Assembly: GCA_009782495.1 (NCBI GenBank)
Contig: WRIX01000002.1
Span: 27,365-69,196, forward strand
DNA from: Treponema sp.
GTDB taxonomy: Bacteria > Spirochaetota > Spirochaetia > Treponematales > Breznakiellaceae
Length of the DNA: 41,832 bases
Direction of reading: 5' to 3'
Shown: piece by piece, positions 1 to 41,832 of the stretch
Layout: every line of letters begins with the position of its first letter
Position numbering within the stretch: position 1 is the stretch's first letter
Made by a program: the position numbers and the translations under genes
The notes under the pieces: generated by a model
The model's database searches: none
What the model was told of the DNA's origin: nothing
The model's input: only the letters and a program-made list of their open reading frames with translations

Positions 1-1
1 G

Positions 2-289
2 TGGCTTGCAACAAAGCCGGAAGTTTTTATTCTGGACGGCCCTACTATCGGTATTGATATTGGCTCCAAACATAATATCCACGAAGTAATACGGGATTTG
101 GCCCGAAACGGAATGTCTATCATTATGATCTCGGATGAAATTCCGGAAATTCTGGATAATTGCAACAGGGTTCTGGTTATGGCCGGAGGACGGATAATTA
201 AGGAAATTGAAGACAGTTCCGGGATCAGTGAAGAAGAATTGTTTGACCTGGTAAGCAGGAAATCAGTTCTCCAGGGAGCGGCAGGATGA
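2..289 (+). CDS. Sugar ABC transporter ATP-binding protein, C-terminal part (partial)
   Basis: Only the last 95 residues are in the window; the gene starts upstream. The visible part is the end of the second nucleotide-binding domain of an RbsA/MglA-type sugar ATPase: a WLATKPEVFIL strand, then Walker B and D-loop read LDGPTIGIDIGSK, and the switch region reads IIMISDEIPEIL. In the usual RbsA family the Walker B is LDEPTRGID, so the catalytic Glu is Gly here. Its stop overlaps the next permease start (ATGA), so it is in an operon with two permeases and the DhaK/DhaL-type kinase. It should energise uptake of a sugar or polyol at the inner face of the membrane. The substrate is unknown. Confidence 0.93.
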   Translation, partial: WLATKPEVFILDGPTIGIDIGSKHNIHEVIRDLARNGMSIIMISDEIPEILDNCNRVLVMAGGRIIKEIEDSSGISEEELFDLVSRKSVLQGAAG

Positions 290-1293
290 ACATAAAAAAA
301 CTTTTTAATCACAACGAGACCTATCTTGCCCTGGTACTGATTGTGTTTTGTACGGCGCTTACCATAGCAAGTCCTGTTTTCCTTACCCTGGATAATTTTA
401 CGGTAATGATAAAAACCACCTGCGGTACTGCTATTCTGGCCATTGGTGTATTTATTGTGCTCCTTTCCGGCGGCACCGATGTATCCTGTACCGCAGTGGC
501 AATATGCTCTGAGTACATTGCTACGCGCTTTCTTCTTGCAACGGGAATAGACAATATTTTTGTTGCCTTTGGCGTTGCTATTGCTTTGGGAATTTTTATG
601 GGTGCGATTAATGCGGTTTTTGTATCAATATTTAAAATACCCGTCCTTATTGCCACTCTGGGAACAGCCAGTCTTTTCCACGGCGCTATGGCGGAATTTG
701 TAGGAACAAAATCGTATAATGTAGGGGATCTTCCGCAATGCTTTAAGGATTTTGGGACCATGAATGTACTATCCTGGTCGCTGCCCGATGGAACACCGCA
801 AGGTCTTTCAGTGTTTATTATTATACTTATAGCGCTTATTCTTCTTACCTGGTTTATACTCAGGTTTACCATGATAGGCCGAGGTATTTACGCTTTGGGG
901 GGAAATCCGGAAGCGGCAAAACGTGCAGGGTTTAACCTTCATAAAATACAATTTTTTATTTACTGTTATGCGGGGTTTCTTGCAGGCATAATGGGAATAA
1001 TGCACATTAGTCTTATTGTTTATGCAAATCCCATGTACCTGATTGGGACAGAGCTTGCCGTTATTGCTGCTGTGGTTTTGGGCGGAACAAGGATCACGGG
1101 CGGAACAGGTACCTTGACCGGAACCATGCTTGGAGTCGCCATGATCATGGTTCTGCAGAAAAATCTGGTTTTAATAGGGCTTTCTTCTTATTGGCAGGAT
1201 TTCTTTGTGGGCCTTATCATTGTTATCGGCGTTACCATTACCAATGTGCAAAACAAGATTAAAGCAATGAGAGGGATGGGGGGCGTACGATGA
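286..1293 (+). CDS. Sugar ABC transporter permease, RbsC type (first)
   Basis: This 335-residue very hydrophobic protein has about eight to ten membrane segments and the BPD_transp_2 layout of ribose-type permeases. Recognisable stretches are LSGGTDVS near residue 62, GTASLFHG, GGNPEAAKRAGF near 205 and the late VVLGGTRITGGTGT segment. The start ATG overlaps the ATPase stop and GGGAG lies just upstream. The end overlaps the second permease start by four bases (ATGA). Two different permeases imply a heterodimeric channel. A periplasmic sugar-binding protein is not in the window and is presumably upstream. Confidence 0.93.
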   Translation: MNIKKLFNHNETYLALVLIVFCTALTIASPVFLTLDNFTVMIKTTCGTAILAIGVFIVLLSGGTDVSCTAVAICSEYIATRFLLATGIDNIFVAFGVAIALGIFMGAINAVFVSIFKIPVLIATLGTASLFHGAMAEFVGTKSYNVGDLPQCFKDFGTMNVLSWSLPDGTPQGLSVFIIILIALILLTWFILRFTMIGRGIYALGGNPEAAKRAGFNLHKIQFFIYCYAGFLAGIMGIMHISLIVYANPMYLIGTELAVIAAVVLGGTRITGGTGTLTGTMLGVAMIMVLQKNLVLIGLSSYWQDFFVGLIIVIGVTITNVQNKIKAMRGMGGVR

Positions 1294-2339
1294 CTGCTTT
1301 AAAAAACAAAAGGAACATCCCTGAATTTATAAATACACTCCTTACGGGACAGGCAAAAAACATTACCCTGTTTGTTCTTATGGTGGGGCTCTTTATTCTT
1401 TTTTCCGTACTCAGCCCGTCCCGGTTTCCTACGGTCCGTAATTTCCGTTCCATGCTGGCCCAGTTTCCGGAATTTGGCCTTTTAACAATAGCAATGATGC
1501 TTTCCATGGTTGTTGGTGGTATTGATCTTTCCGTTGTGGCAGTGGCCAATATTTGCGGTGTACTGGCGGCAATGATATTGGCGGCAGGAAAAAGTGCGGC
1601 TGTGTTTTCCGGGGGAACCTTGATCTTCTTTGTGGTGGTTGTTGTTCTTGCTGCGGCAATGATCAGCGGTCTTTTTAACGGAACACTCATTGCTGTAGCC
1701 GGGGTACCGCCAATCCTTGCTACCCTGGGGACCCAGGGGCTTCTTATGGGTTTAGCCATAGTTCTGACCAAGGGGTATAGCATTACCGGATTTCCTCCGG
1801 AAGTGGATTTTATCGGAAACGGTTCAATTTTTGGAATACCGGTGCCTTTTTTGATATTTGTTTTTATGGCAGCTTTGGTGGGGTTTATGCTCAGGCGTAC
1901 CAGGCTTGGGTTCAATATGTATATGCTTGGGGCAAATCCGCAGGTCTCCCGGTATTCCGGTGTAAACAATACTATGGTTATTATCAGGACGTTTATGCTT
2001 ACCGGTATACTTGCGGGGGTTTCATCGTTAATTATGCTGTCACGGGCAAATTCCATGCGGCCGGGCTATGGAACCGATTATCTTTTGCAGGCGATATTGG
2101 TAACAGTTCTTGGAGGAACGGATCCCAAGGGCGGAGTGGCCAGCTTAATAGGGCTTGTTATGGGGATTATGATTCTGCAGTTTACCCAGAGCGGATTAAC
2201 CATGCTGGCTTTTTCTGCGTTTACCAAAAAATTACTGTGGGGACTCGCTCTTCTATTAATAATGGTGATCAATTTTATGATCTCCAGATATAATGAACAA
2301 AAACGTATCAAGGCTATTCAAAAAGAGGTAAAAGAATAA
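1290..2339 (+). CDS. Sugar ABC transporter permease, RbsC type (second)
   Basis: This is a 349-residue polytopic membrane protein of the same BPD_transp_2 family as its neighbour. It has VVGGIDLSVVAVANI near residue 72, GTQGLLMG, MLGANPQVSRYSGV near 212 and TVLGGTDPKGGVAS near 272. The four-base ATGA overlap with the first permease suggests coupled translation and equal amounts. It most likely forms the other half of the permease pore. A 49-base gap with a small perfect hairpin separates it from the kinase genes, which otherwise follow on the same strand. Confidence 0.93.
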   Translation: MTALKNKRNIPEFINTLLTGQAKNITLFVLMVGLFILFSVLSPSRFPTVRNFRSMLAQFPEFGLLTIAMMLSMVVGGIDLSVVAVANICGVLAAMILAAGKSAAVFSGGTLIFFVVVVVLAAAMISGLFNGTLIAVAGVPPILATLGTQGLLMGLAIVLTKGYSITGFPPEVDFIGNGSIFGIPVPFLIFVFMAALVGFMLRRTRLGFNMYMLGANPQVSRYSGVNNTMVIIRTFMLTGILAGVSSLIMLSRANSMRPGYGTDYLLQAILVTVLGGTDPKGGVASLIGLVMGIMILQFTQSGLTMLAFSAFTKKLLWGLALLLIMVINFMISRYNEQKRIKAIQKEVKE

Positions 2340-2353
2340 GCCGGCATGATTAA

Positions 2354-2368
2354 CCCTGCAATGCAGGG
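2354..2368 (+). other. Small perfect hairpin between permease and dhaK
   Basis: CCCTGCA and its complement meet around a single base, giving a stem of up to seven pairs in the 49-base gap before dhaK. There is no T run, so it is not a standard terminator. It could be an RNA-processing or stabilising hairpin that sets transporter versus kinase levels, or an operator. The role is inference. Confidence 0.4.
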
Positions 2369-2388
2369 GAATAGTACAGGAGGATTAT

Positions 2389-3399
2389 ATGAAAAAATTT
2401 ATCAACAAAGCGGCGGATTTTGTAAATGAAATGATTCAGGGAATCCTTGCCGCTCATCCGGACAAGGTAAAAATCGTAAATAACGATTTACGCTGTATCA
2501 TTAATGCCAAAAGCTACAAAGGCAAAGTAGGCATTGCTACAGGCGGGGGTTCCGGGCATCTTCCCCTGTTTCTCGGTTATGTGGGAGACGGAATGCTGGA
2601 CGGCTGTTCTGTAGGCGGAGTTTTCCAGTCCCCTTCGGCGGAACAAATGTTCGAAGTAACAAAAGCTATTAATCAGGGCGCCGGGGTATTGTACATTTAC
2701 GGAAACTACGGCGGAGACATAATGAACTTTGATATGGCTGCGGAAATGGCCGATGCAGAAGATATCAAGGTGGTTTCCGTAGTTGCAGGCGAGGATGTTG
2801 CATCTTCTCCCAAAGGACAGGAGGGAAAACGCCGCGGAGTGGCCGGGATTTTCTTTGTATATAAATGCGCCGGTGCTGCAGCTCTGGAAATGAAAAATCT
2901 TGATGAAGTAAAGCGGATTGCCGACAAGGCCGCTGCTAATGTAAGAACTATGGGCGTAGCCCTTTCTCCATGTATTGTTCCCGAAGTAGGCAAACCTTCA
3001 TTTTCCATCGGTGAAGATGAAATGGAACTGGGCATGGGTATTCACGGCGAACCGGGCATAGAACGGGGCAAGCTTAAGACCGCAGATGAAACAGTACAAA
3101 TAATGATGGATAAGATACTGGAGGATCTACCTTACAGTTCCGGAGACGAAGTAGCCGTCCTGGTTAATGGGCTTGGCGCTACACCCAAGGAAGAATTGTA
3201 TGTGATGTACCGGAAGATTGCGGAAATCCTCAATGGCAAGAGCATTAAAGTATATAAAGCTTACCTTGGCGAATATGCAACTTCAATGGAAATGGCCGGC
3301 GCTTCCATATCACTCCTTAAACTGGACGGAGAACTGAAATCATTACTGGCAAAACCGGCCAACACGCCGTTCTTTGAACAGGTGCAGCTGGAGGGTTAA
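2389..3399 (+). CDS. dhaK: DhaK-type dihydroxyacetone/ketose kinase, substrate-binding subunit
   Basis: At 336 residues this matches single-domain DhaK. The fold motifs are visible: GGGSGHLP near residue 54, YGGDIMNFDMA near 104 and GMGIHGEPG near 218. The His of GIHGEPG is the one that binds the carbonyl of the substrate covalently in the family. Classic DhaK reads GSGHEP; here Glu is Leu, and the YTGD-type segment is YGGD. With no DhaM in view and an ABC importer upstream, the kinase is probably ATP-dependent and may act on a ketose other than dihydroxyacetone, such as a four-carbon one. AGGAGG lies eight bases before the ATG. It is followed by dhaL after two bases. Confidence 0.88.
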   Translation: MKKFINKAADFVNEMIQGILAAHPDKVKIVNNDLRCIINAKSYKGKVGIATGGGSGHLPLFLGYVGDGMLDGCSVGGVFQSPSAEQMFEVTKAINQGAGVLYIYGNYGGDIMNFDMAAEMADAEDIKVVSVVAGEDVASSPKGQEGKRRGVAGIFFVYKCAGAAALEMKNLDEVKRIADKAAANVRTMGVALSPCIVPEVGKPSFSIGEDEMELGMGIHGEPGIERGKLKTADETVQIMMDKILEDLPYSSGDEVAVLVNGLGATPKEELYVMYRKIAEILNGKSIKVYKAYLGEYATSMEMAGASISLLKLDGELKSLLAKPANTPFFEQVQLEG

Positions 3400-3401
3400 T
3401 A

Positions 3402-4034
3402 ATGGCCTGTGAAAAACTTCTCCTCTCTGACATAAAAAACATTTTTGGCCTGTTAAAAGAAGTAATGGTTTCCAATAAAGACAGGCTTATTGAAATTGAC
3501 GGCATTATGGGAGACGGAGATTTGGGTCTAACTATGGCAGCCGCTTTTGGCGCTGCCGCTGATGAGTTTCCGGAGGAAACGGATCTGGGTAAGGTTTTTA
3601 TCAAGGCAGGCATGGTTATGGCCAAAGCAGCCCCGTCTACTATGGGAACGTTAATGGGAACGGGTTTTATGCGGGGCGGAAAAGCGGTAAAAGAAAAAAC
3701 CGAACTGGGCATAGAAGAAATGGCGCAGTTCTGGAGGGCCTTTGTAGAAGGCATGGAAGAGCGGGGCAAGGCAAAACCGGGTGATAAAACGATAATTGAT
3801 TCTCTGGACCCTGCAGCTTCCGTACTGGAGAAAGCTGCTGCAGAAGGCAAGTCACTTAAAGCAGGATTTGCCGAAGCCCTTTCTGCGGCAGAAGCGGGAA
3901 TGGAAAATACAAGGACAATGGAAGCCCAGTTCGGCAGGCTGGCCTATAATCAGGAAAAGGCAAAAACATTAATCGATCCCGGTTCCGAGGTAGGAGTTCT
4001 TTTAATAAAAACGTTTGCAGATTATTTTGTGTAA
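3402..4034 (+). CDS. dhaL: DhaL-type kinase, nucleotide-binding subunit
   Basis: This 210-residue all-helical DAK2-type subunit supplies the ATP site for the DhaK partner. The Mg-binding Asp cluster is in EIDGIMGDGDLGLTM near residue 30, and the nucleotide loop is APSTMGTLMGTG near 70. The usual GDGDHG has Leu in place of His, which parallels the variant residues in the adjacent DhaK and suggests both belong to one divergent subfamily. Only two bases separate it from dhaK, so translation is coupled. A DhaM phosphotransferase protein is absent from the window, which favours the ATP-dependent type. Confidence 0.86.
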   Translation: MACEKLLLSDIKNIFGLLKEVMVSNKDRLIEIDGIMGDGDLGLTMAAAFGAAADEFPEETDLGKVFIKAGMVMAKAAPSTMGTLMGTGFMRGGKAVKEKTELGIEEMAQFWRAFVEGMEERGKAKPGDKTIIDSLDPAASVLEKAAAEGKSLKAGFAEALSAAEAGMENTRTMEAQFGRLAYNQEKAKTLIDPGSEVGVLLIKTFADYFV

Positions 4035-4047
4035 AAAAGGAGAATGT

Positions 4048-4554
4048 ATGGATATTAAAAAAATTAAAGCGGTAAAAGCGTCTGTAAAGAATTTTGCTCC
4101 TTTCGGAGAATACATTTCCACAAGCAACAGAAAGGCAAATGCAGTAAACAAGGTTTTTTCGTTCTGGAATGCGCTTGGTACGGTCAAGATTAATGGCGAA
4201 ACATCAATAAGCATTGTAAAAACAGTACTGCAAAAGAGTATGCGGGAAGACGGCATGGAACACCATAAAAATACCTCCGAAGTACTGGTAGCAACCGGAG
4301 ATATTGTGGTTGTGGCAGCATTAAGCGACAAAAATAATCCTGAATTACCCGATCCGGCAGCCGCAAAAGCCTTTATTGTTCCAAAAGGCGATGCAGTTAT
4401 CTTTAATCCCAAAACATGGCACCATGCACCTTTGGCAAAAAAGAAAACCTGCAATGTTTATGTGATTTTTGACAAATCAACGCCTGAAAAGGATTTTTAT
4501 TACGTGGATCTTAATAAGACCTTTGGCTTTAACTGGGAAATAAGCTGTAAATAA
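4048..4554 (+). CDS. AllA-like (ureidoglycolate lyase family) cupin protein
   Basis: The 168-residue protein resembles the ureidoglycolate lyase fold: a FAPFGEYI start segment, a central HHKNTSEVLVATGDIVVVAAL strand pair, then AFIVPKGDAVIFNPKTWHHAP, which follows the cupin pattern of the family. The start was set at 4048 because AAAAAAGGAG precedes that ATG; an upstream in-frame start at 4015 lies inside dhaL. No purine-catabolism gene is nearby, so its role here is more likely on a sugar intermediate (for example as a lyase or isomerase) than on ureidoglycolate. It is the last gene of the + strand operon. Confidence 0.7.
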   Translation: MDIKKIKAVKASVKNFAPFGEYISTSNRKANAVNKVFSFWNALGTVKINGETSISIVKTVLQKSMREDGMEHHKNTSEVLVATGDIVVVAALSDKNNPELPDPAAAKAFIVPKGDAVIFNPKTWHHAPLAKKKTCNVYVIFDKSTPEKDFYYVDLNKTFGFNWEISCK

Positions 4555-4559
4555 CAAGG

Positions 4560-6032
4560 TTACATGAACGGTTCAAGTGCTTTATACAAAGCCTTATATC
4601 GTTCAAAACCCTCATTGTACAAATCCCGGTGTTCGTTGCAGGGTATAATTTCTTTCTCGTAAGTTACCCACTTCTTTATTTCGGAAATGTCGCTGATAAA
4701 CCCTGCTCCAAGGGCTGCCATAAAAGCGTCGCCATAGCAGGCGCCGGCTTTTTCCTTTGCCACAAGCTGAGGACAGCCGCAAATATCACTGATAATCTGT
4801 AAAAGCTGATTACTTTTGGCAATGCTCCCGATGGCAAATATCCGTTTGGCTTCTACGCCGTTATCTTTCAGCGTTTCTATATTATGTCTTACTCCGTAGC
4901 CCAATGCTTCCTGAAAAGCCCGGTACACATCTCCGGCGCCGGAACGCAGGGTTATACCGAAAAGATTCCCCTTGGCGTTTGGATTATTAATAGGTGTCCT
5001 TTCTCCGGCAAAGTAGGGGAGCAGCGTCAATCCTCCCGCACCCGCTTTGGATTCTGCGGAAAGAGCTTCCCATTGCGGGAAATCCCTGCCGGGGAATGTT
5101 TCGCGAAGCCACTTAAAAAGATTTCCGGCGCTTGTCATGCCTCCTGCCAAAAGGTGCTCAACTCCGGGTGTTACAAAATAACTCGCCCATGAATTTTCCT
5201 GAGGCAGGAGTTTTTCTGTTCTCATTATATAAAAATTACTTGACCCGTACATCATCATCATATCACCGTCTTTATGGAGGCCTACGGAAACCGCTTCCGA
5301 TAAAGCGTCTGCGGTGCCGCAGATAACCGGTGTTCCCGCTTTCAGGCCTGTTATTTTTTCTGCTTCCGCAGTTACTTTTCCGGCGACATCGGTTGTCCAG
5401 ATCAAGCCGGGCAGTTTTGAAATTTCCGTAATTTCAGCCTGGTACGTGGAATCCCAGCGCCTGTTATATAAATCGAAAAGAGGCGCGTAGGCCATACCGT
5501 CGTAAATATCCAAAGTAAAATTACCTGTTAGTTTATAGACTAAATAACCCTGGCCGGTCAGAAAGCAATGTGTTTTTTCGTATACTTCCGGTTCGTTGTT
5601 TTTTATCCATAAAATTTTTGGACAGCAGGACTGGGAAGAAAGATACTGACCGGTCATTTTAAAAATGTTTTCTTTTCCGATCTTTTCTTCCAGTTGTTTA
5701 ATTTCCGCTCCTGCACGGCTGTCGATGCCGTAAAGAATACCGGGACGGAGGGGTATGCCGGTTTTATCAACCGGCAGTACACATGGACAAATGGTACTGA
5801 TTCCAATGGCTTTAATATCAGCTGCATTTATTCCCGGTGTTTTAAGAAGAGCTGTAACAATTTCCAGCAGGTCTTTCCACCAGATTTCATCCGCATCCTG
5901 TTCAACCCAGCCGGGATGAGGCATGGAAACGGTATGGGGAAAGTGAGCGTCCGCAAGGACTTTTCCGTCTATACCGGTGATTACTCCCCGGGCAGCGCTT
6001 GTTCCGACATCAATTCCAAGAAACAGTTCCAT
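4560..6032 (-). CDS. FGGY-family carbohydrate kinase (xylulokinase-like)
   Basis: At 490 residues this has the normal length for xylulokinase/glycerol kinase relatives. The N-terminal phosphate loop is GIDVGTSAARG and the early PGWVEQDADEIWW follows the xylulokinase pattern. A second ATPase half has GGMTSAGNLFKW and LLPYFAGERTP. It phosphorylates a pentose, pentulose or similar sugar in the cytoplasm; the substrate cannot be told. GGGGGAG precedes the ATG. It is the last gene of the - strand operon with BtpA and the aminopeptidase and ends six bases from the stop of the convergent AllA-like gene. No clear terminator lies between them. Confidence 0.88.
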   Translation of the reverse strand: MELFLGIDVGTSAARGVITGIDGKVLADAHFPHTVSMPHPGWVEQDADEIWWKDLLEIVTALLKTPGINAADIKAIGISTICPCVLPVDKTGIPLRPGILYGIDSRAGAEIKQLEEKIGKENIFKMTGQYLSSQSCCPKILWIKNNEPEVYEKTHCFLTGQGYLVYKLTGNFTLDIYDGMAYAPLFDLYNRRWDSTYQAEITEISKLPGLIWTTDVAGKVTAEAEKITGLKAGTPVICGTADALSEAVSVGLHKDGDMMMMYGSSNFYIMRTEKLLPQENSWASYFVTPGVEHLLAGGMTSAGNLFKWLRETFPGRDFPQWEALSAESKAGAGGLTLLPYFAGERTPINNPNAKGNLFGITLRSGAGDVYRAFQEALGYGVRHNIETLKDNGVEAKRIFAIGSIAKSNQLLQIISDICGCPQLVAKEKAGACYGDAFMAALGAGFISDISEIKKWVTYEKEIIPCNEHRDLYNEGFERYKALYKALEPFM

Positions 6033-6054
6033 AATGTCTCCCCCGGAAATATTA

Positions 6055-7122
6055 TTATAAAGTGATTTTTCCGTTTTTCAGAATCGCATTTCCATCAAGA
6101 TAAACCGTTCCCTCTTTTCTTGTATCTTTGATAATATCCCAATGTATTGCCGATTTATTGGTGCCTCCGCATTCAGGATAGGCTCTGCCCAGGGCAATGT
6201 GTACCGTACCGCCCATTTTTTCATCCATTAAAATATCATTGGCAAAACGGGTTACTTTAGGATTGGTACCAAGGGCAAATTCGCCTATTTTTCCGGCGCC
6301 GTCATCCCTGTCCAGAATTGATCGCAGAAAGTCCTGCTCTGTCGACGATGTTGCTTTTACCAATACTCCGCTGTCCCATGCAAGCGTAAGGTCTTTTACA
6401 AGACGCCCTCCAAGCACTGCGGGAATTTCAAAATAAATTGAACCGTTTTCCGTGCCGTTTATCGGAGCTGTGGCAATTTCTCCATCGGGCATATTGGTAA
6501 TTCCTCCATAGGGAACCCATGTACGTCCTTCTACAGAAAAAGAAAGGTCGGTTTTTTTTCCGGTAATCCGGATTTCTTTTCCATGACGGAGTTTTTCCGC
6601 CCAGTCTTCCCAGGTCTTAACTTCGTGCTCCCAGTCCAGAAAACAGGAATCAAAAAACATGTCCATAATTGTTTCAAGGTCAGTTTCGGCAGCCTGTGCA
6701 AAACTTTCATTGGGCACACGTATAACACACCACCTGGTTTTTTCCCAGCGCAATGTAGAAATTTTTCCCATTGCTTTCTGATTGGCTGCCAGGGTTTCGG
6801 CATTAATGTCCTGCAGTTCAAACAGGTTATGGGCCCCACGCAATCCAATGTACACATCGGCCCATTCCATTCCCTGCGCTTCAATTTCCGGAACCCAGTT
6901 TATCTGTTCTTCATTGCCGTAACTAAGCAGGGAATGCCTTAGGGTTTCGGATAAAAACTGGACCTGAGGAAAGGCTCCGGCTTTTACAGCCGCACGGTAA
7001 ACAGCCTGTACAAGGGGAAAGGTATCCGGTTCTATCATGGCAATCATTACACGTTCTTTGGGCTTTACTTTGGTTGAATAGTTTACCAGGAGTTCTCCAA
7101 GTTTTTGCCAGCGGGGATCCAT
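6055..7122 (-). CDS. M29-family metallo-aminopeptidase
   Basis: This 355-residue protein matches the AmpS/AmpT/PepS (M29) family. The metal ligands are visible in order: Glu in NMPDGEIATAP, Glu in KIGEFALGTN, His in VHIALGRAYPE and His/Asp in AIHWDIIKD. It removes N-terminal residues from peptides using two divalent metals in the cytoplasm. It lies 10 bases after the BtpA gene and 22 bases before the FGGY kinase, so all three are probably cotranscribed. Why a peptidase sits in a sugar operon is unclear; it might deglycate or process a modified amino acid, which is only inference. Confidence 0.88.
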   Translation of the reverse strand: MDPRWQKLGELLVNYSTKVKPKERVMIAMIEPDTFPLVQAVYRAAVKAGAFPQVQFLSETLRHSLLSYGNEEQINWVPEIEAQGMEWADVYIGLRGAHNLFELQDINAETLAANQKAMGKISTLRWEKTRWCVIRVPNESFAQAAETDLETIMDMFFDSCFLDWEHEVKTWEDWAEKLRHGKEIRITGKKTDLSFSVEGRTWVPYGGITNMPDGEIATAPINGTENGSIYFEIPAVLGGRLVKDLTLAWDSGVLVKATSSTEQDFLRSILDRDDGAGKIGEFALGTNPKVTRFANDILMDEKMGGTVHIALGRAYPECGGTNKSAIHWDIIKDTRKEGTVYLDGNAILKNGKITL

Positions 7123-7132
7123 ATATGCAGTC

Positions 7133-7945
7133 CTATAGGGTTTTCCGGAATTCCTTTACCTTGTCCATAAATTCCTTTACCCTCGCTTCATCTACCGGGT
7201 TAAAAAACTTTCCGTCTTTTTTAAAGGTGGTCCCTGTAACAGCTCCGTCTGCAGCGGAAAGCTGCTGTTCAACATTGGAAACCCTCACTCCCGTATTGGC
7301 AAATACCGGCGTATCACCGGCGACAGCTTTGACTGATTTTAAAGTCGAAGAATCTGTTTCTGCGCCTGCGGTAAGCCCCGATACGCAGAGAGCATCGGGA
7401 AGGTTGTTAAATACCGTAGACCGGGCAATATCGTCTATTTTCCGGCCGGCCAGGTATGATGCAGCTTCAGGGACTATGTTAAAGAGGAGTTTTACTTTTT
7501 GTGCGCCAATCCTGTATTGATGCCTGACTACTTCGCCCGCGTTGGTATTCCAGAGGCCGAAATCAGAGGCATAAACACCGGTAAAGATTTCCCGTACAAA
7601 ACTTGCATCCGTTGCCATTGCCAAGTCTATAGATGCCGCAGGGTCCCATAGCACATTTACCCCGTAGGGAACGGTGATATCTTTTTTCAGTTCGCCGATA
7701 ATTCTGGCCATAGCCGTATAGGTGACCGGTTCTACTTTGGTAAGGTAGGGCAGGCTGAATTCATTGGAAAACATTACCGCATCCACACCGCCCCTTTGCA
7801 GTGCTGTTAAATCGGTCAGCGCTTTTTCAATAACCCAGGACATACCCTTTTCATGATTATATCCGGGATCTCCGGGCAGGGCCTGGAGATGGCACATAGC
7901 AATAACAGGTTTTTTTACTTTGAAAACATCTTCGAGCCAACTCAT
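7133..7945 (-). CDS. BtpA/SgcQ-family TIM-barrel protein
   Basis: The 270-residue protein has the BtpA family signature: MCHLQALPGDPGY near residue 18, GGVDAVMFSNEFSLPY, PYGVNVLWDP near 93, then SGLTAGAETD and PVFANTGV near the end. BtpA was named from photosystem I biogenesis, while SgcQ-type members occur in sugar operons of non-photosynthetic bacteria; this one must be the latter. Its reaction is unknown. GGAGG lies five bases before the ATG and an extended -10 box lies about 30 bases upstream. It leads the operon with the aminopeptidase and the FGGY kinase. Confidence 0.85.
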   Translation of the reverse strand: MSWLEDVFKVKKPVIAMCHLQALPGDPGYNHEKGMSWVIEKALTDLTALQRGGVDAVMFSNEFSLPYLTKVEPVTYTAMARIIGELKKDITVPYGVNVLWDPAASIDLAMATDASFVREIFTGVYASDFGLWNTNAGEVVRHQYRIGAQKVKLLFNIVPEAASYLAGRKIDDIARSTVFNNLPDALCVSGLTAGAETDSSTLKSVKAVAGDTPVFANTGVRVSNVEQQLSAADGAVTGTTFKKDGKFFNPVDEARVKEFMDKVKEFRKTL

Positions 7946-7973
7946 TTTTACCTCCAGCAGAATCTTTTGATGT

Positions 7974-7982
7974 ATTATACCA
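7974..7982 (-). promoter_or_regulatory. Extended -10 promoter of the btpA operon
   Basis: On the - strand the sequence reads TGG-TATAAT, an extended -10 element. The expected start of transcription is near 7966, about 20 bases before the btpA ATG, and the GGAGG ribosome site falls inside that leader. The -35 region is poor, as is common with an extended -10. Confidence 0.6.
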
Positions 7983-8068
7983 TAGCCGGTGATAAAAAAC
8001 TACAGCGCCTGTTGTATCCGTGCGGTAAACCACTTGAAAAATGATGTTTCACGGGTTAATGTGGTATA

Positions 8069-9097
8069 ATGAAAACGATCTTCATAGTGGATGATAGCGA
8101 TACCAATTTATCAATGGCAGAAAAGGTGCTGGAAAATCATTATAACGTAATGACGATTCCGTCAGCTGCCAAAATGTTTGCACTTTTGGAAAAATTCCAG
8201 CCGGATTTGATTTTATTGGACATAGAGATGCCCGGGATGAACGGTTTTGAAGCGATGCAGCGGCTGAAAGACAACGATTCATGGACGAAAATTCCTGTAA
8301 TGTTTCTTACAAGCCGGACCGATGTCGCCGCTGAAGTCAATGGCTTTGAGATGGGAGCGGTTGATTTTATTACAAAGCCGTTTTCACAGCCCGTTTTGTT
8401 AAACCGCATTAAGACGCATCTGGACATTGATATGATAATCCGGGAACGGACAGCGCAATTACAGCGGCTGCAAAACGGCATCGTTTCTGTTCTGGCTGAC
8501 ATAGTTGAAAGCCGCGATAAGTGGACAGGCGGGCATATTGAACGCACGTCGATATATATCAAAATATTGATAGACGAGATGAAAGAACGGGGAGTTTATG
8601 CCGATGAAATGCGCGAATGGGACATGGAAAAGATTATTTCATCGGCACGTATGCACGATTTGGGGAAAATTGTCATTACGGATTTAATTTTGAATAAACC
8701 CGATAAGTTAACCGGTGATGAATACGAAAAAATGAAGACACATACCACCGAAGGTGAACATATTATTGATGAAATCATTGCCGATACAGGCGAGAAAGAG
8801 TTCCTGAACAATGCAAAATTATTTGCCGGTAATCATCATGAACACTGGGACGGCACAGGTTATCCGCGCGGACTTAAAGGAACGAATATTCCGCTGCAAG
8901 GCCGGATAATGGCAATTGTCGATGTATACGACGCGCTTGTTTCAGAGCGTTCCTACAAAAAGGCGTTTACTCATGAGGAAGCAGTGGACATAATAATGCA
9001 GGGTGCCGGTACCCATTATGATCCCAAAATCACGGAAGTGTTTTTTTTGGTTAATGATAAATTCAGGACGGTGGGTATTAAAGACGGGAGTTTATAA
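8069..9097 (+). CDS. Response regulator with HD-GYP phosphodiesterase domain
   Basis: The 342-residue protein has a receiver domain (about 1-125; phospho-acceptor D51 in LLDIEMPG, Lys in ITKPF) and an HD-GYP domain (about 140-335). The HD pair is H196-D197 in ARMHDLGK, followed by GNHHEHWDGTGYP with GYP at 264-266. HD-GYP proteins usually hydrolyse cyclic di-GMP, so phosphorylation should change second-messenger levels in the cytoplasm. The gene starts three bases before the end-to-end hybrid kinase gene, its likely partner. The start is odd: no ribosome site precedes the ATG and a TATAAT box overlaps it. The receiver strand begins immediately, so a later start is unlikely. Confidence 0.92.
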   Translation: MKTIFIVDDSDTNLSMAEKVLENHYNVMTIPSAAKMFALLEKFQPDLILLDIEMPGMNGFEAMQRLKDNDSWTKIPVMFLTSRTDVAAEVNGFEMGAVDFITKPFSQPVLLNRIKTHLDIDMIIRERTAQLQRLQNGIVSVLADIVESRDKWTGGHIERTSIYIKILIDEMKERGVYADEMREWDMEKIISSARMHDLGKIVITDLILNKPDKLTGDEYEKMKTHTTEGEHIIDEIIADTGEKEFLNNAKLFAGNHHEHWDGTGYPRGLKGTNIPLQGRIMAIVDVYDALVSERSYKKAFTHEEAVDIIMQGAGTHYDPKITEVFFLVNDKFRTVGIKDGSL

Positions 9098-9100
9098 TCC

Positions 9101-12100
9101 GTGCAAAACAAGAGATTCAGGTTCTATATATTATTAACCGGTTTGGGCTTTATTGTCGTCATGGCGGCGGGGTTGTTCATGTTCGTCCAGTTTCGCAGCA
9201 TGATATTAAATCACAGTAATTCTGTAAAAGACCTTTTTAAAGAGTACATCGAAGGCGTGAACAGAACAACCCTCGAAAATATGTCAGATTTTATCGAAAA
9301 ACATTATCACACCCTGCAGGAAACAGAGCGGCATAAACAGGAGGCGGAAACGGATTGGTTCCTGGAAATTGCCGATGAATGGGACGAAATTGCAAATACA
9401 CTCCTGGAAAACTTTACCCGGCAGGAGCTTGTTTTGCACGAGCAGGAGAGCGCCCTGACAGGGAAGATAATTGTTGTTCTTGTAGTCTCATTTTTCATCA
9501 TTCTTGCAATTGCAGGCTGCATGTTTTGGTTAAACAATACATCTGTATTAATTTCGATGCGGAAAAAATATGCAGATGAACGCACGGAAATTATTTTTAA
9601 CACCGTTCCGGTTGGCTGCCTGATGTTTGACAGGGATTTTAATATCATTGACTGCAATCAGGAAATTGTAAAAATGTTTGAACTGCCGGACAAACAGGTA
9701 TTTTTTGAAAGATTTTTCGATCTTTCGCCCGAATACCAGCCTGGCGGAAAAAAGTCAGCCGAGGCGGTATTTGAAAACAAAAGAGAAACGTTCAAAGACG
9801 GCTATAACCGTTTTGTATGGATGCACCAGACGCTGAGCGGGAAACCTTTGCCGTGTGAAATTATCCATGTGGTTGTTAAATACAGGGATGAGTATGTTGT
9901 CGCCGCTTATGTCAGGGATTTGCAGGAACAATACGCATTACTGAACGACATACGTACCGAATATGAAAGATCCAGAATCATGGCTAACTGGTTTGAAGGT
10001 ATTCTGGATACTATACCGTTTCCTATTTCTGTTACCGATAAAGATATGAACTGGACATTTATTAATGCGGCTACTGAAAACTTTTTGGGAGTAAGCCGGA
10101 ATGATGTCATGGGCCAGGCTTGCAGCAACTGGAATGCTGAAATCTGTAACACCGATGATTGCGGCATAGCCCGTTTAAAAAAAGGTTTAAAGAATACATA
10201 TTTTAAGCATAACAATTCATCTTACAAGGTTGATTCAGAAATCCTGACGGATTTAGACGACAATATTACCGGGTTCATCGAGGTTGTCCAGGATATTACA
10301 GAACTTGAACAAACAACCAAACGGCAGGTGGAGGCGGAAGGAGCCAGCCATGCAAAGTCCGCTTTTTTGGCAATGATTAGCCACGAAATACGCACGCCGA
10401 TGAATGCAATTGTGGGTATTACCGAAATCCAGCTGCAGAAGGAACAGCTTCCGCCGGATGTTCAGGAAGCGTTTAATAAAGTTTACAATTCGAGTTATTT
10501 GCTGATGGGTATTATCAACGACATATTGGATCTGTCGAAAATAGAATCCGGCAAGATGGAATTAATGCCTGCCCAATACAGCGTCGCAAGCCTTATTAAT
10601 GATACTACGCATTTAATCGCAGTACGGTACGACAGCAAACCTATTGATTTTAAGCTGGAAATAGATGAAAACATTCCGTCTTTATTGTTTGGAGACGAGC
10701 TGCGTATTAAGCAAATCCTGAATAATCTGCTTTCCAATGCGTTCAAATATACCAACGAGGGTGAGGTTTTGCTGTCGGCCGTCACTGAACCGGGCGGCGA
10801 AGAAGAAAGCGCCGGGGTCACGATTGTTTTCCGTGTAAGTGATACCGGACAGGGCATGACCAGGGAACAGGTGGATAATCTGTTTGCGGAGTATACACGC
10901 TTTAATCAGGATACCAACCGCATAATCGAAGGTACCGGCCTGGGCATGAATATTACGAAACACCTTGTTCAGATGATGGGCGGCAGTATTTCTGTTAAAA
11001 GCGAGGCAGGCAAAGGATCGGTGTTTACCGTGCGCCTGCAGCAGGGGAAGGTTGGCGCCGGGGTACTCGGCAGTGATATGGCGGAAAACCTGCAGTCGGG
11101 GATGCGTGCAGACAAAATGCTGAAGATAAAGTATGCGCCGCTGATAACCCGGGAATATATGCCATACGGCAGGGTTTTGGTTGTAGATGATGTGGATACG
11201 AATTTGTATGTCGCCAAAGGACTTATGGCCCCTTACGGCCTGTCCGTTGACAGCGCTTCAAGCGGATTTGAAGTGATTGAAAAAATCAAAAACGGTTCCT
11301 CCTACGATATAATATTTATGGATCATTTCATGCCCAAAATGGACGGAATGGAAACGGTTAAAATTATACGTAATCTGGGGTATGATCGTCCCATCATTGC
11401 GCTGACGGCAAATGCCCTGGCAGGCCAGGCGGAGGTGTTTCTGAACAGCGGCTTTGACGGGTTTATTTCCAAGCCTATAGACATACGGCATCTTAACGCC
11501 ATACTGAACAAACTAATACGTGATAAATATCCTCCCGGGGTAATTGAAGCTGCACGGCGGCAAAAGGATAACTTCAGGAAAATTTCCGGTGAAGATATAA
11601 AGCAGTTGTCTGCAGACGTAGACCCGCAACTGGCGGGAATTTTCGCCCAGGACGCCGAGAAAGCTGCTTCGGCATTGGAAGCGATTCACTCATACAACTA
11701 TCGCAGGATTGATGATGTTCAGGCGTATGTCGTCACTGTCCACGCGATGAAGAGCGCCCTGGCAAATGTAGGTGAGACAGAATTATCAGGTTTTGCGCTC
11801 AGGCTGGAACAGGCGGGGCGGGAGAGGAATACTGCCGTACTGTTAGAAGAGACGCCGGCGTTTTTAAATGAGTTGCGGACTGTAATTGATAAAATGATGC
11901 AAAAGGAAGATGACAAAGGCAACATGCCCGAAGAGGGAGACGAGGAATATCTGCATGAAAAACTCGCCGCCATACAAACGGCTTGTTCGGTATATGACAA
12001 AAAAACCGCCAAAAATGCGCTTGCTGAACTCAGGCAAAAAACATGGCCGCATCCGGTACGGAAACTGCTGGATACCATTGCCACATTTTTATTGCACAGC

Positions 12101-12151
12101 GATTTTGAGGAAGCTATGGATGCTGCAAAGAACTACAGAAAACAGGAATAG
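9101..12151 (+). CDS. Hybrid sensor histidine kinase (PAS-HisKA-HATPase-REC-Hpt)
   Basis: This 1016-residue membrane kinase has one segment at about 10-30 and another at about 122-144, with a charged helical sensor region between them. Two PAS-like domains follow (about 160-270 and 295-400), then a HisKA domain with H428 in MISHEIRTPMN, an ATPase domain (N box NNLLSNAFKY near 541, DTGQGM, GTGLGMNI) and a receiver with D741 in FMDHFMPKMDG. The C terminus has an Hpt-like helix with H881 in TVHAMKSALA. It is a full phosphorelay in one protein. The start is GTG with GGGAG 11 bases upstream, four bases after the HD-GYP regulator, its probable output. Confidence 0.93.
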   Translation: MQNKRFRFYILLTGLGFIVVMAAGLFMFVQFRSMILNHSNSVKDLFKEYIEGVNRTTLENMSDFIEKHYHTLQETERHKQEAETDWFLEIADEWDEIANTLLENFTRQELVLHEQESALTGKIIVVLVVSFFIILAIAGCMFWLNNTSVLISMRKKYADERTEIIFNTVPVGCLMFDRDFNIIDCNQEIVKMFELPDKQVFFERFFDLSPEYQPGGKKSAEAVFENKRETFKDGYNRFVWMHQTLSGKPLPCEIIHVVVKYRDEYVVAAYVRDLQEQYALLNDIRTEYERSRIMANWFEGILDTIPFPISVTDKDMNWTFINAATENFLGVSRNDVMGQACSNWNAEICNTDDCGIARLKKGLKNTYFKHNNSSYKVDSEILTDLDDNITGFIEVVQDITELEQTTKRQVEAEGASHAKSAFLAMISHEIRTPMNAIVGITEIQLQKEQLPPDVQEAFNKVYNSSYLLMGIINDILDLSKIESGKMELMPAQYSVASLINDTTHLIAVRYDSKPIDFKLEIDENIPSLLFGDELRIKQILNNLLSNAFKYTNEGEVLLSAVTEPGGEEESAGVTIVFRVSDTGQGMTREQVDNLFAEYTRFNQDTNRIIEGTGLGMNITKHLVQMMGGSISVKSEAGKGSVFTVRLQQGKVGAGVLGSDMAENLQSGMRADKMLKIKYAPLITREYMPYGRVLVVDDVDTNLYVAKGLMAPYGLSVDSASSGFEVIEKIKNGSSYDIIFMDHFMPKMDGMETVKIIRNLGYDRPIIALTANALAGQAEVFLNSGFDGFISKPIDIRHLNAILNKLIRDKYPPGVIEAARRQKDNFRKISGEDIKQLSADVDPQLAGIFAQDAEKAASALEAIHSYNYRRIDDVQAYVVTVHAMKSALANVGETELSGFALRLEQAGRERNTAVLLEETPAFLNELRTVIDKMMQKEDDKGNMPEEGDEEYLHEKLAAIQTACSVYDKKTAKNALAELRQKTWPHPVRKLLDTIATFLLHSDFEEAMDAAKNYRKQE

Positions 12152-12163
12152 ACAGACAAGGTT

Positions 12164-12190
12164 GTTCCAAACAACTGTTGGTTTCGGAAC
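12164..12190 (+). repeat. GTTCC hairpin, copy 1
   Basis: GTTCCAAAC pairs with GTTT-C-GGAAC around an eight-base loop, with one bulged C. A closely similar hairpin lies before rnc at 40552-40576, so this may be a small dispersed intergenic repeat. It follows the kinase stop by 13 bases. There is no T run. Confidence 0.45.
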
Positions 12191-12216
12191 AGCCTCAGAC
12201 AGTTGGCGGAAAAAAA

Positions 12217-13293
12217 TTGGAAAAAAATGAAATCCTGATGGTATATGGCAGCAACCCCTCTGACATGGCAATAAAAATTGCCGAAGCTGCCGTGTTGTCG
12301 GAACTTATCGGAGATAAAAAAAAGCGTATTGGCCTTAAGCCTAACCTGGTTATGGCGCGTACTGCGGATGAGGGCGCTACCACCCATCCCGAAATAGCGG
12401 CAGGATTAATTGCCTACCTCAGGAAAAACGGCTTTTCCGATATTGTGATACTGGAAGGTTCCTGGGTTGGCGGTTCAACAACGGGCGCGTTTTCTGCCTG
12501 CGGGTATAAGACTCTGGCTAAAGAAGCCGGAGTGGAACTTATAGATACCAAGACCGGCAGTTACAAGGCCGTGGACTGCCGCGGCATAACAATAGAAATC
12601 TGCGACAGCGCCCTGGCGCTGGATTTTATGATCAACCTTCCTGTGTTAAAAGGCCATTGTCAAACCCGCCTTAGCTGCGCTCTTAAAAACAACAAGGGCG
12701 TTATCAGCGACAGGGAAAAACGGCGTTTTCATAGTCTGGGCCTCCATAAGCCTATAGCCCATCTTAATACAAAAGTACGGAATGATTTTATCGTGGTAGA
12801 CGGAATATGCGGAGACCCGGATTTTGAAGAAGGCGGGAACCCCGTCTACGGAGGCCGCGTTTTTGCCGCCAGGGATCCGGTGCTTTGCGATGCATGGGCC
12901 GCTTCTCTTATGGGTTACAGGATCGAAGAAATTCCCTATATCGGACTGGCGGAAAAACTTGGCATTGGCGTTTCCGGACCCGCCAGGCTGCGGGAACTCA
13001 ATAAAAATTCGGAAGCACCGCCGCCGCCTCTGCCCTCGGGAAAGGCAAAACAGCTTTCGGCAAAGATAAGGGAAGAGAACGCATGCAGCGCCTGTTACGC
13101 CGGATTGATATTCGCACTTTTACGGCTTGACAGAACAAGGAGGGAACGGCTTGCCCCGGTGTGTATAGGCCAGGGTTTCCGCGGAAAGAAAGGGACGTTA
13201 GGAGTAGGCGTTTGTACGGCCGGTTTTTCCTCTTTCTGTCCGGGCTGCCCGCCCACCGGCGCAGAAATTCTGGAGTTTTTAAAAACAAGATAA
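12217..13293 (+). CDS. DUF362 protein with Cys-rich C terminus
   Basis: About 358 residues of the DUF362 family, of unknown reaction. It shows KPNLVM near residue 40, a GSWVGGSTTGAF loop, NLPVLKGHCQT and ALKNNKGV, which are family hallmarks. The last 90 residues carry many cysteines (CSACY, VCIGQ, GVCT and a CPGCPP segment), which could bind a metal or cluster. The start is uncertain: TTG at 12217 has GGCGGA six bases upstream and keeps the first strand; ATG at 12238 is the alternative. It stands between the hybrid kinase and the chemoreceptor and may be read through with them. Confidence 0.75.
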   Translation: MEKNEILMVYGSNPSDMAIKIAEAAVLSELIGDKKKRIGLKPNLVMARTADEGATTHPEIAAGLIAYLRKNGFSDIVILEGSWVGGSTTGAFSACGYKTLAKEAGVELIDTKTGSYKAVDCRGITIEICDSALALDFMINLPVLKGHCQTRLSCALKNNKGVISDREKRRFHSLGLHKPIAHLNTKVRNDFIVVDGICGDPDFEEGGNPVYGGRVFAARDPVLCDAWAASLMGYRIEEIPYIGLAEKLGIGVSGPARLRELNKNSEAPPPPLPSGKAKQLSAKIREENACSACYAGLIFALLRLDRTRRERLAPVCIGQGFRGKKGTLGVGVCTAGFSSFCPGCPPTGAEILEFLKTR

Positions 13294-13324
13294 CCGCTAT
13301 TTTGCAAAAAAAGGAGAAAGGGAG

Positions 13325-15523
13325 ATGAAACTTAAATTTAAAATAAGTCTTTTGGTGATCATCATTGTTACGGTCATTGTAACGGTTATTACCTTGATGC
13401 TCGTGCGCGAAACAACGACTGTTATAATTGACGACAGTAAAGAGATTATTGGACTAATGGGAACTCAGCAGGCTGAATACTGGAAGGGAAGGACTGACGG
13501 TAATTTTCGGGTGCTGCGCACATTGGCAAACATTATGGCTGAATATGAGAATATACCCGCAGACGAGAGGCGGGATCGTTTCGATGATATGCTGTATGGA
13601 TGTATCGTTTCAGAAGTCAACATGATTACCCTTTATACGGTCTGGAAACCTAATGCTCTTGACGGTATGGACAGCCGGTACATAGGCAGGACAGGTTCCA
13701 GCCCTACAGGGCAGTATGGCATGAACATCACAAGGGAAACCGGACAAATAACAAGCAGGGTAACCGGCGATATTGACCTGGCTATGGCTCATATTAATGG
13801 TACCAATGCACGGAACGACCGTGTTGAACATCCTATTCCCAGGACAGTAAACGGAAAAGACACTTATTTGATCAGAATGATGGTTCCCGTAATTAATCCC
13901 CGAACCAATGAAGTGGTAGCCGGCGTGGCATGTCTTTTTACTTTTGACGCAATACAGCCAGCTTTAATGAATACAATAAACGGGAATGATGATATCAGCG
14001 CGATGGTGATTTACTCCGGTAACGGGTTTATTTTAGGGCACAGTATTCCGGAACGGGTCGGAAAAATGCTGACCGAAGTTGATACAATATACGGCGATTA
14101 TATGGAGGAAGCCAGCAATGCGGTACGTGATGGGCAGAAGTATGACTGTATGTCATACTCGCCTGCTCTTCGTACTGATATGGAAATCGTCATGATTCCA
14201 ATCCAAATGGGCAGTTCGGATAAAACATGGACAATTATGATAGCAACTTCAATGGATATTGTCCTGAAAGAAGTTAATGATGTAACCAAATTTTCTGTTA
14301 TATTGGCAGTAATAGCCATTCTCGCGGGGGCAGGAATCGTCTACCTTGTTTTACATTATGTTACCAAACCCATCGTTAAGGTGGCGGAAACGCTCAAAGA
14401 TATCTCCGAGGGAGAAGGCGACCTGACCAGACAGATAACTGCCAGTTCCAATGACGAGATTGGCGACCTTTCACGCTACTTCAATAAAACTCTGGAAAAA
14501 ATAAAAAATCTTGTCCTCATCATAAAAAAAGAAGCAGGAATGTTGTCCGACATCGGTAATGATCTTGCCAGCAATATGAACGAGACAGCCGCCGCCGTAA
14601 ACGAAATTACCGCCAATATTCAGAGCATCAAAAGCCGCATATTGAACCAAAGCGCCAGTGTAACCGAAACCCATGCAACTATGGAACAGGTGGTAACAAA
14701 CATCAATAAGCTTGACGGATTGGTAGAAAACCAGACAACTAATATTTCCAGCGCTTCTTCTGCAATTGAGGAAATGGTAGCTAATATCCGGTCGGTTACT
14801 GCAACACTTGCCAACAATGCAAACAATGTTCAAAACTTGCGGGAAGCGTCAGAAGTAGGCCGCTCAGGATTGCAGGAAGTAGCAGGGGACATTCAGGAAA
14901 TCGCCCGCGAATCCGAAGGGCTTATGGAGATTAACTCCGTAATGCAGAATATCGCCAGTCAGACCAATCTGCTTTCGATGAACGCTGCCATTGAAGCGGC
15001 CCATGCAGGGGAATCGGGGAAAGGTTTTGCCGTTGTCGCTGATGAAATCCGCAAACTGGCGGAAAATTCCAGCGCACAGTCCAAAACCATTGGTGTTGTT
15101 TTAAAAAAGATAAAAAGTTCCATCGACAAGATAAGCACATCTACGGAAAACGTACTTGCCAGGTTTGAGGCTATCGACTCAAGCGTCAGGGTAGTATCGG
15201 ATCAGGAAGATCAAATACGAAACTCAATGGAAGAGCAGGGAGAGGGGAGTAAGCAAATCCTTGACGGAGTAAGCGAGGTCAATGATATAACCCGTCAGGT
15301 AAAGTCAGGCTCCCATGAAATGCTTGAAGGTTCCACGGAAGTTATTCGCGAAAGCACTGAGCTTGACAAGGCAACACAGGAAATTGCTTCGGGTATAAAC
15401 GAGATGGCAAGCGGCGCAGAACAGATAAATACTGCGGTACATCAGGTTAGCGAGTTAAGCGGCAAAAACCGTGAAGGCATTGATAACTTAATCAGGGAAG
15501 TTTCACGGTTCAAGGTTGAGTGA
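13325..15523 (+). CDS. Methyl-accepting chemotaxis protein
   Basis: A 732-residue chemoreceptor. Membrane segment one is at about 7-27, followed by a roughly 290-residue periplasmic sensor of dCache type, a second segment at about 322-343, a HAMP linker (KPIVKVAETLKDISEGEGDLT) and the long signalling coiled coil. The tip is the conserved QTNLLSMNAAIEAAHAGE near 545-562, followed by GFAVVADEIRKLAE, which contacts CheA and CheW. A strong AAAGGAGAAAGGGAG ribosome site precedes the ATG, 31 bases after the DUF362 gene. It supports a motile organism; the ligand is unknown. Confidence 0.95.
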   Translation: MKLKFKISLLVIIIVTVIVTVITLMLVRETTTVIIDDSKEIIGLMGTQQAEYWKGRTDGNFRVLRTLANIMAEYENIPADERRDRFDDMLYGCIVSEVNMITLYTVWKPNALDGMDSRYIGRTGSSPTGQYGMNITRETGQITSRVTGDIDLAMAHINGTNARNDRVEHPIPRTVNGKDTYLIRMMVPVINPRTNEVVAGVACLFTFDAIQPALMNTINGNDDISAMVIYSGNGFILGHSIPERVGKMLTEVDTIYGDYMEEASNAVRDGQKYDCMSYSPALRTDMEIVMIPIQMGSSDKTWTIMIATSMDIVLKEVNDVTKFSVILAVIAILAGAGIVYLVLHYVTKPIVKVAETLKDISEGEGDLTRQITASSNDEIGDLSRYFNKTLEKIKNLVLIIKKEAGMLSDIGNDLASNMNETAAAVNEITANIQSIKSRILNQSASVTETHATMEQVVTNINKLDGLVENQTTNISSASSAIEEMVANIRSVTATLANNANNVQNLREASEVGRSGLQEVAGDIQEIARESEGLMEINSVMQNIASQTNLLSMNAAIEAAHAGESGKGFAVVADEIRKLAENSSAQSKTIGVVLKKIKSSIDKISTSTENVLARFEAIDSSVRVVSDQEDQIRNSMEEQGEGSKQILDGVSEVNDITRQVKSGSHEMLEGSTEVIRESTELDKATQEIASGINEMASGAEQINTAVHQVSELSGKNREGIDNLIREVSRFKVE

Positions 15524-15584
15524 TGAAAATACTGCGTGTTTTTGCCTTGACAGCATTGTTTTTCTATCAATTGTAAAGAAACTA

Positions 15585-15629
15585 AATTTTTATTTATCAT
15601 TTGACAAATTATAAAAATTGCCTCATAAT
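15585..15629 (+). promoter_or_regulatory. Promoter with palindromic operator for the E1/E2 dehydrogenase operon
   Basis: TTGACA at 15601-15606 and CATAAT at 15624-15629 are separated by exactly 17 bases, giving a near-consensus sigma-70 promoter with transcription starting near 15637. An interrupted palindrome, AATTTTTAT (15585-15593) and ATAAAAATT (15611-15619), is centred on the -35 box. It is a candidate operator for the SorC-type regulator encoded at the end of the operon. The local AT richness makes chance symmetry possible. Confidence 0.75.
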
Positions 15630-15666
15630 GGAACAAAGAGATCCAGTCTTTAAGGGGGTTTTTGGA

Positions 15667-16668
15667 ATGAAACTGTCCAGGGAAAAATATGGGGAATTGT
15701 ATCTAATGATGGCACAAACCCGGAATTTTGAAGAAACTGCGGCCCGGCTCTTTGTAGAGGGAAAAGTCCATGGAACGGCTCATTTCTGTATTGGTGAAGA
15801 AGCTACCGGAGTCGGTGTCTGCGCCGCCCTGGAAAAAGAAGACATGATCACCCAGACCCACCGCGGCCATAATCAGGCCATAGGCAAGGGAATGGATTTA
15901 AAAAAAATGATGGCTGAATTCCTCGGCAAAGAAACAGGGTATTGCAAAGGAAAAGGCGGATGTATGCACATTGCAGACTTTTCCGTCGGCAGCCTGGGCG
16001 CGAATGGTGTTGTAGGCGGGGGTATTCCTGTGGCCACCGGAGCCGCCTTGTCTCAGAAGTACTTTAAGCGGCCCAATATAACGGTTAGTTTTTTTGGCGA
16101 CGGTGCTTCCAACGAAGGCGCTTTTCATGAATCGCTGAATCTGGCTTCGGTATGGCAGCTTCCTGTCCTGTTTGTCTGTACCAATAACTACTATGGGATG
16201 TCCACTCATGTAAATAAATCCATGCATATAGACGATATTTCTGTCCGCGCTTCGTCCTACGGGATGAAGGGTATTGCCCTGGATGGAAACGACATTATTC
16301 TTATTTATGAAGAAACAAAAAAGGCACGGGAATATGTGCTTAAAAACGGCCCTATGCTCATGGTACTTAATACCTACCGTTGGATGGGTCATTCCAAAAG
16401 CGATCCTCAGGTTTACCGGACAAAAGAAGAAGTAAACCAATGGAAAGAAAAATGCCCCATCAAACGTTATCGGGAATACCTTCTTGGCGAAAAAATTCTT
16501 TCCCCGGCGGAACTGGAAGATCTGGATAAAAAAGCCAGGGAAGATGTTGCAGAAGCTTTGCATTTTGCCGAATCTTCTCCTGAACTTCCCATCGAAAAAA
16601 TATTTGATGATGTTTTTGCAGCAGGAGATATGCGGAACGAAAAGCACAAAAACGGCTATGTACTTTAG
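15667..16668 (+). CDS. TPP-dependent acetoin/2-oxoacid dehydrogenase E1 component, alpha subunit
   Basis: The 333-residue protein has the E1-alpha thiamine diphosphate motif [20 protein letters not shown]...NN and upstream [13 protein letters not shown] and [10 protein letters not shown]. With E1-beta it decarboxylates acetoin, pyruvate or a related 2-oxoacid and passes the acyl unit to lipoyl-E2. Length and sequence feel fit acetoin dehydrogenase AcoA, but PdhA or a branched-chain enzyme cannot be excluded. The ATG at 15667 was chosen for AAGGGGG eight bases upstream and because an earlier TTG at 15601 is the -35 box itself. It is the first gene of a three-gene operon. Confidence 0.9.
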
Positions 16669-16682
16669 GAGGCGGTTTTTTT

Positions 16683-17660
16683 ATGAGAGAAATAACCTAT
16701 GCTGAAGCAATAAAAGAGGCTATGTGCGAAGAAATGCGGAAGGACGACCGCATAATTCTTTTTGGTGAAGATGTTGGAATTTACGGGGGAGCTTTTGGTG
16801 TTTCCCGCGGTATGATGGAAGAATTCGGCCCTGAACGGGTAATGGATACACCCATTACAGAGTTGGTTATTACCGGTTGTGCGGTAGGGGCTGCGATGAC
16901 GGGACTCCTGCCCATTTTGGAGATTATGTTCAGTGATTTTATCACCCTTGGAATGGAACAGCTTATCAACCAGGGAGCAAAGAATCGTTTCCAGTTCGGC
17001 GGACAGGGTTCGGTTCCTATGGTTCTTCGGGCGCCGGCAGGCTCGGGAACGGGCGCTGCTGAACAGCATAGTCAAAGTCCCGAAGCCTGGATTGCCAATA
17101 TTCCGGGTCTTAAAGTTGTAATACCTTCCACTCCCTACGATGCAAAAGGTCTTTTAAAATCTTCGATCTACGATCCAAATCCGGTTGTATTTTTGGAACA
17201 AAAGTTACTCTACCGTGTCAAAGGGCCTGTGCCCGAAGAAGACTATACTATCCCTTTGGGCAAAGCTGATATTAAACGAACCGGCAAAGATCTGACCATA
17301 ATTACGTACGGCCGTATGGTGCCACGCTGCATAAAAGTAGCGGAGGATATGGCAAAAAACAAAGGCATTGATATTGAAGTGGCCGATGTCCGTACCCTGG
17401 TACCGATGGATAATGAGACGCTTGTCAACTCGGTTAAAAAAACCGGTAAATGCCTTGTAGTGTACGAAGCGCCCCAGACAGGAGGATACGGTGCGGAAAT
17501 AGCCAGTGTAATAGCCGACAGTGACGCTTTCTTTTACCTTGATGCACCGGTTCGGCGTCTTGGCGGGCTTGATGTACCCATTCCCTATAATCCGCACCTG
17601 GAAGCGCAGGTAGTGCCGACAGAAGAAAAAATTATCGCCGCAATTGAATCGCTGTTATAA
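16683..17660 (+). CDS. TPP-dependent acetoin/2-oxoacid dehydrogenase E1 component, beta subunit
   Basis: A 325-residue E1-beta chain: [13 protein letters not shown] start, [14 protein letters not shown] near residue 26, [26 protein letters not shown], then [11 protein letters not shown] near 122 and [12 protein letters not shown] in the C-terminal domain. These residues complete the cofactor site between alpha and beta subunits. AGGAGG lies upstream of the ATG, 14 bases after E1-alpha. E2 follows after 12 bases. Confidence 0.93.
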
Positions 17661-17672
17661 GGAGCTTTGTGC

Positions 17673-19049
17673 ATGGCCAATTCAATCATCATGCCAAAAA
17701 CAGGCATGGCAATGGAAGAAGGAATTATCCTGGAATGGCATATCAAAAAAGGAGATAAAATATCAAAAGGTGATGTTGTAGCTCTGATTGAAACAGACAA
17801 AGCCACAATGGAACTGGAATCAGATTATGACGGAACAATCCTTGCTATTTTAAACCAGGCCGGCGAAACAGTTCCCGTAACCAAAGTTATTGCATGGGTT
17901 GGACAGGAAGGCGAAGCTGTTCCCGCAGACATGGAACTGGAATCAGATTATGACGGAACAATCCTTGCTATTTTAAACCAGGCCGGCGAAACAGTTCCCG
18001 TAACCAAAGTTATTGCATGGGTTGGACAGGAAGGCGAAGCTGTTCCCGCAGACAAGGATACCGCTTCAATTGGTTCTCCTGCCAATGTTTCTGCTGCCGG
18101 GCCAACTGTTGCTGCCGGTGCTTCCGGAGAAGTTTCATCCGGCCCGGCATATGTTACTGATTCCGGACTTGCCGCCGGTCAGGAACAGGGTATAAGGGCT
18201 ACTCCTGCAGCCAGAGCATTGTCCAGGGAATATGGCATTGATTTACACACTGTTATTCCCACGGGCAGATATGGTGAAATAAGAAAGGCCTCAGTTGAAC
18301 AGGCGGTATACTCCGCCGGGTCTGATCGCCATAAGCGGAAAGGCGAAGGTTCCCCTCCGGATATACGCGTACCATTAACAACTATTCAAAAAGTTACCGG
18401 GCGGCGAATGTCGGAAAGCCGGCATACCATACCCGAAGTAACTTCTCATATTAAAGTTGATGTAACGGAAATGCTTGTTCTGAGAGCCAGCATAAATAAA
18501 TCTCTTTCTGCGCTGGATAAACCGGGTAAAATTACCATAAATGACTTTGTTCTTGCCGCTACGGTAAAGGTTTTGCTGGCCTATCCCCGGCTTAATTCGG
18601 TACTGGACGGAAATGACTTGATTTACAAAGGCAGCGTTAATTTGGGTGTGGCCGTTGCAACAAAACGCGGGCTTGTAGTGCCGGTAATACATAATGCCCG
18701 GGATTATTCGCTGACAGATCTTTCATTATATGCAGCAGAACTTGCCGTAAAAGCCCGCGAAGGCAGTCTGAAAGCCGAAGATATAACCGGAGGAACATTT
18801 ACCGTATCCAATATCGGCATGTACGGAGTTACTTCATTTACTCCCATCATTAATCCGCCCGAAGCGGCAATACTTGGAGTCTGTGCTGTGGAAGACGAAC
18901 TGAAACTGGATGGTGAAAAAGTTGTCAATCGAAAGATAATGGGCCTTTCTCTTGCATACGATCACCGTATTGCAGACGGGGCGGAATCATCCATGTTTCT
19001 GAAAGAACTAAAAGATACTCTGGAAGCACCTTTGCTGATTCTGTTATAA
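17673..19049 (+). CDS. Dihydrolipoamide acyltransferase E2 with partly duplicated lipoyl domain
   Basis: The 458-residue E2 has an N-terminal lipoyl domain with lipoyl-lysine K43 in ETDKATME, a flexible Ala/Gly/Pro linker, an E3/E1-binding domain at about 174-210 (ATPAARALSREYGI) and a catalytic acyltransferase domain to the end with H431 in YDHRIADG. The second half of the lipoyl domain (residues 46-86) is repeated exactly as residues 87-127, without a second lysine, so the extra copy cannot be lipoylated. AAGGAG precedes the ATG at 17673. No E3 (lipoamide dehydrogenase) gene is in the window, so it must come from elsewhere. Confidence 0.9.
   Translation: MANSIIMPKTGMAMEEGIILEWHIKKGDKISKGDVVALIETDKATMELESDYDGTILAILNQAGETVPVTKVIAWVGQEGEAVPADMELESDYDGTILAILNQAGETVPVTKVIAWVGQEGEAVPADKDTASIGSPANVSAAGPTVAAGASGEVSSGPAYVTDSGLAAGQEQGIRATPAARALSREYGIDLHTVIPTGRYGEIRKASVEQAVYSAGSDRHKRKGEGSPPDIRVPLTTIQKVTGRRMSESRHTIPEVTSHIKVDVTEMLVLRASINKSLSALDKPGKITINDFVLAATVKVLLAYPRLNSVLDGNDLIYKGSVNLGVAVATKRGLVVPVIHNARDYSLTDLSLYAAELAVKAREGSLKAEDITGGTFTVSNIGMYGVTSFTPIINPPEAAILGVCAVEDELKLDGEKVVNRKIMGLSLAYDHRIADGAESSMFLKELKDTLEAPLLILL
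17808..18053 (+). repeat. Exact 123-bp tandem duplication inside the E2 gene
   Basis: Positions 17808-17930 and 17931-18053 are identical over all 123 bases, starting ATGGAACTGG and ending CCCGCAGAC. The unit is 41 codons, so the frame is kept. Full identity, including third positions, means a very recent event or an assembly error. It doubles the C-terminal half of the lipoyl domain. Confidence 0.97.
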
Positions 19050-19050
19050 T
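19042..19050 (+). promoter_or_regulatory. Extended -10 promoter of the SorC-type gene
   Basis: TGT-TATAAT ends eight bases before the ATG at 19059, within the end of the E2 gene. The predicted transcript begins at or next to the ATG. There is no ribosome site, so the regulator is probably made from a leaderless mRNA as well as by read-through. Confidence 0.65.
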
Positions 19051-19058
19051 CAACGGTA

Positions 19059-20018
19059 ATGAATAAATCATTTGAAATGCTGGTTGAAATAGCCAAGCAT
19101 TACTACGTGGACTCCATGTCCCAGTCGGAGATTGCCGAACTGTATAAAATATCCAGACCGACTGTTGCAAACATGCTCAAGGAATGCAAGGAAAAGGGCA
19201 TTGTTGAAATTCGGATAAATGATAAATCTCCGTTTAGTTCGGAAATCGGACAGCTTTTGATGAAAAAATACGGAATGGAGACGGTATGTGTTGTATCTCA
19301 GGAAGATGATTATGCTTTAACTTTATATAAAACCTGTCTTGAAACAGCGAATTTTCTTTCATCGTTGCTGGCAAACAATTTGAAGATAGGTATTTCCTGG
19401 GGAACGGCGCTTTACCATACGATACGCCAGCTTCCGAAGCTCGGTTTGATGGACTGCGAAGTAATCCAGCTAATGGGAGGTTTGGGGGCAGCGGCTCTTT
19501 ATTATGATGGAGCGGAACTTGCCAGAATTCTGTCCGACAAGCTGTGTGCCCGGTTTTTTCCTGTGCTTTCTCCTGTTTTGGTACAGAGCCGGGAGCTGAG
19601 GGATGCCCTTTTAAAAGAGCCGGGAATAAAGGAAACACTGGAAAAGGCCGGCTCACTGGATCTTGCGCTGGTGGGATTAAGTTCGGACCTTCCCGAAGAC
19701 AGCGCCCTTGTTAAAGCAGGCTTTCTTTCACCCGAAGAAGCCAGGCAGGTTTACGGCGAAGGGTCTTGCGGTCACCTTTGCGGTTATCACTACGATGCAG
19801 AAGGGAAATTTATGAGCAGTCCGATTAACAACCGGGTGGTTGGTATTAACCCGGACGAGTTTTTGCGGGTGCCGAGACGGATGGGAATAGCCTGCGGTAA
19901 ACAGAAAGCACGGGCAATTCATGCAGCTCTGAAAGGCAGGCTTATAACCGACCTCTTTACCGATGAATTAACCGCATTACAGATAATAAGTTTTGAACAG
20001 TCGACAACCCCGCTCTGA
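19059..20018 (+). CDS. SorC/DeoR-family sugar-binding transcriptional regulator
   Basis: The 319-residue protein has an N-terminal helix-turn-helix (SQSEIAELYKISRPTVANML, about 22-42) and the C-terminal sugar-phosphate-binding domain of the SorC/CggR type, with GISWGTALYHTI near 109 and VGLSSDLPEDSAL and GHLCGYHYD later. It binds DNA and responds to a phosphorylated sugar or related effector. Its position right after the E1/E2 operon suggests it controls that operon, perhaps through the palindrome at 15585-15619. The last residues (STTPL) and the stop codon lie inside a GC-rich hairpin, so the original C terminus may have been replaced. Confidence 0.88.
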   Translation: MNKSFEMLVEIAKHYYVDSMSQSEIAELYKISRPTVANMLKECKEKGIVEIRINDKSPFSSEIGQLLMKKYGMETVCVVSQEDDYALTLYKTCLETANFLSSLLANNLKIGISWGTALYHTIRQLPKLGLMDCEVIQLMGGLGAAALYYDGAELARILSDKLCARFFPVLSPVLVQSRELRDALLKEPGIKETLEKAGSLDLALVGLSSDLPEDSALVKAGFLSPEEARQVYGEGSCGHLCGYHYDAEGKFMSSPINNRVVGINPDEFLRVPRRMGIACGKQKARAIHAALKGRLITDLFTDELTALQIISFEQSTTPL

Positions 20019-20028
20019 AGGACGGGGT
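20007..20028 (+). repeat. GC-rich hairpin containing the SorC-gene stop codon
   Basis: ACCCCG (20007-20012) pairs with CGGGGT (20023-20028); the TGA stop is in the loop. Similar CCCCGCTCT...GGGG hairpins are known at ends of IS200/IS605-type elements and as REP repeats, but no transposase is nearby. No T run follows, so it is not a typical terminator. Confidence 0.45.
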
Positions 20029-20064
20029 ATTAATTCAGCTTGCGAATAAGAACAAGGGGTAATT

Positions 20065-20724
20065 ATGTCCGATAAAAAAGTGCTGGCGGCGCCGTCAATT
20101 CTTTCGGCGGATTTTGGGCGTCTTGCGGAAGAAGTAAAGTCGATTGAAGCAGCGGGAGCGGACTGGGTCCATGTAGATGTAATGGACGGACATTTTGCCC
20201 AAAATCTTTCGTTCGGGCCGAAAACAGTTGCCGACATACGGCCTGTTACAAAACTTGTCTTGGATTGCCATCTTATGGTCAGCAATCCCCTGGATTATAT
20301 TACAAGTTTTGCGGAAGCAGGAGCAGATTACTTTACTTTTCATGTTGAAGCAGCTGTTCATTCCAGCCGCGTTATACAGCAAATCAGAGCTGCCGGAATG
20401 AAACCGGGGGTTTGCATTGTCCCCGGCACTCCGGTACATACCCTGGATGAGATCGTAAGTGAGGTGGACTTAATTTTAATGCTTCTTGTGAACCCGGGAT
20501 TCGGAGGACAAAAAATGATACCGTCCTGTTTGGAAAAACTTGTTAAACTTGCTTCAATCAGGGAAGAAAAAGGTTACCATTATCTGCTTTCGGTTGACGG
20601 AGGTATTACAGCCGATAATGCTTCCCTGGCTGTTGAAAAGGGAGCAGATGTAATTGTAGCAGGGAGTTCTTTTTTTACTGCTTCGGACAAGGCTGCAATA
20701 GTAAGGAAACTTAAAGGTATTTAA
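20065..20724 (+). CDS. rpe: Ribulose-phosphate 3-epimerase
   Basis: 219 residues, normal for Rpe. Motifs in order: APSILSADFGRL, HVDVMDGHFAQNLSFGP (metal-binding His and catalytic Asp), DCHLMVSNP, VNPGFGGQKMIPS and SVDGGI. It interconverts ribulose 5-phosphate and xylulose 5-phosphate in the pentose phosphate pathway. AAGGGG precedes the ATG. It may share transcripts with the regulator upstream. It runs into the convergent comF gene, overlapping by four bases at the stops. Confidence 0.96.
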   Translation: MSDKKVLAAPSILSADFGRLAEEVKSIEAAGADWVHVDVMDGHFAQNLSFGPKTVADIRPVTKLVLDCHLMVSNPLDYITSFAEAGADYFTFHVEAAVHSSRVIQQIRAAGMKPGVCIVPGTPVHTLDEIVSEVDLILMLLVNPGFGGQKMIPSCLEKLVKLASIREEKGYHYLLSVDGGITADNASLAVEKGADVIVAGSSFFTASDKAAIVRKLKGI

Positions 20725-21512
20725 TCATAACAAAGACATATCCCGTAAACTTTTTCAGTACCTCCTGATTTTAATGCAGTTGCACAGGCATCCATTGTAG
20801 CTCCCGTGGTATATACATCATCAAAGAGAATTGCGGTCTTTGGGACAATCCTGGTATCAATAATTATCCTGCCTTGAAGATTTTGGAGCCTGTTTTCTTT
20901 ATTCAATCGTTTTTGACTGACCGAAGGAAGGCGTTTTAAGCATCGTTGTATTGGTATGGAAGGTTCTGATCTTTTTGTCCGGTAATGAATACTCACTTCC
21001 AGCAGCTTTGCCAGATAGTCTATCTGGTCCCACCCGCTTTGTTTGATTTTTCCCGGTCTTGCCGGAACAGGTACCCAGCAAAACCCTGATACGTCTTCTG
21101 TTTCCAGCAAAATATCCAGGCCTTGCCATAGTTTTTCGACAAATAAATTACCCAAACCAAGACGTCTTTTAAATTTGTATTCCCCCAGTACTTTTTTAAA
21201 ATGGCCCATATAGGGAAAAAGCGAAATAAGACGGTCAAATGATCGTTCCGATCCATTACGGCAGGGAAGACAGGTACCTTGTTCAGAAACAAGAGGCTGA
21301 CCGCAAAGAGAACAACGGCCTCTTTCCGCCTCCGGAATTTCCAGTTTTTTACGGCAGTTACAGCATAAGCCATAAAAGGAATCAGGGCTGTAATTGACTG
21401 AATCAAACGGTTTATTATTAAATGAGCTTCCGCAAAGGGCACAGCCTTGAGGGAAAAACGTTTCCCGTATTGCTTCCCGCCAATAGGGCAGTTTTGATAA
21501 TAGGGTGTTCAT
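20721..21512 (-). CDS. comF: ComF-family phosphoribosyltransferase-like protein
   Basis: 263 residues. The N-terminal third has paired Cys knuckles (CALCGS, CCNCRKK, CSLCGQ, CLPC) for zinc, and the C-terminal half has the phosphoribosyltransferase loop FDDVYTTGATMD. ComF proteins take part in DNA uptake in naturally competent bacteria; in others the role is unclear. No other competence gene is in the window. The 3' end overlaps rpe by four bases on the opposite strand. No clear ribosome site precedes the ATG. Confidence 0.9.
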   Translation of the reverse strand: MNTLLSKLPYWREAIRETFFPQGCALCGSSFNNKPFDSVNYSPDSFYGLCCNCRKKLEIPEAERGRCSLCGQPLVSEQGTCLPCRNGSERSFDRLISLFPYMGHFKKVLGEYKFKRRLGLGNLFVEKLWQGLDILLETEDVSGFCWVPVPARPGKIKQSGWDQIDYLAKLLEVSIHYRTKRSEPSIPIQRCLKRLPSVSQKRLNKENRLQNLQGRIIIDTRIVPKTAILFDDVYTTGATMDACATALKSGGTEKVYGICLCYD

Positions 21513-21614
21513 GCTGTATAGAGGGTAATATAGTGAATAGTGCTTGTATTGATCAAGAATATTTACCGAACTGAACGCATTGGTGCAAATAATCTAATAT
21601 TGGTGAAAGAAGGA

Positions 21615-22349
21615 TTATCCATTTTGAACATTTATTTTAAAATAGTTTAAAACTTCTTTATAAACATCCTGTTCGTGAAGGCACGTATCTATGAGATACC
21701 CGCTAATTTTTGTATATTCCTTGAGTCCTCTATAATAAAACTGTTTTTTTTCATCTTGAATAATAAACGGTACGATTTTGTTTTTAAGGCATTCTTTAAA
21801 CATAATCAGTCTTCCAACTCTGCCGTTTCCATCCTGGAAAGGATGTATTTTTTCAAAATGGTAATGATAATCAATAACATCATTAATAGTAATTGCCTCT
21901 TTTTTTACATAAGACGATAGCAGCTTACTCATTTCACTTGTTACTTGTGCTGCCGGGGTAGTTTCCATGTCGCCGACGATATTTTCTCTTGATTTATAGT
22001 CTCCTACGTTAAACCAATCTTTTTTTGAATCCGAAGTGCCTTGTTTTAAAAGCCTATGGTACTCTTTGATTAAATCTTCTGACAGCGGGTGGTTTGCTGT
22101 TTCCAGTATGTAGTTAAAACAAGAAAAATGGTTTACCGTTTCAATAATATCATCAACATTAACAGCTTTATTATTTTCTGTACTGATTGTATTTGTTTCA
22201 AAAATATAACGGGTTTCTTCTTCCGAAAGGCGGCTTCCTTCGATGCGGTTTGAATTATAAGCAAATTTAATTTGAGTGTAATGATATAAACCACCTTTCA
22301 GGCGCATGTTTTTTTCTTCAATCAAATAATCAAGTAAATCTGTTTTCAT
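21615..22349 (-). CDS. Fic-domain protein with N-terminal autoinhibitory motif
   Basis: 244 residues with the catalytic Fic motif HPFQDGNGR (H169-R177), needed to transfer AMP from ATP to a target hydroxyl. The N terminus has SNRIEG (33-38), which matches the inhibitory helix S/T-x-x-x-E-G/N, so E37 should block the ATP site: a class II Fic protein. The gene is noticeably more AT-rich than its neighbours and stands alone between comF and mnmA, which suggests acquisition. No small antitoxin gene is visible, in keeping with the built-in inhibitor. The target is unknown. Confidence 0.9.
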   Translation of the reverse strand: MKTDLLDYLIEEKNMRLKGGLYHYTQIKFAYNSNRIEGSRLSEEETRYIFETNTISTENNKAVNVDDIIETVNHFSCFNYILETANHPLSEDLIKEYHRLLKQGTSDSKKDWFNVGDYKSRENIVGDMETTPAAQVTSEMSKLLSSYVKKEAITINDVIDYHYHFEKIHPFQDGNGRVGRLIMFKECLKNKIVPFIIQDEKKQFYYRGLKEYTKISGYLIDTCLHEQDVYKEVLNYFKINVQNG

Positions 22350-22463
22350 GGTATCGTTTTCTTTTTCATGTTACTCTAAAGTAATGTACAACTTACTGAA
22401 CTCCCAAACAACCATATTAATAATAGGACAAACAGTCCCAAATTTCAATGGAGACGGAACCGA

Positions 22464-22485
22464 AAAGCCCTTGCAAAAGGGCTTT
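22464..22485 (-). terminator. Likely intrinsic terminator after mnmA
   Basis: AAAGCCCTT and AAGGGCTTT form a perfect nine-pair stem around GCAA, followed on the - strand by a short T run (TTTTC). It lies about 80 bases past the mnmA stop and before fic, so it should end the mnmA transcript. On the + strand no T run follows. Confidence 0.6.
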
Positions 22486-22566
22486 GGAGCTTCATCCTTT
22501 AATTTCCCTTTTTACAGGATTATTACGAATTACATTGTCAAACTGCTACAGCGATAAATTGAACAC

Positions 22567-23616
22567 TTACATAATTGTTCCGCCGCCTACAACTATGTCC
22601 CCGTCGTAAAATACTGCGGCCTGACCTGGAGTAATAGCCCTGTGCGGTTCATCAAATTCAACACGTATTGTATCGGGACCGGTCTGTATAACAAGGGCAG
22701 AGCTTTCTTTTTGCAGATACCTTGTTTTTACGCCAAGCCGTAACGGCTGTGTTATGTTTTCGCAGGCTATAAAATTAACCTGGTTAGCAGAAAATGTTTT
22801 TGTATAAAGGGTCGATTCGTCACCCACAACCAGGGTATTGGTATCAATGTTTTTTGCCTTAACGTAAATGGGTGTATTAAAGGCTATTCCCAGTCCGCGG
22901 CGCTGGCCCAGAGTATAATGTATAAGACCGCGGTGTCTGCCAAGAATTTTGCCTTCAATGTCTGTTATATTGCCTTCAGGATAAACTTTACCGGTATATG
23001 TTTCGATAAAAAACGCATAATCTCCGTCGTCTACAAAACATATGTCCTGGCTTTCTGTTTTTTCCGCATTAGCCAGACCGCGGGATGCCGCAATTTCGCG
23101 TACTTCTGCTTTTGATAGTTTTCCCAGAGGTAATGACGTATGTGCCAGTTCTTCCTGGCTCATCATAAAAAGTACATAACTTTGATCTTTTTTTGAATCC
23201 GCACCTTTTTTAAGCAGCCAACGGTCTCCCGATTTTTCTATCTGTGCATAATGGCCTGTTACCAGGGTTTCTGCTTCAAGTTCCTTAACCCTTCTGGGGA
23301 GCAGCGAAAATTTTAAATGGCGGTTACATTCTATGCAAGGGTTTGGAGTTTCTCCTTTTTCGTAACTTGCAATAAAAGGCTTAATAACATATTTGGTAAA
23401 TTCTTCTGTATAGTTAAGTACATAGTGGGGGATTCCAAGTTTCCATGCGACTTTCCGGGCATCATTAATATCTTCCAGCGAACAACATTTGCTTCCGCCG
23501 TTTGCGATAAGCTTCATTGTTACGCCGATACAATCATAGCCGGTTTCCTGCATCAGAATTGCCGAGACAGCGCTGTCAACTCCGCCGGACATGGCAATTA
23601 AGGCGCGGTTTTTCAT
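22567..23616 (-). CDS. mnmA: tRNA-specific 2-thiouridylase MnmA
   Basis: 349 residues. The PP-loop ATP site is AMSGGVDSAVSA near residue 8; the first catalytic cysteine is C94 in NPCIECN and the second lies in SQDICFV near 190; YTLGQRRGLGIA and PGQAAVFYDGD are C-terminal family motifs. The enzyme puts sulfur on U34 of Lys, Glu and Gln tRNAs. The cysteine desulfurase at 28819-30036 could be the sulfur source. An extended -10 (TGT-TAAACT) ends eight bases before the ATG and there is no ribosome site, so the mRNA may be leaderless, though the -35 is poor. Confidence 0.96.
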   Translation of the reverse strand: MKNRALIAMSGGVDSAVSAILMQETGYDCIGVTMKLIANGGSKCCSLEDINDARKVAWKLGIPHYVLNYTEEFTKYVIKPFIASYEKGETPNPCIECNRHLKFSLLPRRVKELEAETLVTGHYAQIEKSGDRWLLKKGADSKKDQSYVLFMMSQEELAHTSLPLGKLSKAEVREIAASRGLANAEKTESQDICFVDDGDYAFFIETYTGKVYPEGNITDIEGKILGRHRGLIHYTLGQRRGLGIAFNTPIYVKAKNIDTNTLVVGDESTLYTKTFSANQVNFIACENITQPLRLGVKTRYLQKESSALVIQTGPDTIRVEFDEPHRAITPGQAAVFYDGDIVVGGGTIM

Positions 23617-23650
23617 ATTGATTTAGTTTAACATGCTAAAAATTGCATTT

Positions 23651-24256
23651 TTACGGCGAAAGAGAAGTATGCAAGGAATTCATAAAGTTGTTAACAGAAT
23701 CTTCACAGCTCCTCATGGCAAGAATTGTTTTTTCAAAGACAGTGTCCAATTCCCACCCAAGAAGGGCAGTTCCCTTTTCGATTACCTCTCTGGAACAACC
23801 TGCCGCAAAAGCAGGAGTTTTATATTTCTTTTTTAGCGATTTTACTTCCATGTCCTGAACACTTTTGGACGGTCTTATAATTGCAGTAGCCCAGACAAGT
23901 CCTGTTAATTCATCGGTTGCAAAGAGAACTTTTTCCATTTCATGTTCCGGTTTTGCCGCTACTCCGGTAATGCCATAACCGTGGCAGCAAACAGCGTGGA
24001 TCAATTCTTCCGAAGCGCCGCCTTCGTTCAGGAGTTCCGGCGCTTTCAGGCAATGCTGTTCCGGATATTCTTCAAAATCTATATCGTGAAGGAGCCCGAC
24101 AATGGCCCAGAACTCAGCATCGTCATTGTAACCAAGTTCTCCGGCGTACCATTTCATAACACCTTCCACAGTTAAAGCATGCTGGAGGTGAAAAGGATCT
24201 TTATTGTGTTTACAAAGTAAATCCCATGCCTGTTGACGGTTTATTTTTGCATCCAT
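23651..24256 (-). CDS. HD-domain metal-dependent hydrolase
   Basis: 201 residues of the HD superfamily. The first His is in FHLQHALTVEGVM, the HD pair in VGLLHDIDFEEYPEQH near residue 53, and later VCCHGYG and TDELTGLV agree with the HDIG-type family. Such proteins hydrolyse phosphate esters, often nucleotides, in the cytoplasm; the substrate is unknown. It has its own near-consensus promoter positioned so that transcription begins at the ATG. It may be transcribed with mnmA, whose start is 34 bases downstream. Confidence 0.85.
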   Translation of the reverse strand: MDAKINRQQAWDLLCKHNKDPFHLQHALTVEGVMKWYAGELGYNDDAEFWAIVGLLHDIDFEEYPEQHCLKAPELLNEGGASEELIHAVCCHGYGITGVAAKPEHEMEKVLFATDELTGLVWATAIIRPSKSVQDMEVKSLKKKYKTPAFAAGCSREVIEKGTALLGWELDTVFEKTILAMRSCEDSVNNFMNSLHTSLSP

Positions 24257-24262
24257 GTTTTG

Positions 24263-24291
24263 AGTTTATCAGGACTTTAGAAAAAGATCAA
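24263..24291 (-). promoter_or_regulatory. Promoter of the HD hydrolase gene, leaderless layout
   Basis: On the - strand TTGATC (24291-24286), a 17-base spacer and TAAACT (24268-24263) are followed by only six bases before the ATG at 24256. No ribosome site is present. Confidence 0.65.
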
Positions 24292-24295
24292 TTGT

Positions 24296-24835
24296 TTAAT
24301 AGTTTTCTGCTCTGATATGAAAGTACGATTTTGGATGTTTGCACACAGCACAAAGTTCGGGCGCGTTTTTACCAATTACGATATGGCCGCAGTTGGCGCA
24401 CTGCCACATCTGGTCACCGTCTCTGCTGAACACAATACCGCCGTCTATATTGGCCAAAAGTTTTCTGTACCGTTCTTCGTGTTCTTTTTCTATTTTGGCG
24501 ATCCCTTCCATTTCTGCGGCAATTTGTGCAAAGCCTTCCTCTTTGGCAGTTTTGGCAAAACCGGCATACATATCGGTCCATTCATAATTTTCCCCTGCTG
24601 CCGCATCTTTTAGGTTGTCCGTTGTGCCGGGAATTTTATCTTCATGAAGATGCTTAAACCAAATTTTTGCATGTTCTTTTTCGTTCAGAGCTGTTTCCCG
24701 GAAAAGAGCGGCAATTTGTACATAGCCGTCCTTTTCTGCTTTTGAAGCAAAGTAAAGGTATTTGGTGTGAGCCTGGGATTCACCCGCAAAGGCAGTTTGT
24801 AAATTTTGCCATGTCTTAGAATCTTTTAAATCCAT
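24296..24835 (-). CDS. rbr: Rubrerythrin
   Basis: 179 residues. The N-terminal four-helix domain carries the di-iron Glu/His ligands ([42 protein letters not shown]). The C-terminal rubredoxin-like domain has CANCGH and [11 protein letters not shown], which bind one iron. It reduces hydrogen peroxide in anaerobes, with electrons from rubredoxin or similar carriers. GAGGAAAA precedes the ATG, with TATAAT-like sequence in the spacer to pncB. It supports an anaerobic lifestyle. Confidence 0.97.
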
Positions 24836-24847
24836 GTTTTCCTCTTT

Positions 24848-26311
24848 TTATATTTTTTTTACATTATAATCGAAAGCTTTAATTAAATCCAGTTTTAATG
24901 TCCTTAATCGTTCTGTTACCGATATTTTGTAAATGTGAGGATTAAGAATACGCTTATAACTATGATCAAAACATTCCAGACCTTCCCGTACTTTTTGCTG
25001 AATTTCAGGAAGAGAGGGCGTCTCCGATACGATTTCTCCCTTGCTTATTCGTTTTTTCAATAATGCTTCAGCGCTGTCATCATTCAAAATCGTATGATAA
25101 AAATGACGATAATCTGCTTGGGGGTGCCAGAAAACATGCTGTTTGCCTTTTTCCGGAATATCTGGGTTTTCCGGGTCATCCAATGTCATGATATCGGCGA
25201 CAGCTAATCCTTTTTCGTCCTTAATGCGCCATACCTGTTTTATTCCCGGATTTGTTGTTTTTTCGGGATTGTCCGAGAATTTCATGGTAGGAATTAGTTT
25301 TCCTTCTTCTTCTTTTGCTGCAAGCTTATACACGCCGCTAAAAGCGGCTTCGTTGCCGCCTGTTACCATTCTGGTACCAACTCCCCAGATATTAATGGGC
25401 GCTCCTGCTTTTGTTAGGGTATCTACGATATATTCATCCAAATCGTTTGAAACGGTAATTGTTGCATTGGGAAAACCGGCCTCATTTAAAATACGCCTTA
25501 CTTCAACGGAAAGGTAATGTATATCGCCGGAATCCAGCCTGACGCCGAAATTTTTGCCTTTACCGGCTAATTCCCTGCCTGCCTTAATTGCGTTGTGTAT
25601 TCCGCTTTTCAGCGTATCGTATGTATCAATAAGAAAAATGGTTTTATCCGGGTAAAGAGCGGCGTATGCACGAAAAGCTTCTTCCTCATCGGAAAACGAA
25701 AGCACCCATGAATGAGCCATAGTGCCCAACACCGGAATAGTAAACATTTTACCAGCCAAAACATTGCTTGTTCCCGAAGCTCCGCCGATAAAGGCAGCTC
25801 TGGAGGCGGACAGGGCGCCGTCGGGTCCCTGTGCCCTGCGCAGACCGAATTCCATAACAAAACCGTTATTCGAAGCCAGTACAACCCGTGCCGTTTTTGT
25901 TGCGATAAGGCTTTGAAAGTTTATTGTATTTAATATCAGCCCTTCGAGTATTTGTGCTTCGATCAGATTGGAATCCACACGGATTACAGGTTCCTGGGGA
26001 AAAATTATGGTTCCTTCGTCCATTGCAAAAAGATCGCCGCTAAAACGAAAATCTTTAAGATAGTCAAGAAAAGCATCCTCAAAATAATGCAATGACGAAA
26101 GGTAATCAAGGTCTTCTTTTGAAAAAGAAAAATTCTTAAGCGTTTTTAATAATGTTTCCAGACCGGCAAAAACCGAAAAACCGCCGCCTGACGGCTGGTG
26201 GCGGAAAAAAACTTCAAACACCGCCCGGCCGCTCATCTTGTTTTTCCAATAACCCTGGGCCATGGTAAGTGAATAAAAATCTGTAAAGAGGGCCGATAGT
26301 CCGGCGTTCAT
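24848..26311 (-). CDS. pncB: Nicotinate phosphoribosyltransferase
   Basis: 487 residues, the long form common outside enterobacteria. It starts ALFTDFYSLTMAQGYW and has FGLRRAQGPDGALSASRAAFIGG, GTMAHSW with the phospho-His, and VRLDSGDIHYLS. It converts nicotinate and PRPP to nicotinate mononucleotide for NAD synthesis. Its ATG overlaps the stop of pncA by one base (TAATG), which implies coupled translation of two consecutive steps in the same pathway. Confidence 0.96.
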   Translation of the reverse strand: MNAGLSALFTDFYSLTMAQGYWKNKMSGRAVFEVFFRHQPSGGGFSVFAGLETLLKTLKNFSFSKEDLDYLSSLHYFEDAFLDYLKDFRFSGDLFAMDEGTIIFPQEPVIRVDSNLIEAQILEGLILNTINFQSLIATKTARVVLASNNGFVMEFGLRRAQGPDGALSASRAAFIGGASGTSNVLAGKMFTIPVLGTMAHSWVLSFSDEEEAFRAYAALYPDKTIFLIDTYDTLKSGIHNAIKAGRELAGKGKNFGVRLDSGDIHYLSVEVRRILNEAGFPNATITVSNDLDEYIVDTLTKAGAPINIWGVGTRMVTGGNEAAFSGVYKLAAKEEEGKLIPTMKFSDNPEKTTNPGIKQVWRIKDEKGLAVADIMTLDDPENPDIPEKGKQHVFWHPQADYRHFYHTILNDDSAEALLKKRISKGEIVSETPSLPEIQQKVREGLECFDHSYKRILNPHIYKISVTERLRTLKLDLIKAFDYNVKKI

Positions 26312-27054
26312 TATTTAAAATCCGTCGTAGAGATAAAAACAGCTCCGCGTTCTTTCATGGAAGAAACAGCTTTTGCAATCGAACCGGGTGGCGTATCAAT
26401 TCCCATACAGGCATCTTCCAGCACATAAGCCTTAAAACCAAGCCTTATGGCGTCAATTACGGTGTAAAGAACACAATAATCTGTTGCAATGCCGCCTATC
26501 ATAATGGTGTCTATGTTCTGTTCTTTCAGATAAGCATTAAGATCCGTTGGGGTACAGCGGTCATTTTCGAAAAAAGCCGAATACGAATCTATGTTTTTGT
26601 TGTAACCTTTGCGAAAAACAAAATCTATTAAAGAAGTGTCCAGTTTATCGTGAAAAGCCGCCCCTTCTGTATTTTGTACACAATGATCCGGCCACAGCAC
26701 TTGCTGCATCGCTGCCGGAATGGGATCTGTTAAATCCGGAAATTGCTGATTAAATGATTCAACGGCTTTTTCGGATACAGGGATGATAATAATTTCACCG
26801 GCCTTTTTCCCCTTATGGGAAGTGGCAAATGAAATATGGCCGTTTGAATGCCAATCCTGTGTTGCCAGCACTTTTCCGCCGTTTTTCTGAACGATCTTTG
26901 CCATTTTGTTTAACTGAGTAATTATTTTATGTCCATTGTTTACGGCCAATGCTCCCACGGGATGCTTTTTTCCGTTCTTACCCGTATAAGCCGGACAAAA
27001 ATCGTTCTGGATATCAACTTCCAACAGAGCTGTTGTTTTATAATTAATTTCCAT
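26311..27054 (-). CDS. pncA: Nicotinamidase
   Basis: 247 residues of the isochorismatase-like fold. The catalytic triad is visible: D14 in EVDIQNDF, Lys in FRKGYN and Cys in IATDYCVLY; the metal site is in TQDWHSNGH, and LWPDHCVQ is typical. It deamidates nicotinamide to nicotinate, the substrate of the adjacent PncB. The promoter upstream places the predicted transcript start at the ATG, and there is no ribosome site. Confidence 0.96.
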   Translation of the reverse strand: MEINYKTTALLEVDIQNDFCPAYTGKNGKKHPVGALAVNNGHKIITQLNKMAKIVQKNGGKVLATQDWHSNGHISFATSHKGKKAGEIIIIPVSEKAVESFNQQFPDLTDPIPAAMQQVLWPDHCVQNTEGAAFHDKLDTSLIDFVFRKGYNKNIDSYSAFFENDRCTPTDLNAYLKEQNIDTIMIGGIATDYCVLYTVIDAIRLGFKAYVLEDACMGIDTPPGSIAKAVSSMKERGAVFISTTDFK

Positions 27055-27060
27055 AGGGTT

Positions 27061-27089
27061 ATTTTAATGACATAAGAAGAAATAATCAA
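27061..27089 (-). promoter_or_regulatory. Promoter of pncA-pncB, leaderless layout
   Basis: On the - strand TTGATT (27089-27084), 17 bases and TAAAAT (27066-27061) are followed by six bases (AACCCT) and the pncA ATG. There is no Shine-Dalgarno sequence. Confidence 0.65.
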
Positions 27090-27113
27090 TAGTATATCGC
27101 TGAGATGAACGCT

Positions 27114-27167
27114 CCCTCATGGGGCTGAAACATTCCGTAGTGAGGGTGTCTGAGCCAGTTTAGCTCA
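27114..27167. other. Two small stem-loops in the thiI-pncA gap
   Basis: CCCTCA (27114-27119) pairs with TGAGGG (27141-27146), and TGAGC (27151-27155) with GCTCA (27163-27167). They lie in the 145-base gap downstream of thiI. There is no T run, so termination is possible but not shown. Confidence 0.35.
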
Positions 27168-27199
27168 AAGGTTAGCTGTGGACAGCGCTATTGAAGTTT

Positions 27200-28366
27200 T
27201 CAACCATAATACCCGCATCTTTTTATTTCGGCTGTTTTGACGGCGTTGAAAATAATATCGTTTAATTCCAGTGTGTCGTACAGCTCTTTTGCTTCACTCA
27301 CTTTACCGCGCAGTACCGGATGGACAGGGCTGAACAGTACGCAGCAATCCGCATGGGGAAGTATTGATGTTTCATAGCTGCCGAAGTTTTTTGCAAGGGT
27401 TATAATTGCTTCCTTATCCATTCCGATGAGCGGCCTTAGTACCGGTAACGCGGTGCGGCTTTCCGCACAGCTTATGTTTTCTATGGTCTGGCTTGCAACC
27501 TGGGAAAGGCTTTCTCCGGTTACAAGGCATTTTGCTTTTATTTTACGGGCAATAAGAGAAGCCGCTTCCATCATTGCCATACGCAGAAGGATCGTATTCC
27601 ATTCGGCAGGTTTTTTTTCGGCGATGGCTTTTTGTACGGCAGTAAAATTTACGATATACAGATGCGTACCCATACAATACGAGCCGGTAATTTCAGCCAG
27701 ACGGATCGTTTTATCCAGCGCTTCCTGTGATGTATAGGGCGGGGTGTGAAAGTACACGGCATCCAGTCCCATGCCCCTGCCTGCCATAAGGCAGCCTGCA
27801 ACAGGCGAATCGATTCCCCCGGATAAAAGCAAAAGTCCCCGGCCTGCGCTTCCCGCAGGCAGTCCCCGGAGGCCTTTTTTTCCCGTTCCGTAAATGTATG
27901 CTTTTTCCCGTATTTCCACAGAGATAATACTTTGCGGATTTTTTACATCAACCTGTAATTCTGGAATTGCTGTTTTTATTGCATCCCCGGCAGCAGAGCA
28001 TATTTCATAGGAATTTAACGGAAAACTCTTGTCCGTTCTGCGAGCTTCTACCTTAAATGTTTTTGTTCCGCTTTCTGTGATTTTTTGTGCTTCACTAACA
28101 CAGGCAGCCAAAACTTCATCAACAGTCTTTGCGGTTATTTGTGTTTTTGCCCAGCCGGCAATTCCGGTCAGATGAGAAAGAACTTCTTCCACAGTATCCG
28201 CCGCTTCTTCGCTGATGTTGTGAATGTAAATTCGTCCTGCGCGGCTTTCCAGCGTGGAATGGGGGGCGCAACTACGAAGCATTGCTTTTAAGTTACGGCG
28301 GAGAATTAATTCAAAACTCTCTCGGTTTCCGCCTTTAAGGGTGAGTTCTCCAAGTTTTACCAGAAT
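27200..28366 (-). CDS. thiI: tRNA 4-thiouridine synthetase ThiI with non-standard start
   Basis: The conserved N terminus reads ILVKLGELTLKGGNRESFE, then a THUMP domain and a PP-loop domain with LLLSGGIDSPVAG. No rhodanese domain is present, as in short ThiI forms. It adds sulfur to U8 of tRNA and may serve thiamine synthesis. The first in-frame ATG is at 28282, which would delete the N-terminal 28 residues. Upstream in this frame there is no ATG, GTG or TTG; ATT at 28366 is the most plausible start, with ATA at 28372 or CTG at 28363 as alternatives. The stop of the aspartic protease gene lies just upstream, so reinitiation or a -1 frameshift from that gene is possible. Confidence 0.85.
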   Translation of the reverse strand: MLVKLGELTLKGGNRESFELILRRNLKAMLRSCAPHSTLESRAGRIYIHNISEEAADTVEEVLSHLTGIAGWAKTQITAKTVDEVLAACVSEAQKITESGTKTFKVEARRTDKSFPLNSYEICSAAGDAIKTAIPELQVDVKNPQSIISVEIREKAYIYGTGKKGLRGLPAGSAGRGLLLLSGGIDSPVAGCLMAGRGMGLDAVYFHTPPYTSQEALDKTIRLAEITGSYCMGTHLYIVNFTAVQKAIAEKKPAEWNTILLRMAMMEAASLIARKIKAKCLVTGESLSQVASQTIENISCAESRTALPVLRPLIGMDKEAIITLAKNFGSYETSILPHADCCVLFSPVHPVLRGKVSEAKELYDTLELNDIIFNAVKTAEIKRCGYYG

Positions 28367-28377
28367 TGTTATTGTAG

Positions 28378-28791
28378 CTATAGTATATAACTCTCTATTT
28401 TGTCGCCGTGAACGCCGACGAGTTTTTGGTTTACCGGATCGACCATCAAATCCATGTCTTCAAGCGGTAAAGCGCCCAGGAGTATTTTGCTCCAGCCCGA
28501 TGAAACAATGGCCGGCAGTGTGGTGTCACGGTTTTTCCAGTGAATCTCCACCGGTTCGGTTACCGTGCAAACCTCTCTTTTGTCGTTAGCAAGTGTTACT
28601 CTTTTAGTTCCCCGTATCCGTAAGCCAAGTATTTCCCGGACTTCTTCAGAAATAACCAAAGTAAAAGCACCGGTGTCAACTAAGGCATTAACGGTAGTTT
28701 TCCGGACTTCTTGCTCAGAAATATAGCCCCGTTCAGTATTTGCCACATCGCCGGCATTTTTTAATGTAATAGTTTCGAATACCATTCCCAT
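28378..28791 (-). CDS. Retropepsin-like clan AA aspartic protease (copy 1)
   Basis: A 137-residue protein with one active-site motif, ALVDTGAFTLVI near residue 36, and the flap/second-strand pattern ending KILLGALPLEDMDLMVD. One DTG per chain means it must act as a dimer, like retroviral proteases. It has no signal peptide or membrane segment. It is clearly related to the protein at 41449, about half identical by eye. ACGGAGG lies upstream of the ATG, and a weak TTGCTT-17-TATCTT promoter may be its own. It sits between the cysteine desulfurase gene and thiI and appears to have displaced the thiI start. Its substrate is unknown. Confidence 0.85.
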   Translation of the reverse strand: MGMVFETITLKNAGDVANTERGYISEQEVRKTTVNALVDTGAFTLVISEEVREILGLRIRGTKRVTLANDKREVCTVTEPVEIHWKNRDTTLPAIVSSGWSKILLGALPLEDMDLMVDPVNQKLVGVHGDKIESYIL

Positions 28792-28818
28792 GATAAACCT
28801 CCGTATTAAGATACTATA

Positions 28819-30036
28819 CTACAGGGTAATAAGCAATGCAGTGATTGTATCGGCAAGTAAGTTTATTTCTTCCATTGTAGTGCTGTAACCCTGGGAAATT
28901 CGTATGCCGCCCAAACTCAGTTCTTTATCCAGGCCCATTGCTTCCAGAATGGGACGCTTTTTGTCCGCCGAAGAACAGGCGGAGCCGGTGGAAACGGCAA
29001 AGCCTTTTTCGTCCAGAGCGCGTACCATCACTTCTCCGGGTATGATCGTTCCATTATTGTTTTTGAATGCGCATTGAAGAATCCACGGAGAAAAGCGGCC
29101 GTCTTCAGCTTCCCTGTCAGCAGGTATGGAAGTAAACAGACCTGTTTTTTGCAGTGATTCGATAAGCGTCTTCATTCTTTTTGCAGCCTGAAAAGCTGGC
29201 TCTGTTTCTTTATATCCGGATGTTTCCGTCTGTATGTGGTTTTCCAGCGATTCCGCCAGGTTTATTGCACCTTGAGTATTTTCTGTTCCGGGACGGATTT
29301 TCTTTTCCTGATCTCCTCCGCGGAAGAGGGGGGTTATAGGAGATTTTAACCAGAGTAAACCGGTGCCGCGGCAGCCTCCGATTTTATGGGCGCTGAACGA
29401 AGCCGAATCAATTCCCCAATCATAAAGATCCAGTTTGATTTTTCCCAAAGCCTGAACCGCATCGCAGTGAATGTGTATGGCGCTGTTCTGCTTTTTACGG
29501 ATTGCAGCCGACAATGCCTTTATGTCGTTAATCGCCCCTGTTTCATTATTTACCGCCATTATACCTGCCATACGGGTATTGGGATTTTTTTCCAGCGCCT
29601 TTTCCATCTTCGCTTCGCTTACCCTTCCGTCTTTCTCTACACCTATCGAAGCGCAGGGAATGCCAAGGTGTTCCAGTGATGTAACATTTTCCCGGATTGA
29701 AGGATGTTCCGCTGCAGAATACAAAAAGACGGCAGATTTATTTGTCTTTTGCTGCGGATCGCTGTCAGCAAAACGGCGAGGTTTAGTAAGCAGCGAAAAA
29801 AGTACGATGATGTTCGATTCGGTTCCGCCCGAAGTAAAATAAATCTCTTGCGGCTGTACTCCCAGCACCTGCGCACAACGGTGCCGTGCATCTTTCAAAG
29901 CTTGCCGGGCGGCTTTTCCTTCCGTGTGAATCGAAGAAGGGTTGCCAAAAGGAACAAATGCCGTATTGTTTACGCAGTTTGCAATATTTTCTGCGGGAAT
30001 AGCTGTAGCTGCCCAATCAAAATAATAACGCTCCAC
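28819..30036 (-). CDS. Cysteine desulfurase (NifS/IscS type)
   Basis: 405 residues. PLP Lys is in SFSAHKIGGCRGTG, the catalytic Cys in STGSACSS, and FGNPSSIHTEGKAAR and FTSGGTESN are family motifs. It takes sulfur from cysteine for tRNA thiolation or FeS clusters; thiI downstream and mnmA nearby are likely clients. The GTG at 30036 was chosen because the protein then starts ERYYFDWAAT, as in family members, and a promoter (TTGTCC-17-TATTAT) ends seven bases before it. A longer frame reaching 30309 runs through thrA on the other strand and is rejected. Confidence 0.92.
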   Translation of the reverse strand: MERYYFDWAATAIPAENIANCVNNTAFVPFGNPSSIHTEGKAARQALKDARHRCAQVLGVQPQEIYFTSGGTESNIIVLFSLLTKPRRFADSDPQQKTNKSAVFLYSAAEHPSIRENVTSLEHLGIPCASIGVEKDGRVSEAKMEKALEKNPNTRMAGIMAVNNETGAINDIKALSAAIRKKQNSAIHIHCDAVQALGKIKLDLYDWGIDSASFSAHKIGGCRGTGLLWLKSPITPLFRGGDQEKKIRPGTENTQGAINLAESLENHIQTETSGYKETEPAFQAAKRMKTLIESLQKTGLFTSIPADREAEDGRFSPWILQCAFKNNNGTIIPGEVMVRALDEKGFAVSTGSACSSADKKRPILEAMGLDKELSLGGIRISQGYSTTMEEINLLADTITALLITL

Positions 30037-30043
30037 AATAAAG

Positions 30044-30072
30044 ATAATAACCGATTGAAACTGACCGGACAA
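30044..30072 (-). promoter_or_regulatory. Promoter of the cysteine desulfurase gene, leaderless layout
   Basis: On the - strand TTGTCC (30072-30067), 17 bases and TATTAT (30049-30044) are followed by seven bases and the GTG start. It overlaps the divergent thrA promoter, so the two may compete. Confidence 0.6.
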
Positions 30073-30084
30073 GCGTAGTACAAT
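30055..30084 (+). promoter_or_regulatory. Promoter of thrA, leaderless layout
   Basis: TTGAAA (30055-30060), an 18-base spacer and TACAAT (30079-30084) are followed by seven bases and the thrA ATG at 30092. There is no ribosome site. Confidence 0.6.
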
Positions 30085-30091
30085 AATTTTC

Positions 30092-32698
30092 ATGCTGGTA
30101 TGCAAATTTGGCGGTACATCCGTAGGATCAAAAGAAGCGCTTTCCGCTCTTATTTCCATTCTTAAAAATCCCGAACACGAAAATAAAGTAAAGGTAATGG
30201 TCGTGTCCGCACTGTCGGGCATTACCGACGGTCTTATTAAAGCAGCAACTGATGCAAAGGACGCTGCAGACGCAAGCTCTGTTAAAAACGAACAGCAGCA
30301 GGATTCCATGCAAAATGTTGCAAAGTCACTTGCAGCAATGAAGAAACGTCATCTGGATCTAAGCGCCGCTTTTCTTAAAAATGAAGAAAGAAAAGAAGCC
30401 GCTTTGGAAATAGAACAGAGCTTTGCAGGGCTATCCCGTATGCTGGACGGAATCGCCATACTGCGGGAGATTTCTCCGCGGGTAATGGACAGCATAATGA
30501 GTTATGGCGAGCGCCTTTCCGCCCCCCTGATTGCCCGTATACTCCGCGTTTCCGGTATTCCTGCCGAATACCTTGATTCCCGTGAAGTAATTGTAACCGA
30601 CAGGCACTTTGGCGCCGCCCATGTTGTCCGCGGCGAAAGTTATATGCGCATAAAGGAAAGAGTGGGGATGACTTACGGAAAAAGACATTCACCTTCCGAA
30701 GACCATACCCTTTTTGTTGCATCGGGCTTTACCGGCCGTGCAGAGGATGGTTCCACTACAACACTGGGCCGGGGCGGTTCGGATTTAACTGCCGCTGTTT
30801 ACGGCGCCGCACTGCGTGCCGATATGGTAGAGATTTGGACAGATGTGGACGGGATACTGACTGCCGATCCAAAGCTCGTTAAAAACGCTTTTCGTATAGA
30901 TTCCCTTTCTTACGAAGAGGCAATGGAACTTTCACACTTTGGGGCAAAAGTCCTTTATCCTCCCACAATTAAACCGGCGCTTGATAAAAATATTCCGATT
31001 GTTATACGGAATTCCTTTAATCCCGAAAGTCCCGGAACAAAAATTACCGGTAAAGCAGGACCTGGTGAGTATCCCATCAGGGGGATTAGTTCTCTTCCCA
31101 GGGTAACGCTGATACGTCTGCAAGGGCCGGGAATGATGGGGGTGGCAGGTTTTTCTTCACGGTTCTTCAGTGCATTGGCCAGACGAAAAATCAGCGTAAT
31201 ACTTATCAGTCAGGCAGCCAGCGAATATTCGATTTGCGCAGCGGTGGATTCTGCGTCCGGAGACGAAGCGTTGTTTGCATTGCGGGAGGAATTCGGCCAG
31301 GAAATTTTGGGAGGGGCGGTCGACGAGCCTGTGGCGGAAGAGAACCTTGCCATTATTGCCGTCGTGGGCGGCAGGATGAAACAGGTGTCCGGTATTTCCG
31401 GTAAAGTCTTTCATGCTCTGGGCAGGAACGGAATTAATGTGGTTGCCATTGCCCAGGGTTCTTCGGAACTGAACATTTCTTTGGTAATATCCCGCTCGGA
31501 TGAATCTAAAGCCCTGAATGCTATACACGAAGCGTTTTTCCTTGCAGGGATCCGTTCTGTTAACCTTTTTCTTTTGGGTACAGGGCTTATCGGCGGAACC
31601 CTGCTGGATCAGCTTTCTTTGCAACAGGAAATTCTGGCTGATACATATCAAATCAAGATTTCCCTGGTTGGGGCGGGAAATTCCCAAGGAATGATATTTA
31701 ATACTCAAGGTCTTGATCCCCGTAAGGTAAAAAAAATACTCAATAAAAAAATAAATGACGCATCTCCAGTAAAATCAACCGGACGATTAAATATAAGTGT
31801 CGCAAATGATAGTTCACGCAGTTCCCCTCTTGTTGAGTTTGACTTAAAGAAGTTTATTGATACGATGAAATCGTACAATCTTCCCAATACGGCTTTTTGC
31901 GATTGTACTGCAAGCGATGATGTTGCCGCTTCTTACGGTGATATAATTACCGGTGCAATTCCGATTATTACACCGAATAAAAGGGCCAATGCGGGATCTT
32001 ATGAATACTACCGTATGCTTGTTGGTTATTCCCGTGAAAGAGGAATACCGTATCTCTATGAAACAACGGTTTGCGCAGGACTTCCGGTAATTTCCACACT
32101 GCGTGATTTGTTTCTGTCCGGCGATCGTGTCCGCCGGATAGAAGCGGTTCTTTCGGGAACGCTTTCGTATATTTTTAACAACTTTGACGGCAGTAAAACT
32201 TTTTCCGCCCTGGTTCGCGAAGCAAAAGCTCTTGGCTATTCGGAACCCGATCCAAGAGACGATCTTAATGCAATGGATGCAGCAAGAAAAGCTTTGATCC
32301 TTGCCCGTGAATGCGGCATGAACATGGAGTTTAACAGCTTGAAAATAGAAAGCTTACTCCCGGCCGCTTGTTTTAAAGCTCCCAATGTTGAAAGTTTCTT
32401 TAAGGAACTGGAAAAATGCGATACAGATTTTGAAACACGCAGAGCCAAAGCTGCTGCTGACGGCAGAGGACTGCGCTACGTTGCCGTTATCGAAGCAGGT
32501 AAAGCAACACTGTCTTTGCGAAGCGAAGAAGCAGACAGCCCTTTTCTAAGCCTGAAAGATTCAGACAATATGGTGGTTATTACAAGCGACCGTTATTCTA
32601 AACTTCCTATGGTAATTAAAGGACCCGGTGCGGGAGCTCAGGTTACCGCGGGCGGCGTTTTTGCCGACATAGTCCGCATTGCAAGAACCTTGGTATAG
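30092..32698 (+). CDS. thrA: Bifunctional aspartate kinase / homoserine dehydrogenase
   Basis: 868 residues. The N-terminal kinase starts CKFGGTSVGS and has TTLGRGGSDLTAA and TDVDGILTADP; two ACT regulatory domains cover about 340-490; the C-terminal homoserine dehydrogenase has GTGLIGGTLLDQL near 495, ITPNKRAN and LSGTLSYIFNNFDG. It carries out the first and third steps from aspartate to threonine and methionine, and the ACT domains suggest feedback by end product. It is divergent from the cysteine desulfurase with overlapping promoters. The gene-free repeat region lies downstream. Confidence 0.96.
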   Translation: MLVCKFGGTSVGSKEALSALISILKNPEHENKVKVMVVSALSGITDGLIKAATDAKDAADASSVKNEQQQDSMQNVAKSLAAMKKRHLDLSAAFLKNEERKEAALEIEQSFAGLSRMLDGIAILREISPRVMDSIMSYGERLSAPLIARILRVSGIPAEYLDSREVIVTDRHFGAAHVVRGESYMRIKERVGMTYGKRHSPSEDHTLFVASGFTGRAEDGSTTTLGRGGSDLTAAVYGAALRADMVEIWTDVDGILTADPKLVKNAFRIDSLSYEEAMELSHFGAKVLYPPTIKPALDKNIPIVIRNSFNPESPGTKITGKAGPGEYPIRGISSLPRVTLIRLQGPGMMGVAGFSSRFFSALARRKISVILISQAASEYSICAAVDSASGDEALFALREEFGQEILGGAVDEPVAEENLAIIAVVGGRMKQVSGISGKVFHALGRNGINVVAIAQGSSELNISLVISRSDESKALNAIHEAFFLAGIRSVNLFLLGTGLIGGTLLDQLSLQQEILADTYQIKISLVGAGNSQGMIFNTQGLDPRKVKKILNKKINDASPVKSTGRLNISVANDSSRSSPLVEFDLKKFIDTMKSYNLPNTAFCDCTASDDVAASYGDIITGAIPIITPNKRANAGSYEYYRMLVGYSRERGIPYLYETTVCAGLPVISTLRDLFLSGDRVRRIEAVLSGTLSYIFNNFDGSKTFSALVREAKALGYSEPDPRDDLNAMDAARKALILARECGMNMEFNSLKIESLLPAACFKAPNVESFFKELEKCDTDFETRRAKAAADGRGLRYVAVIEAGKATLSLRSEEADSPFLSLKDSDNMVVITSDRYSKLPMVIKGPGAGAQVTAGGVFADIVRIARTLV

Positions 32699-32710
32699 TT
32701 GCATAAATCC

Positions 32711-33073
32711 CAATTTACCTCTGAACCTGGCATACGGAATACCTGGATTAATAAAAGCAAAGGGGCAGGAAAAGCCCTGGTAAGAGCGCCTGTAGAATCC
32801 CATAGGCCGGACTGAACACATCAATCTTCCCATATCGGTGGGAGGAGGAACACTCATTCAGACCATAGTGGTCGTGGCTGCATTTGACGGACGCTTTGGC
32901 GTCGCTGCTGTTGTAGCACGCCAAATGGTCTTCATGAGTAACCCCCCTCCCACCTATGTGGCAACATTAGTTTCGATGTGTTCAGTCCGGCTTTTGGTAA
33001 TTACCCGACCTTGCGCCTGCCCCTTTCCATACAATACTACAGGTTTACATATACCAGGATCAGAGGTAAATTG
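32711..33073. repeat. Large imperfect inverted repeat (about 363 bp)
   Basis: Two arms of about 180 bases face each other around GACGC-TTTG-GCGTC at 32890-32903. Perfectly paired blocks are, in order: 14 bases (32711-32724 with 33060-33073), 11 bases AAAGGGGCAGG (32759-32769 with 33016-33026), 17 bases GCCGGACTGAACACATC (32806-32822 with 32975-32991) and 9 bases GGTGGGAGG (32837-32845 with 32946-32954). Between blocks the arms are diverged and carry small gaps. No convincing gene is present. It could be a transposon-derived repeat pair or the DNA for a large structured RNA. Confidence 0.9.
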
Positions 33074-33541
33074 AGGTAAATTAAGGTTTTTATAATGGAC
33101 GTAAGCAGCAATTTGCTGCTGAGCATCTGGCATACTATGATCTGAAATAATGCCGGGAAAGGGCTGAAAACACTTAGATGCTGTACTCTTTTGATAGGCA
33201 ATTAAGGCGCTACCTATAGCCAATGCCGGGGCGCAGTAGGGGTACAAAAACTATCCTGGAATTCCCTGCCGGCAGACCAGCGAAATAAAAGTAATACTAT
33301 TAAGAAAGGCTCGGCGTCTAAACAGGATATTTTTTCTGATTAAAACGAATAGGAAAAATATGCTGTTTAGACGCTGAGAGGCTGCAAGGCAGGCTCTTCC
33401 AGAGTTTTTGCTACCCCGCTGTGCTCCCGGACGTTGGCTGTGGGTAGCGGCATGGTAACATATAAAATGATTACAGAGGTTATTCAGACCTTTGCTGAAT
33501 TTATTCGGATTAATTAAATTGCCAGGCTCAGCGGTAAATTG
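33050..33541. repeat. Region bounded by imperfect 23-bp direct repeats
   Basis: The outer end of the palindrome (33050-33073, containing CCAGG and GGTAAATTG) recurs in the same orientation at 33519-33541, with about five differences. GAGGTAAATT is also repeated in tandem at 33063 and 33074. Between them are a hairpin AGCAGCA-ATT-TGCTGCT (33104-33120) and the inverted repeat at 33310-33378. No gene is supported in this stretch. Confidence 0.7.
33310..33378. repeat. Inverted repeat with 12+8-bp stem
   Basis: GCGTCTAAACAG (33314-33325) pairs with CTGTTTAGACGC (33363-33374), and after one mismatch ATATTTTT (33327-33334) pairs with AAAAATAT (33354-33361). CTC and GAG extend it outward past one G-T pair. 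The loop is about 19 bases. It resembles a REP-like or element-end hairpin. Confidence 0.8.
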
Positions 33542-33545
33542 AGAT

Positions 33546-34100
33546 TCACACGGCAATGGCTACTTCAAGCAGCTTCTCTATTGCCTTGGTATCGCGGGCA
33601 CGGCCCAGTTCTTCTCCATTGGATGACAGGAGTATGGCCGTAGGCGTAGACAATACCTGGCGCCGTACAGCTTCTGCAAGGCCTTCGTCGGTGTCGGCAT
33701 CATAGAGTTCTATGGGTAATCCAAGACGGCTTACCGCCGCTTTTGCAGAAGGACATGCGGGGCAGGCAGGTCGCACAAAGAGCAGTATACGGTCTTCTGC
33801 AGCGGTTTCTTCCGCCTGCAATGCCGCACTGTCCGGCATTTCCAGGTGGACGGACGGCGCTGAGTAAACCGGTAAATTATGTGTACCGAATTCTACCGGA
33901 GCGCAGGAGGCCAGCAGGGATGTATCAGGCTGAAACATCACCCGCTGGCCGTATTCTTCCCGCTTACCCCTGTTCCAATTCCGTACCGAGCGGTAGTATC
34001 CCACGATACGGCTGTACACTTCCGCCGGCGTCCCTTTCACGTTGGAAAGAGCCTCCCTCGCCGCTTCCAGTTCACTCTCGATTGCCTCAAGGTTTCTCAT
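33546..34100 (-). CDS. Stand-alone NrdD glycyl-radical segment fused to a glutaredoxin-like domain
   Basis: The 184-residue protein starts with a short charged helix, then EVYSRIVGYYRSVRNW at 27-42, which is the conserved C-terminal glycyl-radical segment of class III ribonucleotide reductases; the radical glycine would be G34. After a linker of about 45 residues there is a glutaredoxin/NrdH-like domain with C113-P-A-C116 and the cis-Pro loop STPT near 151. The neighbouring NrdD lacks this segment, so the two should work together, with the redoxin recycling the reductant. The start at 34100 has AAGGAAGAGG upstream; ATG at 34118 is possible. It lies 64 bases after nrdD, in the same direction. 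Confidence 0.8.
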   Translation of the reverse strand: MRNLEAIESELEAAREALSNVKGTPAEVYSRIVGYYRSVRNWNRGKREEYGQRVMFQPDTSLLASCAPVEFGTHNLPVYSAPSVHLEMPDSAALQAEETAAEDRILLFVRPACPACPSAKAAVSRLGLPIELYDADTDEGLAEAVRRQVLSTPTAILLSSNGEELGRARDTKAIEKLLEVAIAV

Positions 34101-34126
34101 ACCTCTTCCTTTTTTCATTTTTATTT

Positions 34127-34147
34127 ACATTAAAAAACCCTTAATGT
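34127..34147 (-). other. Hairpin between nrdD and the radical-domain gene
   Basis: ACATTAA and TTAATGT form a seven-pair stem around a seven-base loop, 26 bases before the start of the next gene. It may stabilise or partly stop the transcript and so set the ratio of the two proteins. This is inference. Confidence 0.5.
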
Positions 34148-34164
34148 TTTTACATTGCTGTTGC

Positions 34165-36210
34165 TTAAGCTATTGCTGCTACTTCCTCCCTTTCCTTTTC
34201 CAGAGCGATTATTCGCTTATTAAGCCGTTCTGTTTCTTCTTTTTTACAAATGGGACAAAAGAAATGTTCCCCTTTTAGATATCCGTGGACAGGGCAGACC
34301 GAAAAAGTTGGAGAAACCGTAAAGTAAGGGATACGGTAATTGCCCGCTATTGTTTTTACCAAATTCCGGCAAACACACCAGTCTTCTATAGCCTCTCCGA
34401 CAAAGGCATGGAAGACCGTGCCCCCGGTATAGGCAGCCTGAAGTTCTTCCTGAAGATCCAGTGCGTCAAAAATATCTTCGGTCTGCATAACAGGAAGCTG
34501 CGTGGAATTGGTATAGTACGGTTCATCTTTACCGGAACTAATGATATCCGGATAGCGCTGCTTGTCGTGTTTTGCAAGCCTGTAGGAAGTCGATTCTGCC
34601 GGAGTAGCTTCCAGGTTAAAAAGCTCCCCTGTTTCTTCCTGAAAGTCGGCAAGCTTTTTCCGCATAAAATCCAGTACTGAAAGGGCAAAGTCCTGACCTT
34701 CTTTTTGCGCGATAGTTATATTGTGGCCCAGGAAGTTAAGAATACACTCATTCATGCCCACAAGCCCAATGGTATTAAAATGATTGTCCAGTGTACGCAA
34801 GTACCTTCGGGTGTAGGGAAAAAGTCCTGTTTCCAGAAGTTTTGTTACAACTTTACGCTTGGTTTTAAGACTGTCTTTGGCAAGGATCATCAGACTTTCA
34901 AGACGGCAGAAAAAATCATCCCTGTTTTTTGCAAGATACCCCAGGCGGGGAAGATTAATTGTTACCACTCCTATGGAACCGGTCAGTTCATCGGAGCCGA
35001 AAAGTCCTCCTCCCCGCTTACGAAGTTCGCGTTTATCCAATTGGAGCCGGCAGCACATTGATCGTACGTCCCCCGGATCGAGGTCAGAATTAACAAAGTT
35101 CTGGAAATACGGCGTGCCGTAACGGCTGGTCATTTCAAAAAGCAGGGCGGCATTGGGGCTGTCCCAGTCAAAATCTTCAGTAATATTGTATGTGGGGATG
35201 GGGTACTGGAAGCCCCTGCCTTTGGCATCTCCTTCCAGCATCAGTTCAATAAATATTCGGTTTACCCGTTCCATTTCTTCTTTGCAGTCGCCGTAACAAA
35301 AATCCATTTCTTTTCCGCCAACCACGGCTTTTCGTTCTTTCAGGTCGGCAGGGCAGCTCCAGTCCAAGGTGATATTGGTAAAAGGCGCCTGACAGCCCCA
35401 GCGGCTTGGTGTATTTACCCCAAAAATAAAACTTTGCAGGCATTGTTTAATTTCTTTGTCCGTTAACTTGTCTGCTTTAACAAAGGGGGCAACATAGGTA
35501 TCAAAGGATGAAAACGCCTGAGCGCCGGCCCATTCGTTTTGCAAACAACCGAGAAAGTTTACTGCCTGCTGCATAAGGGTAGAAAGATGCTGTGCGGGTT
35601 TACTGGTGATCTTGTCCGGTACGCCGCCCAAGCCTTCTGCAATCAATTGCCGCATCGACCATCCGGCACAGTAGCCCGAAAACATCGACAGGTCGTGAAT
35701 ATGGAAATCGGCATTCCTGTGAGCGCTGGCGATTTCCGGTGAATAAATATTCTTTAACCAATAGTTGGCGGTGATACTGCCCGAATTATGGAGAATAAGT
35801 CCTCCCAGTGAATAGTTTACATTGGCATTTTCGTTCACCCGCCAGTCTGATTGCCTGAGATACCCGTCCATGGTGGAATCAATATCCAGCATCAGGGCTT
35901 TTACATCCCGCATTGCTTCATGCCGTGCGCGGTAGAGTATGTAAGCTTTGGCAACGGCAGTTTCACGCTCTTCAATGAGTGCTGTTTCTACAAGATCCTG
36001 AATTTCTTCGATGGCGGGAATTGAATTGGGGTGCCGTCCCCGCATCATGGTATTGATCAGTTCTTCGACCTTGTTGGCAAGGGCAGCGATCTTCAGCTCG
36101 TTGCTATCGTCTCCCTTTACAGCGGTAAAGGCCAGGGCAATAGCATTTTGAATTTTCCTTTTATTGTATGTTTCTATTTCCCCGGAACGTTTTACAACGC
36201 TGCGAATCAT
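34165..36210 (-). CDS. nrdD: Anaerobic (class III) ribonucleoside-triphosphate reductase lacking the glycyl-radical tail
   Basis: 681 residues. An ATP-cone covers about 1-100 (VKRSGEIETYNKRK). The barrel has the thiyl-radical cysteine C273 in SRWGCQAPFTNITLD, and the zinc site is C639, H642, C652 and C655 (VCPVHGYLKGEHFFCPIC). It then ends in a 26-residue charged helix. The R-x-x-G-Y radical segment that should follow is absent; it is found on the next gene (33546-34100). The same frame has further stops after 34165, so this is not a single frameshift. NrdG, the activating enzyme, is not in the window. The start overlaps the nrdR stop (ATGA). Confidence 0.94.
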   Translation of the reverse strand: MIRSVVKRSGEIETYNKRKIQNAIALAFTAVKGDDSNELKIAALANKVEELINTMMRGRHPNSIPAIEEIQDLVETALIEERETAVAKAYILYRARHEAMRDVKALMLDIDSTMDGYLRQSDWRVNENANVNYSLGGLILHNSGSITANYWLKNIYSPEIASAHRNADFHIHDLSMFSGYCAGWSMRQLIAEGLGGVPDKITSKPAQHLSTLMQQAVNFLGCLQNEWAGAQAFSSFDTYVAPFVKADKLTDKEIKQCLQSFIFGVNTPSRWGCQAPFTNITLDWSCPADLKERKAVVGGKEMDFCYGDCKEEMERVNRIFIELMLEGDAKGRGFQYPIPTYNITEDFDWDSPNAALLFEMTSRYGTPYFQNFVNSDLDPGDVRSMCCRLQLDKRELRKRGGGLFGSDELTGSIGVVTINLPRLGYLAKNRDDFFCRLESLMILAKDSLKTKRKVVTKLLETGLFPYTRRYLRTLDNHFNTIGLVGMNECILNFLGHNITIAQKEGQDFALSVLDFMRKKLADFQEETGELFNLEATPAESTSYRLAKHDKQRYPDIISSGKDEPYYTNSTQLPVMQTEDIFDALDLQEELQAAYTGGTVFHAFVGEAIEDWCVCRNLVKTIAGNYRIPYFTVSPTFSVCPVHGYLKGEHFFCPICKKEETERLNKRIIALEKEREEVAAIA

Positions 36211-36686
36211 TTTTCTTCTCCCGCGGAAACAGAAGTTCCCAGTTTTTGTATTTCCCGAATAAATTCATCGGGGTTTTCAAAATGCCGGTACACCGAAGCA
36301 AAGCGCACATAGGCAATTTTGTCCAGCTTTCCAATCTTTTCCAGTACCAGCTCTCCAAGATCCTTGGTACTGATTTCATGGCTGACCCGGCCAATAATTT
36401 CCGCCTGGTCTTCAATATCGTTTATCAAGCTTTCGATTTGCATGGAAGAAAAAGGCCGTTTTTCCATGGCCCGCTCCACGCCTTTTTCAATTTTCAGGCG
36501 GTCAAAAGGTTCACGCCGGCCGTCCTTTTTAACTACCATAAACTGCTTGTCTTCAATCCGTTCATAGCTGGTAAAACGATACCCGCAGCCGCCGCATTCC
36601 CGGCGCCGGCGTATCGCTTCACCTGCGGCCAGAGTCCGTGATTCAATTACCTTGTCGTCAAAGTTACCGCAATGGGGACAGCGCAC
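36207..36686 (-). CDS. nrdR: Transcriptional repressor NrdR
   Basis: 159 residues: a zinc ribbon (CPHCGN ... CGGCGYRF) and an ATP-cone (VVKKDGRREPFDRLKIEKGVERA). It senses nucleotides and represses ribonucleotide reductase genes. The start is GTG at 36686, with GAGG nine bases upstream; the protein then begins RCPHCGN as in the family. Longer frames upstream run through the regulatory region and are rejected. NrdR boxes overlap its own promoter, so it should repress itself and nrdD. Confidence 0.95.
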   Translation of the reverse strand: MRCPHCGNFDDKVIESRTLAAGEAIRRRRECGGCGYRFTSYERIEDKQFMVVKKDGRREPFDRLKIEKGVERAMEKRPFSSMQIESLINDIEDQAEIIGRVSHEISTKDLGELVLEKIGKLDKIAYVRFASVYRHFENPDEFIREIQKLGTSVSAGEEK

Positions 36687-36769
36687 CTTGCTAAACCTCA
36701 ATTGAACCGGCGCTGAGGATAAGTGCAGCAAATCAATTGCATGGAGATTTCGCAAAAAGAAACCCCCAA

Positions 36770-36799
36770 CACAAAAACACACTAGAGCGTATTTTTGTG
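36770..36799 (-). other. Strong hairpin in the nrdR leader
   Basis: A 13-base stem (including G-T pairs) around TCTA, starting CACAAAAATACGC on the - strand. It lies in the 150-base leader of nrdR, about 45 bases after the predicted transcript start. It is not followed by a T run. Its role is unknown. Confidence 0.5.
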
Positions 36800-36813
36800 C
36801 CACTACCTATAGC

Positions 36814-36877
36814 CCCATATATATAGCGTTGGATTATGATTCTTTACCATTATAACACGCTATATTCAGTGTTACAA
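36814..36877 (-). promoter_or_regulatory. nrdR-nrdD promoter with two NrdR boxes
   Basis: On the - strand TTGTAA (36877-36872), a 17-base spacer and TATAAT (36854-36849, with TG extension) form a promoter. A 16-base NrdR-box match at 36857-36872 (13 of 16 to ACACTATATATAGTGT) fills the spacer exactly. A second at 36814-36829 (12 of 16) lies just past the start of transcription. The centres are 43 bases apart, four helical turns. A weaker match at 36800-36815 (10 of 16) adjoins the second box. Confidence 0.75.
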
Positions 36878-36928
36878 GTATTTTCGGAAAAAATATGAGA
36901 ATATTTTAGTTTTTAACACAAAAAACGG

Positions 36929-36934
36929 TATAAT
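36929..36934 (+). promoter_or_regulatory. -10 box of the glycosyltransferase gene, leaderless layout
   Basis: A perfect TATAAT ends seven bases before the ATG at 36942, and no ribosome site is present. The -35 region is weak (TTAGTT). The promoter is back to back with the NrdR-controlled one. Confidence 0.6.
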
Positions 36935-36941
36935 TAATTGT

Positions 36942-38054
36942 ATGAAAATCGGTATAGACACCTTTGCATCTGCCGGAGGACGGTCAGGGGTTGGTGTTTA
37001 TCTGCTGGAACTGCTTAAGCGGCTTCCTTCCAATGCAAAATTCGAGTTTTTTGGCTGGGATTATGATCGCTATATTTATACCGATGCAGTTCCTGCCTGT
37101 GAATATGTTTCTCGCTGCCGTTTTAACGGCAGAACAGCCAGTATGCTCTGGCATTTGCTCCGGTACCCGAGTTTTGCCCTTAGCAGGGATTACAAAACCT
37201 GTTTTTTTCCGGCAGCTCACAGGAATATTCCGCATCATTCTCCATGCCTGGCCATTGGTACAGTACACGATATGGCAGGTTATTGGGGAACCAGAAAAAC
37301 CCGTGAATCATTGGGATTAATCCGCATGATCCTGCCCGATTTATTGCGACACCTGGATCGGATAATAGCGGTAAGTGAATTTGTAAAACAGGAACTTATT
37401 GATCTTGTCAATGTTAGGGAATCTAATATTACTGTAATTCCCAATGGGGTAGACACAAATGTTTTTTATCCCCGTTCCCGGAATGAAGAAAGCGTGGTAC
37501 TTATTCAGCCTTTTAGTTTCAGCCGTCCCTATATACTTTATGCTGCCCGGCTGGATCACCCGGCTAAAAACCATGTAAATCTGATAAAAGCCTTTGGAAT
37601 TTTTAAGGAACGAACCAAATTTCCCCACCGGCTGGTTTTGGCCGGAGGAGACAGTAAAAATGCGGACATAGTTAAATATAACGCTTCTGTTTCAAAATAC
37701 CGAAGCGACATTTTTTTAACAGGACATTTTCCCTTTACAAGCCTTCCCGAGCTTTATGCCGGAGCGGATTTTGTAGTATACCCGTCGATGTACGAAGGTT
37801 TTGGTCTGGGGGTACTGGAAGCAATGGCCTCAGGTGTTCCTGTCGCGTGTGCCCGGGCTGCTTCCCTGCCGGAAGCGGCAGAGTATGCAGCCTTGTACTT
37901 CGATCCTGCCGATCCCGAAGAAATGGCAGACCGTATGGTGGATCTTACCGACAGGGAACTTGCCCGTGATTTAAGCCAAAAAGGACTGGAAAGAGCCAAG
38001 GCCTTTTCCTGGGATGAATGTGCGAAAAAGACCTTCTCGTTAATTCTGGAGTAA
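36942..38054 (+). CDS. Family 4 (GT-B) glycosyltransferase
   Basis: 370 residues. The N-terminal half has SAGGRSGVGVYLLELLKRL, typical of the acceptor side, and VIPNGVDTNVFYP in the middle. The C-terminal half has YILYAARLDHPAKNH and the nucleotide-sugar site PSMYEGFGLGVLEAMASGVPVACA, with the E-x7-E pattern. It probably transfers a sugar to a lipid or surface glycan on the inner face of the membrane; donor and acceptor are unknown. It stands alone, divergent from nrdR and convergent with the HEAT-repeat gene. Confidence 0.92.
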   Translation: MKIGIDTFASAGGRSGVGVYLLELLKRLPSNAKFEFFGWDYDRYIYTDAVPACEYVSRCRFNGRTASMLWHLLRYPSFALSRDYKTCFFPAAHRNIPHHSPCLAIGTVHDMAGYWGTRKTRESLGLIRMILPDLLRHLDRIIAVSEFVKQELIDLVNVRESNITVIPNGVDTNVFYPRSRNEESVVLIQPFSFSRPYILYAARLDHPAKNHVNLIKAFGIFKERTKFPHRLVLAGGDSKNADIVKYNASVSKYRSDIFLTGHFPFTSLPELYAGADFVVYPSMYEGFGLGVLEAMASGVPVACARAASLPEAAEYAALYFDPADPEEMADRMVDLTDRELARDLSQKGLERAKAFSWDECAKKTFSLILE

Positions 38055-38066
38055 CTAAGCTTGTCC

Positions 38067-38088
38067 TAAAACCCGGATATTACCGGGG
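38067..38088 (-). terminator. Terminator overlapping the HEAT-gene stop codon
   Basis: CCCGG and CCGGG pair around TAATAT, followed on the - strand by TTTT. The stop codon TAA is in the loop. The stem is only five pairs, so this is a modest terminator between two convergent genes. Confidence 0.5.
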
Positions 38089-38760
38089 TGCTCTAAGATT
38101 GCCCAACACCTGTTTTGCCCGTTCCTGAACTACACGGATATAGTTACCTTCCGCAATGCGGATCAGCATCTGAACCGCGCTTGGATCCAGCGTTTTACTG
38201 GAATTTTTAGCGAGTTTTTCAATTGTTTCGATTGCCGAAAGGGCTAAAAGGTTATCCGGAACAGTATTGTCGAATTTCTGAACTATCCAGGCTATGGTAG
38301 CTATTGACTTGCCATTATCGTCAATCCCAATATCACCTATGGATTTAATTGCTTCCTGCAGAACCATTGGTTCGTTGTCGTAATAAATGATCGTTAATAA
38401 GGTGTCTTTTGCCTCTTCCGTCCCCAGGAGCCCCAGATATTTAACGCTTTCTCTTCTGACATCGGGGTAGTTATTAACCAGTCTGCCGTTTTCCTGAGTG
38501 CGGTTTATGGTTCCTTCCAGGCTCATGTATTCCAGCGCCTTGCGTACTTCCTCGCTCTTGTTGCCTCTGTCAATTGCATCCCCTATGTAAGAAAGGGCAA
38601 TCATCTTCATTTCCCTGCTTTCCGACCGGCTCTGCTCGCGGATAATCATATTTTCCACTGATTCCTGAAGATAGGATTCTTCTACGGTCATTTCGGACTG
38701 AGCAACAACCATAATTACTGGGATACTTGCAATAATCATCAATAAAATAAGCCGTTTCAT
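38080..38760 (-). CDS. Exported HEAT-repeat protein
   Basis: 226 residues. A signal peptide (MKRLILLMIIASIPVIMVVAQ) with cleavage likely after AQ is followed by several HEAT-like helical repeats (for example VRRESVKYLGLLGTEEAKDTL and EAIKSIGDIG). These proteins bind partners in the periplasm and are common in spirochaetes. The ATG at 38760 has AAGGA about 11 bases upstream; ATG at 38769 leaves none. It lies 16 bases after the lipoprotein gene and is likely cotranscribed. The exact function is unknown. Confidence 0.82.
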   Translation of the reverse strand: MKRLILLMIIASIPVIMVVAQSEMTVEESYLQESVENMIIREQSRSESREMKMIALSYIGDAIDRGNKSEEVRKALEYMSLEGTINRTQENGRLVNNYPDVRRESVKYLGLLGTEEAKDTLLTIIYYDNEPMVLQEAIKSIGDIGIDDNGKSIATIAWIVQKFDNTVPDNLLALSAIETIEKLAKNSSKTLDPSAVQMLIRIAEGNYIRVVQERAKQVLGNLRAPR

Positions 38761-38776
38761 GTTTACCATCCTTCTG

Positions 38777-39331
38777 CTAGTTTATTATCTTCCATTCATT
38801 TCCGAATCTTTCCAGATCATAAAGTCTGAGCCTGTCACCTCTGTTATTGATAGTATAGGCTTTAACCCTGGTATGGGATTCAAATTCAATATCGTCCACA
38901 TGGTCATTTGCCCGGGAAGGTACAACCACATGAGTAAAATAATCCTGGGCCGATTTTAATACAATATTTTGCTTTATCAATACAGTAGATTGGGAAATAC
39001 GTTCCAGGTATTCGGCAGAACTGATTACGGCAAAATAATCGGAGGAAAGGTAGGATACCCAGGTGTTGTAATTTTTGGCCCTGATTATGCCGTTAAGCCG
39101 CTGGATAAGCAGCTGAATTTCCTGCATTGTTGTTTCTCTTTCTTCCTTGCTGATAGAGGAGGGATCAAAAACCGGACCCGAAGGCGTATCTCCCGGCTTG
39201 GACGGCGCTTTTGTATTGTCCGGCGCCATAGTGCCGGTTCCGGGAGCCGGTGATTGAACCGTATCCGCTTGATTCCCGCAGGAAATAAAAAAACACAGAA
39301 TCAAGCAAAATAAAAAGCAAATTTTCCTCAT
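38777..39331 (-). CDS. Hypothetical lipoprotein
   Basis: 184 residues. The start MRKICFLFCLILCFFISC is a lipoprotein signal with the lipid-bearing cysteine at C18. A Pro/Gly/Thr-rich linker (residues 25-55) then leads to a folded domain of about 120 residues (SYLSSDYFAVISS, THVVVPSRANDHVDD, GDRLRLYDLERFGNEWKI), reminiscent of NTF2-like folds. I do not recognise a function. ATG at 39331 was chosen because a TTGACG-17-TATAAT promoter ends seven bases before it. It leads a two-gene operon with the HEAT protein. Confidence 0.82.
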   Translation of the reverse strand: MRKICFLFCLILCFFISCGNQADTVQSPAPGTGTMAPDNTKAPSKPGDTPSGPVFDPSSISKEERETTMQEIQLLIQRLNGIIRAKNYNTWVSYLSSDYFAVISSAEYLERISQSTVLIKQNIVLKSAQDYFTHVVVPSRANDHVDDIEFESHTRVKAYTINNRGDRLRLYDLERFGNEWKIIN

Positions 39332-39338
39332 TGTACCT

Positions 39339-39367
39339 ATTATATCCAATACACCTGTTTACGTCAA
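39339..39367 (-). promoter_or_regulatory. Promoter of the lipoprotein gene, leaderless layout
   Basis: On the - strand TTGACG (39367-39362), 17 bases and TATAAT (39344-39339) are followed by seven bases and the ATG at 39331. It is a near-consensus sigma-70 promoter with the start codon at +1. Confidence 0.8.
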
Positions 39368-39382
39368 GCTCTTGAATTGCCC

Positions 39383-39411
39383 TTGACCCTCATCCGGCCA
39401 ATAAGTATACT
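39383..39411 (+). promoter_or_regulatory. Promoter of coaD, near-leaderless layout
   Basis: TTGACC (39383-39388), 17 bases and TATACT (39406-39411). Transcription should start near 39418, two or three bases before the GTG at 39421. It is back to back with the lipoprotein promoter. Confidence 0.75.
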
Positions 39412-39420
39412 TTGATTATT

Positions 39421-39909
39421 GTGATAGCTGCTTTTCCCGGTTCGTTCGATCCGCCTACTCTTGGTCACTTAAATATTATACAGCGATCTTCTGCAATTTT
39501 TGAAGAAATTTGTGTAATTATTGCGGAAAATCGTCTGAAAAACTACTTTTTTAGTGCGGAAGAGCGTTTTGAATTGGTATCGGCATTGGTAAAACCCTGG
39601 AATAATGTATCGGTAAGCCTTTGCAGAGGGCTTATTGTGGATTTTTTAAAAGAAAAAGGCATACCCTTATTGATAAGGGGGATCAGGGAAGGCGATTTTT
39701 CCTATGAATTTGAGCTTTCCATGATGAACAAACGGCTGAATCCGGAAATAGAGACAGTATTTTTGACTACCGACACCAGATATTCATTTATCCGGTCCAG
39801 CGCCATTAAGGAAATTGCATCTTTTGGAGGTGATATTTCATCAATGGTTTCCCCTGAAGTAGAACGGAAATTAAAGGAAAAACTTGTTCAGATTGACAAA
39901 AACACTTAA
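39421..39909 (+). CDS. coaD: Phosphopantetheine adenylyltransferase
   Basis: 162 residues. It has AAFPGSFDPPTLGHLNII with the T/HxGH nucleotide motif, LIRGIREGDFSYEFELSMMNKRL and the YSFIRSSAIKEIA loop. It performs the fourth step of coenzyme A synthesis from pantothenate. GTG at 39421 is chosen because the upstream TTG at 39412 would precede the predicted transcript start. The next genes (rpmF, acpP, rnc) have their own promoter inside its 3' end. CoA supplies the prosthetic group for the nearby acyl carrier protein. Confidence 0.95.
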   Translation: MIAAFPGSFDPPTLGHLNIIQRSSAIFEEICVIIAENRLKNYFFSAEERFELVSALVKPWNNVSVSLCRGLIVDFLKEKGIPLLIRGIREGDFSYEFELSMMNKRLNPEIETVFLTTDTRYSFIRSSAIKEIASFGGDISSMVSPEVERKLKEKLVQIDKNT

Positions 39910-39921
39910 TTTTGTTATATT
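39893..39921 (+). promoter_or_regulatory. Promoter of rpmF-acpP-rnc
   Basis: A perfect TTGACA (39893-39898) lies in the last codons of coaD, with a 17-base spacer and TATATT (39916-39921). The transcript start near 39928 gives a leader of about 30 bases containing GAGAGAGG before rpmF. This gene does have a normal leader, in contrast to coaD. Confidence 0.75.
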
Positions 39922-39959
39922 AAAATACCGGTAAACCCAGTAATGAGAGAGGTTATTTA

Positions 39960-40148
39960 ATGGCAGTACCCAGAGCTAAGACATCAAAAGCCAGAACCAG
40001 CCGCCGCCAGTCTATTAACATGAAATTATCATCTCCTGCGATGGTGGAATGTTCGGGCTGCGGTAATAAGGTTCTATTGCACAGAGCTTGTCCCAAATGC
40101 GGTTTCTACCGCGGCAAGCAGGTTATTGTTCCGGATGCTAAAACTTAA
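39960..40148 (+). CDS. rpmF: 50S ribosomal protein L32
   Basis: 62 residues: MAVPRAKTSKARTSRRQS start and zinc cysteines CSGCG and CPKCG. It is a standard component of the large ribosomal subunit. GAGAGAGG precedes the ATG. The order rpmF-acpP-rnc is a common arrangement, here without plsX or fab genes between. Confidence 0.97.
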   Translation: MAVPRAKTSKARTSRRQSINMKLSSPAMVECSGCGNKVLLHRACPKCGFYRGKQVIVPDAKT

Positions 40149-40157
40149 TCCGGATGG

Positions 40158-40251
40158 AAGCTGAGCGAACAGTTGTTCGCCTGGCGGAGTACACCGGCAC
40201 TGAGCCGGGGCGTTTTCAAAACCTGTACGGATTTTGAAAATGGCTCATCTT
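40158..40251 (+). other. Branched RNA structure between rpmF and acpP
   Basis: AAG-TGAGC (40158-40166) can pair with GCTCA-CTT (40243-40251), closing three hairpins: GCGAACA/TGTTCGC (40165-40180), CCGGC/GCCGG (40194-40208) and TTTTCAAAA/TTTTGAAAA (40213-40240). The gap is 137 bases and has no gene. It is not a tRNA by length or motifs. Confidence 0.55.
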
Positions 40252-40285
40252 AATTTTAGACTGTTAAAACAATGAGGAGTACCTA

Positions 40286-40522
40286 ATGGACGAATTGTTT
40301 GAAAAAATGCAAAAGCTGATAGCTGACAAACTTGAAATTGACGTTGCCAAGATAAACATGGATGCTTCCTTCCGGCAGGATCTGGGTGCAGACAGCCTTG
40401 ATACCTATGAATTGGTCTATGCCATAGAAGAAGAGATGGGTATTTCCATCCCCGATGAAAAGGCCAATGAGTTTGAAACGGTTAAGGACGCTTACGAATA
40501 CATAAAATCGCAGCAAAAGTAA
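40286..40522 (+). CDS. acpP: Acyl carrier protein
   Basis: 78 acidic residues with the phosphopantetheine site GADSLDTYEL (Ser near residue 37). It carries acyl chains in fatty acid synthesis. GAGGAG precedes the ATG. It is followed by rnc after 80 bases that hold a strong hairpin. Confidence 0.97.
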   Translation: MDELFEKMQKLIADKLEIDVAKINMDASFRQDLGADSLDTYELVYAIEEEMGISIPDEKANEFETVKDAYEYIKSQQK

Positions 40523-40581
40523 GCTCGTTCCGAAATTTAACATTTGAGTCTGTTCCAAAACTTCAGCTTTTGGAACAAGCT
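40522..40581 (+). repeat. GTTCC hairpin, copy 2, with alternative pairing
   Basis: GTTCCAAAA (40552-40560) pairs perfectly with TTTTGGAAC (40568-40576). The same right arm plus flank, GGAACAAGCT (40572-40581), can instead pair with AGCTCGTTCC (40522-40531), with one G-T. The two folds exclude each other. A related hairpin is at 12164-12190. Confidence 0.55.
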
Positions 40582-40602
40582 CATTCAGGAACAAATTTAA
40601 AT

Positions 40603-41331
40603 ATGATAAACTCTTCTGCTAAAAAGGCAATTCTGGGAGCGGAACGGAAACGTGATCTCCGGTTTTTTTGTAAATCCTCGGAACTAAAGTTTAAAAATTT
40701 AGAGCTTTTGGATCTTTCTTTAACTCATCGTTCTGTGCTAAATGAGCGCCCGGAAGGTTCAAACAACGAAAGACTGGAATTTTTGGGGGACTCTGTCCTG
40801 GGGTTGATTTGCGTTTCGCTATTATACCGCCGTTTTCTTCATAAAACCGAAGGGGAATTGGCTAAAATAAAAAGCGTGGTAGTTTCCGAAGATATTCTTT
40901 CCGGCCTGGCGCTGGAACTTGCCGTAGACACGGTTCTGGTGCTGGGTAAGGGGGAAGAGCAAACCGGCGGCAGAACCAAAAAGACCATACTTGCCGATGC
41001 CCTGGAAGCGCTGCTCGGCGCACTGTACCTTGATTCGGGGTTTAAGGCTGTTGAAGATTTTATTGCCCCAAGGATCAACAGGGAAATTGACCGTGTTCTG
41101 GAAAAGAAAGGAAAGGAAGATTATAAATCGGAACTTCAGGAATTAAGTCAAAGGCTTTTTAAAAACTACCCGGCATACAGGCTTGTTAAACGTTCCGGCC
41201 CTGAACATGAACGGCTTTTCTGGATGGAAGTAACGGTAAACGGAAAGAGTTACGGCCCTTGTTTAGGCCGTAATAAAAAAACCGCCGAACAGGAAGCAGC
41301 CCATTTAGCTCTGGAAGCTTTGGCAGAATAA
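40603..41331 (+). CDS. rnc: Ribonuclease III
   Basis: 242 residues. The catalytic domain has the signature ERLEFLGDSVLGL and later ADALEALLGALYLD with the metal-binding acids; a double-stranded RNA binding domain (about 170-240, DYKSELQELSQ ... GRNKKTAEQEAAHLALEAL) ends the protein. It cuts rRNA precursors and structured mRNAs. ATG at 40603 has AGGA 12 bases upstream; TTG at 40570 lies inside a hairpin and is less likely. Confidence 0.95.
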   Translation: MINSSAKKAILGAERKRDLRFFCKSSELKFKNLELLDLSLTHRSVLNERPEGSNNERLEFLGDSVLGLICVSLLYRRFLHKTEGELAKIKSVVVSEDILSGLALELAVDTVLVLGKGEEQTGGRTKKTILADALEALLGALYLDSGFKAVEDFIAPRINREIDRVLEKKGKEDYKSELQELSQRLFKNYPAYRLVKRSGPEHERLFWMEVTVNGKSYGPCLGRNKKTAEQEAAHLALEALAE

Positions 41332-41406
41332 TTTTTAGTCCTGCAATAATTAAAGCAAAGGGGTAGAAGGGATACAAGCGTAAATCATTTATTTGCCTTA
41401 TATACA

Positions 41407-41435
41407 TTGAACGCCGCCTGGCGTTACACTATTAT
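41407..41435 (+). promoter_or_regulatory. Promoter with operator-like palindrome for protease copy 2
   Basis: TTGAAC (41407-41412), 17 bases and TATTAT (41430-41435) make a good promoter. A perfect palindrome AACGCC-GCCT-GGCGTT (41410-41425) overlaps the -35 box and spacer and would not be in the mRNA, so it is more likely an operator than a terminator. Confidence 0.65.
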
Positions 41436-41448
41436 AAGGAGCGATACA

Positions 41449-41832
41449 ATGGGAATTGTACAAGCCGAAATTACTCTAAAAAACGTATTTGATCTGGCAA
41501 GAGCAGAAGATGGGTCTATCCCGGAACAGGACATCAGAACCACGACGATTACAGCAGTGGTGGATACCGGGGCATCAACGCTGGTTATTAACGAAGAACT
41601 GTGCCGGAAACTGGGGCTTGCCGTAAAGGAAACAAGGGAAGTTTCTCTTGCGGATAGCAAAAAAACAACTGTAAAAGTAGTCGATCCTGTTGAAGTCCAT
41701 TGGAAAAACCGGCACATGATGTGCCAGCCCCTGGTTGCTTCGGATTCCGGAAAAATACTCCTGGGCGCCATCCCTTTAGAGGCAATGGATTTAATTGTTG
41801 ATCCGTTGCATCAGGAATTAATTGGCGCTCAT
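41449..41832 (+). CDS. Retropepsin-like clan AA aspartic protease (copy 2, partial)
   Basis: The first 128 residues are present; the window ends before the stop. The active site is VVDTGASTLVI near residue 38, and KILLGAIPLEAMDLIVDP matches copy 1 at 28378-28791 almost motif for motif (DPVEVHWKNR against EPVEIHWKNR). About half the residues are identical by eye. AAGGAG precedes the ATG, and it has its own promoter with a palindrome. With one DTG per chain it should dimerise. The substrate is unknown. Confidence 0.88.
   Translation, partial: MGIVQAEITLKNVFDLARAEDGSIPEQDIRTTTITAVVDTGASTLVINEELCRKLGLAVKETREVSLADSKKTTVKVVDPVEVHWKNRHMMCQPLVASDSGKILLGAIPLEAMDLIVDPLHQELIGAH

Follow-up and report, generated by a model that had tools for sequence, protein, structure and literature searches.

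The thiI gene carried on the minus strand of the 41,832-nucleotide stretch of Treponema sp. DNA analyzed here (the window) has no ATG, GTG or TTG at its conserved N terminus. Our preferred reading, to which we give a probability of about 0.5, is that the gene is alive, that its ATG has changed to ATA, and that initiation at a non-AUG codon would supply full-length ThiI at a reduced rate. The likeliest codon is the ATA at 28381, which overlaps the stop codon of the preceding protease gene as AUAG. The whole case is built on comparing sequences, most of them from draft genomes.

Compared with ThiI proteins as defined by TIGR00342 and the structures 2c5s and 4kr6, the window protein is unusual only in its translation start. 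It matches the family model over its full length and above the curated cut-off (323.2 bits versus 264.5; profile positions 1-368 of 373 matched), its ferredoxin-like, THUMP and ThiI/PP-loop domains (PF22025, PF02926 and PF02568) all exceed their cut-offs, and its translation contains the motif SGGIDSP. A translation beginning at ATA 28372 matches the ThiI model from its first position, and the protein aligns to the two solved structures from residue 3 or 4. No second ThiI was found in the assembly. The gene order on the minus strand is an iscS/nifS-like cysteine desulfurase, a clan AA protease (28791-28378), thiI and further genes (Table 1). In many relatives iscS lies directly upstream of thiI, and the family commonly has iscS-thiI with no protease between them. 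The protease falls just short of the TIGR03698 cut-off (56.0 bits versus 57.35), and its gene is preceded by a GGAGG Shine-Dalgarno (SD) sequence with a predicted pairing of -10.7 kcal/mol.

Table 1. Features of the thiI region, in window coordinates
Feature	Position	Strand	Remarks
thiI, tRNA uracil 4-sulfurtransferase	27200..28381	-	TIGR00342 (E 2e-96), PF22025, PF02926, PF02568
First in-frame ATG, giving truncated ThiI if used	28280..28282	-	no SD-like pairing
ATT, alternative non-AUG start candidate (choice of the first-pass annotation)	28364..28366	-	no SD-like pairing; conserved K 3 codons on
ATA, alternative non-AUG start candidate	28370..28372	-	lacks SD-like pairing; in one reading, counterpart of the G023 ATG
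TAG, stop codon of the clan AA protease	28378..28380	-	protease ORF 28378-28791
ATA in the ThiI frame, proposed thiI start	28379..28381	-	overlaps the protease stop (AUAG); followed by GCT; identical in G004
AGAGAG, weak SD-like sequence	28391..28396	-	9 nt before ATA 28381; predicted duplex -5.1 kcal/mol
Clan AA (retropepsin-like) aspartic protease, between iscS and thiI	28378..28791	-	PF13650 and PF13975 exceed cut-off
iscS/nifS-like cysteine desulfurase, conserved part	28819..30036	-	PF00266; NCBIfam matches below equivalog cut-offs
Tract of near-identity with G004 (90-100% in most 50-base steps), flanks more diverged	28340..28870	-	window compared with L083

The ThiI frame opens after the TGA at 28462-28460, and a scan of the sequence from there found no ATG, GTG or TTG until ATG 28282, so that the lack of a usual start reported by the first-pass annotation is borne out. 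The protease ends in TAT ATA CTA TAG. Shifted by -1 from that of the protease, the ThiI frame runs across this end as TAT ACT, ATA (28381), GCT ACA, ATA (28372), ACA, ATT (28366) and CTG (28363), followed by GTA AAA, CTT GGA and GAA. The complete list of start-like codons in 28459-28282 is ATA 28381, ATA 28372, ATT 28366, CTG 28363, ATT 28306 and ATG 28282. Three of these (ATA 28372, ATT 28366 and CTG 28363) had been named in the first-pass annotation and are indeed there, but the ATA that overlaps the stop codon had been missed.

ATA 28381 is the likeliest start, and three features favor it over ATT 28366: the GCN second codon is kept, the codon forms AUAG with the protease stop, and it is the only candidate with predicted SD pairing. 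In the congeneric genomes G001, G002 and G003 the codon after ATG is GCA, GCG or GCC, and ATA 28381 lies 8 codons before the conserved lysine, a distance that is 7 or 8 codons for the start in congeners. Duplex calculations, made with an assumed usual 16S tail that was seen in a complete genome of the same order and not in this draft assembly, gave -5.1 kcal/mol for ATA 28381 and +0.8 kcal/mol or more for the other upstream candidates. A strong, well-placed SD sequence is common among known AUA and AUU starts, although perhaps not required, and the pairing at ATA 28381 is weak; it is nevertheless stronger than that at the ATG starts of congeners and of G023, a genome from a neighboring genus (-3.5 to +0.8 kcal/mol). 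As in natural genes with AUA or AUU starts, no usual start codon is present at or before the conserved N terminus, and AUAG (28381-28378) has the 4-nt stop/start overlap of a termination-reinitiation pair, provided that AUA is the start. No promoter-like site was found on the minus strand that would point to an internal promoter and a leaderless thiI transcript.

The choice of start codon is uncertain because ATA 28372 can also be aligned with the ATG of G023, where the start reads ATG AGC, iscS ends shortly before the ThiI match and no protease lies between the two. Use of a later codon instead, ATA 28372 or ATT 28366, again coupled to the protease, is in our estimate rather unlikely, although it has several points in its favor: ATA 28372 in CTACAATAACA resembles CTACCATGAGC of G023 and lies 5 codons before the conserved lysine, a distance known from some ATG starts in our survey, and AUU is a documented start codon (PMC13398362, PMC13009471). 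However, SD-like pairing is lacking at both (+0.8 kcal/mol for ATA 28372 and +1.3 for ATT 28366), they lie 5 and 11 nt past the stop whereas reinitiation drops steeply with distance (PMC10666635), and ATT 28366 is nearer to the conserved lysine than every ATG start counted in the survey. A rare start codon reached by termination-reinitiation, which the first-pass annotation had put forward, is thus the best supported of its explanations, but its choice of ATT 28366 gives way to ATA 28381. It is highly improbable that the product is a truncated ThiI from ATG 28282. This is the first usual start in the frame and the one that automatic annotation would likely choose, but its predicted duplex (+0.5 kcal/mol) offers no SD-like pairing and the residues ahead of it are conserved. 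Its use would remove 28 residues counted from ATT 28366, in agreement with the figure given earlier, or 30 from ATA 28372; the part lost includes the beginning of the ferredoxin-like domain (PF22025 match, residues 2-72), which aligns with B. anthracis ThiI 2c5s from residue 16 onward.

The nearest relative, G004, belongs to another species of the same genus, and its ThiI is 85% identical to that of the window. Its protease gene likewise lies between iscS and thiI, and more than 100 bases are identical across the junction. A sequencing error, which the first-pass annotation had named as the finding that would overturn its claim, or an assembly error can be dismissed because the same start-less junction occurs in this independent genome of a separate species. 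The arrangement is conserved between the two species, with the caveat of a recent exchange. The near-identity extends over a tract of about 530 bases (28340-28870) that spans the end of iscS, the protease and the start of thiI, while the flanking genes differ by about 12-18%; dS between the window's genome and G004 is 0.087 for the protease, 0.44 for iscS and 0.74 for thiI. The tract is probably the result of a recent homologous exchange between the two species, well after their split.

Whether thiI is still functional has to be judged with this exchange in mind. Between the window's genome and G004, thiI has a dN/dS of 0.12, with 10 synonymous and 2 nonsynonymous changes in the first 30 codons, and neither species has a stop or a frameshift in the gene. 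Since the junction probably moved between the species fairly recently, the low dN/dS would mostly reflect the time before the start was lost. The time since the presumed exchange corresponds to roughly 0.04 substitutions per neutral site per lineage. In a neutral simulation using half of the dS of 0.087 for each lineage, about 5% of runs ended with no stop in either copy, against about 24% when that rate was halved; these figures count stops, and indels at an assumed rate would lower them further. Three of the 45 family genomes that are at least 90% complete lack a ThiI match, so loss of thiI is possible and the gene may be dispensable. It could therefore be that thiI was recently silenced and is on its way to being lost, its start having been destroyed and the resulting allele exchanged between the two species; the absent start codon, the weak ribosome-binding signals, the recently shared segment and the high-quality genomes without ThiI would all fit. 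We nevertheless consider this doubtful, because both copies have remained open to an extent reached in few of the neutral runs, and the domains are intact. A damaged or dead gene, as had been suggested at first, is on these comparisons unlikely, with the frame intact in two species and the dN/dS as given above.

Programmed -1 frameshifting late in the protease gene, giving a protease-ThiI fusion whose junction peptide would span KTRRRSRRQNRELYTIAT, had also been considered in the first-pass annotation and is highly improbable. The ThiI frame is indeed -1 relative to that of the protease, it has no stop in the 29 codons leading up to 28372, and there is one A_AAA site, at 28425. This tetramer is the only one and lies far upstream, however, and the overlap contains no X_XXY_YYZ slippery heptamer; no stimulatory RNA structure was predicted (z -0.70, 140 nt), the protease ends near the ends of its paralogs, and congeners make ThiI from an ATG of its own. 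We see no reason for such a fusion.

In the preferred reading, initiation at ATA 28381, the ATG start of thiI would have mutated to ATA. Ribosomes would translate the protease from its strong SD sequence, terminate at TAG and presumably reinitiate without delay on the AUA that overlaps it, with the weak AGAGAG assisting, and the yield of ThiI would be reduced. Among gene pairs, overlaps of 4 nt or 1 nt are the most frequent layouts, the former leading where reinitiation is coupled, and coupling falls steeply with distance, being almost abolished at about 20 nt (PMC10666635). Removal of the SD sequence often, but not always, weakens coupling (PMC6728339). In S. aureus, AUA and AUU starts give about 10%, or a little more, of the AUG level (PMC13009471). 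One may conjecture that little ThiI is needed, which would be a possible reason for weak starts.

Our survey of thiI starts drew on family genomes and on named contigs and gave 137 distinct loci. The nearest start is ATG at 95 of them, GTG at 18 and TTG at 4, one is truncated at a contig boundary, and the remaining 19 lack a usual start within 30 codons; these last are the window, G004, L007 and 16 others (L042, L043, L045, L049, L061, L074, L075, L145, L152, L155, L160, L167, L170, L177, L182 and L197). All of these 16 share one layout, with thiI in the -1 frame relative to iscS and overlapping its end, and with an ATT preceded at about 7 nt by a G-rich SD sequence. The latter is GGAGG, located 7 nt before the in-frame ATT, at 14 loci and GGGGGG at a similar place in L177 and L182. 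At those iscS-overlap loci for which it was computed, the predicted SD pairing is strong (-10.6 to -13.2 kcal/mol). GGAGG with ATT is found at 14 of the 19 start-less loci and at 8 of the 117 others (Fisher p 6e-10), and within one genus at 13 of 13 versus 7 of 22 (p 6e-5); these p-values overstate independence, since the loci are related and the region also encodes the IscS tail EVLKFL. A pattern search of 200 genomes for the motif together with the iscS end retrieved ten genomes, all of this genus, and a reversed control retrieved none. In iscS, taken as a control gene, a usual start near the conserved N terminus is absent at only one of 54 loci (L011). The absence of a start codon at thiI is more than chance: the same codons recur in a second species, and such absence is rare in iscS and recurrent in thiI.

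The ATT loci are best read as AUU-initiated thiI genes. The window is a separate case from them, with no iscS overlap, no strong SD sequence and a putative AUA start that overlaps a different gene. At the remaining start-less locus, L007 (G006), which is near a contig start, in-frame ATGs lie 45-58 codons upstream. An in-frame IscS-ThiI fusion was considered for G042, which has an open frame of 835 aa, and was rejected, the two genes being in different frames there; long open frames are also present in G051 and G068. Autoregulation by IF3 was likewise set aside as a local precedent: infC of the window's genome and of G004 starts with TTG after GGAGG, not with ATT.

The closest known parallel is pncA (BBE22) of Borrelia burgdorferi, also a spirochete metabolic gene without a usual start at its conserved N terminus, where initiation at the first usual codon would yield a shortened enzyme. 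It starts at AUU, and databases carry the truncated protein (PMC13398362), the same annotation error that is to be expected for thiI. It differs in using AUU instead of AUA and in being plasmid-borne, and its start was established by genetics, biochemistry and a crystal structure (PMC13398362), whereas that of thiI is deduced from comparison. The S. aureus genes infC, ccpN and citZ (AUA) and cvfC1 (AUU) resemble thiI in that several are conserved between relatives and in their reduced yield, which is presumed for thiI, but their AUA and AUU sites carry strong extended SD motifs, whereas the ATA in the window has only a weak one, within a gene overlap (PMC13009471). The ATT loci of the other termite Treponema, with a strong SD sequence at about 7 nt, are in this respect like the S. 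aureus genes. Coupled pairs with the -4 nt AUGA overlap share the register of the protease-thiI pair, as well as an upstream gene with a good SD sequence (PMC6728339, PMC10666635), but have AUG where the window has AUA. A limited search of the literature on coupled pairs found no description of a pair with an AUAG overlap, and a limited search of openly licensed papers found no report of a thiI with an AUA or AUU start.

If these readings are taken together, it is quite possible, though we propose it only tentatively, that thiI of termite-gut Treponema has repeatedly been set to a low yield, either by AUU with a strong SD sequence inside the end of iscS or, separately, by AUA in AUAG via reinitiation. 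ThiI synthesis would then be tied both to IF3 and to translation of the gene upstream. An ordinary enzyme gene appears to use non-AUG starts many times in one family (about 1/8 of the loci surveyed) and in two arrangements, and this suggests that ThiI can be made from weak start signals. The loci offer a comparative set for asking why genes drift to weak starts and how IF3, SD strength and gene overlap compensate. They also carry a warning, as automatic annotation would probably shorten such ThiI proteins at the cost of part of their N-terminal domain.

The clan AA protease belongs to a dispersed multicopy family in these Treponema, with 8 matches in the window's genome, 17 in G029 and 12 in G046; the copies are mostly 45-65% identical and have varied neighbors. 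A mobile protease cassette with fixed ends was considered and rejected, as the flanks of the paralogs, compared by eye, have no common ends. A second member of the family, 53% identical, lies on the plus strand at the end of the window (41449-41832), and a similar copy is located at a contig end in G004.
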